Of a stretch of DNA of 64,000 nucleotides, positions 1 through 64,000 are shown piece after piece (positions within the stretch are counted from its first letter, which is position 1; every line of letters begins with the position of its first letter). The notes under the pieces were generated by a model, which did no database searches, had not been told where the DNA came from, and saw nothing but the letters and a program-made list of their open reading frames with translations. Origin of the DNA: Rhizobium tropici CIAT 899 (lineage in GTDB: Bacteria; Pseudomonadota; Alphaproteobacteria; Rhizobiales; Rhizobiaceae); the NCBI RefSeq assembly GCF_000330885.1, contig NC_020059.1:3629501-3693500 (forward strand). The letters run 5' to 3'. Both the position numbers and the translations under genes were made by a program.

Positions 1-864
1 GTGATGACCGAAACGGTGGCGTTCCGTCAGGATATCCGCCCCCTTCAGATCGGGCTTCTCAACCTCATGCCGAACAAGATCAAGACCGAGATCCAGATGG
101 CGCGCCTGGTCGGCGCATCGCCGCTGCAGGTGGAGTTTTCTCTGGTGCGCGTTGGCGGCCACAAGGCCAAGAACACCTCGCAGGAGCATCTGCTTGCTTT
201 CTACGAGACGTGGGAGGAAGTGAAGCACCGCAAGTTCGACGGCTTCATCATAACCGGCGCGCCGATCGAGCTGCTGGAATATGAGGACGTCACCTACTGG
301 AACGAGATGCAGGAGATCTTGGACTGGACGACGACCAACGTCCATTCGACGATGAACGTCTGCTGGGGCGCGATGGCGGCGATCTACCATTTCCACAAGG
401 TGCCGAAATACACGCTGAAGGAAAAGGCCTTCGGCGTCTATCGTCACCAGAACCTGAAGCCCTCCTCGGTCTATCTCAACGGCTTCTCCGACGATTTCGC
501 CATTCCGGTGTCCCGCTGGACGGAAGTGCGCCGCGCCGATATCGAAAAGGTGCCCGGCCTGGAAATACTGATGGACTCGAGCGAGATGGGCGTCTGCCTC
601 GTGCATGAACGGGCCTGCAACCGACTCTACATGTTCAATCATGTGGAGTATGATTCCACCTCGCTGGCGGACGAGTATTTCCGGGATGTGAATTCGGGCG
701 TGCCGATCAAGATGCCGCACAACTATTTCCCGCATAACGACCCGGAAATTCCTCCGCAGAACCGGTGGCGCAGCCACGCGCATCTGTTCTTCGGCAACTG
801 GATCAACGAGATCTACCAGACCACGCCATATGATCTGGAGGAGATCGGCCAGGAAAGGATTTGA
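1..864 (+). CDS. metA: Homoserine O-acyltransferase MetA, 5' end cut off; probably acetyl-specific
   Basis: Partial gene: 287 residues are visible, and the true start lies before the window. The protein acylates homoserine in the first committed step of methionine synthesis, in the cytoplasm. The catalytic Cys (in [10 protein letters not shown], visible residue 121) and the His and Glu of FNHVEY (visible 214 and 216) correspond to Cys142, His235 and Glu237 of E. coli MetA, so 21 residues are missing. The residue equivalent to position 111 is Glu (TGAPIELLE), where E. coli has Gly. Known work on this family links Glu111 to acetyl-CoA use, so I infer homoserine O-acetyltransferase activity rather than succinyl transfer. 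Any SAM-II riboswitch, common upstream of alphaproteobacterial metA, would lie outside the window. The VWA gene follows 3 bp after the stop. Confidence 0.95.
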
Positions 865-867
865 GGC

Positions 868-2061
868 TTGTTCATTCCCTTCTTCCTGAAGCTAAGGCAA
901 GCGAAGGTTCCGGTGACGCTCCGGGAATTCCTGTCGCTGCTTGAGGGAATGGAAGAAGGGATTGCTGATTACGACGTCGAGGCCTTCTACTATCTGGCGC
1001 GCGCGACGCTGATCAAGGACGAGCGCTTCATCGACCGTTTCGACCAGGTCTTCGCCGATTACTTTCGCAGCGTCGAGGCGATCGGTGGCAATGCCGATGG
1101 AGAAGCGGTGGAGCCGACCGCTATTCCCGAAGAATGGCTGCGCAAGCTCGCCGAGCGACATCTGACGGAAGAGGAAAGACGGCAGATCGAGGCACTCGGC
1201 GGCTTCGACAAGCTGATGGAGACGCTGCGCGAGCGGCTGGCCGAGCAGAAGGGCCGGCATCAGGGCGGCTCGAAATGGATCGGCACGGCGGGCACCTCGC
1301 CCTTCGGCGCCTATGGCTACAATCCGGAAGGCGTGCGTATCGGCCAGGAAACCTCGCGCAATCGCCGCGCGGTAAAAGTCTGGGACCGGCGCGACTTCAG
1401 GAACCTCGATGACGGCGTAGAGCTTGGCACCCGCAATATCAAGGTGGCGCTGAAGCGCCTGCGCCGCTGGGTTCGCGAGGGGGCAGCCGAGGAACTGGAT
1501 CTTTCCGGCACCATCCGCTCTACCGCCGAACATGGCTATCTCGATGTCCAGACACGGCCGGAGCGCCGCAACGCCGTCAAGCTTCTGATGTTCTTCGATG
1601 TCGGCGGCTCGATGGACGACCATATCCGCGTCGTCGAAGAACTCTTCTCCGCCGCCCGCGCGGAGTTCCGCCACATGGAGTATTTCTACTTTCACAACTG
1701 CCTCTACGAGGGCGTGTGGAAAGACAATCGCCGCCGGCGCGTCGACATCACGGCGACGACGGATCTCATCCGCACCTTCGGCCCCGACTACCGTGTCGTC
1801 TTCGTCGGCGACGCATCCATGAGCCCCTATGAAATCTCTCAGCCGGGCGGCTCGGTGGAGCATTGGAACAAGGAGGCTGGAGAGGCCTGGCTCAGTCGCA
1901 TGACAGGCCATTTCCGCAAATGCATCTGGATCAATCCGGTGCCGGAAAGCTATTGGGGCCATACGACCTCCATTTCCCTCATCCGCCGCCTGATGAGCGA
2001 TCGCATGTATCCCCTGACCCTCGGCGGGCTGGAAAGAGCGACGCGGGAATTGTCGCGCTGA
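868..2061 (+). CDS. VWA-domain protein, CoxE-like (COG3825 type)
   Basis: A 397-residue cytoplasmic protein starting with TTG three bases after the metA stop, with AGGAAAGGA about 7 bases upstream, so probably translated with metA. The N-terminal 200 residues are helical and charged. The C-terminal half is a von Willebrand A domain with a MIDAS-like motif DVGGSMDD (Asp at about residue 244), in which the first Ser of the usual DxSxS is Gly, a form I associate with this family. CoxE-like proteins usually act with a MoxR-type AAA ATPase in metal-centre insertion or complex remodelling. No such ATPase lies downstream here; an upstream one cannot be excluded. The specific role is unknown and the methionine link is only positional. 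Confidence 0.85.
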   Translation: MFIPFFLKLRQAKVPVTLREFLSLLEGMEEGIADYDVEAFYYLARATLIKDERFIDRFDQVFADYFRSVEAIGGNADGEAVEPTAIPEEWLRKLAERHLTEEERRQIEALGGFDKLMETLRERLAEQKGRHQGGSKWIGTAGTSPFGAYGYNPEGVRIGQETSRNRRAVKVWDRRDFRNLDDGVELGTRNIKVALKRLRRWVREGAAEELDLSGTIRSTAEHGYLDVQTRPERRNAVKLLMFFDVGGSMDDHIRVVEELFSAARAEFRHMEYFYFHNCLYEGVWKDNRRRRVDITATTDLIRTFGPDYRVVFVGDASMSPYEISQPGGSVEHWNKEAGEAWLSRMTGHFRKCIWINPVPESYWGHTTSISLIRRLMSDRMYPLTLGGLERATRELSR

Positions 2062-2197
2062 TCTGTTTCCCCTTGAAACCAGCGCGGCAGTGACCACAAA
2101 ACGGGAATTCTATCAAATTATTCACAACCATTTATAGAAATAAAAATAGTATACCAGCAAATACGGAGGGGATTTCTGAGCGCTGGAAGAGATATGC

Positions 2198-2620
2198 ATG
2201 CTTTACATTCCTAAATTGCTTTTCTTCATCTCAACCATTCTACTCCTCTCGCAGCAGGCAAGATCGGAGGAGGGCACCTTTTCCGGTCAATGGGAGCAGA
2301 CCTACTCAAATGCGGGCTCATGTGAAAAGTGCCTTATTGGAATAGTAAGGCACGGCACGCTGCTTTCCATAAGTGCAAACAACGGCTGGATGGCGACGGC
2401 CGAAACGAGCAGAAGCGGAAATGCCGCCTATGCAGCTGGCAACGGGCGATGGCACGCGCGGGTAGGCGCTTATAGCCGTGGGGCGTTTGATATCCTTCTC
2501 GCCATTCGTGATGAGAAATTGATGATGGTCATGCTTGTTGAAAAGCCAAATGGATCGAAACAAGCGATCAAAGCAATTTTCAGAAAACGGAAACCCGAAA
2601 CTCGCCCGGACAAAGCATAG
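2198..2620 (+). CDS. Small secreted hypothetical protein
   Basis: A 140-residue protein I do not recognise. Residues 1-23 form a clear signal peptide (hydrophobic MLYIPKLLFFISTILLLSQQ, then ARS-E), so export to the periplasm is likely. The mature part has a pair of cysteines (CEKC, about residues 42-45), several Gly/Ala-rich beta-like segments and a basic tail (FRKRKPETRP). Base composition is clearly more AT-rich than the neighbours, as is the upstream spacer at 2100-2195, which suggests acquired or fast-evolving DNA. No strong Shine-Dalgarno site is visible, only GGAAGAGAT just upstream. It stands alone between the VWA gene and galM. Confidence 0.6.
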   Translation: MLYIPKLLFFISTILLLSQQARSEEGTFSGQWEQTYSNAGSCEKCLIGIVRHGTLLSISANNGWMATAETSRSGNAAYAAGNGRWHARVGAYSRGAFDILLAIRDEKLMMVMLVEKPNGSKQAIKAIFRKRKPETRPDKA

Positions 2621-2828
2621 CCGGAGACTTCACCTGCTCGAGCCAACCCAAACTGTCAAACCGTCGCACGTATTGCACACTACCGGCGCAATCTGGCACT
2701 TCGAAAGCCGGACCGAGCCTTGATCCGCTGCTGCCCGCCCCTAAATTTCGCCATTGAAGCGGTTGCGGAACGGCACGAATGGGGGCAGGGTCTGGCCTCG
2801 CATACTCAAAAGCAATGGATGAGCTGAT

Positions 2829-3854
2829 ATGACGGAAAGCACTTTGCAGCGGGAACATTTTGGGACGACGGTGGATGGGGATACCGTCTATCGCGTCAAA
2901 ATCGTCGGTGGCGGCCTGACCGCCCATATCATGTCCTGGGGGGCGGTCATTCAGGATCTGCGCCTCGACGGCCACGAGCCCTCGCTTCTGCTCGGCTTCG
3001 ACAATTTCGCCGATTATCCCCTCCATTCCTCCTATTTCGGCGCCACGCCCGGCCGCTGCGCCAACCGCATCGGCGCCGGCCGCTTTACGCTCGACGGCAA
3101 GCAGTATCAGCTGGAGCTCAATGAAAAGGGCGTCACCCATCTGCACGGCGGCAAGGACAATATCGCCAAGCGCAACTGGACCATCGTCGAGCACGATACC
3201 GACCGCGTCGTCCTGAAGATCGTCGATCCCGATGGCCGCGCCGGCTATCCCGGCAATTGTACGATCCAGGCGGCCTATCGCGTGCATGGCAATGGCGAAC
3301 TGTCGGTCACCTATGAATCGACCACCGATCAGCCGACGCTCGCCAATGTCTGCCAGCACGCCTATTTCAACCTCGACGGCCGCGACGATGCGCTCGGCCA
3401 CGACATCATGATCGCCGCCGACCATTATACGCCGACCGATGACAAGCAGATACCGACAGGGGAAATCCGCTCCGTCGAAGGCACTGCCTTCGATTTCCGC
3501 GAGATGTCGCCGATGAAGCGCTTCGAAGGAAGCGAGCGGGCGCTCTACGACCATAATTTCTGCCTCTCCAGCGAACGCACCGCCAAGCGTTCCGTCGTGC
3601 TCGCCCGCAGCGTCAATTCCGGCGTCTCGCTCGAAGTGCGCACCACCGAGCCCGGCGTGCAATTCTATGCGGGTTTCAAGCTCGATGTGCCGGTTCCCGG
3701 TCATGACGGTCGCAAGATCGGCCCGTTCGCCGGTTTCTGTCTGGAAACGCAGGTCTGGCCCGACGCTATCAACCACGAAGGCTTCCCCAATGCCGTGCTC
3801 CGCCCGGGCGAGGTGTTGCGGCAGGAAACGGATTACATCTTCACCAAGAACTAA
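2829..3854 (+). CDS. galM: Aldose 1-epimerase (mutarotase)
   Basis: A 341-residue enzyme that interconverts alpha and beta anomers of hexoses such as galactose and glucose in the cytoplasm, feeding the Leloir pathway. Family landmarks appear in order: the NRIGAGRF segment near residue 80, HLHGG near 105, the catalytic-His motif QHAYFNLDGR near 175, DHYTPTD near 200, and the catalytic Glu in ETQVWPDAINH near 310. Length is normal for the COG2017 family. It is monocistronic: AT-rich DNA lies upstream and the GntR-nag operon starts 110 bp downstream. No galactose genes are nearby, so the physiological sugar is not shown by context. Confidence 0.93.
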   Translation: MTESTLQREHFGTTVDGDTVYRVKIVGGGLTAHIMSWGAVIQDLRLDGHEPSLLLGFDNFADYPLHSSYFGATPGRCANRIGAGRFTLDGKQYQLELNEKGVTHLHGGKDNIAKRNWTIVEHDTDRVVLKIVDPDGRAGYPGNCTIQAAYRVHGNGELSVTYESTTDQPTLANVCQHAYFNLDGRDDALGHDIMIAADHYTPTDDKQIPTGEIRSVEGTAFDFREMSPMKRFEGSERALYDHNFCLSSERTAKRSVVLARSVNSGVSLEVRTTEPGVQFYAGFKLDVPVPGHDGRKIGPFAGFCLETQVWPDAINHEGFPNAVLRPGEVLRQETDYIFTKN

Positions 3855-3931
3855 ACCGGGCCTGCCCCGCTTTCTTGAATTTCGGCCGGGCGTCCAAAGC
3901 GCCCGGCCGATTCTTTTTGCATTGCGGCCAG

Positions 3932-3987
3932 ATTCACCTTGTGAATTGGTTCTAAATAGGTTCTATATGTCAGCTATGGATAGAACC
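3932..3987 (+). promoter_or_regulatory. Candidate operator of the GntR-nag operon
   Basis: Two signals overlap the start of the GntR gene. ATTCAC-CTT-GTGAAT (3932-3946) is a perfect inverted repeat. GGTTCTAA (3948-3955) and GGTTCTAT (3959-3966) are direct half-sites 11 bp apart, one helical turn, and an inverted half-site ATAGAACC lies at 3980-3987 inside the coding start. Together they look like an autoregulatory operator for the GntR protein made from 3967. This is inference: the boxes are visible, binding is not. Confidence 0.5.
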
Positions 3988-4749
3988 AGTTTGATCGGCG
4001 AATTGAATAGTCGCGGCCTCAGCGACGGGGCGGGTAGCGGACCGTTGTACAAGCGCCTGGCACAAGCGCTGACGGGTCTGATCCAAGAGGGTCTGCTGAA
4101 ATCGGGCACGGCACTTCCGAGCGAGCGCGATCTCGCCAGCGCCCTGCAGATTGGCCGCATCACGGTCAGAACCGCCTATCGCGACCTGCTCGCCTCGGGC
4201 GTCATCGAGTCACGCCACGGCAGCGGCACCTTCGTCTCGCAGCAAGTGGAACGTATCGAGCAGCCGCTCTGGCGCCTCTCCTCCTTTTCCGCAGACATGC
4301 GATCGCGCGGCCGTGAACCGGCAGCGCGCATCCTGTCACGCACCGTCAGCGCGCCCGCGCCGGAGGAATCCTTCCTGCTCGGCCTCGGCCTTGATGAGCC
4401 CGTGCTGCGCCTCGACCGACTGCGTCTGGCGGATGGCCAGCCGCTCGCCATCGAGCGCGCCGTCGTCCCCATCAAGTTCCTGGGTGAAGAGGCCATATCC
4501 GAGGGATCGCTTTACGACGCCCTGGCCGCCAAAGGCTTCAGGCCCGTGCGCGCCCAGCAGAGGCTGACCGCCGTGACACTCGACCCGACATCCGCGTCGA
4601 TCCTGACCGTGAAGGCCGGAGCGCCCGCACTTCTGATCGAGCGCGTCTCCCGCCTCGCGGACCAGCGCGTCGTTGAATATACCCGCTCGCACTATCGCGG
4701 CGATGCCTATGATTTTGTTGCTGAATTGAGAATTGGAGATGACCTATGA
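3967..4749 (+). CDS. GntR/HutC-family (UTRA) regulator of the nag operon
   Basis: A 260-residue regulator. The winged helix-turn-helix (about residues 25-95: LYKRLAQALTGLIQEGLL, LPSERDLASALQIGRITVR, YRDLLASGVIESRHGSGTFVSQ) is classic GntR. Residues 100-255 match the UTRA effector-binding fold of HutC/FarR-type members, with the typical C-terminal VVEYTRSHYRGDAYDF. I chose ATG 3967; ATG 3976 is also possible. The open frame extends further upstream, but those codons look non-coding. The stop overlaps the nagB start as ATGA (4746-4749), so the genes are translationally coupled. In this setting it most likely represses the operon and is released by an amino-sugar phosphate (inference). It resembles the regulators called NagQ. 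Confidence 0.9.
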   Translation: MSAMDRTSLIGELNSRGLSDGAGSGPLYKRLAQALTGLIQEGLLKSGTALPSERDLASALQIGRITVRTAYRDLLASGVIESRHGSGTFVSQQVERIEQPLWRLSSFSADMRSRGREPAARILSRTVSAPAPEESFLLGLGLDEPVLRLDRLRLADGQPLAIERAVVPIKFLGEEAISEGSLYDALAAKGFRPVRAQQRLTAVTLDPTSASILTVKAGAPALLIERVSRLADQRVVEYTRSHYRGDAYDFVAELRIGDDL

Positions 4750-5777
4750 GCGAGACCCAATCCCTGATGCTGACGGAAGCCGGCCAATCGCCAGAGGTGG
4801 TTGCGACGTTGCTTGAAAAGGAAAAGCCTGCCTTTGCCGAGATCGCGAAGCTCTTCTCGACCGGCCATCCGTCGCTGATCACGACCGCCGCGCGCGGCTC
4901 TTCCGACCATGCCGCTACCTTCTTCAAATATCTTTTCGAAATCTCCTGCGGCATCCCGGTCGCCTCCGTCGGCCCGTCGATCGCCTCCGTTTATGGCGCT
5001 CCGCTGCATCTGAAGGGCGGCATCCACTTCACGGTCTCTCAATCCGGCGGCAGCCCCGACATCATCGCACTGCAGGCCGCCGCCAAGAAGGGCGGCGCCA
5101 CCACGATCGCCGTCGTCAACGTCACCGACAGCCCCCTCGCCAAGGAAGCCGACATCGTGCTCGGCCTGAACGCCGGCAAGGAACAGAGCGTCGCCGCAAC
5201 CAAATCCTTCATCGCCTCGGTTGCCGCTCTTGCCGGTGTCACGGCTGCAGTGTCGCAGGACAAGGCGCTGATCGATGGTCTTGCCAAGCTGCCGGAAGCA
5301 CTTGCTGCAACCTCGGGCATCGACGGCAGGGCGGCCGAAGATGTGCTCTTCAATGCCTCCTCGCTTTACACCGGCGGCCGCGGCCCGGCTTTCGCCATTG
5401 CGCTCGAAGCGGCTTTGAAGGCCAAGGAAACCGCCGGCCTTCATGCGGAAGCCTTTTCGCTCGCCGAACTCATGCACGGCCCGATGCGTCTCGTGCAGCC
5501 GGGCTTCCCCATTGTCGCTTTCTCGCCTGACGACGCCGCCTTCGCCAACAATGCTCAGGCCCTGGAACGGCTTCAGAAGCTCGGCGCCACCGCCGTCTCC
5601 TTCTCGACCGCGCCGCTTGCCGGCATCAATCTGCGCATGCCGACGACGGGCAACGGCCTGCTCGACCCGCTCGTGTCGCTGCTGTGCTACTATCGCCTCA
5701 TCGAGTCGGTGACCCGCCGCAAGGGCTTCGACCCGGATAAGCCGGCTAATCTTCTCAAGGTAACGGAGACCATGTGA
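4746..5777 (+). CDS. nagB: SIS-domain glucosamine-6-phosphate deaminase (NagB-II type)
   Basis: A 343-residue protein with two SIS folds (about residues 35-170 and 195-330) and no glutaminase domain, so it is not GlmS. Landmarks are TTAARGSSDHAATFFKYL, VSQSGGSPD, ATKSFIAS and the second-half LHAEAFSLAELMHGP. This AgaS/NagB-II family converts glucosamine-6-phosphate to fructose-6-phosphate plus ammonia, replacing the unrelated classical NagB. The start overlaps the GntR stop by 4 bp and the stop overlaps nagA by 1 bp, so it sits in a tight operon. Its position directly before nagA supports the deaminase assignment over a tagatose- or fructosamine-phosphate role, but sequence alone cannot fix the substrate. 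Confidence 0.85.
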   Translation: MSETQSLMLTEAGQSPEVVATLLEKEKPAFAEIAKLFSTGHPSLITTAARGSSDHAATFFKYLFEISCGIPVASVGPSIASVYGAPLHLKGGIHFTVSQSGGSPDIIALQAAAKKGGATTIAVVNVTDSPLAKEADIVLGLNAGKEQSVAATKSFIASVAALAGVTAAVSQDKALIDGLAKLPEALAATSGIDGRAAEDVLFNASSLYTGGRGPAFAIALEAALKAKETAGLHAEAFSLAELMHGPMRLVQPGFPIVAFSPDDAAFANNAQALERLQKLGATAVSFSTAPLAGINLRMPTTGNGLLDPLVSLLCYYRLIESVTRRKGFDPDKPANLLKVTETM

Positions 5778-6934
5778 TGGACTACAAGGTCTTTACCGGC
5801 GCCCGCATTTTCGATGGCGACCGGTTTCACGAGGATAGCGCGCTGGTGATCGGCAACGGCCGCATCCATGCCATTACCGGCATCAACGATGTGCCCGATA
5901 ATGCCGAAACCATCCAGCTGAAAGGCGGCGTCCTGTCGCCGGGCTTCATCGACGCACAAGTGAACGGCGGCGGCGGCCGCATGCTGAATGACGAGCCCTC
6001 GCCGGCGTCCATGTACATGATCGCCGAGGGGCATCGCCCCTACGGCACGACGTCGCTGCTGCCGACGCTCATCACCGATGTCGCAGCCGCGACGACGGCC
6101 GCGATCGACGCCGCCATCGAAGCCGTGAAAGCCAATCGCGGTGTCGCCGGCCTGCATCTGGAAGGCCCGCATCTGGCACCGGCCCGCAAGGGTGCGCATC
6201 TGGCCGAACTGATGCGTCCGGTCGAAGACAGCGACGTCAAGACTTTCATCCGCGCCCGCGAGGCGATCGGCACGCTGCTGGTCACCATGGCGGCCGAGCA
6301 GGTGACGGAGCGGCAGGTGCAGGCACTCAGCGAGGGCGGTGTCATCGTCAGCATCGGCCACAGCGATTGCACGGCTGAAGCCGCCGATGCGCGCTTCGAT
6401 GCCGGCGCCCGCGGCGTCACCCACCTTTTCAATGCCATGAGCCAGATGGGCCATCGCGCGCCCGGCCTCGTCGGCGCGGCGATCGACCATCCCGCCCCCT
6501 GGTGCGGCATCATCGCAGATGGTCATCACGTCGAGCCGACGGCGCTCCGGGTTGCACTGCGCGCGAAACGCGGCGAGGGCCGTCTGTTCTTCGTCACCGA
6601 TGCCATGTCGCTCGTCGGCACCGACCTGCCGACTTTCACGCTGAACGGCCGCACGGTCTATCGCACCAAGGGCGGCTATTGTTCCAAGCTGACGCTCGAT
6701 GATGGCACGCTGGCCGGCTCCGATGTCGATATGGCCTCCACCATCCGCTATGGCGTCAATATTCTCGAGCTGCCGCTAGCCGAAGCCCTGCGCATGGCGA
6801 CCTCCTACCCTGCCCGCTTCCTCCGGCTTGCCGATCGCGGCCACTTGGCGCCGGGAATGCGTGCCGATCTCGTTCACATCAACGACGGCATCGAAGTCAC
6901 GGAAACATGGATCTCAGGTCAAGCTTCGGCCTGA
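5777..6934 (+). CDS. nagA: N-acetylglucosamine-6-phosphate deacetylase
   Basis: A 385-residue amidohydrolase that removes acetate from GlcNAc-6-phosphate in the cytoplasm, yielding the substrate of the upstream deaminase. Visible motifs are [13 protein letters not shown] near residue 60, the metal-site [16 protein letters not shown] near 130, [10 protein letters not shown] near 195, [14 protein letters not shown] near 215, IIADGHHV near 245 and the catalytic Asp in FFVTDAM near 275. ATG 5777 overlaps the previous stop (TGATG); a GTG three bases earlier is an alternative. Length and motif order are normal. A further SIS gene follows 23 bp downstream. Confidence 0.94.
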
Positions 6935-6957
6935 CACAGCATATAAGGAAGCTCGGC

Positions 6958-7686
6958 ATGAGCGCAGTCACGGACAGCTATTTCTCCGCCCTCATCGGCC
7001 GGTTGGAGACCCTGCGCGAAACGCTGGCTGAGCCCATGTCCAAGGCTTCCGCTGCCATCTGTGCCGCCGCACGCGCAGACCGCCGCGTCTATGTCTTCGG
7101 CACCGGCCACTCGCACATGCTGGCCGAAGAGGTGCATTATCGCGCCGGCGGCCTCGCCTTCACCATTCCCGTGCTCGTCGGCTCCGCCATGCTGCATGAA
7201 GGCGCCGTCATCAGTTCGGTCTACGAACGCACCGAAGGCCTTATCCGCCCGGTCTTCGAGCGCTACGGCATGCAGCCGGGTGACGTACTGATCATAGCCT
7301 CCAATTCCGGCGTCAATGCCGCACCGATCGAGGCGGCGGATTATGGCCGCGAGATCGGCGCAACGGTCATCGCCATCACATCGCTCGCCTATTCGGCCGC
7401 CATCGCCAATGGACGCAGAAAGCTCGCCGATATCGCCGATATCGTGCTGGACAACGGCCTGCCGCCCGGTGACGCGATGATAGAGCTGCCGGGAACGGAG
7501 CTCAAGGTCGGGCCAGCCTCAACAGCCGTCGGCGCCACGGTGCTGAACGCCATCTTCGCCGATGTCGCCGCCGAACTCTGCAAGGATGGCAATCCACCCG
7601 TCTACCTCAGCGCCAACATGCCAGGCGCCAAGGAAACCAATCAGCGGCTGGTCAAGAAATATAGACCGCGCAATCCGCATCTCTGA
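6958..7686 (+). CDS. SIS-domain phosphosugar-binding protein (COG4821 type)
   Basis: A 242-residue protein with one sugar-isomerase (SIS) domain: [22 protein letters not shown] near residue 45, then [21 protein letters not shown] near 110. I chose ATG 6958 because AAGGAA precedes it by a normal distance; an in-frame ATG at 6907 would overlap nagA. The family is an uncharacterised phosphosugar isomerase-like group often found in amino-sugar operons. Its place as the last gene of the GntR-nagB-nagA operon suggests it acts on a phosphorylated amino sugar, perhaps an isomer or a muropeptide-derived sugar, but the reaction is unknown. The terminator at 7734 follows. Confidence 0.8.
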
Positions 7687-7733
7687 CCGGCCAACGGTTT
7701 GACGTCTTTTACTCGGTGAAATCAGATGGATAG

Positions 7734-7770
7734 AGAGGCCGAGCGTTTCCCGTGAAACGCTCGGCCTCTT
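7734..7770. terminator. Terminator hairpin between the nag operon and the efflux operon
   Basis: A perfect 16-bp inverted repeat (arms 7734-7749 and 7754-7769, loop CCGT) followed by a short T run on the + strand. It lies between two convergent genes ending at 7686 and 7780 and probably serves both. The T run favours the + direction. Confidence 0.85.
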
Positions 7771-7779
7771 TGTCAGCTA

Positions 7780-10700
7780 TCATTGTGCCGCGGCATCGGT
7801 GGCCGAGGGCTCCTGTGCGGCTTCCGCCTGCTTGCGCCGGCGGCGAAGGACGACGTAGAAGACCGGAGTCAGGAACAGGCCGAACAGCGTCACTCCGAGC
7901 ATGCCCGAGAAGACGGCCGTACCGAGCGACTGACGCATTTCGGCGCCGGGACCGGTCGCGATCATCAGCGGCACGACGCCGAAGATGAAGGCGAAGGCCG
8001 TCATCAAGATCGGTCGCAGGCGCAGATGACTGGCCTCGATCGCCGCCTCGACGGCGCTCTTTCCCTCTGCCTGTGCCTGCCGGGCGAATTCGACGATCAG
8101 GATCGCGTTCTTGGCCGCAAGGCCGATCAGCACGATCAGCCCGATCTGCGTGAGGATATTGTTGTCCATTCCTCTCAGATGCACGCCGATCAGAGCTGCC
8201 AGCACCGCCAGCGGCACGATGAGGATGATCGCAAGCGGCAGGATCCAGCTTTCATATTGCGCCGACAGCGCCAGGAAGACGAAGATGACCGACAGGGCGA
8301 AGATATAGATCGCCGTATTGCCGGTATGCTTTTCCTGATAGGCGAGTTCGGTCCATTCGAAGGTCGTGCCCGCCGGCAGCAGGTTCTTGGCCAATCCTTC
8401 CATGGTGTCGAGTGCCGAGCCGGTGGAAACACCCGGTCCCGGGTTCCCCTGCAGGGGAACGGAGACATACATGTTGTAGCGCTGAACAAGCGCCGGCCCG
8501 GTCGTGTCGCGAATATCGACCAGCGTGCCGAGCGGCACCAATGCGCCCGTTGCCGAGCGTACCTTCAGTGCCAGAATATCCTCGCGATCCACGCGATATT
8601 GCTGGTCTGCCTGCGCCCGCACCTGGTAGACGCGGCCGAAGGCGTTGAAGTCGTTGACATAGGACGTGCCGAGGTTGATCGACAGCGTCTCGAAGATATT
8701 CGGGATCGGCACGTTGAGTGCGCGCGCCTTGTCACGGTCGATCGCCAGGAAATATTGCGGGCTGTTGGCGGAGAAGGTGGTGAATACGCCGCTGACACCC
8801 TTGTTCTGTGCGGCAGCGCCCATCATCTGATAGGCGAGCGGCAGGATGCGGCGCATGTCCGGATTTTCCCGGTCCATGATCTGCATCTTGAAGCCGCCGG
8901 AATTGCCGACGCCGCGGATCGAAGGCGGCGGAATGGCGATGATAAACGCTTCCTGGATACCCTGGAGGCTACCGAAGAGCTGGCCGATGATCTTGGTCGC
9001 CGAATCTCCGGTTTTCAGCCGTTCCTCGAATGGCTTGAACGGCGTGAAGATGACGCCCGAATTCGAGGCATTGGTGAAAGTCGCACCGTTGAAGCCGGCG
9101 AAGGCGACGGCATTGGCGATACCAGGCGTCTTGCTGATGATATCGGTCGCCTTCTGGATGACGGCGTTGGTGCGCGCAAGCGACGCGCCGTCAGGCAGCT
9201 GCACGACGACAATGGCATAGCCCTGATCCATGGTTGGAACGAAGCCTTGCGGGACGATCCTGCCCATATACCAGGTTCCCGCCAGCAGCCCCACAAAGAC
9301 GAGAAGTGCGCAGGCCAGCGCCGCCCAGGTTGTCACAAGGTGCCGGATGATCCACGAATAGCCGCTGCTCATCCGCTCGAAGCCGCGGTTGAACCCGTCA
9401 CCCAAGGCGCGGCCGAACCGCGCGAAGACATTGTTGGATTTCTGATGACTGTGGGGGCGCAGCACGATCGCGGCAATCGCCGGCGAGAGCGTCAGCGAAT
9501 TCAGGCAGGAAATCGCCGTCGCGACCGAGATCGTGACCGCGAACTGCCGGTAGAATTGCCCAGAAATGCCGGGAATGAAGGCTGTCGGCACAAAGACGGC
9601 GATCAGCACCAGCGAGATTGCCAGAACCGCCGTACCCACCTCGTTCATCGTCACATGCGACGCCTCTTTTGGCGTCATGCCGAGCGCGAGGTTTCGCTCG
9701 ACATTCTCAACGACAACGATCGCGTCATCGACGACAATGCCGATGGCGAGCACCAGGCCGAACAGCGTCAGCATGTTCAGCGAGAAGCCGAAGGCGAGCA
9801 GGAAGGCGAAGGTGCCGATCAGCGATACCGGTATGGCGACGATTGGAATGATCGCCGTCCGCCAGGACTGCAGGAAGACCAGCACGACGATGGCAACGAG
9901 GATCGCCGCCTCGAAGATCGTCTTGTAGACTTCGTGGATCGATTCGGCGATGAACTCCGTGGGATTGTAGATGATGCGATATTCAAGCCCCTGCGGGAAA
10001 TCCTGCGCCAGGCTTTCCATCGTCTTTTGAATATCGGCGGCGGCATCGAGCGCGTTCGTGCCGGGGCGAGCGAAGACGCCGAGCGCCACCGCCGGGCTGC
10101 CGTTCAGGTAGCTATTCGTGACGTAGTCCTGCGCGCCGAGCTCGATGCGAGCGACATCCTGCAGCTGCACGAGACGACCGTTGCCCGTCGCCTTCACGAT
10201 GACGTAGCGGAATTGCCGCGCATCGGAAAAACGCCCCTGCGTGGTGACGGTATATTGGAAGGCGTTGGTGCCGGATACCGGGGGCCCGCCAATCGTACCG
10301 CCGGAAACCTGCACATTCTGATCGCGAAGCGCCTGAACGATGTCGCCGGCGGTCATGCCGTAGGCGGCGAGCTTTTCCGGATCCAGCCAGATGCGCAGCG
10401 AATATTGGCGTTCGCCGAAGAGCTGGACGTCGCCGACGCCATCAAGACGAACGAGAAGGTCGCGGATGCGCGTACGAGCATAGTTGGAAATATAGAGCTG
10501 GTCGTAGCGATTGTTCGGCGAGAGGAGATGCACGACCATCATCAGGTCGGGCGAGCTCTTGACCGTCGTGATGCCGATGCGTCTGACGTCTTCTGGCAGG
10601 CGAGGTTCGGCGATGGAAACACGGTTCTGCACCAGCACCTGCGCCTTGTCGAGGTCGGTGCCGAGCTTGAAAGTGATCGTCAGCGCCATGGAGCCGTCGG

Positions 10701-10956
10701 CGCTCGAATAGGAGGACATATAGAGCATGTCCTCGACACCGTTGATTTCCTGCTCGATCGGCGTCGCCACGGTATCGGCTATGGTCTGCGCGTCGGCACC
10801 CGGATAGGAAGTGCGCACCACGATGGTCGGCGGCGCGACTTCGGGATATTGCGCCACCGGCAGCTGGAAATAGGCGATGCCGCCGACGATGAGCAGCACG
10901 ATGGATAGGACCGATGCAAAGATCGGCCGGTCAACGAAGAAGTGGGAAAACCTCAT
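7780..10956 (-). CDS. RND multidrug efflux pump inner-membrane transporter (HAE1, AcrB-like)
   Basis: A 1058-residue proton-driven drug exporter of the inner membrane. It begins MRFSHFFVDRPIFASVLSIVL, the usual first helix. Two large periplasmic loops and 12 membrane segments are evident, and the proton-relay acidic pair is present in GIVVDDAIVVVENVER. The C-terminal half repeats the fold (LALSAQYESWILPLAIILIVPLAVL) and ends in a basic tail. Length is normal. The start overlaps the adaptor gene stop by 4 bp (10953-10956). No outer-membrane channel gene is next to it, so it must use a TolC-like protein encoded elsewhere. Rhizobial relatives export plant flavonoids and antibiotics (family knowledge); the substrates here are unknown. 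Confidence 0.95.
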   Translation of the reverse strand: MRFSHFFVDRPIFASVLSIVLLIVGGIAYFQLPVAQYPEVAPPTIVVRTSYPGADAQTIADTVATPIEQEINGVEDMLYMSSYSSADGSMALTITFKLGTDLDKAQVLVQNRVSIAEPRLPEDVRRIGITTVKSSPDLMMVVHLLSPNNRYDQLYISNYARTRIRDLLVRLDGVGDVQLFGERQYSLRIWLDPEKLAAYGMTAGDIVQALRDQNVQVSGGTIGGPPVSGTNAFQYTVTTQGRFSDARQFRYVIVKATGNGRLVQLQDVARIELGAQDYVTNSYLNGSPAVALGVFARPGTNALDAAADIQKTMESLAQDFPQGLEYRIIYNPTEFIAESIHEVYKTIFEAAILVAIVVLVFLQSWRTAIIPIVAIPVSLIGTFAFLLAFGFSLNMLTLFGLVLAIGIVVDDAIVVVENVERNLALGMTPKEASHVTMNEVGTAVLAISLVLIAVFVPTAFIPGISGQFYRQFAVTISVATAISCLNSLTLSPAIAAIVLRPHSHQKSNNVFARFGRALGDGFNRGFERMSSGYSWIIRHLVTTWAALACALLVFVGLLAGTWYMGRIVPQGFVPTMDQGYAIVVVQLPDGASLARTNAVIQKATDIISKTPGIANAVAFAGFNGATFTNASNSGVIFTPFKPFEERLKTGDSATKIIGQLFGSLQGIQEAFIIAIPPPSIRGVGNSGGFKMQIMDRENPDMRRILPLAYQMMGAAAQNKGVSGVFTTFSANSPQYFLAIDRDKARALNVPIPNIFETLSINLGTSYVNDFNAFGRVYQVRAQADQQYRVDREDILALKVRSATGALVPLGTLVDIRDTTGPALVQRYNMYVSVPLQGNPGPGVSTGSALDTMEGLAKNLLPAGTTFEWTELAYQEKHTGNTAIYIFALSVIFVFLALSAQYESWILPLAIILIVPLAVLAALIGVHLRGMDNNILTQIGLIVLIGLAAKNAILIVEFARQAQAEGKSAVEAAIEASHLRLRPILMTAFAFIFGVVPLMIATGPGAEMRQSLGTAVFSGMLGVTLFGLFLTPVFYVVLRRRRKQAEAAQEPSATDAAAQ

Positions 10957-12134
10957 TGGCTCGTCCCCTGTGCATCGGCCTGGGCCGGCGGCTCGTCATT
11001 CGTCGCCTGCTGCGGCAGCTCGATCAGCTGCGGCGTTACCTTGACGCCGGGCCGGATGCGTATCAGCCCGTTGACGACGATCGTCTCGTCGCCGGTCATG
11101 CCGTCGCGGATGACGCGATAGCCATAGAGCTTTGGCCCGAGACGCACGGATTTCGGCGTGATGTTGCCGGCGGTATCGACGGTATAGACGACGCGCTGGT
11201 TCTGATCCGAACCGATGGCTTCGTCCGGAACGAGGATCGCCTTGTAGCTGTTGGACCCCTGCACCTGAACGCGCCCGAAAAGGCCGGGCTGCAGAATGAG
11301 ATTGGGATTGGGAAAGCGGGCGCGGACGCGGATCGTTCCGGTCTCGTTGTCGACACGGTTTTCCGCGAAATCGAGCTTGCCCTTGAACGGCTTCTGGCGG
11401 GAATCGGCGATGGTCACGGTCACATCGAGACCGCCGCCGCCCTGCTGCAGGGCGCTGCCATTCTTGCGGGCCTCATCGGCATAGGAGAGCAGCCGGCGCT
11501 CATCGACATCGAAATAGAAATCGATGGGATCGAGCGACACGATGGTCGTCAGCACGGTCTGATCGGCCTGCACGAGGTTGCCGACCGAGATCAGACGGCG
11601 GTCGATGCGGCCGCTGAGCGGCGCCGTAATCCTGGTGAAATCCATGTCCAGATTGGCGCGATCGACCGTCGCCTGAGCACCGCGCACATTCGCCTGCGCC
11701 GAAATGAGATCGCGGCGTCGATCATCGAGCGTCGAAGCCGACTGGCTGCCCGTCGTCGACAGGGATTCCGCCCGCTTATATTGCGCATCGGCGAGCGTCA
11801 GCGAGGATTTTGCCACTTCCAGCGAGGCAGTCGCCTCGTTCAGCGTGGTGATGAAGGGGCGCTGGTCGATGACAAAAAGCAGATCTCCCTGCTTGACGAT
11901 AGCGCCGTCCTGGAAATGCACCTCCTGCAGGTAACCGCCGACCCGCGAGCGCACGGAAACCTCATCGACCGCCTGGAAGCGCCCGATGAACTCGTCACTG
12001 TCGACGACATCGCGAATGACAGGCTTGGCGACCGTAACGGGCGGTGCCGGCGGAGCGCCCTGGGCGAGCGTCTGGGCACTCGATAAAACGGCAATAACAC
12101 AGCTCAACAAGACGGCACGCGGCAGCATCGGCAT
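10953..12134 (-). CDS. RND efflux periplasmic adaptor (membrane fusion protein, AcrA-like)
   Basis: A 393-residue exported adaptor joining the RND pump to an outer-membrane channel. The signal segment MPMLPRAVLLSCVIAVLSSAQTLA is followed by the lipoyl/barrel half-motif VRSRVGGYLQEVHFQDGAIVKQGDLLFVID, a coiled-coil hairpin (about residues 95-155), the second lipoyl half (ITAPLSGRIDRRLISVGNLV), and beta-barrel and membrane-proximal domains. Cleavage after LAQG is plausible and there is no lipobox Cys, so it is probably soluble or anchored by its signal helix. ATG 12134 is preferred because AAGGGGTG lies 7 bases upstream; the frame opens 24 bases earlier. It is the first gene of the two-gene operon. 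Confidence 0.93.
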   Translation of the reverse strand: MPMLPRAVLLSCVIAVLSSAQTLAQGAPPAPPVTVAKPVIRDVVDSDEFIGRFQAVDEVSVRSRVGGYLQEVHFQDGAIVKQGDLLFVIDQRPFITTLNEATASLEVAKSSLTLADAQYKRAESLSTTGSQSASTLDDRRRDLISAQANVRGAQATVDRANLDMDFTRITAPLSGRIDRRLISVGNLVQADQTVLTTIVSLDPIDFYFDVDERRLLSYADEARKNGSALQQGGGGLDVTVTIADSRQKPFKGKLDFAENRVDNETGTIRVRARFPNPNLILQPGLFGRVQVQGSNSYKAILVPDEAIGSDQNQRVVYTVDTAGNITPKSVRLGPKLYGYRVIRDGMTGDETIVVNGLIRIRPGVKVTPQLIELPQQATNDEPPAQADAQGTSQ

Positions 12135-12330
12135 GAAGCACCCCTTGAAAAACCGCATGCGGCAGCAGGCGCCGTCATTACGGTACGCTTACGAAATTTG
12201 TCTGCAACTTTCCGCGAAGAACCCGTCGCCATCAGGCGCAATGAAATCAGGTCGCTTCGGACTTCCCCAACATGCGCCACGGGCCGCGCCGGCCCGGGGG
12301 TATCAACCGGAGCTTGGTCCGGCAACATGC

Positions 12331-12344
12331 GTTTATGTATAAAC
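12331..12344. promoter_or_regulatory. Palindrome upstream of the efflux operon, possible repressor site
   Basis: GTTTAT-GT-ATAAAC is a perfect 6-bp inverted repeat with a 2-bp centre, followed by a further GTTTAT half-site at 12346-12351. It lies about 200 bp upstream of the adaptor start and about 105 bp past the uup stop, in AT-rich spacer DNA. Efflux operons of this type are usually controlled by a TetR-like repressor, but none is encoded next to it. The function is inference. Confidence 0.3.
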
Positions 12345-12448
12345 GGTTTATCGGATTCGACAACAGGGAATGAACCGCCAGCGATCGAGCGCAACCGATT
12401 GTTTTTACTGCATAGTAAAGACGCGCATAGGATGAACTCAATTGAGCC

Positions 12449-14278
12449 TCAGCCCTCCAGCTCCTCGCGCAGCATTTCGAGCTCCAGCCATTCCTCTTCC
12501 ATCTTGATCAGGCTTTCGCGCAGCTTTTCCATTTCCGCCGCAAGGCGGTTGAAGGTTGCGGCGTCCTTGGAAAAGAGGTTCGGATCGACCATTTTCTTTT
12601 CGCGGGCGGCAATTTCGGCTTCCGCCTTCGCCATTTCCTTGGGCAGGTTTTCGAGCGCGAATTTCTGCTTGTAGGAAAGCTTGCCCTTTCCCTTCGAGCT
12701 GTCGCCGGCCGGCACTGAAGCTTCGGCCGATTTCGGCTTTTCGGCCGCCCTCTCAACCCGCCTGCGTTCCTCGATCGCCCCCTTGCGTTGAGCGAGCATG
12801 TCGGAATAGCCGCCGGCATATTCGATCCAGCGGCCATCGGGCTCTTCCGGATCGGCGGGCGCGATCGTCGAGGTCACGGTACGGTCGAGGAAATCGCGGT
12901 CGTGGCTGACAAGGATGACCGTGCCGGCAAAACCGGAGACGATTTCCTGCAACAGGTCGAGCGTCTCGATGTCGAGATCGTTGGTCGGTTCGTCGAGAAT
13001 CAAAAGATTGGTCGGCCGCGACAGGATACGGGCCAGCATCAGCCGGGCGCGCTCGCCGCCGGAGAGATTCCTGATCGGCGTGCGCGCCTGCTCCGGCTGG
13101 AAGAGAAATTCCTTCATGTAGCCGGTCACATGCCGCTGCTCGCCATTGACGAGCAGGTTCTCGCCGCGACCGTCGGTCAGATAGTTGGCAAGCGTATCTT
13201 CCGGGTTCAGCTCCTCGCGCTTCTGGTCGAGCGTGGCGATTTCCAGATTGGTGCCAAGCTTTACAGTGCCGCTGTCCGGCTCCAGCTGCCCGGTCAGCAT
13301 CTTCAGAAGCGTCGTCTTGCCGGCGCCGTTCGGGCCGACGAGACCGATGCAATCGCCGCGATGCACGCGGATCGAGAATGGTGCGACGATGAGCCGCTCG
13401 TTATAGGACTTGGTGATCTTGTCCGCCTCGATCACCAGCTTGCCGCTTTCCTGCGCATCGGAAGCTGCCGCCTGCACCGTGCCCAAAGCGCCCTTGTGGC
13501 CGCGATAGCGCGAGCGCATATCCTGCAATTCGCCAAGCCGGCGCATATTGCGCTTGCGCCGTGCCGTCACGCCATAGCGCAGCCAATGCTCTTCGCGCTC
13601 GATCTGCTTGCCGAGCTTGTGCTGCTCCAGTTCCTCGGCTTCGAGCACCTGATCGCGCCAGGCCTCGAAATGAGCAAATCCTCTGTCCAGCCGGCGCGAG
13701 GTGCCGCGATCCAACCAGACGGTCGCGGTCGAAACCTTCTCCAGGAAACGACGGTCGTGCGAGATCAGCACGAGCGCGCTGCGGCTCTTCTGCAGCTCGC
13801 CTTCCAACCATTCGATGGTCGGCAAGTCCAAATGGTTCGTCGGCTCGTCGAGCAGCAGGATATCCGGCTCGGGCGCCAGAACACGCGCCAGTGCCGCGCG
13901 GCGCGCTTCACCGCCAGAAAGGTTCTTCGGATCTTCCTCGCCAGTCAGGCCGAGATGAGACAGCAGATAGGTGACGCGATAGGGATCATCGCCGGGCCCG
14001 AGGCCGGCTTCGGCATAGGCCGCAACCGTCTTGTAACCGGCAAAATCGGGTGCCTGCTCGAGATAGCGCACGGTCGACGACGGATGACGGAAGACTTCGC
14101 CTGACTGCGCTTCGACAAGGCCGGCGGCAATCTTCAGGAGCGTCGACTTGCCGGAACCATTGCGTCCGACAAGGCAGATCTTGTCGCCCGGCTCCACCTG
14201 CAGGCCGGCACCGGCGAGCAAGGGCGCACCGCCGAAGCTCAGAAAGATGTCGTCGAGTTTCAGAATGGGAGGGGCCAA
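12449..14278 (-). CDS. uup: ABC-F family ATPase, Uup-like
   Basis: A 609-residue soluble protein with two ABC ATPase domains and no membrane segments. Domain 1 (about residues 5-225) has Walker A GRNGSGKSTLLK, signature LSGGEARRAALARVL and Walker B DILLLDEPTNHLDL. Domain 2 (about 290-510) has GPNGAGKTTLLK, LSGGERARLMLARIL and LLILDEPTNDLDI. A charged linker joins them, and the C-terminal 80 residues form the coiled-coil typical of Uup. ABC-F proteins act on ribosomes or nucleic acid; Uup is linked to branched DNA and transposon excision. The gene follows thiN by 2 bp in the same direction, so the two are probably cotranscribed. Confidence 0.92.
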   Translation of the reverse strand: MAPPILKLDDIFLSFGGAPLLAGAGLQVEPGDKICLVGRNGSGKSTLLKIAAGLVEAQSGEVFRHPSSTVRYLEQAPDFAGYKTVAAYAEAGLGPGDDPYRVTYLLSHLGLTGEEDPKNLSGGEARRAALARVLAPEPDILLLDEPTNHLDLPTIEWLEGELQKSRSALVLISHDRRFLEKVSTATVWLDRGTSRRLDRGFAHFEAWRDQVLEAEELEQHKLGKQIEREEHWLRYGVTARRKRNMRRLGELQDMRSRYRGHKGALGTVQAAASDAQESGKLVIEADKITKSYNERLIVAPFSIRVHRGDCIGLVGPNGAGKTTLLKMLTGQLEPDSGTVKLGTNLEIATLDQKREELNPEDTLANYLTDGRGENLLVNGEQRHVTGYMKEFLFQPEQARTPIRNLSGGERARLMLARILSRPTNLLILDEPTNDLDIETLDLLQEIVSGFAGTVILVSHDRDFLDRTVTSTIAPADPEEPDGRWIEYAGGYSDMLAQRKGAIEERRRVERAAEKPKSAEASVPAGDSSKGKGKLSYKQKFALENLPKEMAKAEAEIAAREKKMVDPNLFSKDAATFNRLAAEMEKLRESLIKMEEEWLELEMLREELEG

Positions 14279-14280
14279 GA

Positions 14281-14934
14281 TCAGACTCCGGAAAGGTCAT
14301 AAGGGCGGGCAAGAACGATGGCTCTGCCGCTGCCGAGCGAAAAGCGCACATCGCCTTCCGCCACGTTGGAAATGGTGCGCGATGCGCCGAAGGGCAAATG
14401 AAAATCGCGCAAGGGGTAACGGGCATTGTCGATGAAAAGGCCCGTCAGATCGCTGAAACCAAGAACGGAGAACAGCGAGCCTGATGGTAGCGCCAGCGTG
14501 AGTCCGCCTGGAGGAAGCGGCACCGCCTCCTCGTCACCCGACGTCAGCAGCACGTCGAAGCCCTTTTCGGCGAGCTGGATACCATAAAGCAGGTGCTGGA
14601 TCGCATGATCGGAGCGCTCGCCGCCCATGGCGCCCGCCAGGATCAGTCTCGTGGCGCCGCGATCGATCGCTTCCGAGACGGCGATCTCGCCGTCGGTCGC
14701 AGCCTTCGCCGCCGGATAGGGCTGCCTGGGCACATTCGGAAAGGCTCCCTGCAGATCGGCAGGCGTGGAATCAAAATCGCCAACCCACAGCTCCGGCTCC
14801 ACCCCAATCGCCAGCGCATGGCGCATGCCGCCGTCAGCCGCGATGAAGCGGCTGCCGGAAACCGCAGCGCGCAATCGCTCCGTCAGGCGAAGCTCGCCGC
14901 CGAGCAGGATGGTGAAGATGGTGGACTGGCTCAT
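14281..14934 (-). CDS. thiN: Thiamine diphosphokinase (thiamine pyrophosphokinase)
   Basis: A 217-residue cytoplasmic enzyme that transfers pyrophosphate from ATP to thiamine, making TPP directly. Visible motifs are FIAADGGMRHAL near residue 33, WVGDFDS near 52, and KAATDGEIAVSEAI near 80, the conserved D-rich substrate and Mg sites. The C-terminal beta-sandwich (FSVLGFSDLTGLFIDNARYPL) is normal. It reads into uup. Its position 2.5 kb from the TPP-controlled thiBPQ importer makes sense, since imported thiamine needs this step to become cofactor, but it lies on the other strand, separated by the marR/MFS pair. Confidence 0.92.
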   Translation of the reverse strand: MSQSTIFTILLGGELRLTERLRAAVSGSRFIAADGGMRHALAIGVEPELWVGDFDSTPADLQGAFPNVPRQPYPAAKAATDGEIAVSEAIDRGATRLILAGAMGGERSDHAIQHLLYGIQLAEKGFDVLLTSGDEEAVPLPPGGLTLALPSGSLFSVLGFSDLTGLFIDNARYPLRDFHLPFGASRTISNVAEGDVRFSLGSGRAIVLARPYDLSGV

Positions 14935-15006
14935 GAGGCAAGCCCATAGCGCAAAGTCATATCCCTAGGGAAGAGCGCCGTTACCGGAACGGTGCCGCCG
15001 AGCCGA

Positions 15007-15534
15007 TCATTCGGTCGTTTCCTTCATGGCGGCCTGGACGACACGTTCATAGCCGCTGACATAGCGATCGAAGAGAAACGAAAAGCTCTCGATGTCTTCG
15101 GGCGACCAATCGGCAAAGATGCTTCCGATAACGGCGTATTTCTGCACCTGGATTTCCGACAGCAAACGCTGCCCGAGTGCGGTCAGCACCACGACGATAC
15201 GCCGCGCATCCGCCTGCGATGCCTTACGACGCAACACACCACGCGCCACCATGTCGGCAGTGATGCGGCTCGCGCGCGATGGATCGATGCGCAAGAGCTC
15301 CGCGATCGTGCCGACGGTCACTTCGCCCGTATCTTCCGCCCGCCGCACGACATCGAGCACATCGAGATGCGAAAGCTCAAGCCCCGGGGCCACGTGCTGA
15401 ATGGCGAGCCTGCCGATCATGCGACGGCCGGTCAGCAAGCGCATGCGCATCATCGCCTGACCGATGCGCAGAAACTTCTCGTCTTCGGCCAGCGTCGGAA
15501 CTTCGATATCTTTTGTATTCGTCGCAGATGTCAT
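15007..15534 (-). CDS. MarR-family transcriptional regulator
   Basis: A 175-residue regulator with a central winged helix-turn-helix (LSHLDVLDVVRRAEDTGEVTVGTIAELLRIDPSRASRITADMVARGVLRRKA, then the wing DARRIVVVLTALGQ) flanked by dimerisation helices. I chose ATG 15534 (MTSATNTKDIE); the frame runs 66 bases further upstream into the promoter region. It is divergent from the DHA2-type efflux gene, and a promoter with an imperfect palindrome lies between them. The usual logic for such pairs is repression of the pump and of itself until a drug or phenolic ligand binds. The ligand is unknown. Confidence 0.9.
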   Translation of the reverse strand: MTSATNTKDIEVPTLAEDEKFLRIGQAMMRMRLLTGRRMIGRLAIQHVAPGLELSHLDVLDVVRRAEDTGEVTVGTIAELLRIDPSRASRITADMVARGVLRRKASQADARRIVVVLTALGQRLLSEIQVQKYAVIGSIFADWSPEDIESFSFLFDRYVSGYERVVQAAMKETTE

Positions 15535-15593
15535 CCCTAAAGCATAGCAGAGATCGGGAGGAAACAAAACATGCAAATGGCACTCACCTGCCA

Positions 15594-15624
15594 TTGACAA
15601 TTATATGCTAATAGCACATATATT
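15594..15624 (+). promoter_or_regulatory. Promoter of the MFS pump overlapped by a candidate MarR operator
   Basis: TTGACA (15594-15599) is a consensus -35. CATATA or TATATT at 15617-15624 can serve as -10 with a 17- or 19-bp spacer. Inside the spacer, ATATGCTA (15603-15610) faces TAGCACATAT (15612-15621), an imperfect inverted repeat of the kind MarR dimers bind. With transcription starting near 15631, an ATG at 15630 could not be used, which supports the later MFS start at 15699. Confidence 0.55.
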
Positions 15625-15698
15625 CGCTCATGAAGACCGGACGTCCCGCGCATTCGTTCGATAGCGCAGCGTTCCGGCCCAGTTCGGGTTCTTGCTCC

Positions 15699-17234
15699 AT
15701 GGACATGCAGACAAGCTTCACGCCGCTCGTGGCGGATCACAAACGGCGGCTTATTCTTTTCCTCTTTCTGATGACTGCCATGTTCATGGCGACGCTCGAC
15801 AACCAGATCGTCTCGACGGCGCTGCCGACGATCGTCGGCGAGTTCGGGCATCTGGATCGCTTCGGCTGGATCGGATCGGCCTATCTTCTCTCGCTTTCCG
15901 CCGTCATGCCCGTCTACGGCAAGCTCGGTGATCTCTTCGGCCGCAAATATGTGATGATGACGGCGATCGCGATCTTCACGGTCGGCTCTGCCGTCTGTGG
16001 CTTGGCCGTCTCGATGGATACGCTGATCGCCGCTCGCGTTCTTCAGGGCTTCGGCGGCGGCGGCATCATGGTCTCGATCTTCGCCGTCAACGCCGATCTC
16101 TTCGAGCCGCGTGAGCGTGCGCGCTACCAGAGCTATTCGAGCCTCGTGCTGATGGCGTCGGGCGCCATCGGCCCCGTTCTCGGCGGCACGATGAGCGATC
16201 TGTTCGGCTGGCGTTCGATCTTCCTCGTCAACGTGCCGATCGGCTTCATCGTGCTTGCCGGCCTCGCCTTCATGCTGCCCTACCGCAAGCCTGCCCGCCG
16301 TCCGAAGATCGATTATGCCGGCGCCATCCTCCTTGCCCTGACGACGACAAGCATTGTGCTTGCCGCCGACGGAAGCGAGCTCTTCGGGTCGCTGCTATCG
16401 CCGCAATGCCTTGGTATTATTGCCTTCGGGGTAATCTGCGCCATCGCCTGGGTCTTCATCGAGCGCCGCGCACCCGAGCCGATTGTGCCGATGACGCTGT
16501 TCCGCAATCCGACATTCGGCCTTCTGCTGATCCTCTCGATCACCAGCGGCGCCGTCGCCATCGGCATGGTCAATTACTTCGCGCTCTTCCTGCAGACGAC
16601 GACAGGCCTTTCTCCCTCCATGGCCGGGCTGCTGTTCATTCTCCTGACCGGCGGCATCGTCTGCGGCTCGCTCTCCGCCGGCCGGCTGATCGCGGCCAAA
16701 GGCCGTTACAAGCCGTTTGCCGTCGCCAGCGCCACCTGCAGTACCATCGCATTCGCCTCGCTCGCCTTCGTCCATGCCGGCACGCCCATCGCCCTCATTG
16801 GCGGCCTGATGCTGCTGCATGGCATCGGCATCGGCCTTGCCCAGCAGGTGCCCGTTATCGGCGTACAGAATGCAGCCGCAGCGCGCGACGTCGGCGCTGC
16901 GACCGGTGCCGTCACGCTGTCGCGCATGGGCGGCGCCTCCATCGCCATCTCCATCTACGGCGCCATCATCGCCGCCAAACTTGGCAATGTCGGCGTCTCC
17001 ATATCCGGCGTACCGAACATCGAGGAGCTGACACCGAAGATGATGGCCGCCTTGCCCGAGATTACCCGCGAGGCCGTCGCCAACGCCTACGCGAGCGCCT
17101 TCAGCCCGTTGTTCATGACGGCAGCTGGCATCTGCATGCTTGGTCTCCTGACCTCGCTGACGCTGAAGAATGTGCAGCTCCCCGGCGCCGCGAAGAAATT
17201 CGAAAGCCCGGCGGTCGCGGAGGCTGCCGAGTAA
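15699..17234 (+). CDS. MFS drug exporter, DHA2 (14-helix) family
   Basis: A 511-residue inner-membrane proton antiporter. About 14 hydrophobic helices are visible. The helix-1 motif MATLDNQIVSTALPTIVGEF is the DHA2 hallmark, followed by the loop 2-3 motif GKLGDLFGRKYVMM and motif C-like GAIGPVLGGTMSDLFGWRSIFLVNVPIG. I chose ATG 15699 (MDMQTSF); ATG 15705 is possible, and the frame opens at 15630, but the promoter overlaps that start. Divergent from the MarR gene, its likely regulator. A 10-bp inverted repeat just after the stop probably ends transcription. The substrate is unknown. Confidence 0.93.
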   Translation: MDMQTSFTPLVADHKRRLILFLFLMTAMFMATLDNQIVSTALPTIVGEFGHLDRFGWIGSAYLLSLSAVMPVYGKLGDLFGRKYVMMTAIAIFTVGSAVCGLAVSMDTLIAARVLQGFGGGGIMVSIFAVNADLFEPRERARYQSYSSLVLMASGAIGPVLGGTMSDLFGWRSIFLVNVPIGFIVLAGLAFMLPYRKPARRPKIDYAGAILLALTTTSIVLAADGSELFGSLLSPQCLGIIAFGVICAIAWVFIERRAPEPIVPMTLFRNPTFGLLLILSITSGAVAIGMVNYFALFLQTTTGLSPSMAGLLFILLTGGIVCGSLSAGRLIAAKGRYKPFAVASATCSTIAFASLAFVHAGTPIALIGGLMLLHGIGIGLAQQVPVIGVQNAAAARDVGAATGAVTLSRMGGASIAISIYGAIIAAKLGNVGVSISGVPNIEELTPKMMAALPEITREAVANAYASAFSPLFMTAAGICMLGLLTSLTLKNVQLPGAAKKFESPAVAEAAE

Positions 17235-17252
17235 ATACTTCATGCTGCAATC

Positions 17253-17276
17253 GACAAGGGAATCATTTCCCTTGTC
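17253..17276. terminator. Hairpin downstream of the MFS gene
   Basis: A perfect 10-bp inverted repeat (arms 17253-17262 and 17267-17276, loop TCAT) 18 bp after the MFS stop and about 30 bp before the riboswitch. There is no T run, so it may be a weak terminator or an mRNA 3'-end stabiliser. Confidence 0.5.
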
Positions 17277-17306
17277 ATCCCTCCGTCACAAGGCTAAATC
17301 TGCCGA

Positions 17307-17470
17307 CGCTCTAACGGGGTGCCTTATGTCCTTCAGGACATTTGGCTGAGAGGCTTTCACCGGCCAACCCGCGGAACCTGATCCGGCTAACACCGGCGGA
17401 GGGATTAGACGCGTGACGAAATCATAGCGCCCTTTCCCCTTCAAGACGAAATCAAAGTGGAGGCGCTGTC
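17307..17470 (+). ncRNA. TPP riboswitch (THI element) with its expression platform
   Basis: The conserved THI core runs from about 17307 to 17410: ACGGGGTGCC (17314-17323), CTGAGA (17346-17351), ACCCGCGGAACCTGATC (17367-17383) and the closing GGCGGAGGGATTAG. P1 can close by CTAA (17311-17314) with TTAG (17404-17407). Downstream, AGCGCC (17426-17431) can pair with GGCGCT (17462-17467), and the 3' arm begins inside the thiB Shine-Dalgarno GGAGG (17459-17463). No T run follows, so I infer control of translation: when TPP binds, the ribosome site is hidden and thiamine import stops. Confidence 0.95.
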
Positions 17471-18499
17471 GTGCAAAACCGATCACTATTGTCATTCTTC
17501 GCCGGCCTGGCTCTTGCCGCTGGCGCAACGTTTTTTTCTGCCCAGACGGCCGAGGCAGCAGACAAGACCCTGACCATCTACACCTATGAGAGCTTCACCG
17601 CAGACTGGGGTCCGGGCGCCAAGGTCAAGGCAGCCTTCGAAAAGACCTGCGGCTGCACGGTCAATTACGTCGCCGTCACCGATGGCGTTGCACTTCTCTC
17701 CCGCCTCAAGCTGGAAGGGACGGGCACCAAGGCCGATGTCGTTCTCGGCCTCGACACCAATCTTATCGACGAAGCCAAGGATACAGGCCTCTTCGACGCA
17801 AGCGGCGTCGACACCTCGACCCTCAAGGTTCCCGGCGGTTTCAAGGACGACGTCTTCGTGCCCTACGACTACGGCCATTTCGCCGTGATCTACGATACAC
17901 AGACCATCAAGAACCCGCCGAAGAGCATGAAGGATCTCGTCGAGGGCGATCCCAATCAGAAGATCGTCATCGAAGACCCGCGCACCTCGACGCCGGGGCT
18001 CGGCCTGCTGCTTTGGGTCAAGTCGATCTATGGCGACAAATCCGCCGATGCCTGGGCGAAACTCAAAGGCCGCATCCTGACGGTCACCCCCGGCTGGTCG
18101 GAAGCTTATGACCTCTTCACCAAGGGCGAGGCGCCGATGGTGCTCTCCTATACGACGTCGCCGGCCTATCACATGATCGAGGACAAGACGGATCGCTATC
18201 AGGCCGCCGCCTTCTCGGAAGGGCACTATATCCAGATCGAGGTCGCCGGCCTCATCAAGGCTTCCCCGAACAAAGATCTTGCTCGCGACTTCCTGAAGTT
18301 CATGATCTCTACCGGCTTCCAGGACATCATTCCGACAAGCAACTGGATGATGCCGGTCTCCGCCACTTCCGAGCCGCTGCCGGATGCCTTCAGCAAGCTC
18401 GTGGTGCCCTCGAAGACCTTCCTGATGAGCCCTGCCGACGTCGACAAGAACCGCAAGGCGTGGATCGACGAATGGCTGACCGCCACCAGCGGCAACTGA
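17471..18499 (+). CDS. thiB: Thiamine ABC transporter substrate-binding protein
   Basis: A 342-residue periplasmic binding protein for thiamine and its phosphates. Residues 1-29 are a Sec signal peptide ([24 protein letters not shown]). Mature landmarks are [60 protein letters not shown] and [13 protein letters not shown], all typical of ThiB. GTG 17471 is the start, with GTGGAGG 7 bases upstream inside the riboswitch expression platform. First gene of thiBPQ. Confidence 0.95.
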
Positions 18500-18503
18500 T
18501 GCC

Positions 18504-20147
18504 TTGATCATACTCACGGCACCCGAGCGAAGATGCGCTATTTCCGGCGGGACGTTCAGCCTCGGCAGCATTGCGCTCTTCGTCGGGATCGCCGTTCTTG
18601 TTCTCCTCTCCGCCGGCATCGAATCCGGCGGCAACACCTCGCTCACAGACCCATATCTGCTGCGCATCCTACGCTTCACACTGCTGCAGGCGGTGCTTTC
18701 GACACTGCTCTCCATTGTGCTCGCCATTCCGGTCGCCCGAGCATTGGCGCGCCAGCCGCGCTTTCCCGGCCGGCTTTGGCTGATCCGGCTGATGGCCGTG
18801 CCGATGGGCCTGCCGGTGCTGATCGGCGCACTCGGCCTGCTCGGCATATGGGGCCGGCAGGGGCTCCTCAATCAGGCGCTATCAGCACTCGGCCTGTCGC
18901 AGCCCGTCAGCATCTATGGCCTGGCCGGTATCCTGCTTGCGCATGTCTTCTTCAACATGCCGCTCGCCTGCCGGCTGATGCTGGCCGGACTGGAGCGTGT
19001 GCCGGCTGAATATTGGCTCGTGGCCGGCGGACTCGGCATGCGGCCCATCTCGGTCTTCCGCTTCATCGAATGGCCCATCCTGCGTGGCCTCATTCTCGGC
19101 ATCGCCGGCCTGATCTTCATGCTCTGCGCCACCAGCTTCACGCTGGTCCTGATCCTCGGCGGCGGCCCGGCCGCAACGACACTGGAAGTGGCGATCTACC
19201 AGGCGCTTCGCTTCGATTTCGATCCCGGCCGCGCCGTAATGCTGTCGCTGCTGCAAATCGTCGTCACCCTCCTTGTTCTCGGCGCCATGACGCTGTTTCG
19301 CGCTCCCGACGATCATGGGCTCACCGGCGGGCGAACGCTGCGCCGCATCGATGGACAGGAGATGGCTGCGCGATGCGTCGATGCTGCGCTGCTGGCGGGC
19401 GCGACGCTCTTTCTGGGCATGCCGCTCGCCTCGGTCGTCGTCACCGGCCTCGAGGCCAATCTTTTCAAGCTCGTCTCCCAGCCGATCTTCCTGCAGGCGG
19501 CAGTGACAAGTCTTGCAATCGCGCTTGCTGCGGGCCTTCTGGCCGTGCTGATATCCTTCGCGATCATTCACGCCCGCTCAGTGATATCGGCGGATCGCCG
19601 AAAGTCCCTCGGCCTGCACGGCCTGGCGATCGCATTAGGCGCAAGCTCCTCCCTCATCCTGCTGGTGCCACCGATCGTGCTGGCAACCGGCTGGTTCCTG
19701 GCGCTCAGGCCATTTGGCGATCCCAGCCGCTTTGCGGCCATCCTCATCATTGTCATCAATGCGCTGATGGCGCTGCCCTTCGTCATTCGCGTCATCGAGC
19801 CGGCCTATACGGTCCATGTCAGCCGCACCGGGCGGCTGGCGGCAAGCCTCGGCCTTCACGGCATTGCGCGCCTGCGCATGGTCGATTGGCCGGGTCTGCG
19901 CAAACCGCTCTTCACGGCGCTCTCCTTCGCCATGGCCCTGTCGCTCGGCGATCTCGGCGCCGTCGCGCTCTTCGGCTCCGACAGTTTGATGACCCTGCCC
20001 TGGCTGGTCTATAGCAAGCTCGGCAGCTACCGCACCAACGACGCCGACGGTTATGCCTTGATCCTCGGCCTGGTATGCCTTCTCCTGACCATAGCCGGAA
20101 CCGCGGGCCAGGGCGCGACGGATGACGAAAGCAGACGAAATGACTGA
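18504..20147 (+). CDS. thiP: Thiamine ABC transporter permease
   Basis: A 547-residue inner-membrane permease made of two fused halves of about six helices each, as is normal for ThiP. Each half has the EAA-type loop that contacts the ATPase: YWLVAGGLGMRPISVFRFIEWPILR near residue 170 and LAASLGLHGIARLRMVDWPGLRKPL near 450. The TTG start at 18504 is 4 bp after the thiB stop and has no strong Shine-Dalgarno, so translation probably depends on coupling with thiB. Its 3' end overlaps thiQ. Confidence 0.93.
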   Translation: MIILTAPERRCAISGGTFSLGSIALFVGIAVLVLLSAGIESGGNTSLTDPYLLRILRFTLLQAVLSTLLSIVLAIPVARALARQPRFPGRLWLIRLMAVPMGLPVLIGALGLLGIWGRQGLLNQALSALGLSQPVSIYGLAGILLAHVFFNMPLACRLMLAGLERVPAEYWLVAGGLGMRPISVFRFIEWPILRGLILGIAGLIFMLCATSFTLVLILGGGPAATTLEVAIYQALRFDFDPGRAVMLSLLQIVVTLLVLGAMTLFRAPDDHGLTGGRTLRRIDGQEMAARCVDAALLAGATLFLGMPLASVVVTGLEANLFKLVSQPIFLQAAVTSLAIALAAGLLAVLISFAIIHARSVISADRRKSLGLHGLAIALGASSSLILLVPPIVLATGWFLALRPFGDPSRFAAILIIVINALMALPFVIRVIEPAYTVHVSRTGRLAASLGLHGIARLRMVDWPGLRKPLFTALSFAMALSLGDLGAVALFGSDSLMTLPWLVYSKLGSYRTNDADGYALILGLVCLLLTIAGTAGQGATDDESRRND

Positions 20148-20868
20148 CGGCAGCACCATGAAGGCAGAAGGCATCGGCATGGAAGAGGTCGAACTGCGCC
20201 TCGGCACGCATGACTTCCGCTTCGATTGCGCATTGCCGCAGGGCAAGATCATCGCCATTGCCGGGCCGTCAGGATCGGGCAAATCCACCTTTCTCAATTT
20301 ACTGGCCGGCTTCGAACAGCCTGACCGCGGCCGTATCCTGCTCGCAGGACAGGACGTGAGCCGCCTGCATCCCGCCGAACGGCCGGTGTCTCTCGTCTTC
20401 CAGGACAACAACCTCTTCGCTCATCTCGATCTCTTCACCAATATCGGCTTTGGCATCAGCCCGTCATTGAGGCTTTCGAAGGAGGATCGGCAAAGGGTCT
20501 CGGAGGCTTTGGCGCGGGTCGGGCTAGCCGGTTTTGAAAAGCGCAAGCCGGGAACGCTTTCCGGCGGCGAGCGCCAGCGCGCCGCTTTCGCTCGGGCTCT
20601 GGTGCGCGACAAGCCAATCCTGTTGCTGGACGAGCCTTTCGCCGCGCTCGATCCCGGCCTGCGCTCCGGCATGGTCGAACTTCTGAAAACTCTGCATCGC
20701 GAAACCGGCAATACGGTGCTGATCGTCTCGCATGACCCGGCCGAAGTGCGGCGCCTTGCCGACCACGCCGTCTTCATCGACGGCGGCACGATCAAGCTCG
20801 CCGCACCCATCGAAACCTTCCTGCAGGCGGACGGGATTCAGGCATTGACCACATTTCTGCAACATTGA
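20122..20868 (+). CDS. thiQ: Thiamine ABC transporter ATP-binding protein
   Basis: The ATPase of the thiamine importer, up to 248 residues. Walker A GPSGSGKSTF, Q-loop LVFQDNNLFAHL, signature LSGGERQRAAFARAL, Walker B PILLLDEPFAALD and switch His (VSHDPAEV) are all intact. The start is uncertain: ATGs at 20122, 20140, 20158 and 20179 are in frame, and family alignment would allow one of the later ones. All overlapping choices keep it coupled to thiP, which ends at 20147. Last gene of the operon. Confidence 0.93.
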   Translation: MTKADEMTDGSTMKAEGIGMEEVELRLGTHDFRFDCALPQGKIIAIAGPSGSGKSTFLNLLAGFEQPDRGRILLAGQDVSRLHPAERPVSLVFQDNNLFAHLDLFTNIGFGISPSLRLSKEDRQRVSEALARVGLAGFEKRKPGTLSGGERQRAAFARALVRDKPILLLDEPFAALDPGLRSGMVELLKTLHRETGNTVLIVSHDPAEVRRLADHAVFIDGGTIKLAAPIETFLQADGIQALTTFLQH

Positions 20869-21138
20869 TTGTGTCATGGCAGCTTGCCCTCGGCTTTGCC
20901 TTAATTTCGTCTAGCGAAGCGGCTGAAAGTCCTCGGAAATGCTTGCTAAAATACAACGCTGCCACATTTAAACGGAGTCTCGCTATGCAACCGGTGCCAA
21001 AATCGGCTACAGCAAGAGGTGGAAGCCGTCCGGGTAAATGCGGATCGATGCGGGCGAAAACAACCTCTATTGGCGCACGACCGTGATCGGCCCGGTGAGG
21101 ATCAACCGGATTTGGCGCCGAGCCGGCATGACAGCGAA

Positions 21139-22671
21139 ATGAGTAGGATGCGGGTCCTGAAGCAGAGCAAGCGAGCAGAACGAAGGATCGATGCGACCGT
21201 CGCAGCCCGTTTGCGCCGTTTTGTGCCCTTCCTTGCAGCTGCAGCAATGTTGAACAGCTGCCAGACGGTGATGGACCAATCCTATCAGCCGAGCGTTTCG
21301 CCCTCAGCCAATCCGCAGATCGTTTCCGAAGTGCAGAAGAACGATCCGCGCGCACAGATGGGCGCCCGCGAGCATCCGCGTATCCTCGCAAGCTATGGCG
21401 GCGAATACAAGGATGCCAAGACGGAGAGGCTCGTTGCCCGCATCGCCGGCGCCTTGACCAGCGTGTCGGAGAATCCGCAGCAGTCCTACCGCATCACCAT
21501 TCTCAATTCGCCCTCGATCAATGCCTTTGCCTTGCCCGGTGGCTATCTCTATGTGACGCGCGGCCTTCTGGCGCTTGCCAATGATGCGTCCGAAGTCGCG
21601 GCGGTGCTGTCGCACGAGATGGCGCACGTAACAGCCAATCACGGCATCGAGCGGCAGAAGCGGGAAGAAGCCGAAGTCATCGCCAGCCGTGTCGTTTCGG
21701 AAGTCCTGTCGAGCGATCTAGCCGGCAAGCAGGCGCTTGCGCGCGGCAAGCTGCGTCTTGCCGCCTTCTCGCGCCAGCAGGAACTCCAGGCCGACGAGAT
21801 CGGTATTCGCACACTCGGCCAGGCCGGCTACGATCCTTACGCCGCCGCGCGCTTCCTGAACGCGATGGAGGACTATAGCCGCTTCATGTCGGCCAATTCC
21901 GACGTCGACCAGAGCCTGGACTTCCTTTCGAGCCACCCGAGCACGCCGCAGCGTATCGACCTTGCCAAGGCGCACGCGCGCGAATTCGGCGAGGAAGGCA
22001 AGGTCGGCGACATCGGCCGCGACTATTATCTCAACGGCATTGACGGCCTGCTCTATGGCGACAGCCCCGAAGAAGGCTATGTGCGCGGCCAGACCTTCCT
22101 GCATGGCGGCCTTGGCATCCGCTTCGACGTCCCGCCCGATTTCCGTATCGACAACAAAGTCGAAGCCGTCATGGCGACCGGCCCCGGCGACATTGCCATC
22201 CGCTTCGACGGCGTGGCCGATACCCAGAACCAGAATCTGACGAACTATATTTCCAGCGGCTGGGTCACCGGCCTCGATCCCTCCTCGATCAGGTCGATCA
22301 CCGTCAACGGCATGCCGGCGGCTACCGCGCGCGCCTCAGCCGACCGCTGGGATTTCGATGTGACCGTGATCCGCGACCGCACGCAGATCTTCCGCTTCCT
22401 GACGGCCGTGCCGAAGGGGAACATCGCTCAGCTTGATCAGACCGCCAATGTGCTGCGTGCCAGCTTCCGGCATATGACTCCGGAAGAGGCGGCCTCGCTG
22501 AAGCCGCTGCGTGTTCGCGTCGTTACCGTCAAACCCGGCGACACCATCACCACGCTCGCCGCCCGCATGATGGGCACGGACCGCAAGCTCGACCTGTTCA
22601 AACTGATAAATGCCCTGCCAACCGGGGCAAACATTGCACCGGGCGACAAGGTCAAAATCATTTCGGAATAA
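21139..22671 (+). CDS. M48-family metallopeptidase, putative lipoprotein with C-terminal LysM
   Basis: A 510-residue envelope protease. The N-terminus is basic (RMRVLKQSKRAERR) and followed by a hydrophobic stretch ending AMLNSCQTV, a lipobox-like site, so it is probably lipid-anchored in the periplasm. The zinc motif is VLSHEMAHVTANH near residue 170, with the downstream Glu in RQQELQADEIGIR. This is the BepA/Oma1-like M48 group, involved in outer-membrane protein quality control. The last 50 residues (VVTVKPGDTITTLAARMMGTD, then NIAPGDKVKII) form a LysM-like module that may bind peptidoglycan. Its place next to rpoH2 fits an envelope or heat-stress role (inference). Confidence 0.88.
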   Translation: MSRMRVLKQSKRAERRIDATVAARLRRFVPFLAAAAMLNSCQTVMDQSYQPSVSPSANPQIVSEVQKNDPRAQMGAREHPRILASYGGEYKDAKTERLVARIAGALTSVSENPQQSYRITILNSPSINAFALPGGYLYVTRGLLALANDASEVAAVLSHEMAHVTANHGIERQKREEAEVIASRVVSEVLSSDLAGKQALARGKLRLAAFSRQQELQADEIGIRTLGQAGYDPYAAARFLNAMEDYSRFMSANSDVDQSLDFLSSHPSTPQRIDLAKAHAREFGEEGKVGDIGRDYYLNGIDGLLYGDSPEEGYVRGQTFLHGGLGIRFDVPPDFRIDNKVEAVMATGPGDIAIRFDGVADTQNQNLTNYISSGWVTGLDPSSIRSITVNGMPAATARASADRWDFDVTVIRDRTQIFRFLTAVPKGNIAQLDQTANVLRASFRHMTPEEAASLKPLRVRVVTVKPGDTITTLAARMMGTDRKLDLFKLINALPTGANIAPGDKVKIISE

Positions 22672-22682
22672 TAGCGGGATTA

Positions 22683-22702
22683 CTTCTCCCGGACGGGAGA
22701 AG
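22683..22702. terminator. Bidirectional hairpin between the M48 gene and rpoH2
   Basis: Perfect 8-bp arms CTTCTCCC and GGGAGAAG (22683-22690 and 22695-22702, loop GGAC) in the 38-bp gap between convergent genes. There is no clear T run. Confidence 0.6.
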
Positions 22703-22709
22703 CGCACAC

Positions 22710-23573
22710 TCAGGCATAGCTGGCCATGCGGGGATCCGCATCCACCAGGGCGTTGCGGAGCTTGTCCATCGCGCGGCTTTCGATCTGGCGCACGCGCTCC
22801 TTGGAAATGCCAAGATCGGCACCGAGCTCTTCGAGCGTCGCGCCGTCTTCGACCAGGCGGCGCGCTTGGATGATCTTCATTTCACGTTCGTTGAGATGTT
22901 TCAGCGCCGACGCCAGCCAAACACGGCGGCGCTCGCCGTCGATCATGTCGGACACTTGCTCGTCGGGAAGCGGCTCGTCGCTGATCAGAAAATCGATGCG
23001 CTCGGCACTTTCGGAATCGCCGGCAATGGAGGGGGCCTGCAGGGAGGTATCGCTACTGGAGAGGCGCGCATCCATCGTCTGCACATCCGTAAGGCTGACG
23101 CCGAGCGTCACGGCGATTTCCTCATGGATGGACTGGACGGTGACGTTGGAATTGCTGCGGGCAAGCTTGGCGCGTAAGCGGCGCAGATTGAAAAACAGCG
23201 CCTTCTGGGCGGAACTCGTGCCGCCGCGCACGATCGACCAATTGCGCAGGATATAGTCCTGGATCGAAGCGCGGATCCACCAGCTTGCATAGGTGGAGAA
23301 GCGAACTTCCCGCTCCGGTTCGAAGCGGGCGGCCGCTTCCAGCAGGCCGACATAGCCTTCCTGCACCAGATCGCTCATCGGCAGTCCGAAGTTACGAAAC
23401 TTCCCCGCCATGGAAATGACGAGGCGCATATGGGCAGTTGCGATCTGATTGCGGGCGCCGCGATCGTCGTGGTCTTTCCAGCGCATGGCGAGATCGTGTT
23501 CTTCGTCGCGAGCGAGATAGGGAGCAGCCATGGCAACTTTGATCATGCGCCGATCTGCAGACATATTCGTCAT
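22710..23573 (-). CDS. rpoH2: RNA polymerase sigma-32 factor, RpoH2-like
   Basis: A 287-residue sigma-70 family factor. Region 2 is intact (NQIATAHMRLVISMAGKFRNFGLPMSDLVQEGYVGLLEAA, then FSTYASWWIRASIQDYILRNWS), the RpoH box is QKALFFNLRRL near residue 125, and region 4 has the helix-turn-helix TLEELGADLGISKERVRQIE. ATG 23573 is chosen because AGGAG lies 6 bases before it; the earlier ATG at 23579 directly abuts AGGAG. Rhizobia carry two RpoH proteins. The length, the divergent region 3 (SSSDTSLQAPSIAGDSESAERIDFL) and the EcfG-type promoter upstream point to RpoH2, which in Sinorhizobium is under RpoE2 in the general stress response (known there, inferred here). Confidence 0.9.
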   Translation of the reverse strand: MTNMSADRRMIKVAMAAPYLARDEEHDLAMRWKDHDDRGARNQIATAHMRLVISMAGKFRNFGLPMSDLVQEGYVGLLEAAARFEPEREVRFSTYASWWIRASIQDYILRNWSIVRGGTSSAQKALFFNLRRLRAKLARSNSNVTVQSIHEEIAVTLGVSLTDVQTMDARLSSSDTSLQAPSIAGDSESAERIDFLISDEPLPDEQVSDMIDGERRRVWLASALKHLNEREMKIIQARRLVEDGATLEELGADLGISKERVRQIESRAMDKLRNALVDADPRMASYA

Positions 23574-23882
23574 GTGCATCTCCTGGGTTTCGGCCTCAAA
23601 TCGTCTCTAATGCCGCGGTCGACGAAAAGGGCAGCAAGCATCGTTTCCGAACATCGCTGCTCGGATGGAAATCAATGAATGAAATTGCAAAGTCGTCGTA
23701 TGATCGATGACTAGTCCAGTTCGATCTCATCGAACGGGTCTGACGATTGAATCATCTTCAGATCGCCGGGGAGCTTCGAGTGAAAACGCATAGGCCGGTC
23801 CTCGTGAATATCCATAAAACGGCCTGTCTGAATACCCCTCTCCACAGGAGTGTACCCACACGGACCGCCAACACAGGACGTA

Positions 23883-23907
23883 AACGCATCAGAACGGAAA
23901 AGGTTCC
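23883..23907 (-). promoter_or_regulatory. EcfG (RpoE2)-type promoter reading toward rpoH2
   Basis: On the minus strand GGAAC (23907-23903) is followed after exactly 16 bases by CGTT (23886-23883), the full GGAAC-N16/17-CGTT consensus of alphaproteobacterial general-stress sigma factors. It lies just past the carD terminator and about 300 bp upstream of the rpoH2 start, so the mRNA would have a leader of about 300 nt. Confidence 0.7.
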
Positions 23908-23911
23908 AAAG

Positions 23912-23941
23912 AAAAAACCCGGCACGAAGGCCGGGTTTTTT
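23912..23941 (-). terminator. Terminator of carD
   Basis: Inverted repeat with arms AAAAAACCCGG (23912-23922) and CCGGGTTTTTT (23931-23941), loop of 8. Read on the minus strand it is a strong GC stem ending in six T, 24 bp past the carD stop. Confidence 0.9.
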
Positions 23942-23964
23942 GAAGCGATATTGGCGTCTTGGCC

Positions 23965-24537
23965 TTATGCGGCTTCGTCCTGGGAATCGTCTTCTTCGAC
24001 GACCTTGCCGCGCTTCGGTCCCTTGTTCAGATTGGTTTCGACAAGGCGAACGGCTTCGGTTTCCGACATCTTGTTGACAGCGGCGATTTCACGCGCCATG
24101 CGGTCAAGTGCAGCTTCATAAAGCTGACGTTCGGAATAGGACTGTTCCGGCTGGTTCTCGGCGCGATAGAGATCGCGAACGACCTCTGCGATCGAGATCA
24201 GATCGCCGGAATTGATCTTGGCATCGTATTCCTGCGCGCGGCGCGACCACATGGTGCGCTTGACGCGGGCCTTGCCCTGCACGACCTTCAATGCACGCTC
24301 GACGAAATCGGTCTCGGAAAGTTTGCGCATGCCGATGCTCATGGCCTTGGCCACCGGAACCTTCAGGCGCATCTTGTCTTTCTCGAAGTCGATCACGAAC
24401 AGCTCGAGCTTCATGCCTGCGACTTCCTGTTCTTCGATCGCAGTGATCGTGCCGACACCGTGGGCCGGATAAACGATCGCTTCACCAGTCTTGAAGCCAT
24501 GGCGTGCTGCTGAAGGTTTTTTCTGCTGGGTCGTCAT
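23965..24537 (-). CDS. carD: CarD-family RNA polymerase-binding regulator
   Basis: A 190-residue cytoplasmic protein. Residues 14-70 are the RNAP-interaction Tudor-like domain (FKTGEAIVYPAHGVGTITAIEEQEVAGMKLELFVIDFEKDKMRLKVPV), followed by a helical DNA-binding domain (WSRRAQEYDAKINSGDLISIAEVVRDLYR). CarD proteins bind the RNAP beta subunit and stabilise open complexes at housekeeping promoters. ATG 24537 (MTTQQKK) is preferred over the one three codons upstream. The acidic tail EEDDSQDEAA is common in alphaproteobacteria. Monocistronic, ended by the hairpin at 23912. Confidence 0.93.
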   Translation of the reverse strand: MTTQQKKPSAARHGFKTGEAIVYPAHGVGTITAIEEQEVAGMKLELFVIDFEKDKMRLKVPVAKAMSIGMRKLSETDFVERALKVVQGKARVKRTMWSRRAQEYDAKINSGDLISIAEVVRDLYRAENQPEQSYSERQLYEAALDRMAREIAAVNKMSETEAVRLVETNLNKGPKRGKVVEEDDSQDEAA

Positions 24538-24936
24538 TCTTTTCAAAAACTCCCTGTTATGCGCCCCGTTAGGGCCGGGGTGCCGGGTCAGTCAGGCCCG
24601 GATGAGACGGACGTACCGTCGGGTCACTTCATCCTGGTCCAGCCAGACTTATGCAAACAGAAACCCACCCATCGCGATCAGGGACCCGACAACACAATAC
24701 GTTGATATGTCAAGGAAACCGCGTACGGATTGGTGATTTGCTTTCGTGATGGTTTTGGGCATGCGAAATGCCGCTGTGGATCAGTGTGACGACCCTATCA
24801 CAAAAATCTGAGGAAATCAATAATTTGCTGCGCACGCGCCAAATTGGCCACGTTGACCAGCCCGCGGCCCAATGGCAGTGATTCGCTTTCTGCAATATCG
24901 GCTACACCTTTATCGAAGGCCTGTCACGGCCTTCAA
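24538..24936. other. Spacer between carD and fdxA without a gene
   Basis: About 400 bp with no convincing coding potential on either strand. It must hold the carD promoter. Visible small structures are the inverted repeat GACGG-ACGTA-CCGTC near 24610 and GAAGGCC/GGCCTTC (24915-24921 and 24928-24934), a hairpin just past the fdxA stop that lacks a T run and may be a weak fdxA terminator. Confidence 0.5.
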
Positions 24937-25275
24937 TCAGTCGCCCGTACCGGGATTGGCCGAGAAATACTTCTCGAATTTTCCCTGTTCGCCATCCATT
25001 TCCTTGGCTTCCGGCATCGGATCGCGCTTGACCGTGATGTTCGGCCAGATGGCAGCATATTCCGCATTGACCTTCAGCCACTTGTCGAGACCCGGTTCCG
25101 TATCGGGCTTGATCGCCTCGGCGGGACATTCAGGTTCGCAGACGCCGCAGTCGATGCATTCGTCGGGATGAATGACGAGGAAGTTTTCGCCTTCGTAGAA
25201 GCAGTCGACAGGGCAGACTTCCACACAATCGGTATATTTGCAGCGGATGCAATTGTCGGTCACGACATATGTCAT
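24937..25275 (-). CDS. fdxA: 7Fe ferredoxin FdxA
   Basis: A 112-residue electron carrier with one [3Fe-4S] and one [4Fe-4S] cluster. By comparison with Azotobacter FdI, Cys9, Cys17 and Cys50 would bind the 3Fe cluster, and Cys21, Cys40, Cys43 and Cys46 the 4Fe cluster; all are present ([17 protein letters not shown] and [13 protein letters not shown]). The C-terminal extension after residue 60 ([19 protein letters not shown]) is the usual FdxA tail. This is a housekeeping gene widespread in alphaproteobacteria; its redox partner is not shown by context. The S4-domain gene lies about 200 bp upstream in the same direction. Confidence 0.95.
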
Positions 25276-25482
25276 GAAGCACTCCAGGAATGTATCTAGC
25301 TTCCGCGAATGCGCAACCTGGAACGTCGCGCCCTTTCCACGGAGCCGAACGAACAGACGAATGCATCACACGCAAACGCGCCGTCCGGCTGGTTACCGGC
25401 AGGTTGATGGTGAGGTATCGACTTTGTCAGCCAATTTCAAGGACAAACAATCGCAAAACCCCTCCGCAACAGGCAGAGTTTT

Positions 25483-25887
25483 CTAATCATCGTCGGAGGT
25501 GAGGCGATCGATCGCACGCCGATCCCTTTTTGTGGGCCTGCCGCTGCCGGGTGCCCGCAACGCCTGCTCGAACGGGGTGAGGCGTTTTGTCTCATCCGGC
25601 GGCGGCGTCAGATCTTCGTAAAGCAGCCTGGCTTCCTCGAAGGGACCTCTGCGCTCGCCGGCCGACCGCACGATCAACACTATATCCCGCCGCTCCAGTG
25701 AGAGCTCGATGCGGTCACCGGCCTTGATGCCGAAACTCGGCTGCACGACCCGCTCGCCATTCACCCGGACGCTGCCGTTCTGCACATAGACCTGCGCCAA
25801 TGAGCGGGATTTCACCATGCGGGCAAAGAACAGCCATTTGTCGATGCGCTGGCGCGAACCGGAAAATGGCTGTTTCTCGTCCGTCAT
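25483..25887 (-). CDS. S4-domain RNA-binding protein (Hsp15/HslR-like)
   Basis: A 134-residue protein with an S4 RNA-binding domain at residues 10-75 (QRIDKWLFFARMVKSRSLAQVYVQNGSVRVNGERVVQPSFGIKAGDRIEL) and a basic, flexible C-terminus (GRPTKRDRRAIDRL). Hsp15 in E. coli binds stalled 50S subunits that carry nascent chains; this relative is likely to act on ribosomes too. It starts 3 bp after the stop of the SUV3-like helicase and so is cotranscribed with it, which suggests a shared RNA role. Confidence 0.9.
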   Translation of the reverse strand: MTDEKQPFSGSRQRIDKWLFFARMVKSRSLAQVYVQNGSVRVNGERVVQPSFGIKAGDRIELSLERRDIVLIVRSAGERRGPFEEARLLYEDLTPPPDETKRLTPFEQALRAPGSGRPTKRDRRAIDRLTSDDD

Positions 25888-25890
25888 GAC

Positions 25891-28800
25891 CTATTTCTTC
25901 ATCTGCTCCTTGAGGGCAGCGAGCTTGGCGAAAGGAGAATCCGGATCGATCGGCTTTTCCTTGCGCGGCGGCTTGGCTTCGAAGCGCAACGGCTGCGAGG
26001 CACCGCGATTGTTGCGATCATTCCGGTCGCCACGTTCCTGACGATCGCCGCGATTGCCCTGATGCTGCGGACGGCCGCCCTCGCGATTGCCGCGCGGACC
26101 CTTGTCATTGCCACGAGCCTCACGATTGTCGCGTCCATCGCGGCGATCACGACCGCCTTCGCGATTGCCTTCACCGGCTGCCTGCTCGCCACCACGGCGA
26201 TTGCCCTGCTGACCGCGCCCCTCGCCCTGCTGGCCACCGCGACGATCGCCGTGGCCGCGGCCACCTTGCCGCTGCTGATGGTCGTTGCGGCCACCCAGAC
26301 GCCAGAGCAGAACAGGCTTCGGTTCGGTCGGCTCTGCGGCGGCTTCTGCAACGGCAACAGGCTCGGCAGCTACGGCAACTTCCGTCTCAGCAGGTGCCTC
26401 GGCGGGAGCGGCTGTTTCCGGCGAAACGGCTTCTACTTCCTTAGCCGGCTCGTCAGTCGCAGTGTCGGCATCATCATGATCGGCTTTTTCGGCTGTGGCG
26501 TCCCCTGCCGGTGCGGCGGGCGCTGCAGCCGCATCCTGCTGAGCGAGGAAGGCCGTAGCCTCCTCCGCCTTCACCGCATCGGCACGATAGCCGAGACCCT
26601 TGAGGATTTCCTCCATGTCCTCGAGCGTCGCGCCGAGAATGGAGAGCATCGCAGTCGTCGTCGTGAAACGACGGCCATCATAAGCGCCGTCGGGGCGCGA
26701 AGCCTGGCCGGGCTTCCACTGCAGCAGCGGACGGATGAGATCCGCCAGGCGCTCGAGGATGTCGATGCGCACCGCACGCTTGCCGAGGAACCGGAAGCCG
26801 GCAAGCTTGTAGAATGTGCGCTCATAGCCCGGATCGGTGACGACCGAGGTGCGGCCAGCGGCCAGAACCGGAATCAGATCGCCATAGCCCGGCTTGTCCA
26901 GGCCATCGTTCTTCAGCGCCCAGAGGAGCGTGATGAGCTCGGCCGGAGCCGGCTTCAGCAGGGCGGGCACGAAAATATGATACGCGCCGAAGCGAACGCC
27001 GTAGCGGCGCATCGAGGCACGCCCGTCCTGATCCAGCGACTTCACTTCTTCCGTGACGTCGCGGCGGAACAGAACGCCGAGATTCTCCACCAGCTGGAAA
27101 GCCAGCCCCTTGGCAAGGCCCTGCAGATCTTCGGCACGCTGGAGATCGTCCAGCGGCTTCAGGATCGTGCTTATATGATGGTTCACGAAGCGCTCGATAC
27201 GGGCGGCGACATGATCGCGCGCATTGCCGGTCAGCTGCTCGTCGGCGAGCAGGATGACACGCGGACGCATGACATGATCGCTGCCTGACAGACGCGCGAC
27301 GGGGTCGCCGAGCCAGCGCACCAGGCCATCGGCACTGATCGCGAGATCGCCGTTGCCGGCCGCATGCATACGTGCGGCACGCGCCTCGAACTCCAGCCCC
27401 AGCGCCTTTTGCGAGGCGGTCTGGACAGCCTTGGCATCCGGCCCTTCGGTCCCTGCGATAGGCGTGAACCGGAATCCGGTCAACTGTCCCACATGATGCC
27501 CCTCTACGAAGACATCTCCATTCACACTGATTTCAGCTTCCAGCATCGCATTCTCTCTCAGGCGCTTCATGAGCACAGATGTCCTGCGATCAACAAAGCG
27601 TTTCGTCAACCTCTCATGTAACGCGTCGGACAATCGATCTTCGATTTCCCGCGTCTTTTCTTGCCAGTGTGTCGGATCGGCAAGCCAGCCGGGCCGGTTC
27701 GACACATAGGTCCAAGTCCTTATCTGCGCGATTCGCGCCGAAAGCGTGTCGATCTCGCCATCCGTCCGATCGGCGCGATGCACCTGTTCGGCCAGGAAAT
27801 CCTCTTTCACCGTGCCATAGCGCACGAGATCAGAAAAGAGGGTGGCGATGAGATCAGCATGCTGGGCAGGCGTGATGCGCCGATAGTCGGGAAGCGCACA
27901 GGCCTCCCACAATTTCTCAACCCGAGCCGGGTTGCTGGCAAGATCGACTATCTCCAGATCGCGTGACAGATATTCCAATGCCTGCTGGTCTACCGCAGGC
28001 AGCGCGCGCGTCAAGCCCTGCACGCGAGGCGCGTCTTCCAAACTTGCACGCAACGCCGCGATCGAAGCGAAATCCAGTTCTTTGGTGCGCCATTGCAGCA
28101 CCTTGACCATGTCGAATTCGTGTCCCTCGATCCGGCGCACGAGTTCGTCGTCGAAAGGATCGACCTGTCCCGTCACCCCGAAGGTGCCGTCCTTGAGATG
28201 GCGGCCGGCGCGCCCTGCGATCTGACCGAGCTCTCCCGGATTGAGATTGCGGAACTGATAGCCGTCGAACTTGCGGTCCTGCGCAAAGGCGACATGATCC
28301 ACATCGAGGTTAAGCCCCATGCCGATCGCATCGGTCGCAACCAGATATTCGACATCGCCGGCCTGATAGAGAGCCACCTGCGCATTGCGGGTACGCGGGC
28401 TGAGCGCCCCGAGAACGACCGCCGCGCCACCGCGCTGGCGACGAATGAGTTCTGCGATCGCATAAACCTCGTCGGCGGAAAAGGCGACAATGGCCGTGCG
28501 CTGCGGCAGCCGCGTGATCTTCTTCTGCCCGGCGTAGAAAAGATGCGATAGCCTCGGCCGTTCGAGGACGGTAATGCCAGGCAGAAGTTGTTCAAGGATC
28601 GGCCGCATCGTGCCGGCGCCGAGCAGCAGGGTTTCATCGCGGCCGCGCAGATGCAGAAGGCGGTCGGTAAAAATATGTCCGCGCTCCAGATCGCCGGCAA
28701 GCTGCACTTCGTCGATCGCGACGAAGGAGGCGCGCGTCTCACGCGGCATGGCCTCCACCGTGCAGACCGAATAGCGAGCATTGGGCGGCGATATCTTTTC

Positions 28801-29016
28801 CTCGCCGGTCACCAGCGCGACATTGTGCGCGCCGACCTTCTCGACGACGCGCGTATACACCTCACGGGCAAGCAGCCGCAGCGGCAGGCCGATCACGCCG
28901 CTGCCGTGTGCCACCATGCGCTCGATGGCATAATGGGTCTTGCCGGTATTGGTCGGTCCGAGCACTGCGGTCACGCCGCGTCCGCTCAGGATCATGGGCT
29001 GCGAAGTCTGAGTCAT
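25891..29016 (-). CDS. SUV3-like RNA helicase with Arg/Gly-rich tail
   Basis: A 1041-residue superfamily 2 helicase. Walker A is GPTNTGKTHYAIERM near residue 20, the Walker B variant is IDEVQLAGD near 100, and motif VI is GQIAGRAGRHLKDGTFG near 275. These and the rest of the core match the mitochondrial degradosome helicase SUV3, whose bacterial relatives are mainly alphaproteobacterial. After residue 840 come an Ala/Glu-rich acidic stretch and then about 110 residues of Arg, Gly, Asn, Gln and Asp repeats (GRGHGDRRGGQQGEGRGQQG and similar), a disordered RNA-binding-type tail, before a conserved-looking end (PDSPFAKLAALKEQMKK). The start may be ATG 29028 instead. It is in an operon with the S4 gene. 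Confidence 0.9.
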   Translation of the reverse strand: MTQTSQPMILSGRGVTAVLGPTNTGKTHYAIERMVAHGSGVIGLPLRLLAREVYTRVVEKVGAHNVALVTGEEKISPPNARYSVCTVEAMPRETRASFVAIDEVQLAGDLERGHIFTDRLLHLRGRDETLLLGAGTMRPILEQLLPGITVLERPRLSHLFYAGQKKITRLPQRTAIVAFSADEVYAIAELIRRQRGGAAVVLGALSPRTRNAQVALYQAGDVEYLVATDAIGMGLNLDVDHVAFAQDRKFDGYQFRNLNPGELGQIAGRAGRHLKDGTFGVTGQVDPFDDELVRRIEGHEFDMVKVLQWRTKELDFASIAALRASLEDAPRVQGLTRALPAVDQQALEYLSRDLEIVDLASNPARVEKLWEACALPDYRRITPAQHADLIATLFSDLVRYGTVKEDFLAEQVHRADRTDGEIDTLSARIAQIRTWTYVSNRPGWLADPTHWQEKTREIEDRLSDALHERLTKRFVDRRTSVLMKRLRENAMLEAEISVNGDVFVEGHHVGQLTGFRFTPIAGTEGPDAKAVQTASQKALGLEFEARAARMHAAGNGDLAISADGLVRWLGDPVARLSGSDHVMRPRVILLADEQLTGNARDHVAARIERFVNHHISTILKPLDDLQRAEDLQGLAKGLAFQLVENLGVLFRRDVTEEVKSLDQDGRASMRRYGVRFGAYHIFVPALLKPAPAELITLLWALKNDGLDKPGYGDLIPVLAAGRTSVVTDPGYERTFYKLAGFRFLGKRAVRIDILERLADLIRPLLQWKPGQASRPDGAYDGRRFTTTTAMLSILGATLEDMEEILKGLGYRADAVKAEEATAFLAQQDAAAAPAAPAGDATAEKADHDDADTATDEPAKEVEAVSPETAAPAEAPAETEVAVAAEPVAVAEAAAEPTEPKPVLLWRLGGRNDHQQRQGGRGHGDRRGGQQGEGRGQQGNRRGGEQAAGEGNREGGRDRRDGRDNREARGNDKGPRGNREGGRPQHQGNRGDRQERGDRNDRNNRGASQPLRFEAKPPRKEKPIDPDSPFAKLAALKEQMKK

Positions 29017-29224
29017 AGGTCCGTGCATAGGCGAGAAACAGCCGTCTTCCGATCAGCCAGTTCCTCCTGGAGGAAACGAACAGATGACGACCATATGTGA
29101 CAAAGGCAAGACCCGAATGAAAAAACAGATGCGGCAACATTCGATTTCATATTTGAGCGCCTCAACCATAAGCTACATTTACGCTGCATCCCATGCGAGT
29201 CCCGGCGATTCCGGAACAGCCTGA

Positions 29225-29996
29225 GAACGAATCGGAGACGAATCGCTGACTCCGCCATGTTCCTTATTTGTTCACGACTACATATGGATTTCAATGAAAA
29301 GATTCCCACCAAATGCTGAATCTCGTTTACAAGGCTTTCCGCAGGAAAAAGGAGTCAAGCGGAGAATCCTCAGCCAGCGAAATTTCGCGCCGCTCCATCG
29401 TTAACAATCTGTAAATAATAAAGTTTCGCATGAATTAGCGGACGGCACCAATATCCAGGCCAAAGCCGGAACGAATCGGCGACGAATCGCAGATTCCAAG
29501 CGATTCTGTTTCTGTTCTCCACAATATCTAGCATTTTCCCGGCAAGGCCATACCGGACTCTGAATGGTTGAGATGCGAATCCGAGCCGAATCTGCGATTG
29601 CGGTTCGTCTTTTGACGAGCGCAGCTATAATGAATCGACAAATGCACGCAAAAGGTGCAGTCGTTAACACAACGATCAAAGCCGGAACGAATCGGTGACG
29701 AATCGCGGATAGCAGCAGGTATCGCATTTGTTCACGGCTACATGTTGTATTTCGCCGGAGCAGCATCGCGACATAGAGGTCAGCTTCAATGGCAATGCTG
29801 TTGCGGAGGTCGCTGCGAATTAACGAATCCGCCCGCGAACACACCACCTGGACGATATTTGCCGGCGGCAGCATGCTTGTATTCGGCATGTCGGCAAACG
29901 CCAGCCGTTAACCAAGGTTCAAATGCAGAACGAATCGCCGACGAATCACGGACATCCGGCCTTTCTCGTTTCGTTCACCACAACCCATTGTATTTT
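29225..29996 (+). repeat. Five-copy interspersed repeat, about 70-105 bp per copy
   Basis: Copies are at 29225-29292, 29469-29538, about 29575-29600 (diverged, core only), 29685-29753 and 29928-29996. The core is GAACGAATCGGNGACGAATC, which itself holds ACGAATCG twice, 11 bp apart. After a constant 21-base variable stretch comes a second conserved block like TTTGTTCACNACTACAT and then GTATTTC. For the copies at 29685 and 29928 similarity also extends about 35 bp upstream (CAGYCGTTAACN). No copy has an indel between the two blocks. Centre-to-centre spacing of the four good copies is 216-244 bp. I do not recognise the family. Confidence 0.8.
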
Positions 29997-30009
29997 AATG
30001 GTATTTTAA
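29995..30009. promoter_or_regulatory. CtrA-type binding site TTAA-N7-TTAA
   Basis: TTAA (29995-29998), seven bases, TTAA (30006-30009), then C: the full consensus of the alphaproteobacterial cell-cycle regulator CtrA. Near-matches lie at 29401-29415 (TTAA-N7-TAAA) and 29908-29922 (TTAA-N7-TCAA). Confidence 0.5.
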
Positions 30010-30119
30010 CCATACAAACGAATTTGCCGCCGCGCTTGTAACCGTCACCCGATGCGATCCCATTTAAGGGGTCGCTAAGCATCCCAACTGCTGCGCGCGT
30101 GCATTTTTATTTCTTAGCC

Positions 30120-30144
30120 GGAACAATTGCCGCGCATGCAAGTT
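30120..30144 (+). promoter_or_regulatory. Candidate EcfG-like promoter before the small genes
   Basis: GGAAC (30120-30124), 16 bases, AGTT (30141-30144). The -35 is exact and the -10 differs from CGTT by one base. It reads toward the DUF3309 gene 130 bp downstream. The same architecture recurs at 30781-30805. Confidence 0.35.
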
Positions 30145-30276
30145 TCTATGAACAGAATTGAGGAATTCGTCCATTCACTGGAACAGTTTCGAGTGGGAAA
30201 GCTGGAAGGTTAGCGCCATATCGAACAGCGATAATGGCGGGATATTCGAGCCGGACGGACATGGAGGAGACATATC

Positions 30277-30432
30277 ATGCTTGGTACGGTATTGCTTGTC
30301 ATACTGATTCTGCTGCTGGTTGGCGCACTTCCCAGCTGGGGTTACAGCCGGTCATGGGGGTATGGCCCGTCGGGTGGTCTCGGGCTTGTTCTCGTCATTG
30401 TCCTCATTCTGTTATTAATGGGGCGCATCTGA
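30277..30432 (+). CDS. DUF3309 small membrane protein
   Basis: A 51-residue protein: hydrophobic helix LGTVLLVILILLLVGALP, a short central loop with SWGYSRSWGYGPSGG, and a second helix LGLVLVIVLILLLMGRI. This is the DUF3309 pattern, a tiny two-helix membrane protein common in rhizobia and of unknown function. ATG 30277 has a strong Shine-Dalgarno (GGAGGAGA) 7 bases upstream. It lies 46 bp before the lipoprotein gene and may share its transcript. Confidence 0.85.
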   Translation: MLGTVLLVILILLLVGALPSWGYSRSWGYGPSGGLGLVLVIVLILLLMGRI

Positions 30433-30477
30433 TCCGCAGACATTGTTCAAACCTCGCAACATCAGGGAGCTAACACC

Positions 30478-30732
30478 ATGAAGAAGATTATCTTCGCGAT
30501 CGCCCTCGTCGGCGCATTGGCGTCGTGCACGGCAACGGAAAAAGGTACGGCGATCGGCGCCGGTACCGGCGCACTGATCGGTGGCGTTGCCACCCATAGC
30601 TGGGGCGGCGCCGCTGTCGGCGCGGTCGCTGGCGGCGTAGTCGGCAACCTCATCGGACGTTCGGAAGAGCGTCGCGGCTACTGCATCTATCGCGACCGCT
30701 ATGGTCACCGTTATGAGGCTCGCTGCCGCTAA
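30478..30732 (+). CDS. Glycine-zipper outer-membrane lipoprotein
   Basis: An 84-residue lipoprotein. The signal peptide MKKIIFAIALVGALASC ends in a good lipobox (LASC, Cys17). The mature part is a glycine zipper (GTAIGAGTGALIGGVATHSW, then GGAAVGAVAGGVVGNLIGR) followed by a short basic, Cys- and Tyr-containing tail (RGYCIYRDRYGHRYEARCR). Such SlyB/YMGG-type proteins sit in the outer membrane and are often stress-induced. CAGGGAG precedes the ATG. Confidence 0.88.
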   Translation: MKKIIFAIALVGALASCTATEKGTAIGAGTGALIGGVATHSWGGAAVGAVAGGVVGNLIGRSEERRGYCIYRDRYGHRYEARCR

Positions 30733-30780
30733 GGCATTGCCTGACCGGCCGCCACCGGCGGCCGGTCAGGATGCGCTCTT

Positions 30781-30805
30781 GGAACAAATTCGGGGAGCGG
30801 CAGTT
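30781..30805 (+). promoter_or_regulatory. Candidate EcfG-like promoter before the 56-residue gene
   Basis: GGAAC (30781-30785), 16 bases, AGTT (30802-30805), 73 bp upstream of the small membrane-protein start. It is the same one-mismatch form as at 30120. Confidence 0.35.
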
Positions 30806-30877
30806 CCCTCAACAAAATCTTCTTTCCGCGCCGTCAGTCACGGCGAGTTGGCAGTGTTTTGAGAAAGGAACGGCATC

Positions 30878-31048
30878 ATGGCCGCAATCATCGCAAGCAT
30901 TGCAGCACTCGTGCTTACCGGCACCACTTTTTACGCGCTCGTAAGCGCGGCGAGAGCTCGAGATAGGGAGAAGCGGCAGGTTGCCCTTGAGGCCGTCATC
31001 CTGGAATTCAAGCCACGACATCGGCAGCAGGCCTCAATAAGAGGATGA
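30878..31048 (+). CDS. Small hypothetical membrane protein
   Basis: A 56-residue frame: one N-terminal membrane helix (MAAIIASIAALVLTGTTFYA), then a charged cytoplasmic-type tail rich in Arg and Lys (SAARARDREKRQVALEA). AAGGAA lies about 8 bases before ATG 30878, which supports expression. I do not recognise the family. It may belong with the two small envelope genes upstream, from which it is separated by 145 bp with its own candidate stress promoter. Confidence 0.55.
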   Translation: MAAIIASIAALVLTGTTFYALVSAARARDREKRQVALEAVILEFKPRHRQQASIRG

Positions 31049-31180
31049 TTGCCGGCTGAGTTCAGTAATTCTGTTCGTAATGCGCTATGCAGGCTGAAGC
31101 GGCTCCGTCGCCCTGAACCGCTTTTTATAGCCCTTGCGCAGCTCCCAGCGGAAAACTGGCCAGCGCTTTTCCCAAATTGA

Positions 31181-31906
31181 TTACACGAAGAGCTGGCCGC
31201 CATTGGCAGATATGGTCGATCCGGTAATGAAACCGGCATCGTCGCTGGCCAGGAAGACGGCGATGCGGGCGATTTCCTCGGGTTCGCCGAGGCGTCCGAC
31301 GGGAATCTGCGGAATGATGCGCTCGTTGAGCACCTTTTCCGGAACCGCCAGCACCATCTCCGTGCCGATATAGCCGGGGCAAATCGCGTTGACCGTGATG
31401 TTCTTGGCAGCACCTTCCTGCGCAAGCGCCTTGGTGAAGCCGAGATCGCCCGCCTTGGCCGCAGAGTAGTTCGCCTGCCCCATCTGCCCCTTCTGACCAT
31501 TGATGGACGAGATATTGATGACGCGGCCGAAGCTGCGGTCGCGCATGCCCTGCCAGACGTGGTGCGTCATGTTGAAGAGGCCGGTGAGGTTGGTATTGAT
31601 GACCTCGTGCCATTGCTGCGGTGTCATCTTGTGGAACATGGCATCGCGGGTGATGCCGGCATTGTTGACCAGGATTTCGACGTGGCCGAGATCATCCTCG
31701 ATCTTGGCGATGCCCTTGCCGCAGGCCTCGTAGTCGGTGACATCCCACTTGTGAACGGAAATCCCCGTCACATCATGGAAAGCCCGGGCCTTCTCATCAT
31801 TGCCGGCATAGGTTGCGGCCACCTTATAGCCCGCATTGTGCAGCGCCATCGAAATGGCAGCTCCGATGCCACGCGTACCCCCGGTTACCAATGCCACTCT
31901 GCTCAT
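31181..31906 (-). CDS. phbB: Acetoacetyl-CoA reductase
   Basis: A 241-residue short-chain dehydrogenase that reduces acetoacetyl-CoA to (R)-3-hydroxybutyryl-CoA with NADPH, the second step of PHB storage polymer synthesis. Visible are the cofactor motif TGGTRGIG near residue 8, NNAG near 86, and the catalytic Ser (INISSINGQKGQMGQ), Tyr and Lys (NYSAAKAG). The end (GFITGSTISANGGQLFV) is typical. ATG 31906 (MSRVALVTGG) is the family start. It lies downstream of phbA, separated by a 163-bp spacer that contains a palindromic repeat, so the two are probably one transcription unit. Confidence 0.95.
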   Translation of the reverse strand: MSRVALVTGGTRGIGAAISMALHNAGYKVAATYAGNDEKARAFHDVTGISVHKWDVTDYEACGKGIAKIEDDLGHVEILVNNAGITRDAMFHKMTPQQWHEVINTNLTGLFNMTHHVWQGMRDRSFGRVINISSINGQKGQMGQANYSAAKAGDLGFTKALAQEGAAKNITVNAICPGYIGTEMVLAVPEKVLNERIIPQIPVGRLGEPEEIARIAVFLASDDAGFITGSTISANGGQLFV

Positions 31907-32005
31907 GTGCCACTCCCCTTTTTTGTTGCGGAGGCGGGGCGCCCGAAGGTCGGGTCGCCCGCTCGCTTTCACCACTTCTTCTGGAAAATTCCCTTCAAGA
32001 CGCCT

Positions 32006-32058
32006 TAGAGCATGATGCCGAAAAGTATCATGCGGTTTTCGGACGACATCATGCTCTA
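32006..32058. repeat. Rhizobial palindromic intergenic repeat
   Basis: TAGAGCATGATG (32006-32017) pairs with CATCATGCTCTA (32047-32058), and inside it CCGAAAA pairs with TTTTCGG. This composite palindrome occurs in many copies in rhizobial genomes (known). Here it sits between phbA and phbB, where the RNA hairpin could affect the relative amounts of the two mRNAs. Confidence 0.75.
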
Positions 32059-32069
32059 TTTCTTTGATT

Positions 32070-33251
32070 CTAGAGCGCCTCGAAGCACATGGCGACACCC
32101 ATGCCGCCGCCGATGCAAAGCGTGGCAAGTCCCTTGCGGGCGCCGCGGCGCCTCATCTCGAACAGCAGCGTATTGAGGACGCGAGCACCCGAAGCACCGA
32201 TCGGATGGCCGATGGCAATCGCACCACCGTTGACATTGACGATCGACGTATCCCAGCCGAGATCCTTGTTGACGGCGCAGGCCTGAGCGGCAAACGCCTC
32301 ATTGGCCTCGACGAGATCGAGGTCGTTGACGGACCAGCCGGCCTTTTCCAGCGCCTTGCGGGAGGCCGGGATCGGGCCGGTCCCCATGATCTGCGGATCG
32401 ACGCCGGCGGTTGCCCAGGAGACGATGCGAGCAAGCGGCTGGATGCCGCGGCGCGAGGCTTCCGTCTCGGTCATCAGCACGGCAGCGGCAGCACCGTCGT
32501 TAAGCCCGGAAGCGTTGCCGGCGGTGACGGAGCCCTCCTTGTCGAAGGCCGGACGCAGCTTCGCCATGGCCTCCATCGTCGCGCCAAGGCGGATATATTC
32601 ATCGGCATCGACCGTAACGTCGCCCTTGCGCGTCTGGATGGTGAAGGGAACGATCTCGTCCTTGAAGCGACCGGCCTTCTGTGCGGCTTCCGCCTTGTTC
32701 TGCGAGGCAACGGCGAACTGATCCTGTTCCTCGCGCGAAAGTTGCCACTGGCGGGCGATATTTTCGGCGGTGATGCCCATGTGGTAGCCGTAGAAGGCGT
32801 CCGTCAGGCCGTCCTTGATCATGGTGTCGATCATCTTCATGTCGCCCATCTTGGTGCCGGAGCGAAGATTCGCGGCATGCGGCGCCATCGACATGGATTC
32901 CTGGCCACCGGCGACGATGATCTTGGCGTCACCGGTTGCGATCTGCTGCAGGCCGAGCGCCACGGCACGCAGGCCCGAGCCGCACAGCTGGTTCACGCCC
33001 CATGCGGTCGCTTCCTGCGGAATGCCGGCCTTCATCGCGGCCTGGCGGGCCGGGTTCTGCCCTTCGCCGGCCTGAAGCACCTGTCCGAGGATCACTTCAT
33101 CGACTTCCTTGGCCTCGACACCGGCGCGCTCCAGCGCACCCTTGATCGCGGCAGCGCCGAGTTCATGCGCCGGAACGGTCGCGAAAGCGCCGTTGAACGA
33201 ACCGACCGCGGTGCGGGCAGCGCTGGCGACGACGATGGATGAACTGCTCAT
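32070..33251 (-). CDS. phbA: Acetyl-CoA C-acetyltransferase (beta-ketothiolase)
   Basis: A 393-residue thiolase that condenses two acetyl-CoA to acetoacetyl-CoA, the first step of PHB synthesis. The nucleophile is Cys90 in [12 protein letters not shown]. The other active-site residues are the His of [12 protein letters not shown] and the Cys of [10 protein letters not shown] near the C-terminus. ATG 33251 ([13 protein letters not shown]) is the family start; the frame opens 66 bases earlier. It is divergent from phaR, the likely regulator of PHB granule genes, across a 240-bp spacer. Confidence 0.96.
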
Positions 33252-33493
33252 GGAAGCCTCCTCACAGAATGAACACGTATATGAGGCGAAACTGTCAAAG
33301 CTTTGCTCCTGAGTCAAACAGCAAGAATTTTCATCGTACAGATTTCACGAAGCTGTCACCGCCTTCAAAAAATCCAATCAAAGGAAAGGCCTTGCCGCAT
33401 CGCACAAACCGATTGTCACCAAGCTTCTTTTGCGTCTACACTCCGGAGTGGAGGAATATTCCATGCAATCAGACGGGGCCAGGAGACTGATAA

Positions 33494-34066
33494 ATGGCAA
33501 AGAATGAGGGCCAGATCGTAATCAAGAAATACGCCAATCGCCGCCTATACAATACCGGCACCAGTACCTATGTGACGCTGGACGATCTGGCGGAGATGGT
33601 GAAGAAGGGCGAGGAATTCATCGTCCAGGACGCCAAGAGCGGTGATGATATTACGCATTCGGTCCTGACACAGATCATTTTCGAACAGGAATCGAAGACC
33701 GGCAACACGCTGCTGCCGATTTCCTTCCTCCGGCAGCTGATCGGCTATTATGGCGACCAGATGCAGATGGTCGTGCCGAGCTTCCTCGAACACTCCATGC
33801 GCGCCTTTACCGAGCAGCAGACGCAGATGCGCGAACAGATCAATCGCGCATTCGGCGAAACGCCGCTTGGCAAAAACCTGCAACTGCCCATGCAGATGGT
33901 CGAGGAGCAGGTCCGCCGCAATACCGAAATGTTCCAGCAGGCGATGCAGATGTTCTCGCCCTTCATGAAGCCGCCGGCCAAGGAAAGTCGCAAGGCCGAA
34001 GCCAAGGACATCGACGAGCTGAAGGAACAGCTCCGCGCCATGCAGAGCAAGCTGGATAGCCTTTGA
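33494..34066 (+). CDS. phaR: Polyhydroxyalkanoate synthesis regulator PhaR
   Basis: A 190-residue regulator. Residues 8-70 (IVIKKYANRRLYNTGTSTYVTLDDLAEMVKKGEEFIVQDAKSGDDITHSVL) are the PHB/PHA DNA-binding domain and the next 60 the accumulation-regulator domain. The C-terminus is a coiled coil (DIDELKEQLRAMQSKLDSL). PhaR represses phasin genes and itself and lets go of DNA when it binds nascent PHB granules; in rhizobia it also affects exopolysaccharide and carbon flow. It lies divergent from phbAB, and the ATG follows a good AGGAG site. Confidence 0.95.
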   Translation: MAKNEGQIVIKKYANRRLYNTGTSTYVTLDDLAEMVKKGEEFIVQDAKSGDDITHSVLTQIIFEQESKTGNTLLPISFLRQLIGYYGDQMQMVVPSFLEHSMRAFTEQQTQMREQINRAFGETPLGKNLQLPMQMVEEQVRRNTEMFQQAMQMFSPFMKPPAKESRKAEAKDIDELKEQLRAMQSKLDSL

Positions 34067-34103
34067 AATCAGGCGAGGCGCTCCTGAATCCTTGGAGAGT
34101 TTT

Positions 34104-34290
34104 CCTCCCCCTCTATCACTGTCGTGGCATCTCCCCCACAAGGGGAGATTGTTGGGAGTATGTCGCTCCGCTCTGGCAAACAGCCTGATTTAGTTTCTGT
34201 AGATGCGATTGTGGCTTGAGGCGAGAAAATGCCGCGAGTTACCAATCTCCCCTTGTGGGGGAGATGTCCCGAAAGGGACAGAGGGGGGTA
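34104..34290. repeat. Inverted intergenic repeat pair (CTCCCC type)
   Basis: ATCTCCCCCACAAGGGGAGATT (34130-34151) returns inverted at 34244-34265, and the flanking CTCCCCCTCT/AGAGGGGGG pair extends the arms. This type of rhizobial intergenic repeat lies between phaR and the convergent rpmF; the 335-bp gap holds no gene. Confidence 0.65.
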
Positions 34291-34401
34291 TCAGCCGCAC
34301 GGCACGCAAACAGCCGCCTCCCCAGCACAAGCCCCAATCAAAACAGAAAAAGGCCGGCGAACCGCCAGCCTTTTCATTCATGCCATAAAGGCAGCGCTAG
34401 A

Positions 34402-34587
34402 TTATGCGCTTTCCTTCGGCGTCAGGACCTGACGGCCGCGATACATGCCGGTCTTCAGGTCGATGTGGTGCGGACGACGCAGTTCGCCGGAGTTCTTGTC
34501 TTCGACGTAGGTCGAAGCCTTCAGTGCGTCAGCAGAGCGGCGCATACCGCGCTTGGACGGGCTCGTTTTTCTCTTCGGTACAGCCAT
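34402..34587 (-). CDS. rpmF: 50S ribosomal protein L32
   Basis: A 61-residue ribosomal protein starting [18 protein letters not shown], the diagnostic L32 N-terminus, and ending in the alphaproteobacterial form [20 protein letters not shown]. It lacks the zinc-binding cysteines, as is usual in this group. The frame opens further upstream, but the family start is ATG 34587. Confidence 0.97.
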
Positions 34588-34758
34588 TCTCGTTACTCCA
34601 TGTACGGACGACACATATTCACGGCCAGCAAGGCGGCCGAAACAGACATGCATCAATTTCGGAAATTGGGCGGGCTTATACATGGCTTGACGGGCTTTGA
34701 CCAGTCCCCAATAGCATTTTTTGCCCGCCGGACGAGATTCGCGGATAGTCGAGCCGAA

Positions 34759-35406
34759 TCAGTCCTCGTCCTCCGGCACGGTCCATGTTTCCTGCAACGC
34801 CGCTTCCTCCCATTTTTGCCAGGCAGGCAGCGCCTTCATGGCCGCCATATAATCCCGCGTATCCGCCGCAACCGCGATGTCATACCGCTCCAGACGGCTG
34901 ACGACGGGGGCAAACATGGCGTCCGCGCCGGAAAAATTCCCGAACAGGAAAGGGCCGCCAGAAAAGGCTCTCGCCTCGCGCCAGATGGCCTCGATACGCG
35001 CCACGTCCTCCATCACTCCGCCGGGGAGATCGCGCCGGGCGACCGGACGGCGCATGTTCATCGGGCAGAAGTTGCGCAGGGCGCTGAAGCCGGAAACCAT
35101 TTCCATGCTGTAGGATCGCGCGAGCGCACGCGCCTGGCGATCTCTCGGCAGAAGTCCGGCATCGGGGAAAAGCTCGGCCGCATATTCGATGATGGCGAAG
35201 GATTCCCATACCTTGAAGCCGCCGTGAACTAGCATCGGCACCTTGCCCGTCGGCGACACCTCACGAATGCGCGGATTTCCACCTGGAAAATCGAAGGGTA
35301 TCAGCACCTCTTCGAACGGAATGCCGCACCCTTCAAGAGCAATCCACGGCCGAAACGACCAAGACGAATAGTTCTTATTGCCAATATAAAGCGTGAGCTT
35401 GTCCAC
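34759..35406 (-). CDS. Glutathione S-transferase family protein
   Basis: A 215-residue cytoplasmic protein. The thioredoxin-like N-terminal domain starts TLYIGNKNYSSWSFRPWIALE, with a Ser-rich active-site loop, and contains the cis-Pro glutathione-binding segment GKVPMLVHGG and ESFAIIEYAAE. The C-terminal all-helical domain (residues 85-205) is normal. The substrate is unknown; this subgroup resembles YfcF-like GSTs. It stands between rpmF and mtgA on the same strand with no tight coupling. Confidence 0.87.
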   Translation of the reverse strand: MDKLTLYIGNKNYSSWSFRPWIALEGCGIPFEEVLIPFDFPGGNPRIREVSPTGKVPMLVHGGFKVWESFAIIEYAAELFPDAGLLPRDRQARALARSYSMEMVSGFSALRNFCPMNMRRPVARRDLPGGVMEDVARIEAIWREARAFSGGPFLFGNFSGADAMFAPVVSRLERYDIAVAADTRDYMAAMKALPAWQKWEEAALQETWTVPEDED

Positions 35407-35533
35407 GATCGCATGTTCCTTTTCAGTGCCGGACTCTGAAGGGAAAGAATTCTTTGAAGTGATTCATATCGCCCTTACGTCACGGTCAAGAATGCCAGAT
35501 GACGACAAGCCGATCGAACGACAAGTTCTGATG

Positions 35534-36361
35534 TCAGTCATAAAGGCATTTGATGTATGCGTCGGCATTGCGCGCGCGGCGCTGGATCAACGAGGCGAGC
35601 TGGCTGAGCCCGCGTCCCGGCTTGCTCGCCACCCGGTCGATCGGGTTCGGCAGCGATACGGCAAGAAGAGCCGCCTGACGCGCCGTGAGCTTGGAGGCCG
35701 GCACCTTGAAATGGTAGCGCGCCGCCGCCTCGATGCCGTAAATGCCCGGTCCCCACTCGGCAATATTGAGATAGATCTCCATCATCCGGCGTTTCGACCA
35801 GACGGCCGAGGCGGAAACCGCGAGCGGCAATTCCAGCGTCTTGCGTACGAAAGAGCGGCCGTTCCATAAAAACAGGTTCTTCACCGTCTGCATCGGGATC
35901 GTGCTGCCGCCGCGCGTGGACCTGCCGCGCAGCGTTTCCTGGACCAGCGCCCGCATCTCGCCCCAATCGACACCACCGTGAAAACAGAACTGCCCGTCTT
36001 CCGAGACCATGACAGATTTCACCAGCACCGGCGCGATTTTATCTAGCGGAACCCAACGGCGGTCATATCCCTGAAGGGTAACGGCGTCGCCTACCATCAG
36101 GGTGGAAACGGGGTGGAGGAACGGCAGCAGATAAAAGACGATGAAAAGATAAGGCAGCAGGAGGACGCCAATCAATACGAGGACGACGCGCTGCCAAACT
36201 GGCCTTGCTTTGAAGCGCGCCAACGGGGAGGAGCGTTGCGGCACCTCGGCTTCCTCCTCATTATCAGTCGATATGTCCAAGTGCCTGACGTCCACGATCG
36301 CTCCATCCCGGTACAACCCCTTAATGCATCCGGGAAACGCTCTGATGCTGCATTCCGTCAT
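35534..36361 (-). CDS. mtgA: Monofunctional peptidoglycan glycosyltransferase MtgA
   Basis: Up to 275 residues. A membrane anchor ([21 protein letters not shown]) is followed by the GT51 domain, which polymerises lipid II into glycan strands on the periplasmic side. The catalytic Glu lies in [16 protein letters not shown], with the second motif [17 protein letters not shown] and then [29 protein letters not shown]. The start is uncertain: the N-terminal 27 residues before [10 protein letters not shown] look unlike the family, and a TTG at 36280 may be the real start. There is no transpeptidase domain, as expected for MtgA. Confidence 0.92.
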
Positions 36362-36460
36362 ACCGTCTACATAAAGCGATGACCAGAGTGCGGCGCAATT
36401 CCTACCCCGCCGTCGACGATTGTCATTGCCAGCAACGGCCTCTCATGCCAAACAGCGCCC

Positions 36461-37375
36461 ATGGACAGCACCCATTCCTCATTCGAGAACCGCCTGAAGG
36501 ACAATGCCGGCAAGACCGAAGCTCTGCTGAACCGGCTTCTCGCCGACGGCAGCCTGAATGACGAGATCGTCCGCCCCGACAGGCTGCTGAGGGCCATGCG
36601 CCACGGTGTACTGAACGGCGGCAAGCGGCTGCGTCCCTTCCTGGTCATGGAATCGGCGGCGCTTCTCGGCGGCAATGCCGAGGCGGCACTGAGGGTTGGC
36701 GCCGCGCTCGAATGCGTGCACTGCTATTCCCTCGTCCACGACGATCTTCCCGCCATGGACGACGACGACCTGCGCCGCGGCCAGCCGACCGTGCACATCG
36801 CCTTCGATTACGCCACGGCGATTCTGGCCGGCGACAGCCTGCTGACCTACGCCTTCGACATTATCGCCGCTCCCGAGACGGAGCTGCCGGCGGATCGAAA
36901 AATGGCGCTCGTGCTGGCACTGTCGCGCGCAGCCGGCATCGGCGGCATGGCCGGCGGCCAGGCGCTTGACCTCGCTGCCGAGAAGGAACCGCCCGACGAA
37001 AAGGGCATTACCACGCTGCAGGCGATGAAGACGGGAGCGCTGATCCGCTTTGCCTGCGAAGCCGGCGCCATCATCTCAGGTGCACCTGTCGAAGACCGCA
37101 AACGCCTCAGGACCTTCGGCGAAAAGATCGGCCTTGCCTTCCAGCTCGCTGACGATCTTCTCGACCTCACGGCCGATGCCACCACCATGGGCAAGGCAAC
37201 CGGCAAGGATGCCAGTCGCGGCAAGGGCACGCTTGTCGCCCTGCACGGCCAGGAATGGGCCGAAACGACGCTCGCGAAGCTGGTGAACGACGCTGCCGAC
37301 CTGCTGTCCGGCTATGGCGACAAGGCGGATGTCCTGACGGAAACCGCCCGCTTCGTCGCAAACCGCAAGAGCTGA
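36461..37375 (+). CDS. ispA: Farnesyl diphosphate synthase
   Basis: A 304-residue cytoplasmic prenyltransferase that condenses IPP with DMAPP and GPP to give FPP, the precursor of ubiquinone side chains, undecaprenyl phosphate and hopanoids. The first Asp-rich motif is LVHDDLPAMDDDDLRRG near residue 88 and the second is FQLADDLLDLTAD near 230; GGKRLRP precedes the first. Short-chain product specificity is inferred from the family. Divergent from mtgA. The undecaprenyl link makes biological sense with a wall polymerase, but the pairing may be chance. Confidence 0.94.
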   Translation: MDSTHSSFENRLKDNAGKTEALLNRLLADGSLNDEIVRPDRLLRAMRHGVLNGGKRLRPFLVMESAALLGGNAEAALRVGAALECVHCYSLVHDDLPAMDDDDLRRGQPTVHIAFDYATAILAGDSLLTYAFDIIAAPETELPADRKMALVLALSRAAGIGGMAGGQALDLAAEKEPPDEKGITTLQAMKTGALIRFACEAGAIISGAPVEDRKRLRTFGEKIGLAFQLADDLLDLTADATTMGKATGKDASRGKGTLVALHGQEWAETTLAKLVNDAADLLSGYGDKADVLTETARFVANRKS

Positions 37376-37619
37376 TCCCTAAGCACCTTCATGGCGTTGC
37401 CCGAGGGTGAGCCCATCCACTCGGCAACGGCTACCGGCCCATGCCCGTTCAGCTATGCCCGTTCAGCCATGGCCATCCATTCAGCCATGAAATGTCACCA
37501 TCACAAGAATCCATGATTGTGCCGGGTGATTTCGGCCGTGTTTTATGACAAGTTGCCGATCCGAGCTGGCCGACAACGCAGAATTCTTCGCGCCGGCCGA
37601 CACCCCCGGGAAATCTTCC

Positions 37620-38261
37620 ATGCACGAGACCCTTGCCTATCTGCCGCAGATCCTGCCGGCCTATATCGCCTACATCATTGCCGTCGTCAGTCCCGGCCCC
37701 GCCATCATGGCCATCATCGGCACCTCGATGACCCATGGCCGCAAGGCCGGCATGACGATCTCGCTCGGGATTTTCGGGGGATCGATGACTTGGGCGATTG
37801 CCGCAGCGGCAGGTCTCGCAACGCTGCTGCAGACCTATGCGATGGCGCTGGAGCTTCTGAAGATTTTCGGCGGCATCTACCTGCTCTATCTCGCCTACAA
37901 GGCGTTCCGTGCCGTGCGTGCCGGCGGCGAGCTGCCGACCGCCGTCGAAGGCCCGAAAACGCCCAGCTTCAAATCGCTGGTCCTGCGCGGCTACGGCATT
38001 CACGTCACCAATCCGAAGGCGATCTTCGCCTGGCTCGCCATCATCGCGCTCGGCATGCCGCAGGGCGCGCCCGCTTCCGTGGCCGTGCTGATCATCGCCG
38101 TCTGCTGCACGACCGGTTTTCTGGTGTTCATGGGCTATGCGATCCTGTTTTCGACATCGCATGCGCTGAAAGTATATCGCAATGCCCGGCGCTGGATCGA
38201 GGGCGCCATGGCCGGCTTCTATTGCTTTGCCGGCATCAAGCTGCTGACAAGCAATATCTGA
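37620..38261 (+). CDS. LysE/RhtB-family amino acid exporter
   Basis: A 213-residue inner-membrane protein with about six helices. The N-terminal AYIIAVVSPGPAIMAIIGTSMTHGRKAGM is the LysE/RhtB signature, and GYGIHVTNPKAIFAWLAI marks the fourth helix. It probably exports an amino acid such as homoserine, threonine or lysine; the substrate cannot be read from sequence. ATG 37620 gives normal length; the frame opens 75 bases upstream. Confidence 0.88.
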   Translation: MHETLAYLPQILPAYIAYIIAVVSPGPAIMAIIGTSMTHGRKAGMTISLGIFGGSMTWAIAAAAGLATLLQTYAMALELLKIFGGIYLLYLAYKAFRAVRAGGELPTAVEGPKTPSFKSLVLRGYGIHVTNPKAIFAWLAIIALGMPQGAPASVAVLIIAVCCTTGFLVFMGYAILFSTSHALKVYRNARRWIEGAMAGFYCFAGIKLLTSNI

Positions 38262-38285
38262 TCCAGTCTCGCTTTAAGCGGCGGA

Positions 38286-39539
38286 TCACTCCGCCGCGAC
38301 GGTCTTCCGGCCGAACCGCTTTTCGATATAATCGCCAACCAGCGCCTCGAAATCGGAAGCGATGTTCGGGCCGCGCAGCGTCATAGCCTTCTGGCCGTCG
38401 ATGAAGACGGGAGCCGCCGGCGTCTCGCCGGTGCCAGGCAGCGAAATGCCGATATCGGCATGCTTGCTTTCGCCCGGACCGTTGACGATGCAGCCCATGA
38501 CGGCAACATTCAGCGCCTCGACGCCCGGATATTTCTCGCGCCAGACCGGCATGTTCTTGCGGATGTCGTTCTGGATGTTCTGCGCCAGTTCCTGGAAGAC
38601 CGTCGAGGTCGTGCGGCCGCAGCCGGGACATGCCGCAACGACGGGAATGAACTGCCGGAAGCCCATGACCTGCAGCAGTTCCTGCGCCACCTGCACTTCG
38701 CGGGTACGGTCGCCATTCGGCTCCGGCGTCAGCGAAACGCGGATGGTGTCGCCGATGCCATGCTGCAGTACATAGCCCATGGCGGCGGACGAGGCGACAA
38801 TGCCCTTCGAGCCCATGCCGGCCTCGGTGAGACCGAGATGCAGCGCATGGTCGGAACGCTCCGACAGCATGGAATAGACGGCGATCAGATCCTGCACCTG
38901 GCTGACCTTAGCCGAGAGAATGATGCGGTTGCGCGGCAGGCCGATTTCCTCGGCAAGATCGGCCGAGATCAGCGCCGACTGCACGATCGTCTCGCGCGTT
39001 ACCTGCCGGGCCGAGAGCGGCGAGCCTTCGGCAGCGTTCTTGTCCATCAGCGCGGTCAAAAGATCCTGATCGAGCGAGCCCCAGTTGACGCCGATGCGCA
39101 CCGGCTTGTCGTAGCGGATCGCCATCTCGATGATTTCGGCGAACTGCTTGTCCTTCTTGTCCTTGAAGCCGACATTGCCGGGATTGATGCGGTATTTCGC
39201 CAGCGCCTCTGCGCAGGCCGGGTGATCGGCGAGCAGCTTGTGGCCGATATAATGAAAATCGCCGATCAGCGGCACGTCCATGCCAAGCCGCAGCAGCCGC
39301 TCGCGGATCTTCGGCACAGCGGCAGCGCTTTCATCGCGATCGACCGTAATGCGCACCAGCTCGGAGCCGGCTTTGTAAAGGGCGGCGACCTGGGCGACGG
39401 TCGAATCGATATCGGCCGTGTCGGTATTGGTCATGGACTGCACGACGACGGGGGCACCGCCGCCGACGATCACGCCGCCGACATCGACGGCAACGGAAGA
39501 ACGGCGCGGTTTCGGATCGAAATCGGTGGCGGACGACAT
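38286..39539 (-). CDS. ispG: 4-hydroxy-3-methylbut-2-en-1-yl diphosphate synthase (IspG)
   Basis: A 417-residue iron-sulfur enzyme of the MEP isoprenoid pathway that reductively opens MEcPP to HMBPP. The [4Fe-4S] ligands are visible in CPGCGRT and [11 protein letters not shown]. The TIM-barrel segment with [19 protein letters not shown] and the core RIGVNWGSL are conserved. ATG 39539 (MSSATDF) is preferred; the frame opens 93 bases upstream. It lies 1 kb from ispA, which uses isoprenoid units made by this pathway, on the opposite strand. Confidence 0.95.
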
Positions 39540-39666
39540 GGAAAGCTCTCGCAGGCCTCGAAAATGGATGTCTTTCAGGTGGATCACGAAGCGGTCGTTG
39601 TCAACCGCTGCGGCGATCTCTTTTGATCGCACGGAGCTTAGCCGTTACCGAGCAAAAGCGACGAAA

Positions 39667-40866
39667 TTAATGCTTGGCGTCCCCGATGCCGTCAGCGTAG
39701 CGCGCGAGCGACGAGAAGGCCAGCACGACGAGCAGCAGCACCGGCAGCGTCATCAGGACCGGCGAGAAGCCGACATGCTCGGCGGCAAAACCGATGGCCG
39801 ATGGCGCGACCAGCATGCCGGAATAGCCGAGCGTCGTGACGACGGAAATGCTGATCCCTGGCTGCAGGCCCGGAATATTGCCGGCCGCGGAAAAGGCGAT
39901 CGGCACCATGTTGGAAATACCGATGCCGCAGAACGCAAAACCGAGAATGGCGATCTCCGCATTCGGCGCCAGCGCCGCGGTCAGCATGCCGACGATGGCA
40001 AACCCCGTGCAGATGCGCAGCGTTCTGATGGCGCCCAGCCAATCGCGCACGAAATCGCCGGCAAAGCGCATGGTCGCCATGGTGGCTGAGAAAGCGGCGT
40101 AGCCGAAACCCGATAGCGCCACCGACGCACCTTTTTCCTGGCTGAGATAGAGAGCGCTCCAATCCAGGACCGCGCCTTCCGGCACCATGCAGAACAGCGC
40201 AACGATGCCGAGCAGCCACGGCAGTGGAATCATCGGCAGCTTTGCCTTTGGCTTGGCCTCATCGTGATGCGGCTGATCGCCAAGCACCATCGGCCAGGCA
40301 ATGGCGACAAAAAGCACGGCAATCGCGGTCGAGGCCTCGGCATGGCCGAGAATGCCCCAGCGCGAAATCAAGAGCCCTCCGATCGCCGCGCCCAAAAGGC
40401 CGCCCAGGCTCCAGAAGGCATGGCAGGAGGACATAATTGCTCGGCGCATGGATTTTTCGACCGAGACGGCATTGGCGTTCATCGCCACATCCATCGCGCC
40501 GATGAAACCGCCGAAGAGGAAGAGCGCAACGGCCGCGGTCCAGACATTCGGCGCAAGCGTCAGCGCCAGGATCATCGGCAGCAGCAATATCGCAAAGGCA
40601 CGCATGACGACGCGCGAGCCGCGCACCGCGATCTGCGCGCCGGCAAGCGGCATCATCACGAGCGAGCCGACGCCGAAGACAAGGATCATCAGGCCGAGCT
40701 CGAATTTCGTCAGTTGCAGCCGCTCGGCGAATTCGGGAATTTTCGGGGCCCAGCAGCCGACCATGAAGCCGTTCATGAGAAACATGAGCGACACCGCGGT
40801 ACGCGATTTGGTGAAAAATGGGCTCCTGCGCTCCTTCAAACCCTCCATTCTCGGTCCGTTGTCCAT
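39667..40866 (-). CDS. MFS transporter, YbjJ/FucP-like group
   Basis: A 399-residue inner-membrane protein with about 12 helices in two halves joined by the charged loop DQPHHDEAKPKAKLP. Landmarks are NGFMVGCWAPKIPEFAERL in helix 1 and GGFIGAMDVAMNANAVSVEKSM, the pattern of an uncharacterised MFS group (YbjJ-like). GGAGGAG lies 6 bases before ATG 40866, which fixes the start. The substrate is unknown. Confidence 0.87.
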   Translation of the reverse strand: MDNGPRMEGLKERRSPFFTKSRTAVSLMFLMNGFMVGCWAPKIPEFAERLQLTKFELGLMILVFGVGSLVMMPLAGAQIAVRGSRVVMRAFAILLLPMILALTLAPNVWTAAVALFLFGGFIGAMDVAMNANAVSVEKSMRRAIMSSCHAFWSLGGLLGAAIGGLLISRWGILGHAEASTAIAVLFVAIAWPMVLGDQPHHDEAKPKAKLPMIPLPWLLGIVALFCMVPEGAVLDWSALYLSQEKGASVALSGFGYAAFSATMATMRFAGDFVRDWLGAIRTLRICTGFAIVGMLTAALAPNAEIAILGFAFCGIGISNMVPIAFSAAGNIPGLQPGISISVVTTLGYSGMLVAPSAIGFAAEHVGFSPVLMTLPVLLLVVLAFSSLARYADGIGDAKH

Positions 40867-41122
40867 TAAAACTCCTCCCAAATCTGTGTCGCAGTCTATT
40901 TAAATCGATTGAAATCTCAACAATCGAAAAAGCCGCGTCAGTCACATTTCGTCTCCGTCTGTTAAAGTGGGGACGATGGCGCTACAACCCCGAATAAATA
41001 ACACTGCCGGGCGTCACCCTGATAAAAAGTCCTATTGACGGCGTAAAATTAGGCTCCTATCGGTTGAGACCTGAAAGATTCTTTGGCCGGCCTCGAGTCG
41101 GGTCGTCCTCTGGTGCATCCCC

Positions 41123-41995
41123 GTGAAAAACTCCATCAGCTATGGCATCCTGCTTACGGTGTTTGCCTACATGCTGTTCACCGCCCACGATTCGGCGGTG
41201 AAGCTGCTCGTCGCCTCCATCCCCGTCTGGCAGGTGCTGTTCATCCGTAGCTGCACCATTCTTGCCGGCTGCTTCGTTTTCGAAGGCCCCTCGCTCGTTC
41301 AGAAAGTGGCGCGCTCGCCGATCATCAAGCCGATGATCCTGCGCAGCGTCATCATCCTGATCGCCTGGATTTCCTATTATTCGGCCGCCTCCTACCTGCA
41401 GCTCGCCGAGGTAACGACGCTCTATTATGCAGCACCGATCGTCGGTACTATCCTCGCAACCATCGTGCTGCGTGAAAAAGTCACCGTCGCCCGCTGGATG
41501 GCAGTCGGCGTCGGATTCTGCGGCGTGGTGATCGCCTCCAATCCCGTGGGGCTGTCAATTTCCTGGCCGGTCTACCTGGCGCTGCAGGCCGCCGTCCTCT
41601 GGGCAAGCGGCATGGTGCTCCTGCGGAAAACAGCGCTGCACGAAAAGAGCCATATCCAGATGGCCGTCTCCAATATCCTGTTCATCATCCTGACCGCCGG
41701 CATGGCCATCGCCCACTGGCACACGCCGACGCCTTTCCAGATCGTGCTGCTGGCGCTGACAGGCATCATCGCCGGCGCCGGCCAGCTCGCCCTCTTCGAA
41801 GGCATGCGCCAGGCGCCAGTTTCGGTGCTGGCGCCGTTCGAATATACCTCGCTCGTCTGGGCCTTCCTGCTCGGCTACCTGATCTGGGGCGACATCCCCG
41901 GCCCCAACACCTTCATCGGTGCCGTCCTGATCCTGAGCGCGGGGTTCATCATCATTATCAGCGAACGGATGAAGCGGCGGGCGGCGGCGGCTTGA
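41123..41995 (+). CDS. DMT-superfamily transporter (EamA)
   Basis: A 290-residue inner-membrane protein with ten helices in two EamA repeats (AYMLFTAHDSAVKLLVA and the second-half ALQAAVLWASGMVLLRK). Members export amino acids or metabolites; the substrate is unknown. The GTG start at 41123 gives normal length. A possible promoter, TTGACG (41035-41040), 17 bases, TATCGG, lies upstream. It ends EAmA-typically with a basic tail (SERMKRRAAAA). Confidence 0.85.
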   Translation: MKNSISYGILLTVFAYMLFTAHDSAVKLLVASIPVWQVLFIRSCTILAGCFVFEGPSLVQKVARSPIIKPMILRSVIILIAWISYYSAASYLQLAEVTTLYYAAPIVGTILATIVLREKVTVARWMAVGVGFCGVVIASNPVGLSISWPVYLALQAAVLWASGMVLLRKTALHEKSHIQMAVSNILFIILTAGMAIAHWHTPTPFQIVLLALTGIIAGAGQLALFEGMRQAPVSVLAPFEYTSLVWAFLLGYLIWGDIPGPNTFIGAVLILSAGFIIIISERMKRRAAAA

Positions 41996-42215
41996 GGTGG
42001 CGAGCTGGACAATGACTGTCCGTCACGTTGCCTGCTGTCGCATCGATTAGTCGTGCTCGCGGTTCGCTAGCAATTGCGGTCCTGGCGGAACGACAGCTTC
42101 GCGCCAACACCGGACATTGCGGCTGCCGCAAAACTGCCTATTCTGCGACGTCGCAAAAGTCGGGAACAAGTTTCGCCTTCATTGGGATTTTCGCGTCAAG
42201 AGTTCAGGGATATTT

Positions 42216-43223
42216 ATGCGAGCGGTTTTTTTCGCCATAGCTGCCGTAATCGTCCTCTCCATGGCAGGAAACTCAGGTGCGCAGCCGTGGCAGAACGCCG
42301 ATCCTGCATCTTCCGGCTGGTCCGTTGATGGGCTGAAGGCGGCTCAGGACTATGCCGCAACCCTCAAGCCTACGGCCGTGATGGTGGTGCAGGACGGCAA
42401 GGTAATCGCCAATTGGGGCGATGTGTCTCGGAAGGTGAATGTCGCGTCCGTCCGCAAGAGCCTGCTCAGCGCTTTATATGGGATCGCGGTTTCCGAAGGC
42501 AGAATCGATCTCAGTAGCACGCTTGCCGATCTCGACATTGACGACAAAACTCCAGCGCTGACCGAAGCGGAAAAACGGGCCACGGTGCGCGATCTGCTCA
42601 TGGCGCGGTCGGGCATCTACCATCCAGCCGCCTATGAAACCGGCGAAATGCTGCGAAACAGGCCGGAGCCTGGGAGCCATGTCCCCGGCACCTTCTGGCT
42701 TTACAACAATTGGGATTTCAACGCGCTTGGCACGATCTATCGGCAGCAGACCGGCAAGGACATTTTCCAGAGCTTTGCGCAGCAGATCGCCCGACCGATC
42801 GATATGCAGGATTTTTCCGCGCGGGATGGCGCCTATGTATCTGAGCAGCATTCCACTCACCCCGCCTATCCGTTTCGCCTGAGCGCCAGAGACGCGGCCC
42901 GCTTTGGCCAGCTCTATCTCGATGGAGGGCGCTGGAGTGGTCGGCAGATCATTCCGGCGGCATGGGTGAAGGCATCCACCACGGCCTATTCCGCTACCGA
43001 TCGCGGAAGCATGGGATACGGTTATCTTTGGTGGACGCTCAACCCCGATGTGTTTGGCTCCAGTGCAGCACTGGCGTCCGGTTATGGCGGACAGGCGATT
43101 GCCATCGTGCCGTCAAAGCATCTAGTTGTCGTCCAAACCGTGGACCCGGTCCAAAACCGGAAGGGCATCAGGACCAGCCATTTCGTCAAGCTGCTGCAGC
43201 AGCTAGCCGCAGCAGCGCCGTGA
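42216..43223 (+). CDS. Exported serine hydrolase, class C beta-lactamase-like
   Basis: A 335-residue protein with a signal peptide (MRAVFFAIAAVIVLSMAGNSGA). The nucleophile motif SVRK (residues 78-81, SxxK) and the second motif YNN are present, followed by GYGYLWWTLNP and SGYGGQAIAIVP, so it is an active-type member of the beta-lactamase/DD-peptidase family. Such proteins are often D-aminopeptidases or esterases rather than true beta-lactamases. ATG 42216 is chosen for the signal peptide and an AGGGA site; the frame opens 99 bases upstream. The DUF930 gene begins about 10 bp after the stop and may be cotranscribed. Confidence 0.85.
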   Translation: MRAVFFAIAAVIVLSMAGNSGAQPWQNADPASSGWSVDGLKAAQDYAATLKPTAVMVVQDGKVIANWGDVSRKVNVASVRKSLLSALYGIAVSEGRIDLSSTLADLDIDDKTPALTEAEKRATVRDLLMARSGIYHPAAYETGEMLRNRPEPGSHVPGTFWLYNNWDFNALGTIYRQQTGKDIFQSFAQQIARPIDMQDFSARDGAYVSEQHSTHPAYPFRLSARDAARFGQLYLDGGRWSGRQIIPAAWVKASTTAYSATDRGSMGYGYLWWTLNPDVFGSSAALASGYGGQAIAIVPSKHLVVVQTVDPVQNRKGIRTSHFVKLLQQLAAAAP

Positions 43224-43232
43224 CGAGTGCTG

Positions 43233-43934
43233 ATGCAGCGGACGGGGGCACAGGATCAGTTTAGCAGATGGAGCTTTACCGCATCGGCTTTTCTGCACGT
43301 TGTCCTTTGCGCCCTCGTGTGGCTCTTTTCCGTTCCAGTGCCATTGCCCTTAGCGCCAGAGGAAAGCGTTGAGGTGGAGATTGTAAATCTCCTACCGCCC
43401 AGTCTGGAAGAGAAGCGCGAACCCGCGAGGCAGCCGCCGCTTGCCGCTCAGGAGGATGCTATTCCCGCGGGCAAATCCAAAGAACAGGTAACGCCGACAG
43501 CTCGTCAAGAAGCCAAGCCACGGGAAGACACTCCGAGGATGGTGAAGCCGTCTCGCATGCTATCAGAAAGGGTTCTTGACGATCCCCGGAGCAAGAATGC
43601 GAGAAAGGAACTGTCGGCACTAGCACCCGCCGATCAGGTCGAGCAGCTTTGCAACCTCGAAGCCATGGCGCAGGTCGGAGCATGGAGCAAGGAACTCCTG
43701 CCTGATCGTGTGGTCGCCTATGCGATGGCAGACACCAAGATGGTCGGGAACGACTTTTCAGCTGATGGTGCAGCGCTCCACAGCCAACGCGTCTGGTACC
43801 AACTCAAATTCAAATGCGAGCTGTCCCCGGATCACAAGAAGGTCGCCGCGTTTGAGTTTATGGTGGGCGAACCCATTCCCAAAGAGGATTGGGGCGAGCA
43901 TAGTTTGCCCGATGAGAATGGGTCGCTTGATTAA
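43233..43934 (+). CDS. DUF930 protein with TonB-like N-terminus
   Basis: A 233-residue protein. An N-terminal membrane anchor (ASAFLHVVLCALVWLFSVPVPLPLA) is followed by a Pro/Glu/Lys-rich spacer (about residues 48-110) like that of TonB, and a C-terminal globular domain (VEQLCNLEAMAQVGAWSKEL, then VWYQLKFKCELSPDHKKVAAFEFMVGEPIP) with two Cys. The C-terminal domain is the DUF930 type known mainly from rhizobia. Topology suggests a cytoplasmic stub and a long periplasmic part. It is not a classical TonB, and no ExbBD is nearby. The start may be GTG 43227. Confidence 0.75.
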   Translation: MQRTGAQDQFSRWSFTASAFLHVVLCALVWLFSVPVPLPLAPEESVEVEIVNLLPPSLEEKREPARQPPLAAQEDAIPAGKSKEQVTPTARQEAKPREDTPRMVKPSRMLSERVLDDPRSKNARKELSALAPADQVEQLCNLEAMAQVGAWSKELLPDRVVAYAMADTKMVGNDFSADGAALHSQRVWYQLKFKCELSPDHKKVAAFEFMVGEPIPKEDWGEHSLPDENGSLD

Positions 43935-44170
43935 TTGCTATCCTCTGTTCGAGCGTCCGCCGGGCTTTGGGCGGATGTTATCCGCTGAACGCGAGCTTAA
44001 GTCAGATGTCCGCTTCGGGCTGAAAGCGGCCAATGGCAGCGGCCGCAACGCGAGCGGATGAAGCCACGTACACTGGCGGCTTGAGTCGGATCCATGCGTT
44101 TCCCGCAGCGCATGCCCCAACTGCCGCCGCAAGCAATCCTTCCTGCCCGTACCGAAGCGTTGGGTTTGTT

Positions 44171-45244
44171 TCACCCCACCGGAGCGACGGTCTGTTCGAT
44201 GGGTTTCGGCTGCCGCATCAGAAGAGCCTGCATCGGCCGCTCGAAGAACTTGAGGAGCACCACCGAAATCCCGATCGTGCAAAGCGTGACCACCAGCAGT
44301 ATCCCGGTCACAAAGGGTAGGGAGAGATGCTTGCCCAACAGCTTGAGCGGAAGCTGCAGCGTGTAGGGGTGTATGAGGTAAAGCGAATAGGAGGCGTCTC
44401 CCAGCAGAACCAGAATGGCCCATATTCTACCGGCTGGCATCCGCATGAGCAGGAAGCCCGAGACGAGCAGGACGGCAAGCAGGCTTGAGGCGAAAAGACT
44501 GGGGCCGGCGAATGTCACGATGAAGAAATGAGCTCCGCAGGCCAGAAGAATGAGCAGAGCGGCGGCTATATTCGATCCGCTCCTGAAGGCGCTGTATGCC
44601 GAATATGCTTTATGAAGCATCATGCCGAGAACGAATTCGATCAATATCGGGTTTGTATAGAAGCGCCATTCGACCGATCCCTCCGGCCAAATCTCATGCA
44701 GCGCGATCAGGAGGAGGACGGCCGCGGAGGCGAACCAGGTTGCCCTGGCGCCAAAGATCAGACAGGCGCCATAAATTATGTAGAAGAACACCTCGTAACA
44801 AAGCGTCCAACCCAGGAAAAGGATCGGCTGCACGGCACCGCCGGTTTTCTGATAGGGGACGAAAAGAAGAGATTTGATGATCGTCTCCACGGTCACGATC
44901 GTCGAATTGAGCAGGCTGGGTTTCACAAGCGCAATCAAGACGACCACGAATGTCAACAGCCAGTAGAGCGGAACGATTCTGGCAATGCGCTTGCGTGCGA
45001 AATAAACAAGTCCGCGCGCCGGATTGGAGGAGTAGCTGATGATGAAGCCGCTGAGAACGAAGAAAACGTCGACGCCGGTCGCACCCATGAAGAAATAATT
45101 CCGATCGAGATGGTATTCGATCGCAAGACCGCTTCCGAAATGGAAGAGAACGACGGAAAAAGCGGCCACGAACCGGAGAAACTGGAGAGAATCCAATTGT
45201 TTCAAGTTTGACCGCCGAATGGAAAGCGTCTGTTCATTAATCAT
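44171..45244 (-). CDS. Membrane acyltransferase (acyltransferase-3 / OafA-like)
   Basis: A 357-residue inner-membrane protein of about ten helices. It begins LDSLQFLRFVAAFSVVLFHFGSG, the acyltransferase-3 signature with the catalytic His in the LFHF segment, followed by GVDVFFVLSGFIISY and RKRIARIVPLYW. These proteins O-acetylate surface or exported polysaccharides. ATG 45244 overlaps the stop of the upstream SGNH hydrolase gene by 8 bp, so the two are translated together, which suggests one acts on the product of the other. The target glycan is unknown. Confidence 0.9.
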   Translation of the reverse strand: MINEQTLSIRRSNLKQLDSLQFLRFVAAFSVVLFHFGSGLAIEYHLDRNYFFMGATGVDVFFVLSGFIISYSSNPARGLVYFARKRIARIVPLYWLLTFVVVLIALVKPSLLNSTIVTVETIIKSLLFVPYQKTGGAVQPILFLGWTLCYEVFFYIIYGACLIFGARATWFASAAVLLLIALHEIWPEGSVEWRFYTNPILIEFVLGMMLHKAYSAYSAFRSGSNIAAALLILLACGAHFFIVTFAGPSLFASSLLAVLLVSGFLLMRMPAGRIWAILVLLGDASYSLYLIHPYTLQLPLKLLGKHLSLPFVTGILLVVTLCTIGISVVLLKFFERPMQALLMRQPKPIEQTVAPVG

Positions 45245-46304
45245 GAGGGCCCCAATCCGCTCTGATAGCTTGCTCCAACAAGGTTGCCATTGCCGCATTG
45301 GTGCTGCGGCTTGGATGCCAATCGCATCCGAAATCCTTCGGTTTGACGCGTAAATTCAGATATCGCAGGCGAGTTTCGCCTTTCGCGGCGCTCGCCTGGA
45401 CGGCGCCCTGGATTGCTTTCTCGGCCACATCGAAGTCCTTCTGCGACATCATCGGACCGAGTGCGGCGTAGAGATACGCCTTTGGATACTGAGATCTGAG
45501 CTTGAAGACGAGCTTGACGTATTCCTCGATGAAATCGCTGGGATTCCTGTTGTCTGAAAAGTCGTTCGTCCCCAGATTGACGACCACTGCGGAAACGCGT
45601 TCGTCAGGAAGAGCAGGCACGCCCTTTCTCAACGGCGTCACGCTGTCGATGACATCAAGCATGGTTTTCGCATTCTTGCCTGTACGCGAAAGGCCGATTC
45701 CAGAAACAGCGAGCGTCGTAAGTTCCATCTCGAGGCTGCGCGCCGCGACCGCGGCATATGTCAGGTATTGATTTTCCGTTCCGGGGGTGAATTTACATCC
45801 GGGACCAACACCCTCGAGACCATAGCCTGCGGTAATGGAGTCTCCGATTGCCACCAGCTTTGTGGCCGATGCTTCCGCTGGAACGAACGACCCATCGGTT
45901 TCCGCGGAAACGAATATGGTATCGCCGATCCATCCCTCGGTGCGGCGCGTCGCGCGAACCTCGTGGGCGCCTTGCTGCAAGGCATCGGCAAGCTGGTATC
46001 GATGCTGCCCCGCTTGCAGATCGAGGCGCTGCGGAACGCCGTCCAGTTCGACCTCAAGGCTATTTTTCCCGGTATCAACGAGGGTAACCGAGAGCGACGT
46101 GCCTTCAAAACGCAACGCAAAACCACTGCCCGGCCAACCGAAAGCCGCATCGCTGGCGGCAACGCGGCCGATCCATTTCGATGGCCGCTCGATCGTTTCT
46201 GCCGCGAAGCACGGCATGAATGTAGATAAACTCAGAAAAAGAAACGCGATCGCGACACCAAACCTCATGACCGGCCATGGCCGGCAGCGCGCAATGATGG
46301 GCAA
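45237..46304 (-). CDS. Exported SGNH/GDSL hydrolase (CE2-like acetyl esterase)
   Basis: Up to 355 residues with a signal peptide (VAIAFLFLSLSTFMPCFAA). Residues 40-140 form a beta-rich N-terminal domain (WPGSGFALRFEGTSLSVTLVD). The SGNH fold follows: GDSITAGYGL, the Gly block in VSGIGLSRTGK, NLGTNDFSDNR and the terminal DWHPS with the catalytic Asp/His. This order matches carbohydrate esterase family 2, which removes acetyl groups from sugars. The TTG start at 46304 has GAGG upstream; ATG 46268 is the alternative. Its end overlaps the acyltransferase gene by 8 bp. Confidence 0.85.
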   Translation of the reverse strand: MPIIARCRPWPVMRFGVAIAFLFLSLSTFMPCFAAETIERPSKWIGRVAASDAAFGWPGSGFALRFEGTSLSVTLVDTGKNSLEVELDGVPQRLDLQAGQHRYQLADALQQGAHEVRATRRTEGWIGDTIFVSAETDGSFVPAEASATKLVAIGDSITAGYGLEGVGPGCKFTPGTENQYLTYAAVAARSLEMELTTLAVSGIGLSRTGKNAKTMLDVIDSVTPLRKGVPALPDERVSAVVVNLGTNDFSDNRNPSDFIEEYVKLVFKLRSQYPKAYLYAALGPMMSQKDFDVAEKAIQGAVQASAAKGETRLRYLNLRVKPKDFGCDWHPSRSTNAAMATLLEQAIRADWGPHD

Positions 46305-46717
46305 TTCATCACCTCTTCGGGCTGCGTCAGATCAATTTCGCACTTTAAATTTTCTAGTAGAATCGCAGTTTGATTGCCGCCGGTGTCTCGCAACAAACTG
46401 CCGGGACACGTTCATGGAGGCGCATGCGCATGCCTTGAATAAGGTGCCGCGCCAAGACATCGATGAGATGACGAAATAGGGCAGCATTAAGAATAATAGG
46501 GCAGCATTGAGAATTGTCACTATGCTGCACCGCATCATTGATCAGCAATTATTGGCGTGGGTGAAAGCAGCGGCTTCCTCGACGCTCCGTTCGCAATTCC
46601 TTGAGAAAAATATTCGCATTTGCCCGTTTATCTTGCAGTTTTCTACGCTTTCGCGGTGCAAATTTTCTGCGATGTATGCGACATTGAATGAAACCGCTCC
46701 AGAAACGGAAGAAAACG
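46305..46717. other. Intergenic region with a 20-bp tandem duplication
   Basis: About 410 AT-richer bases between divergent genes, with no credible gene. AATAGGGCAGCATTAAGAAT (46475-46494) is repeated with one change at 46495-46514. The region must hold the promoters of the SGNH gene and of the amino acid importer. Confidence 0.6.
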
Positions 46718-47491
46718 ATGAACTGGTTGAAGACTGTTGCCGCCGCCGCCCTCGTGCAGGCCGCGTTCCTGCTCCCCGCCCATGCCGGCGAAAACCTCAA
46801 GGCGATCCAGTCGGCCGGCGTATTCAAGGTCGGCACGGAAGGCACCTATGCGCCTTTCACCTTTCATGACGAGAGCGGCAAGCTGACCGGCTTCGATGTC
46901 GAGATCGCGGAAGCCGTCGCCGGCAAGCTCGGCGTCAAGGCGCAGTTCCTGGAAGGCAAGTGGGATGGCCTGATCGCCGGTCTCGACGCCAACCGCTACG
47001 ATGCCGTCATCAACGAAGTCGGCGTCACCGAAGCCCGCAAGAAGAAGTATGACTTCTCCGAGCCCTACATCGCCTCCAAGGCCGTGCTGATCGTCAAGGA
47101 CGGCAACACCGGCATCAAGGATTTCGCCGATCTCAAGGGCAAGAAGGCGGCACAGTCGCTGACCAGCAACTTCGGCAAGCTCGCAACCGAAGCCGGCGCC
47201 GAACTCGTCGGCACCGATGGCTTCGACCAGTCGATCCAGCTCGTGCTGACCGGCCGCGCCGACGCCACCATCAACGACAGCCTTTCCTTCCTCGATTTCA
47301 AGAAGCACAAGCCCGACGCGCCGGTGAAGATCGTCGCCCAGCAGGCCAATGCCGATTTCTCCGCCGTCATCATCCGCAAGGGCGAGCCGGAACTGCTTGC
47401 TGCGATCAACAAGGCGCTGGCCGATATCAAGGCCGACGGCACCTATGACAAGATCTCCAAGAAATATTTCGGCCAGGACGTTTCGAAGTAA
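46718..47491 (+). CDS. Polar amino acid (cystine-like) ABC transporter binding protein
   Basis: A 257-residue periplasmic protein of the family 3 solute-binding type. The signal peptide MNWLKTVAAAALVQAAFLLPAHA is followed by VFKVGTEGTYAPFTFHDESGKLTGFDVEIAEAVA, DAVINEVGVTEARKKKYDFSEPY and FGQDVSK at the end. The closest pattern I recall is cystine-binding FliY/TcyA. The frame opens 30 bases before ATG 46718; the latter gives the proper signal peptide. A hairpin follows the stop, then the permease and ATPase genes of the same system. Confidence 0.9.
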   Translation: MNWLKTVAAAALVQAAFLLPAHAGENLKAIQSAGVFKVGTEGTYAPFTFHDESGKLTGFDVEIAEAVAGKLGVKAQFLEGKWDGLIAGLDANRYDAVINEVGVTEARKKKYDFSEPYIASKAVLIVKDGNTGIKDFADLKGKKAAQSLTSNFGKLATEAGAELVGTDGFDQSIQLVLTGRADATINDSLSFLDFKKHKPDAPVKIVAQQANADFSAVIIRKGEPELLAAINKALADIKADGTYDKISKKYFGQDVSK

Positions 47492-47526
47492 GAAGGCATA
47501 GGCAGGGACATAAAACTGTGAAAAAG

Positions 47527-47554
47527 ATGCGTCCGGGGTCACCTCCGGACGCAT
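47527..47554 (+). terminator. Hairpin between binding protein and permease genes
   Basis: Arms ATGCGTCCGG (47527-47536) and CCGGACGCAT (47545-47554), loop of 8, followed by TCTGTT. Such hairpins in binding-protein operons partly stop transcription or protect the upstream mRNA, so the binding protein is made in excess. Confidence 0.65.
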
Positions 47555-47576
47555 TCTGTTATCGAAAGGCTTCTCC

Positions 47577-48257
47577 TTGGAGCATTGGCTGCAACTGATG
47601 TGGGAGTCACTGGGCACGCTGCTTTGGGCGGGGCTCGTCTTCACCATCCCGCTTACCTTGATCACCTTCGTTCTCGGCCTTCTGCTCGGCCTGCTCACCG
47701 CAGTCGTCAGGCTATTTGCCCCGGCGCCGTTCGTGGCCATCGCCCGCTTCTATGTCTGGGTGATCCGCGGCACGCCGCTTCTGGTGCAGCTCTTCGTCAT
47801 CTTCTACGGCCTGCCGAGCCTCGGCATCCTGCTCGACGCCTTCCCCGCCGCCATCATCGGCTTTACGCTGAGCGTCGGCGCCTATACGTCCGAAATCATC
47901 CGCGCCGTCATCTCCTCCGTGCCGAAGGGCCAGTGGGAGGCCGCCTATTCGATCGGCATGAACTGGCGCCAGGCCATGAGCCGCACCATCCTGCCGCAGG
48001 CGGCGCGCGTCGCCGTGCCGCCGCTGTCGAACACCTTCATTTCGCTGGTCAAGGATACGTCGCTCGCCGCCGCCATCACCGTGCCGGAGCTGTTTCAGGC
48101 CGCGCAGCGCATCGTGGCGACGACCTATGAGCCGCTCATCCTCTATATCGAGGCCGCCATCATCTATCTCGTGCTCAGCACCTTTCTTTCGACGCTGCAG
48201 GGTTACCTCGAACGCCGCTTCGCCCGCTCGGGCGGCACACTGGAGGCACAAGCATGA
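47577..48257 (+). CDS. Polar amino acid ABC transporter permease
   Basis: A 226-residue inner-membrane permease of the HisMQ/GlnP type with about five helices: TIPLTLITFVLGLLLGLLTAV, FYVWVIRGTPLLVQLFVIFYGLP and the EAA loop EAAYSIGMNWRQAMSRTILPQAARVAVPPLSN. TTG 47577 is the likely start. Its stop overlaps the ATPase start by 4 bp (ATGA at 48254-48257). Only one permease gene is present, so it probably works as a homodimer. Confidence 0.92.
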   Translation: MEHWLQLMWESLGTLLWAGLVFTIPLTLITFVLGLLLGLLTAVVRLFAPAPFVAIARFYVWVIRGTPLLVQLFVIFYGLPSLGILLDAFPAAIIGFTLSVGAYTSEIIRAVISSVPKGQWEAAYSIGMNWRQAMSRTILPQAARVAVPPLSNTFISLVKDTSLAAAITVPELFQAAQRIVATTYEPLILYIEAAIIYLVLSTFLSTLQGYLERRFARSGGTLEAQA

Positions 48258-49015
48258 TCGAGCTCCAGCATATCGAAAAGCGCTTCGGCGACAATGTCAT
48301 CCTCAAGGATATCAGCCTGATGATCCCAGAGGGAACGGTGACGGCGCTTGTGGGGCCTTCGGGCGGCGGCAAGAGCACGCTGCTTCGCTGCATCAACCTT
48401 TTGGAAATCCCGACCGCCGGAACGATCCGCATCGGCGGGGAGACGGCCACCTTCCAGCCGGGCAAGAAGCCGTCCTGGCAGGATATCCAGAAGATCCGCC
48501 GTCAGACGGGCATGGTCTTCCAGAATTTCCAGCTCTTTCCGCATCAGACCGCGATCGGAAACGTCATGGAAGGGCTGACCACCGTGCTGCGCTGGCCTCA
48601 AGACAAGGCCCGCGCCCGTGCCGTCGAGCTTTTGACCAAGGTCGGCATGGCCCACAAGATCGACGCCTGGCCCTCGACGCTCTCGGGCGGGCAGCAGCAG
48701 CGTGTCGCCATCGCCCGCGCGCTTGCCCCCTCGCCGCGCGTACTGCTCTGCGACGAGCCCACCTCGGCGCTCGATCCGGAACTGGCGGCGGAAGTGGTCG
48801 ATGTGCTGGGCAAGCTCGCCAACGAAGGTACGACCATGGTCATGGCAACGCATGACCTGCGCCTGGCATCGAAGATTGCCAACAATGTCGTGTTCCTCGA
48901 AGCGGGCAACATCGTCGAGACCGGCTCTTCCCGCAGCATCTTCGGTGCTCCGGCGCAGGAGCGGACCAAGCAGTTCATCTCGACGCTGAATGCCGGCCAC
49001 AGCTACGACATTTAA
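48254..49015 (+). CDS. Polar amino acid ABC transporter ATPase
   Basis: A 253-residue ATPase of the GlnQ/HisP type. Walker A GPSGGGKSTLLRC, Q-loop GMVFQNFQLFPHQT, signature LSGGQQQRVAIARAL, Walker B VLLCDEPTSALDPEL and switch His MATHDLRLA are all intact. Coupled to the permease by a 4-bp overlap and last in the operon. A rhizobial palindromic repeat follows 11 bp after the stop and may serve as the mRNA end. Confidence 0.94.
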   Translation: MIELQHIEKRFGDNVILKDISLMIPEGTVTALVGPSGGGKSTLLRCINLLEIPTAGTIRIGGETATFQPGKKPSWQDIQKIRRQTGMVFQNFQLFPHQTAIGNVMEGLTTVLRWPQDKARARAVELLTKVGMAHKIDAWPSTLSGGQQQRVAIARALAPSPRVLLCDEPTSALDPELAAEVVDVLGKLANEGTTMVMATHDLRLASKIANNVVFLEAGNIVETGSSRSIFGAPAQERTKQFISTLNAGHSYDI

Positions 49016-49026
49016 GCAGCCGACCT

Positions 49027-49127
49027 GGAGCAATTCCAGGAAAAGTGCGCGGCGGTTTTCCGTCCGGAATGGCGAGACAATAAAGAGATAGAGCGGCTCA
49101 GAGATTCCGTAAAACTGAACGGCTCTA
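49027..49127. repeat. Composite rhizobial palindromic repeat
   Basis: Two known-looking palindromic modules in a row: GAGCAATTCC...GGAAT with inner GGAAAA/TTTTCC (49028-49073), then TAGAGC...GCTCTA (about 49089-49127). Both forms are common between rhizobial genes. They form hairpins downstream of the importer operon. Confidence 0.65.
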
Positions 49128-49198
49128 GGTCGAAAGCTCCGATGTTGGGGGCAAGCCGCGCATTGACGCTGCGGAGCTTTGCCGCTAGCTCTAATGTC

Positions 49199-49255
49199 AT
49201 GAACGCGGCACTCGTTATCGTAGTGGTAGGAAGGCGCATGGGCAGGATGGCGTAG
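49199..49255 (+). CDS. Putative leader peptide rich in branched-chain codons
   Basis: An 18-codon frame with six consecutive Leu/Val/Ile codons (ctc gtt atc gta gtg gta, peptide MNAALVIVVVGRRMGRMA). Its stop codon falls in a hairpin, and a terminator follows 33 bp later. This is the layout of amino-acid attenuator leaders such as those of ilv operons. There is no strong Shine-Dalgarno, which lowers confidence. The downstream gene is an exporter, not a synthesis gene. Confidence 0.5.
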   Translation: MNAALVIVVVGRRMGRMA

Positions 49256-49310
49256 CCATCCGGCGAAAGCACCCATGCGCGGTAAGCAGGCTCCTGACGG
49301 GGCCTTTTTT
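49234..49310 (+). promoter_or_regulatory. Transcription attenuator: nested hairpin and terminator
   Basis: Outer stem GCGCATGGG (49234-49242) with CCCATGCGC (49272-49280). Inner perfect stem GGATGGC/GCCATCC (49245-49251 and 49255-49261, loop GTA). Then a terminator with arms AGGCTCC (49288-49294) and GGGGCCT (49299-49305), loop TGAC, and a T6 run to 49310. It ends 68 bp before the MFS start. The 5' arm of the outer stem lies inside the leader peptide, so ribosome position could decide folding. I could not identify a convincing antiterminator pairing by eye. Confidence 0.6.
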
Positions 49311-49378
49311 ATTGCCCGGATTCTGGGCGGCGCCTCGTCAAATCCCCTCGACTTCCCATCCACACGACGGACAAGGCC

Positions 49379-50635
49379 ATGACACGCACCGAAAGCCGCA
49401 TCGACCATTCAGCCAGGCAAGCAACCGAAGACCCGACCCTCGCATCAGCCGCCGCACAACCGCGGCTGATAACCCTCATCCTGCTCTCGGCGCTTGCCGT
49501 GCTGCCCGTAAATATGATCCTGCCGTCTCTGCCGAAGATGTCGGCGGCATTCCATGCCGATTTCGCTCTCGTAAACCTTTCCGTCGCCGGCTTTTCCATC
49601 GTGACTGCGTTCCTGGAAGCGATTGGGGGAGCGATATCGGACCGGTTCGGACGCCGGCCGGTTGTCCTGACGGCGCTCGCGATCTTCGTCATCGCCTCGA
49701 TTGGCTGTGTTCTCGCTCCGACTATCGGCATATTCCTGCTGTGCCGCATGATGCAGGCGTGCATCGGCCCCTGCTATTCCGTCGCCCTCGTCATCATCAA
49801 GGAAACAGCCGACGAGCGCCAGGCGGCCAGCAAGTTCGGCTATCTCGCCATGGGATGGGCGTTGGCGCCGATGGTCGGACCGCTGTTCGGCGGCTCGCTG
49901 GACGAGATTTTCGGTTGGCAGGCAAGCTTCATCGTCCTTGCGCTCCTTGGCATCGCCGCCTTCCTCCTGTCCCTGCGCGAGCTGAAAGGATCGAAAGCAC
50001 CCGCCTCAGCTGCCCGCGGAAACTATCTTGCCTCCTATGCCCTGCTTTTGCGTTCGGCGCGTTTCTGGGCCCATACGCTCTGCATGGCCTGCTCGATGGG
50101 CGTGCTCTATATCTTCCTCGGCGGAGCACCGCTCACGATAGGCGATGCGCTCGGCGGCTCGAGCGCCAGGCTCGGCTTCTACATGGGCATGGTTCCCGCC
50201 GGCTTCATTCTGGGCAGCTATCTCGCCGGCCGCTATGGCGCAAAAATCCCCATCGGCACAATCCTCGTCATCGCGCGGCTGCTGACCTGCATCGGCCTGG
50301 CTGTTGGCCTCGCCTTGTCGCTGTCGGGCACGACGGAGGTTCTGGCGCTCTTCGGCCCCTGCATCTTCATCGGCATCGGCAATGGCCTCACCATGCCGGC
50401 CGCCAACAGCGGCGCGATGTCCGTTCGCTCCGATATGATCGGGACGGCTGCAGGGCTTGCCGCCGCCATGCGGATATCGGGCGGCGCGCTGATCGGCTCG
50501 ATCGGCGGGCTGTTCATTGCGCGATCGCCAACGATCCATACGCTCTTCGCCCTGATGCTGGCATCGGCGGTGCTCGCGCTGCTGGCAGCAATCTGGGCAG
50601 CCATCGTCGAGCGGCATACCCGCAAGCCGCGCTAA
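49379..50635 (+). CDS. MFS drug exporter, Bcr/CflA family
   Basis: A 418-residue inner-membrane protein with 12 helices. The motif LPVNMILPSLPKMSAAFHAD in helix 1 and GGAISDRFGRRPVVLTALAIF in loop 2-3 are typical of the Bcr/CflA group (bicyclomycin, chloramphenicol, cysteine or arabinose export in known members). GWALAPMVGPLFGGSLDEIFGW is motif C. Transcription probably passes through the attenuator just upstream. Convergent with pyc, separated by a hairpin. Confidence 0.9.
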   Translation: MTRTESRIDHSARQATEDPTLASAAAQPRLITLILLSALAVLPVNMILPSLPKMSAAFHADFALVNLSVAGFSIVTAFLEAIGGAISDRFGRRPVVLTALAIFVIASIGCVLAPTIGIFLLCRMMQACIGPCYSVALVIIKETADERQAASKFGYLAMGWALAPMVGPLFGGSLDEIFGWQASFIVLALLGIAAFLLSLRELKGSKAPASAARGNYLASYALLLRSARFWAHTLCMACSMGVLYIFLGGAPLTIGDALGGSSARLGFYMGMVPAGFILGSYLAGRYGAKIPIGTILVIARLLTCIGLAVGLALSLSGTTEVLALFGPCIFIGIGNGLTMPAANSGAMSVRSDMIGTAAGLAAAMRISGGALIGSIGGLFIARSPTIHTLFALMLASAVLALLAAIWAAIVERHTRKPR

Positions 50636-50643
50636 AGGCACTG

Positions 50644-50683
50644 CTGCCGCAAAACCGACTGCAACAGTCAGGCTTTGCGGCAG
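50644..50683. terminator. Hairpin between the MFS gene and pyc
   Basis: Arms CTGCCGCAAA (50644-50653) and TTTGCGGCAG (50674-50683) with an inner GACTG/CAGTC stem. It lies between two convergent stops. There is no T run, so its strength is uncertain. Confidence 0.55.
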
Positions 50684-50735
50684 AATATAGTCAGCATCTC
50701 AGTCGACGGACGGCTTCATAAGCCCAACTTGCCGC

Positions 50736-53700
50736 TCAGGCGCCATAGACGACAAGCAGATCCTTGGCGTCGATCTGGTCGCCGGCGCGCACCAGCACCT
50801 CGGAGATCGTACCATCCTTTTCCGCGTGCAGCGCGGTCTCCATCTTCATGGCCTCGATGGAAACAAGCACGTCGCCGGCCTTGATCGCCTGGCCGGGCGA
50901 AACGAAGACGGTGGAGATGACGCCCGGCATCGGCGCGCCGACATGGGCGGCATTACCGGTCTCGGCCTTGCGGCGGATAGCGGCGCCCGAGGCACCATGG
51001 GCGCGATCCGGTACTTTGATACGGCGCGGCTGGCCGTTGAGCTCGAAAAAGACAGTCACCATGCCCTTCTCGTCTGTCGCCGTCATCGCCTGGTTGACGA
51101 TGACCAGCGTCTTGCCCTTCTCGATCTCGGCAAAGAGCTCATCGCCTTCCTTGAGACCGTAGAAATAGGCAGGCGTCGGCAATACCGAGACAGGACCATA
51201 GGTGTCGGCGGCCAATGCGTAGTCGGTGAAGACCTTCGGATACATCAGATAGGAGGCGAATTCGAAATCGTCGACCTTGCGCTCGAGCTTCGTCTCGATG
51301 ACCTTGCGCTCCGCATCGAGATCGGCTTCGGCAAGCAGCGAACCGGGACGGACTGTATAGGGCGTATCGCCCTTCAGCGCCTTTTTCTGCAGCGCTTGCG
51401 GCCATCCGGACGGCGGCTGGCCGAGATCGCCCTTGAGCATCGAGACGACCGAATCCGGGAAGGCGATATCCTTCGCCGGGTTCTCGACATCGGCGACCGT
51501 CAGGTCCTGGCTGACCATCATCAGCGCCATGTCGCCGACGACCTTGGAGGACGGCGTCACCTTGACGATATCGCCGAACATCTGGTTGGCATCGGCATAG
51601 GCCTGCGCCACCTTGTGCCAGCGGGTCTCGAGACCGAGCGAGCGGGCTTGTTCCTTGAGGTTGGTGAACTGACCCCCTGGCATTTCGTGCAGATAGACTT
51701 CCGAAGCCGGTCCCTTGAGATCGCTTTCGAAAGCGGCGTACTGGTGGCGCACGGCTTCCCAGTAGAAGGAGATGCGGCGGATCCATTCGGGATCGAGGCC
51801 GGGATCACGCTCGGAGCCCTTGAGTGCTTCGACGATCGAACCAAGGCAGGGCTGCGAGGTATTGCCGGACAGCGCATCCATCGCCGCATCGACAGCATCG
51901 ACGCCGGCATCGACCGCAGCGAGCACCGTCGCAGCCGCAATACCCGACGTATCATGCGTGTGGAAGTGGATCGGCAGCCCTGTGGCTTCGCGCAGCGCCT
52001 TGAACAGCACCTTGGCGGCAGCCGGCTTCAACAGACCCGCCATGTCCTTCAGCGCGATGATATGGGCGCCGGCCTTTTCCAGCTCGACGGCGAGGTCAGT
52101 ATAGTATTTCAGATCGTATTTCGGGCGGGCGGAGTTGAGGATATCGCCCGTATAGCAGATCGCCGCCTCGCAGAGCTTGTTCTCCTCGGCCACGGCATCC
52201 ATCGACACGCGCATGTTCTCGACCCAGTTCAGGCAGTCGAAGACGCGGAAGAGATCGACGCCGCCCTTGGCCGCCTGGCGGACGAAGTATTTCACGACAT
52301 TGTCGGGATAGTTGGTGTAGCCGACGCCGTTGGCGCCGCGCAAAAGCATCTGCAGAAGCAGGTTCGGCGCACCTTCACGGATCAGCGCCAGGCGCTCCCA
52401 CGGGTCTTCCGTGAGAAAGCGCATGGAAACGTCGAAGGTGGCGCCGCCCCAGCATTCGAGCGACAGGAGCTGCGGCAAAGCGCGCGCATAGGTGCCGGCG
52501 ACGCTGGCGATGTCATAGGTGCGCATGCGGGTCGCAAGCAGCGACTGGTGGCCGTCGCGCATCGTCGTGTCGGTCATCAACACACGCTTTTCATTGCGCA
52601 TCCATTCGGCGAATTTCTGCGGACCGAGCTTGTCCAGCAACTGCTTGGTGCCCTCGGGGATATTGCCGTCGATATAGGGCAGCACAGGCTGCGCCACCTT
52701 GGGCGAAGGTACCGGACGACCGCGCGTTTCCGGATGGCCGTTGACAGTGACGTCAGCGAGATAGGTCAGAAGCTTGGTGGCGCGATCCTGACGCTTGACC
52801 TGCTGGAACAGTTCCGGCGTTGTGTCGATGAAGCGCGTCGTATAGCTGTTGTCGCGGAATTTCTCGTGCGTGATGATCGCTTCGAGGAAGGTGAGGTTCG
52901 TCGCCACACCGCGGATGCGGAATTCTCGCAGCGCGCGATACATACGGGCGATCGCCTCCTGCGGGTTCGGAGCCCAGGCGGTCACCTTTACCAGCAACGG
53001 GTCGTAATAACGGGTGATGATCGCACCGGTATAGGAGGTGCCGCCATCGAGACGGATACCGAAGCCGGATGCCGAGCGATAGGCAGTGATGCGGCCGTAA
53101 TCCGGAATGAAGTTATGCTCCGGATCTTCCGTCGTCACGCGGCACTGCAGCGCATGGCCGTTAAGGCGGATGTCTTCCTGCTTCGGAACGCCCGATTCCG
53201 GCGTGCCGATGGCGAAACCGTCGAGAATATGGATCTGCGCCTTGACGATATCGATGCCGGTGACGACTTCGGTGACGGTGTGCTCGACCTGGATGCGCGG
53301 ATTGACTTCGATGAAGTAGAATTTGCCCGTGTCGGCATCCATCAGATATTCGACGGTGCCGGCACCGACATAATTCGTCGCGTTGGCGATCTTCAGCGAA
53401 TAGGCGGCCAGTTCCTGGCGCTGCGCTTCCGTGAGATAGGGGGCTGGCGCGCGCTCGACGACCTTCTGGTTGCGGCGCTGGACTGAACAGTCGCGCTCGA
53501 ACAGGTGTACGACATTGCCGTGCGTGTCGCCGAGGATCTGGCTTTCGACATGGCGCGCGCGCTCGACGAGCTTTTCGAGATAGACCTCGTCCTTGCCGAA
53601 GGCGGCCTTCGCCTCGCGCTTGGCTTCCGTCACTTCCTTGGCGAGGTCCGCTTCGGAGCGGATGACGCGCATGCCGCGGCCGCCGCCGCCCCAGGAAGCC

Positions 53701-54197
53701 TTGAGCATCACCGGATAGCCGATCTCGGCCGCCATCTTGGCGACTTCGGCCATGTCGTCAGGCAAGGGATCGGTGGCCGGCACCACCGGCACGCCGACCG
53801 AGATTGCCAGATTGCGCGCCGCAACCTTGTTGCCGAGCTGGCGCATCGTATCGGCGCGCGGGCCGATGAAAATGATGCCGGCGGCATCGCAAGCATCGAC
53901 GAATTCGGGGCTTTCCGACAGCAGGCCATAGCCGGGATGGATGGCATCGGCGCCAGAGAGCTTGGCGACGCGGATGACTTCCTCGATCGACAGATAGCTC
54001 TCGATCGGCCCGAGATCACGGGCAAGATGTGGGCCGCGGCCCACCTGATAGCTCTCGTCCGCCTTGAAGCGATGCAGCGCGAGTTTGTCTTCCTCGGCCC
54101 AGATGGCCACCGTTTTTATGCCAAGTTCGTTGGCGGCGCGGAATACGCGGATGGCGATTTCGGAACGGTTGGCAACCAGGATCTTGGAAATGGGCAA
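50736..54197 (-). CDS. pyc: Pyruvate carboxylase
   Basis: A 1153-residue biotin enzyme that makes oxaloacetate from pyruvate, bicarbonate and ATP, refilling the TCA cycle during growth on sugars. Domain order: biotin carboxylase (residues 1-460; KILVANRSEIAIRVFRAA, GGGGRGMRVI, the EVNPRIQVEHTVTE loop), carboxyltransferase (about 530-830; DTTMRDGHQSLLATRMR, the metal-site His pair FHTHDTSG), and a C-terminal biotinyl domain with the acceptor Lys in EAMKMET. TTG 54197 (PISKILVANR) is preferred: GAGGAGA precedes it, and the frame opens 39 bases earlier. Full length, single-chain alpha4 type. Confidence 0.96.
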   Translation of the reverse strand: MPISKILVANRSEIAIRVFRAANELGIKTVAIWAEEDKLALHRFKADESYQVGRGPHLARDLGPIESYLSIEEVIRVAKLSGADAIHPGYGLLSESPEFVDACDAAGIIFIGPRADTMRQLGNKVAARNLAISVGVPVVPATDPLPDDMAEVAKMAAEIGYPVMLKASWGGGGRGMRVIRSEADLAKEVTEAKREAKAAFGKDEVYLEKLVERARHVESQILGDTHGNVVHLFERDCSVQRRNQKVVERAPAPYLTEAQRQELAAYSLKIANATNYVGAGTVEYLMDADTGKFYFIEVNPRIQVEHTVTEVVTGIDIVKAQIHILDGFAIGTPESGVPKQEDIRLNGHALQCRVTTEDPEHNFIPDYGRITAYRSASGFGIRLDGGTSYTGAIITRYYDPLLVKVTAWAPNPQEAIARMYRALREFRIRGVATNLTFLEAIITHEKFRDNSYTTRFIDTTPELFQQVKRQDRATKLLTYLADVTVNGHPETRGRPVPSPKVAQPVLPYIDGNIPEGTKQLLDKLGPQKFAEWMRNEKRVLMTDTTMRDGHQSLLATRMRTYDIASVAGTYARALPQLLSLECWGGATFDVSMRFLTEDPWERLALIREGAPNLLLQMLLRGANGVGYTNYPDNVVKYFVRQAAKGGVDLFRVFDCLNWVENMRVSMDAVAEENKLCEAAICYTGDILNSARPKYDLKYYTDLAVELEKAGAHIIALKDMAGLLKPAAAKVLFKALREATGLPIHFHTHDTSGIAAATVLAAVDAGVDAVDAAMDALSGNTSQPCLGSIVEALKGSERDPGLDPEWIRRISFYWEAVRHQYAAFESDLKGPASEVYLHEMPGGQFTNLKEQARSLGLETRWHKVAQAYADANQMFGDIVKVTPSSKVVGDMALMMVSQDLTVADVENPAKDIAFPDSVVSMLKGDLGQPPSGWPQALQKKALKGDTPYTVRPGSLLAEADLDAERKVIETKLERKVDDFEFASYLMYPKVFTDYALAADTYGPVSVLPTPAYFYGLKEGDELFAEIEKGKTLVIVNQAMTATDEKGMVTVFFELNGQPRRIKVPDRAHGASGAAIRRKAETGNAAHVGAPMPGVISTVFVSPGQAIKAGDVLVSIEAMKMETALHAEKDGTISEVLVRAGDQIDAKDLLVVYGA

Positions 54198-54312
54198 TGC
54201 TGTCTCCTCACGGCATCGAAACGGGCAATGCTGCACCCGCGAAGAGAATTCTTAACTTCTTGTCACAGGAAGTTCAATTTCTCCTGCGACATCCGGCATA
54301 AAATTGTTGCCC

Positions 54313-55104
54313 TTACGGAATAAGTCCGTTTCGGAAAGCGATTGCAACGATGTGCTGCCGATTTCTGGCCTTCAGTTTGTCCTGGATGCTGTTCATGTAC
54401 CAGTCGACGGTATGATTGGAAATCTTCAGCAGCCGGCTGATCTCGATCGAGGTCATGCCGTCGGCCAGATGGCTGAGCACTTCCATCTCACGCTTGGTCA
54501 GCTTCAGCTCGGCCGGTCCCGCTCTCTCAAGGTATTGGGCCTCGTCTCGAAACTCCAGAAGTCGCCAGAAGACCTTTTTGGCGACGGCATCGAAAACGGA
54601 AATCTCGGTTGGAGAGAGATCGACCGCTTCGCCGCCGATCGTCATGCTTCCCAGCAGGCCGTTGCGACCATGGATCGGGAAGAGATAGCCGTCGGCAAGC
54701 CCGTTGGCGCGGGCATCCGCCATCATCTGCTCCATGCGCCGCCGCAGCGGGTCCTTCTTCAGCGCCGCTACGGCATCGCTCCAGCGGAAAGGGCGTTGCG
54801 CCTGGGCCGCATAGCGCGCGACCGGATCGACGAGCATGTACCTCTTGCGGACATAAGTCAGCGGCCACTGATCGGGCCAGCGTCCCGCCAGCATGAAATG
54901 CGCAACATCGACATTCGGCCGCGCCCGCTTCAAGACGCCATAGAAATCGAACTTATAGGCGCGAAGCGCGAGCTCGAGCTCGGCCACGACGTCCTCCGCG
55001 AGCTTGCATTCCTCGATCACGACAAGCAATTGTATTAGCGAATGGATATTCACAGTTACCCCTTGGCCTCGCAGCCTGAATGATCGCCGGACGAGCTTTG
55101 CCAT
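54313..55104 (-). CDS. LuxR-family regulator with autoinducer-binding-like domain
   Basis: Up to 263 residues. The C-terminal 60 residues are a LuxR/FixJ helix-turn-helix (KLTKREMEVLSHLADGMTSIEISRLLKISNHTVDWYMNSIQDKL). The N-terminal 170 residues resemble the acyl-homoserine-lactone-binding fold (FDFYGVLKR, then RKRYMLVDPVARYAAQAQRPFRW). No luxI-type synthase is in the window, so it may be a solo receptor or a ligand-free relative. The start is uncertain; GTG codons at 55056 and 55050 would give about 245 residues. It is divergent from ndvA across about 330 bp. Confidence 0.85.
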   Translation of the reverse strand: MAKLVRRSFRLRGQGVTVNIHSLIQLLVVIEECKLAEDVVAELELALRAYKFDFYGVLKRARPNVDVAHFMLAGRWPDQWPLTYVRKRYMLVDPVARYAAQAQRPFRWSDAVAALKKDPLRRRMEQMMADARANGLADGYLFPIHGRNGLLGSMTIGGEAVDLSPTEISVFDAVAKKVFWRLLEFRDEAQYLERAGPAELKLTKREMEVLSHLADGMTSIEISRLLKISNHTVDWYMNSIQDKLKARNRQHIVAIAFRNGLIP

Positions 55105-55433
55105 CCTGCTCGCCCGGTCCCATAGCCGAGCTTAATCGGCGGCAACATACTCAGGCCGACGCAAAATTGAACGCCTTTGGCGATTTTTTTGCCGCTCAAC
55201 CCAGAATAGCCGTCCTTTGCGTGACTTAAAGGTAACGGTTAACGCGGCGGTGGATTCATTCCCAAACTGTCATATTTCTGCGGCGAACGATAGCACCACT
55301 TTCCGCGGCAACGCGTCTGACGGGAGAAATTCCCCTTAAAAAACAGCTTCAGATTCCGTTAATCGCCGGTTCAGGTACCGATCTGTAGTGTCGCAGCATT
55401 CCGAGTTTTGCTGATGCACAGAGGGTGCCTGAC
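55105..55433. other. Spacer between the LuxR gene and ndvA
   Basis: About 330 bp between divergent genes with no open frame of note. It must contain the promoters of both genes, but I see no clear -35/-10 pair or palindrome. Confidence 0.5.
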
Positions 55434-57203
55434 GTGTCACTGTTCAAAGTCTATGCAAGAGCCCTGAAGTATCTTGGCGCGTATCGATACCGCGTATGGA
55501 TGGTCGTGATCGCAAACATCGCGCTTGCGATGACCACCATCTACGAACCGGTTCTGTTCGGCCGCATCTTCGACGCCATTGCCAAGAAGGAAGCCGTCAC
55601 GCCGACCATGATGCTGTGGGCGGGCTTCGCGGTCTTCAGTGCTGTCGCCTTCATCGTGGTGTCCCGTGAGGCCGATCGCCTTGCCCATGGCCGCCGCGCC
55701 TCCCTGCTCACCGAAGCATTCGGCCGCATCATCTCGATGCCGCTCTCCTGGCACAGCCAGCGCGGCACGGCGAGCGCGCTGAACACGCTGCTGCGCGCCT
55801 GCGAAGCGCTGTTCGGCCTGTGGCTCGAATTCATGCGCAACCACCTCACGACCGCCGTCGCGCTCGTCATCATGATCCCGACGGCCATGGCCATGGACCT
55901 GCGCCTGTCCGCAGTCCTTGTCCTGCTCGGCGTCTTCTACTGGATCATCGGTCGTGTGGTCATGAGCCGCACGAAGGATGGCCAGACTTCGGTCGAAAGC
56001 CACTACAACACTGTCTTCTCGCATGTGAGCGACTCGATCAGCAACGTGTCGGTGCTGCACAGCTACAACCGCATCGAAGCTGAAACCAAGGCGCTGAAGT
56101 CCTTCACCGAACGCCTGTTGGAGGCCCAGTATCCGGTGCTCGACTGGTGGGCGCTTGCCGGCGCATTGAACCGCACGGCTTCGACCGTCGCCATGATGGC
56201 GATCCTGATGATCGGCACCGTTCTCGTCCAGGATGGCAGCCTGAGCCTCGGCGCGCTCATTACCTTCATCGCCTTCGCCAACGTGCTGATCGGCCGCCTG
56301 GAGCAGCTGCGCAACTTCGCCAACCAGATTTTCGAGGCCCGCGCCAAGCTCGAAGACTTCTACACGCTGGAAGATTCGGTTCGCGACCGCGAAGAGCCGG
56401 CCGGCCTTGCCGAAATCAAGGACGTCAAGGGCGAAGTGGAATTCCGCGATGTCTCCTTCGGCTTCGCCAATTCGTCGCAGGGCCTGCACGACATCTCCTT
56501 CAAGGTGAAGGCTGGCCAGACAGTCGCCATCGTCGGTCCGACCGGCGCCGGTAAGACGACGCTCGTCAACCTGCTGCAGCGTGTCTTCGATCCGCAGAGC
56601 GGCCAGATCCTGGTCGACGGTCACGACATCACCAAGGTGACCCGCAAGTCGCTGCGCCGCTTCATCGCCACCGTCTTCCAGGATGCCGGCCTGCTGAACC
56701 GTTCGATCAGCGACAACATCCGCCTCGGCCGCGAAGGCGCGACGCAGGAGGAAATGATCCGTGCCGCCCAGGCCGCCGCCGCCAACGACTTCATCGAAAC
56801 CCGCGAAAGCGGCTACGATACCCGCGTCGGCGAGCGTGGCAACAAGCTCTCGGGTGGTGAACGCCAGCGTATCGCCATCGCCCGCGCCATCCTCAAGGAT
56901 GCGCCGATCCTCGTGCTTGATGAAGCGACAAGTGCGCTCGACGTTGAAACCGAAAATCGGGTCAAGACGGCGATCGACAACCTGCGCCAGAACCGCACGA
57001 CCTTCATCATTGCGCACCGTCTATCGACGGTCCGCGAGGCCGACATGGTCCTCTTCCTGGACAACGGCCGTATCATCGAGAACGGCAGCTTCAACGAGCT
57101 CAGTCAGAGCAACGGCCGCTTCGCCGCCCTCCTGCGCGCCAGCGGCATTCTGACGGACGAGGAAGTCCGCAAGGCACACACAACGGAAACCGAAGCCGCC
57201 TGA
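55434..57203 (+). CDS. ndvA: Cyclic beta-1,2-glucan exporter NdvA (ChvA)
   Basis: A 589-residue half-ABC transporter that dimerises in the inner membrane and moves cyclic beta-1,2-glucan to the periplasm, where it serves in hypo-osmotic adaptation, motility and nodule or host invasion. Residues 1-310 are the six-helix membrane domain (SLFKVYARALKYL start, READRLAHGRRASLLTEAFGRIISMPLSWHSQRGT). The ATPase has GPTGAGKTTLVNLL, LSGGERQRIAIARAIL and ILVLDEATSALD. The sequence closely follows Sinorhizobium NdvA as I remember it. GTG 55434 is the family start; an in-frame GTG 9 bases earlier exists. The synthase ndvB lies 3 kb away, convergent. Confidence 0.96.
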   Translation: MSLFKVYARALKYLGAYRYRVWMVVIANIALAMTTIYEPVLFGRIFDAIAKKEAVTPTMMLWAGFAVFSAVAFIVVSREADRLAHGRRASLLTEAFGRIISMPLSWHSQRGTASALNTLLRACEALFGLWLEFMRNHLTTAVALVIMIPTAMAMDLRLSAVLVLLGVFYWIIGRVVMSRTKDGQTSVESHYNTVFSHVSDSISNVSVLHSYNRIEAETKALKSFTERLLEAQYPVLDWWALAGALNRTASTVAMMAILMIGTVLVQDGSLSLGALITFIAFANVLIGRLEQLRNFANQIFEARAKLEDFYTLEDSVRDREEPAGLAEIKDVKGEVEFRDVSFGFANSSQGLHDISFKVKAGQTVAIVGPTGAGKTTLVNLLQRVFDPQSGQILVDGHDITKVTRKSLRRFIATVFQDAGLLNRSISDNIRLGREGATQEEMIRAAQAAAANDFIETRESGYDTRVGERGNKLSGGERQRIAIARAILKDAPILVLDEATSALDVETENRVKTAIDNLRQNRTTFIIAHRLSTVREADMVLFLDNGRIIENGSFNELSQSNGRFAALLRASGILTDEEVRKAHTTETEAA

Positions 57204-57225
57204 TCTTCGCAAGGGGCCCAAGATC

Positions 57226-57257
57226 AAAGCCGGGAGAGCGATGCTCTTCCGGCTTTT
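57226..57257 (+). terminator. Terminator of ndvA
   Basis: A long hairpin, AAAGCCGGGAGAGC (57226-57239) with GCTCTTCCGGCTTT, loop GAT, one G-T pair, ending in TTTTT. It starts 22 bp after the ndvA stop. Confidence 0.9.
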
Positions 57258-57319
57258 TGCTGTCGAGGTGTGAGCGTGGTAACGATTGTCGCTCAGGCGC
57301 GATGGCATGTTCAATGTAT

Positions 57320-57459
57320 GCCCCTCACCCCCGCCCTCTCCCCCGCAAGCGGGGCGAGGAAGTTTACCGCACAAGATCAGCACCTTTATCCGCACGTGCC
57401 ACAAACACGGAACAGGTCCCTCTCCCTGTTTCAACGGGGAGAGGGCTAGGGTGAGGGGC
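57320..57459. repeat. Inverted intergenic repeat (CCCTCACCC type)
   Basis: GCCCCTCACCC (57320-57330) with CCCTCTCCCC faces GGGGAGAGGG and GGGTGAGGGGC (to 57459). This is another repeat type common between rhizobial genes, here in the gene-free stretch 57258-57694 upstream of the insertion sequence. I see no gene in the rest of that stretch. Confidence 0.65.
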
Positions 57460-57694
57460 TTTGCGTGTAAGAAACCCAACTCCGGAAAACATAGCCCATC
57501 AAATACGAAGAAAGACCCGGCGGGAAAACCAGGCCGCGCCGTTTTCTGATCGGAGGTCAATACGGACGAATGCCGACTGGAGTTAGGTCGACACCCGCCC
57601 GGTATCGGATCAGAACTTGCACTCGAAGCTTAAGCGGGCCCGTCCAGTTGTCAGTGCCAATCTCGAGAGCTGGGCCGCAGCCCCCTCGGCAACG

Positions 57695-58857
57695 CAGGGG
57701 AATCGCATATGGCGATTTTTGAGTTGCGAAGTGTGGTGAAAGGGATTCTTTGAGGTGGCAGTTTTTCGGAAGGAAACTGCCATGTCGTGCCTTGAAGGAT
57801 ATTTCGGTGCGGTGCCAGATCCCCGTGCGGCCAATGCCTGCCATCGGCTCGGCGATCTGATCGTGATGATGATCGCCGCGAGCCTGTGTGGTGCCAATTC
57901 GGCAACCGAGTTCGCGCTTTTCGCGCAGGAGCGCAGGCAGGTGCTGTCCCGGCTGATCGACTACGATGTGGCACCCAGCCACGATACCTTCTCGCGGCTG
58001 TTGCGGCTCCTCGATCCCGACGCCTTCGGGCGCGCCTTTGCCGCCTTTGCCGCAGGCTTCTCGCAAGCCCGCCAGGGCGTCCAGGAGGTGGTGGCGCTTG
58101 ACGGCAAAGCTTTGCGGCGCGCCTATGAGACCGGGCTTGCCAATGCTCCGCCGCTGACGGTGTCGGCGTTTGCCTCCGGCACTCGGCTCTGTCTGGCCGC
58201 CGCCACACCCAAGGCCGATGACAACGAGATCACGACCGCTCTCAAAGTGATCGAACTGATTGATCTGACTGATAGATTGATCACAGCCGATGCACTTCAC
58301 TGCCACACCCGCATGGCAACAGCAATTACCAGTCGGGGCGGCAACTATCTTCTTGCCCTCAAGGGAAATCGCCATGCCTGGCATCGGCGCGCCAAGCAAT
58401 TGTTGGCCGCCACGGCACCTGTCAGCGCCGAATGCAAAGAGACCAGCCATGGCCGCCATGAATGGCGCCAGGCCGAAGTTATGGCCGCGGACGAAGCCCT
58501 GATGGATGGCCACAAAGCCTTCATCCGTATCACCAGCAAGCGCGATGACGCCAAGCCCAAAACACGCCTGTTCATGGCCTCCACAATGCTGTCGCCTCAT
58601 CAGGCCCTCGAGCTCACCAGGGCTCACTGGCAGATCGAAAATGGCCTGCATTGGATGCTCGACGTACATTTGGGCGAGGATCAGAACCGAGCCCGAAAAG
58701 ACAACGCTCCCGCCAACATCGCGCTGGTCAATCGCATCGCCAGGAACATCCTCCAACACGCGGATAACGACAAAGTTCCCATCAGCCACCGCATCCGCAA
58801 ATGTGCATGGAATGACGACTACCTCATCGCCGCCATCGCCCATATGCGATAGCCCTG
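57695..58857 (+). mobile_element. ISAs1-family insertion sequence with intact target duplication
   Basis: A 1163-bp element. The left end CAGGGGAATCGCATATGGCG (57695-57714) and the right end (58835-58857, read inverted as CAGGGCTATCGCATATGGGC) form imperfect inverted repeats. The 10-bp sequence CTCGGCAACG flanks it on both sides (57685-57694 and 58858-58867) without mismatch, so it is a recent simple insertion. It carries one full-length transposase and sits between ndvA and opgC without breaking a recognisable gene. Confidence 0.9.
57782..58852 (+). CDS. ISAs1-family transposase
   Basis: A 356-residue DDE transposase, apparently complete. The N-terminal domain (LEGYFGAVPDPRAANACHRLGDLIVMMIAASLCGANSATEF) is the ISAs1/H-repeat-associated type. 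The catalytic core follows with VVALDGKALRRAY (first Asp), LITADALHCH (second Asp) and the Glu region HWQIENGLHWMLDVHLGEDQNRAR. ATG 57782 is preferred (AAGGAA upstream, family-like start MSCLEGYFG); the frame opens 27 bases earlier. The stop is 5 bp before the right end of the element. Confidence 0.93.
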   Translation: MSCLEGYFGAVPDPRAANACHRLGDLIVMMIAASLCGANSATEFALFAQERRQVLSRLIDYDVAPSHDTFSRLLRLLDPDAFGRAFAAFAAGFSQARQGVQEVVALDGKALRRAYETGLANAPPLTVSAFASGTRLCLAAATPKADDNEITTALKVIELIDLTDRLITADALHCHTRMATAITSRGGNYLLALKGNRHAWHRRAKQLLAATAPVSAECKETSHGRHEWRQAEVMAADEALMDGHKAFIRITSKRDDAKPKTRLFMASTMLSPHQALELTRAHWQIENGLHWMLDVHLGEDQNRARKDNAPANIALVNRIARNILQHADNDKVPISHRIRKCAWNDDYLIAAIAHMR

Positions 58858-58917
58858 CTCGGCAACGGGGGAAGATCGACAGGCCCAACCGCGCAGGTAC
58901 GCAGCGCGGCTGAGCCC

Positions 58918-60132
58918 TCAGTGACGCTTTCCGAAATGAGCAGGCATGGCGATCGGCCTCGCAGGCGTCTTCGCCGTGCGCTGGCCAGTAAGCTGAAGCC
59001 TCTTATGCTCAAGATGATAGGCATAGAGGAATTGTGCGGTAATGCCGAAGACGACATAGATGGCACCGACGACGGGGCTCTTGTTGGTCACGTAGAGAAG
59101 GACCTGGCCGGCCATGGCGAGGATGGTGCCGGCAACGAAGATGTTCAGCGAATGCCGCCCGAGGATCGTCAATGGGTGGCTTGCCGAGCGGCGCAGGAAC
59201 GCCGAAATGGCGGGGATGCTGACGATCAGATAGGCGAGCGCCAGAACATGCAGCAGCCGCGGCAACGACAGGAAGGTCTTGTCGAAGCCGGTGACGACGG
59301 TCGGGAGGCCGAGCATGGCGAGGTAGTCGCCGAGTATCCATAGCTTGTCGGTCACCCAGATGAAGGACACGAGCACATAGGCGCTAGCCAGCGCGATCAG
59401 AACCGGATGAGCGGGGATTTGCCCGCCGCGCTTGACATGCATGCTGGCAACGAAGCCGATGACGAAAAGCAACTGCCAGGATAGCGGATTGAGGAACCAG
59501 AAACCATCAAGCAGCGTCGTGTGCGGCGCGATGTAATAGATGCCGGATACCAGCCAGACGCCGACCGAAATTGCGAGCAGAAGCAGGGGGCTCCTCGCCT
59601 CCAGCAGCATGATCAGCGGCAGCATGAGGAACAGGGCGCCGTACATCGGCAGAATATTGTTGTAGCCGATCTGATGTCCGAGCGTCAGTAGCGCGGGAAT
59701 GCCGCGCGCCGGATCCATCAGCAGAGCCAGGATATTCACTTCGCAAAGCAGGCCCTTCTGGTGGAAAATCCATGCGCCGGAGATGAAGAGTACCAGGGTC
59801 ACGAAGGTCGTGATCATATGCGCCGTATAGAGGGTGAAGGCGCGCTTGATCGCCTTCCATGCCATCTTCAGCCGACTGCCCGGAAGAAATCTCGTTCCAT
59901 AGGCAAGGCCGACCGACATGCCGGAAATCAGCACAAAGGCTTCGGCGCCATCGGAGAAGCCGAAATTCTTCGAAGTGAAATCCTCGAAAATCTGCCCCGG
60001 CACATGGTTTATGAAGATCATGATCAGAGCTAAAGCTCTGAGAACATCCAGTCGGGTGTCCCTCTGGGAGGCCGGCTTCGGCAAACTCACTCGTTGTGCC
60101 GCGACCGGGCTCATATCCGCCCTCGAATTCAT
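58918..60132 (-). CDS. opgC: OpgC-family glucan-modifying membrane protein
   Basis: A 404-residue inner-membrane protein with about ten helices. The first conserved segment is RDTRLDVLRALALIMIFINHVPGQIFEDFTSKNFGFSDGAEAFVLISGMSVGLAYG, the OpgC hallmark; HSLNIFVAGTIL marks the C-terminal part. OpgC-type proteins succinylate osmoregulated periplasmic glucans in Rhodobacter and Brucella, giving them negative charge. Its place beside ndvA and ndvB strongly supports a role in substituting cyclic beta-1,2-glucan. ATG 60132 follows AGGAGAG; a GTG seven codons upstream also opens the frame. It is transcribed after ndvB, 90 bp apart. Confidence 0.9.
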   Translation of the reverse strand: MNSRADMSPVAAQRVSLPKPASQRDTRLDVLRALALIMIFINHVPGQIFEDFTSKNFGFSDGAEAFVLISGMSVGLAYGTRFLPGSRLKMAWKAIKRAFTLYTAHMITTFVTLVLFISGAWIFHQKGLLCEVNILALLMDPARGIPALLTLGHQIGYNNILPMYGALFLMLPLIMLLEARSPLLLLAISVGVWLVSGIYYIAPHTTLLDGFWFLNPLSWQLLFVIGFVASMHVKRGGQIPAHPVLIALASAYVLVSFIWVTDKLWILGDYLAMLGLPTVVTGFDKTFLSLPRLLHVLALAYLIVSIPAISAFLRRSASHPLTILGRHSLNIFVAGTILAMAGQVLLYVTNKSPVVGAIYVVFGITAQFLYAYHLEHKRLQLTGQRTAKTPARPIAMPAHFGKRH

Positions 60133-60222
60133 AAAACTCTCCTGTTCCGACACTCAAATGCAATCGGGGCCAAAGAGTTCCCCTTTTGGCCCCGATCGTC
60201 GAAGCGAAACAGTGCAGAAACG

Positions 60223-63200
60223 CTACTGTCCGATCGGATAGCCCTCTTCGGGATGGACGATCGCCCTGTCATTGATGGTGACCGAGTATCCCGCCGCATC
60301 GGGCGCTTTTGAGACGGAAATACGGTAATTTCCGCTCGGCAGCTCGATGTCCGCCGCAAAGCCATCCCAGTTCGAAGGCAATGCCGGCTTGACGAAAAGT
60401 CGTCCGTTTTTCACCCGGATGCCGAGAATGCCTTCGACAGCGACGCGATAGAGCCAGCCGGCAGAGCCTGTGTACCAGGTCCAGCCGCCACGGCCGGTCA
60501 GCTGTCCTTCGCCGTAGATATCAGCAGCGACCACATAGGGCTCTACACGATAGGTATCGGCCTGATCACGATCGCGTGCATGATTGATCGGGTTCAGCAT
60601 GTCGAAGCAATGCCAGGCATCGTCGCCACGATCCATCTCCGCCAGCGCCATCACGACCCAGGTGGCCGCGTGAGTGTACTGGCCGCCATTTTCGCGCACG
60701 CCCGGCGGATAGGACTTGATGTAGCCCGGATCGCGCGCCGACTTGGCAAAGGGCGGCGTGAACAGCCGGATGATGCGGTTTTCGTCATCCACCAGCTTGT
60801 CGAGAACGGCATTCATCGCCTTCTCGCCGCGCGCCCTGTCGCCTTCGCCGGAGAGAATATTCCAGGACTGCGCGATCGAATCGATCTGGCACTCGAAATT
60901 CTCGCTGGAGCCGAGCGGGCTGCCATCGTCGAAATAGCCGCGGCGATAATGGCCGCCATCCCAACCGGCAGATTCCAGCGCCTTGCGCAGTTCCGGCAGG
61001 TGATCGGACCAGCGCTTGACGCGCTCCTTGTCGCCGCGTGCTTCGGCATAAGGCAGGAAGGCGGTGAGCATGCCGGCCAGGAACCAGCCGAGCCAGACGC
61101 TCTCACCGCGGCCCTGGATGCCGACGCGGTTCATGCCGTCGTTCCAGTCGCCGCCGAGGATCAGCGGCAGGCCATTGCCGCCCTTGCGCTTGATCGCGAG
61201 ATCGAGAGCCAGAGCCGCATGCTCGTAGACGCTGACTTTGTCCTGCGACACGGTCGGCTGGTAGAAGGCGTCATGCGTGCCGGGCATCAGCGCCGCACCT
61301 TCGACGAACGCAAGTTCCTCATCGAGGAGCGACTTGTCGCCCGTCACCGTGCAGTACTGGTCGATGGCATAGGCAAGCCAGACGACGTCGTCCGAGATAT
61401 GCGTACGCACGCCGGCGCCGCTGCCCGGCAGCCACCAATGCTGCACGTCGCCTTCGCGGAACTGACGCTGGGCCGCATTGAGGATCTGGTTGCGGGCAAG
61501 CTCCGGCTTGTGCACCAGGAATGCCAACGTATCCTGCAGCTGGTCGCGGAAGCCGAAGGCGCCCGACGACTGGTAGAAGGCGGTACGCGACATGATACGG
61601 CAGCCGAGGCTCTGATAGGGCAGCCAGGCGTTGATCATGTTGTTCATCGCCTTGTCCGGCGTCGAGATCTTCACATGGCCGGTGAAGCCGTCCCAGAACT
61701 CCCGCCCTGCCGAAAGCACGGCCTCGAAATCGGCCTTGCGGATTTCCGACACCAACGCGCGGGCCTCTTCGGCGGTCGCCGTATCGCCCATATAGAAGCA
61801 GATTTCCTTCTGCTCGCCGGCGGCAATCGTCACGTCGAAGGCCAGAGCGCCGCAGGGATCGCCGTCGAGATCGGTCGAGTTCGAGAGTGCGGCAGCCGTA
61901 ACGACGGCTTCCGGCATCTGGATCGTGCCATGGCGGCCGATGAACTCGCGGCGGCTTGCCGAGAAGCTCGAATGCGTCTCGCTCGCCGCCATGAAGGCGG
62001 TCCGCTTGAAGTAGTCGATGCTGTAGGGGTTGTTGGCAAACAGCGCACCCGTCTCCTCATCCAGCGTCGACAGGATGAAGGGCCTGGTCTTGTTCTGATT
62101 GGTGCCAAGCACCCATTCGGCGTAGTTGTAAATTCGGAGGCGCCGGCTGCCGGCACCCTTGTTGCTGAGCCGGAGGCGGTAGAGCTTGACCGGACGATCG
62201 CGATCGACGGTCTGCGTCAGCTCCAGCGCAACACCATCGTCTTCGCTCGAGAAGATCGAGTAGCCGAGACCGTGACGGGCCTCGAAACGGACCTTCGCAT
62301 TGCGCGACAGGCCGGCATAGGGCGTCATGACCTTGCTGCTGTCGAGGTCGGCGACATAGAGCGCCTCGCCCGGACGGTTGATGACCATGTCGTTGGTCCA
62401 GGGGGTCAGCTGATAGTCGCGCGAATTGTGGCTCCAGGTGAAGCCGCCGCCTTCGGCGGGAACGTGGAAGCCGAAGCGCTCGTTCGAGATGACGTTGACC
62501 CACGGATGCGGCGTCGACTGCCCGCCCGGCAAACGCACGACATATTCGCGGCCGTCCTTGGAGAAGCCGCCGTAACCGTTCCAGAAATCGAGATCGTCCT
62601 GCGCCTCGATGGGCTCGGCCGCAAAAACGGAATCTTGCAGCGTGACCGGCACGGAAAGGCGATTGACCGGCGTCGTTTCATCGGACTGCGTCGAGGCAAA
62701 AAGCGTCGCCGCGCGCGCGATCTGATCGACGAGCTTGCCGTTGCGGGCATGGAAGATCACCCGCGATGCGGCAAGGATCTCCTGGTAGGTCTCGTTTTCG
62801 ATCTGGTCCTTGCGCACCGAGAAGATGTTCTGCCTGAGACCGTCGCCCTGGTTGTGACGCACATGCTCGACGAGCTTGTCCAGCTCGCGCTGCATGTCCT
62901 GGGCCTGCTCGACGGCGCGTTCGTTGACGATCACCAGATCGGCGCTGATGCCGCGCGACCGCAGATATTCCGCCGCCATCAGCGCTTCCCGGGCGATTTC
63001 GAGGTCGATATCGTCGTTGATGCGCAGGGTGAAGATCGGGAAATCGCCCGAGATCGTCACCGGCCAGAGCGCGGACTGCGAATGCAGGCCGGCCTGCACG
63101 GTGGCGCCGTCGGCGCGCAGGTGCATATCCGGGTAGACCAGATAGCGCGCGAGCTTCTGGAAGGCGGCCGCCTGCTGCGAGGTAACGCCGACATGGCGCA

Positions 63201-64000
63201 TCTGCATCTGCGTACGTGTCCACGCCTGCGTGAGCTCGATGCCGAAGGTGTCGGGATTGCGGTAGCGCTCGACGGCCTTGTCGATTTCCTCGCGGTTCGG
63301 CGCGGCAATGGTCCAGAAGATGACACTGACCTTCTTGCCGGCGGGAACGCGCACGACGCGACGCAGCGACAGGCAGGCATCCATGGTGAAGCCGTCCGTG
63401 CCGGAGAGCGTCGCACCCGGATCGAAGGCTGCAGCTTCCGCAAGCGTGCGGCCGCGGCCGAGGAACTTGCGGCGGTCGGTTTCGAATTCGGTCGGACGTT
63501 CCGATCCGGCATTGTCGACGACCAGATGGGCGACCGACATGTCCGGCTCGTTATAGTCGCGCTTGTTGCGCTCGGCACGGATCACGTCACCGCTGTTGCC
63601 GATCTCTGTGCGCACGAACATGCGCGTGAAGACCGGGTGACCGGAATCGACGTCGTCACTCGCCAGCGCCGGCTCGAGATAGGAGGTCACTTCGATGAAG
63701 CGGTCCTCCGCACCCATGTTGAGCAGCGTCACACGGCGGCCTTCCGCATCGTGCTCGGTGGCGACGATGCACTCCACATCACTGGTGAGATCGCCGACGG
63801 TCTTGCTGTACTCGACCTTTTCATCGCTGAAGGCGACCTTGGCCTTTTCCCCTTCGATGCTACGCGGTTCCGCGGTCGCCGACCACCATTGGCCGGAAGC
63901 GGTATCGCGCAGGAAGATGAAGGTGCCCCAGCGGTCCTCCGTCGGGTCGGCGCGCCAGCGCGAGACCGTCAGGCCGTTCCAGCGCGAGTAGCCGGCACCG
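60223..64000 (-). CDS. ndvB: Cyclic beta-1,2-glucan synthase NdvB (ChvB), C-terminal part
   Basis: Partial: 1258 residues to the stop are visible, and the 5' part runs past the window end. The family protein is about 2800 residues, so a little under half is seen. NdvB is a very large inner-membrane enzyme that starts, extends and cyclises glucan from UDP-glucose. The visible part contains the C-terminal GH94 phosphorylase-like domain that sets ring size, with GGDWNDGMNRVG holding the catalytic Asp, WWLPGSGAGVRTHISDDVVWLAYA and TWYTGSAGWLYRVAVEGILG. The beta-sandwich before it (YSRWNGLTVSRWRADPTEDRWG) is at the window edge. Probably transcribed with opgC. Confidence 0.95.
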   Translation of the reverse strand, partial: GAGYSRWNGLTVSRWRADPTEDRWGTFIFLRDTASGQWWSATAEPRSIEGEKAKVAFSDEKVEYSKTVGDLTSDVECIVATEHDAEGRRVTLLNMGAEDRFIEVTSYLEPALASDDVDSGHPVFTRMFVRTEIGNSGDVIRAERNKRDYNEPDMSVAHLVVDNAGSERPTEFETDRRKFLGRGRTLAEAAAFDPGATLSGTDGFTMDACLSLRRVVRVPAGKKVSVIFWTIAAPNREEIDKAVERYRNPDTFGIELTQAWTRTQMQMRHVGVTSQQAAAFQKLARYLVYPDMHLRADGATVQAGLHSQSALWPVTISGDFPIFTLRINDDIDLEIAREALMAAEYLRSRGISADLVIVNERAVEQAQDMQRELDKLVEHVRHNQGDGLRQNIFSVRKDQIENETYQEILAASRVIFHARNGKLVDQIARAATLFASTQSDETTPVNRLSVPVTLQDSVFAAEPIEAQDDLDFWNGYGGFSKDGREYVVRLPGGQSTPHPWVNVISNERFGFHVPAEGGGFTWSHNSRDYQLTPWTNDMVINRPGEALYVADLDSSKVMTPYAGLSRNAKVRFEARHGLGYSIFSSEDDGVALELTQTVDRDRPVKLYRLRLSNKGAGSRRLRIYNYAEWVLGTNQNKTRPFILSTLDEETGALFANNPYSIDYFKRTAFMAASETHSSFSASRREFIGRHGTIQMPEAVVTAAALSNSTDLDGDPCGALAFDVTIAAGEQKEICFYMGDTATAEEARALVSEIRKADFEAVLSAGREFWDGFTGHVKISTPDKAMNNMINAWLPYQSLGCRIMSRTAFYQSSGAFGFRDQLQDTLAFLVHKPELARNQILNAAQRQFREGDVQHWWLPGSGAGVRTHISDDVVWLAYAIDQYCTVTGDKSLLDEELAFVEGAALMPGTHDAFYQPTVSQDKVSVYEHAALALDLAIKRKGGNGLPLILGGDWNDGMNRVGIQGRGESVWLGWFLAGMLTAFLPYAEARGDKERVKRWSDHLPELRKALESAGWDGGHYRRGYFDDGSPLGSSENFECQIDSIAQSWNILSGEGDRARGEKAMNAVLDKLVDDENRIIRLFTPPFAKSARDPGYIKSYPPGVRENGGQYTHAATWVVMALAEMDRGDDAWHCFDMLNPINHARDRDQADTYRVEPYVVAADIYGEGQLTGRGGWTWYTGSAGWLYRVAVEGILGIRVKNGRLFVKPALPSNWDGFAADIELPSGNYRISVSKAPDAAGYSVTINDRAIVHPEEGYPIGQ

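Follow-up and report, generated by a model that had tools for sequence, protein, structure and literature searches.

A GANTC-rich repeat array upstream of a Suv3-like helicase gene in Rhizobium tropici and much of the Hyphomicrobiales is a candidate element for control through CcrM methylation

We analysed a window of 64,000 nucleotides from the Rhizobium tropici CIAT 899 genome, which comprises 6.69 Mb in four contigs; the window (the whole stretch, here called the 64-kb window) lies on contig C1 (3.84 Mb). A dense cluster of CcrM-type GANTC sites occupies the interval between a gene for a Suv3-like helicase and a DUF3309 gene (Table 1). The helicase gene adjoins an S4-domain gene, with which it possibly forms one operon. 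Beyond the DUF3309 gene lie a glycine-zipper gene and then phbB, phbA and phaR (names from annotated relatives). The cluster interval was called gene-free in a preliminary description of this DNA, and that fits: two annotated relatives have no gene there, although mechanical ORFs run across this region of the window. No sigma70 promoter stood out in the window.

Table 1. Features of the helicase-DUF3309 region, in window coordinates.
Feature	Coordinates	Strand	Basis
S4-domain gene adjoining helicase	25483..25887	-	Pfam S4; same neighbour in annotated relatives
Suv3-like helicase gene, suggested to be the element's target	25891..29028	-	Pfam DEXQc_Suv3 and Helicase_C
GANTC cluster, 22 CcrM-type sites	29197..29947	.	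Site counts, shuffles, chromosome sample
Unit 1 (GAAC at 29225): GAAC-N7-GAACGAATC-N3-GACGAATC, GACTC, GTTC-N7-GTTCAC, dyad	29214..29292	+	
Unit 2 (GAAC at 29469)	29458..29536	+	Fixed-spacing consensus, alignment
Unit 3 (GAAC at 29685)	29674..29752	+	Fixed-spacing consensus, alignment
Unit 4 (GAAC at 29928), with TAACCATA tail	29917..30014	+	
CtrA-type box TTAA-N7-TTAA	29995..30009	.	Motif match
DUF3309 gene, other flank of cluster	30277-30432	+	Pfam

The DUF3309 side of the interval has a feature of its own. Upstream of that gene, at 30120-30146, lies a GGAAC-N17-GTTTC sequence that resembles the consensus of EcfG general-stress sigma promoters, and a similar GGAAC...GTTTC precedes DUF3309 in record NZ_CP072868.1 (L034). 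The element as a whole was rejected as a promoter of the DUF3309 gene alone, since the annotated S. meliloti record keeps unit 1 in an interval without that gene. Two records filed as plasmids, CP090106.1 (L032) and L034, carry the core neighbourhood of helicase, S4 gene, phbB/A and phaR; the 3.7-Mb record of the two, labelled pSymB, is probably a mislabelled chromosome.

An exact count returned 22 GANTC sites at 29197-29947, the number earlier obtained by eye for about 750 bp, and base composition predicts 2.9, in agreement with the earlier estimate of about 3. Dinucleotide shuffles of the same stretch gave a mean of 4.7 sites (sd 2.0, maximum 11), and none of 1000 reached 22. In the rest of the 64-kb window, the richest 747-bp stretch held 5 sites. 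By the preliminary description, many equally rich intergenic windows would have spoken against the methylation idea. We sampled the chromosome in 20 pieces of 20 kb, which together hold 569 sites (1.42 per kb); no 747 bp of them had more than 6, against the 22 seen here, and because this sample covers 400 kb of 6.69 Mb, the genome-wide rank of the cluster is extrapolated from it. GANTC is one of 24 motifs that place G, A, T and C, each once, around a free base; of these it ranked first in the cluster (22 sites; next was CGNAT with 15) and was among the rarest across the whole window (105 sites).

Many of the sites belong to a repeat unit present in four tandem copies, spaced 216-244 bp apart, in each of which 45 bp separate the GAAC from the last GTTC. 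The pairs of GANTC sites 11 bp apart inside the copies, and the five sites outside the repeat cores (29301, 29352, 29364, 29556 and 29632), are both real, as first described. A search by fixed-spacing consensus found 69 units in 24 loci, 35 of which align without gaps over 96 columns. The aligned unit reads CA, GAAC-GAATC-N3-GACGAATC-GC, GAC or GAT, a stretch that varies in sequence but not in length, TTC-N7-GTTCAC, and the dyad CNA-N4-TNG. Its two GAATC sites sit 11 bp apart. All but 2 of the 35 aligned units, and 39 of 40 matches to the model, keep the second one intact, and wherever a site of the pair is intact its middle base is A (127 of 127 and 222 of 222, the latter partly by construction). 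In a later set, GTTC stood at its unit position in 185 of 222 units. Sequence between units is less conserved than the units themselves.

The unit showed no sign of being an RNA gene. A consensus fold of the units had only 5 pairs (−1.7 kcal/mol) with no compensatory change, and an Rfam search gave no credible family, its single listed match being a chance nematode snoRNA outside the cluster. Within this genome, all four exact core matches fall at this locus, and a search with unit 4 gave, besides itself, a single match under E 0.1, which was unit 1. Judged from alignment and folding, then, the repeat unit has a fixed architecture, a nearly invariant CGAATC core and no RNA structure.

To follow the unit beyond this genome, we used R1, a sequence-only profile built from the 35 gap-free units of the 69. 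At E 0.1, R1 matched 241 of 297 genomes of the family and 90 of 106 genera, the weakest matches of which may be chance; at E 0.001, it matched 172 of 249 genomes of the order (74 of 107 genera). The helicase lay within the fetched flanks in 43 of the 46 loci brought in by R1. A sample free of repeat bias consisted of 80 named loci that were picked only for their helicase alignment, as the top 80 among at least 592, and R1 at E 0.01 matched 60 of them. Every one of the 101 R1 matches in these named loci lay upstream of the helicase and on the opposite strand. Genera with a match include Rhizobium, Sinorhizobium, Agrobacterium, Mesorhizobium, Phyllobacterium, Bradyrhizobium, Rhodopseudomonas, Kaistia, Stappia and Roseibium, while the Aureimonas, Fulvimarina, Jiella, Methylobacterium, Methylorubrum, Xanthobacter and Pseudovibrio loci of the named sample had none. 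In one reduced genome (L111), a unit lies directly upstream of the helicase start. Five fetched loci have units and no helicase.

The element is thus not universal in the order. R1 found no match in 77 members; the helicase was present in all 30 of these that were searched. In the 20 of these 30 whose loci were fetched, GANTC counts were 0-7 per 900 bp, and a looser pattern found at least one unit core in 8. A match to RAMA (CcrM) was found in 248 of the 249 genomes of the order, the exception (G363) being 91% complete. In the R1-negative lineages, which keep CcrM, the element was lost or never gained.

Units also occur in a few other settings. A plasmid record of Sinorhizobium sp. B11 (L035; CP091035.1, plasmid p2) carries at 3989-4110 a lone unit with a TTTTTAACCATA tail, between a LysR gene and paoA and directly followed by an inverted repeat of about 13 bp. 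Two loci of family f26 (L097 and L106) have second arrays of units at a spacing of about 240 bp; these lie away from the helicase, near an ORF that resembles ribosomal protein L28. In L099 (G417), a unit at 3964-4042 sits among ORFs that resemble phage or gene-transfer-agent head genes. Two loci of family f34 (L101 and L103) share a lone unit in the same gene neighbourhood, and the one inspected has no GANTC cluster.

The GANTC enrichment accompanies the unit. In 79 of the 80 named loci (one was too short), four bins covering 100-500 bp upstream of the helicase held 20.9, 16.6, 11.1 and 12.0 GANTC per kb, compared with 1.0 per kb in helicase coding DNA and 0.6-2.5 per kb beyond 600 bp upstream. 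Orthologous intervals that kept the repeat and lost GANTC would have spoken against a role for methylation; the intervals upstream of the helicase retain 11-21 sites per kb. The mean per 600 bp was 8.6 in 61 loci with a unit core vs. 0.9 in 18 without, and these counts show that, at the level of sequence, loci lacking the unit also lack the GANTC cluster. Because the units themselves make up part of this enrichment, we analysed the sites outside them separately.

Outside the units, GANTC was kept far more often than other motifs. In Rhizobium, sites were retained in 514 of 757 comparisons (0.68 vs. 0.17 for the other 23 motifs pooled; rank 1 of 24), in clade f20 in 280 of 359 (0.78 vs. 0.25; rank 1 of 21), in Bradyrhizobium in 240 of 283 (0.85 vs. 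0.34; rank 1 of 18), and in Mesorhizobium in 38 of 68 (0.56 vs. 0.27; rank 2 of 20), where the comparisons are ordered pairs of related sequences and not independent events. The middle base differed in 33% of the retained comparisons in f20 and 14% in Rhizobium, and in none in Mesorhizobium and Bradyrhizobium. Across 130 outside sites from 33 of 36 genera (two Rhizobiaceae and one reduced genome excluded), no flanking base was shared (at most 0.09 bit with strands pooled and 0.16 bit when oriented by the middle base), and the middle base was A, C, G or T in 40, 28, 30 and 32 sites. Outside sites that are retained, share only GANTC and leave the middle base free bear the marks of selection for the methylation target itself. 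The enrichment is therefore more than a by-product of the repeat, as the preliminary description had argued from the five sites in the window.

Sites outside the units are also spaced by helical turns in several families. For an order-wide set with one locus per genus, the mean cosine of their distances at a period of 10.5 bp was 0.475 (155 distances, 138 sites, 36 genera), compared with −0.15 to 0.05 for periods of 8-9.75 and 11.25-14 bp. This set comprises 36 of 64 helicase-upstream loci (70 before six without the helicase were dropped), and 34 of its 36 genera lie outside the Rhizobiaceae. When sites were jittered by up to 5 bp, the mean cosine fell to 0.061 (sd 0.050), and none of 1000 jitters reached 0.475. 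Distances peak at 20-22, 30-33 and 41-44 bp. The phasing is absent in the other 23 motifs, which scored −0.29 to 0.32 at 10.5 bp (no motif had more than 68 pairs). Thirteen families offered one pair or more, and 11 of them scored above 0.2. A second, partly overlapping set of 24 loci gave 0.22, a value reached by 18 of 1000 jitters. Sixteen Rhizobiaceae loci taken together (96 pairs) scored 0.01, inside the null, although the window's own locus alone gave 0.47. Family f34 showed no phasing either (0.01). Unit and outside sites were not mutually in phase (−0.23, 104 pairs). By these distances, several families outside the Rhizobiaceae are strongly phased, but not every family is, and the pooled loci of the window's own family gave no phasing.

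What reads such sites may differ between the unit core and its surroundings. On the helicase strand, the core CGAATC together with its next base (G or A) becomes YGATTCG. GcrA activation in Caulobacter is reported to involve the extended motif TGATTCG, more broadly YGAKTCK or YGAKTCG, and for Brevundimonas the same paper describes no extended motif, only a slight preference for C before GANTC (PMC7987155). YGAKTCK was matched by 369 of 627 in-unit sites, compared with 149 of 569 sampled genome sites and 154 of 499 outside sites, the last being near background. On these counts, GcrA makes a fair candidate at the core but a poor one elsewhere in the array. Since the core fits the published extended motif, GcrA with sigma70-RNA polymerase would be the best candidate reader there. 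The unit core fits the extended motif of GcrA/CcrM-controlled promoters (PMC7987155), but the element differs from such promoters in having many sites over at least 400 bp, phased in several families and outside the motif.

For the outside sites, the nearest parallel is SeqA, which in vitro binds efficiently only where its GATC sites share a helix face and are separated by two to three turns (PMC5145175). Enterobacterial arrays bound by SeqA likewise place methylation sites on one helix face at two to three turns; in contrast, the element described here involves another methyltransferase and another site, lacks phasing in the Rhizobiaceae, and lies away from the origin. Proteins that shield GANTC from CcrM, such as MucR (PMC5172544), are a further possibility. 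The preliminary description also pointed to a full CtrA box 48 bp past position 29947. The box is present, but an exact TTAA-N7-TTAA stands at that place in only 6 of 24 related loci; a half-box, TAACCATA, at a fixed distance from the last unit scored in 17 of the 24.

Our leading interpretation, which we regard as about evenly balanced between right and wrong, is that the array is a cis-acting control element read through CcrM methylation, upstream of the Suv3-like helicase gene and conserved across much of the Hyphomicrobiales. The dense, conserved sites and their one-face spacing in several lineages suggest that the cell reads methylation at the array as a signal, presumably through DNA-binding proteins that respond to its methylation state. 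A passing replication fork would leave the array hemimethylated, a state lasting until CcrM acts late in the cycle; occupancy of the array, and with it transcription of the helicase gene, would then track the replication state. An oligomerising reader could assemble on the phased sites, perhaps alongside GcrA at the core. The orientation fixed in 101 of 101 matches, together with the unit at the helicase start in L111, favours control of the helicase. Weighing against it, the array mostly lies 100-500 bp upstream, five loci with units have no helicase, and no sigma70 promoter stands out.

The earlier suggestion of a methylation-sensed regulatory or replication-linked element held up in its first half, in that the cluster is exceptional in the chromosome sample and GANTC is kept in orthologous intervals; its origin variant did not. 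The gene hemE, which we take as a marker of oriC, is about 177 kb from the cluster, and no DnaA-type box lies near (matches in the 64-kb window only at 2118 and 47517), so the array was rejected as the chromosomal origin. It was likewise rejected as parS, an exact parS-type site being about 171 kb away. Control of the adjacent helicase gene fits better than an origin. Among 25 genomes compared, unit position was known in 23; in 19 of these, no more than about 0.62 Mb separates the element from hemE, and the other four all belong to family f34. Plain synteny could explain this closeness. DNA near the origin stays hemimethylated longest in Caulobacter (PMC11514494).

Such closeness, the 10.5-bp phasing with its peaks at 20-22, 30-33 and 41-44 bp, and the five loci with units and no helicase would all fit a SeqA-like sequestration, titration or chromosome-organising site. 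There, a protein not yet described would bind adjacent GANTC sites in the hemimethylated state along one helix face and so mark DNA that has just been replicated, the helicase being a mere syntenic neighbour. We consider this unlikely, given the invariant orientation and position of all 101 matches with respect to the helicase, the lack of phasing in Rhizobiaceae, and an asymmetric unit that exceeds a mere set of methylation sites; moreover, at oriC itself the GATC sites are not spaced by whole helical turns (PMC5145175). The rigid unit spacing and the GAATC pair 11 bp apart, with middle base A wherever intact, could instead mark a tandem operator whose regulator recognises a specific sequence, such as direct repeats of 11 bp, with GANTC part of the binding sequence and methylation incidental. 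Such an operator would not account for outside sites that share only GANTC, take all middle bases and are nonetheless retained, and we think it an improbable explanation.

The remaining alternatives carry still less weight. Tandem copies at 216-244 bp in a gene-free region might each be the promoter or body of a small RNA gene, which the absence of a consensus fold or Rfam match, and the lower conservation of the intervening sequence, make quite improbable. It is very improbable that the units are a dispersed CcrM-associated repeat of the CIR kind or the remnant of a mobile element: GANTC-bearing CIR repeats are described in Caulobacter and Brucella (PMC2229807), and single units do occur at a few other places in relatives, but here all four exact cores fall at one locus, the best other match to unit 4 is unit 1, and the position is conserved across families. 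Finally, an array of LexA (SOS) operators is hardly credible at all. The alphaproteobacterial LexA box is GTTC-N7-GTTC, which unit 1 of the window contains; in only 18 of 222 units, however, is it exact.

Besides the SeqA arrays and GcrA-controlled promoters, two further described systems come close to the element. CIR (CcrM-associated intergenic repeats; Chen and Shapiro, 2003) are likewise intergenic, about 100 bp long, conserved and GANTC-containing, but they are described as abundant, with two long inverted-repeat arms (PMC2229807), whereas the unit is confined to a single locus in this genome, lacks such a fold, and sits beside one gene across an order. Overlap with the lists of Chen and Shapiro (2003) for other alphaproteobacteria is possible. 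In the repABC-ori2 module of Agrobacterium, too, GANTC sites stand in groups, which are believed to link methylation with events of the cell cycle; these are three groups of three sites at a replication module (PMC11514494), in contrast to a chromosomal element upstream of a helicase gene. Among the titles and abstracts listed by literature searches, none describes this element.

An undescribed Hyphomicrobiales reader might take sets of CcrM sites on one helix face as SeqA does with GATC, with the array as its main chromosomal docking site, coupling helicase expression or local chromosome state to fork passage; we hold this idea to be unlikely, and changes of spacing make its one-face feature directly testable.

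For most CcrM methylation sites, no reader is known. A conserved element whose methylation sites, as opposed to their flanks, are under selection offers a defined place to look for such readers. It would tie the methylation that accompanies the cell cycle to a helicase gene that has been little studied, in rhizobia, Agrobacterium, Bradyrhizobium and their relatives.
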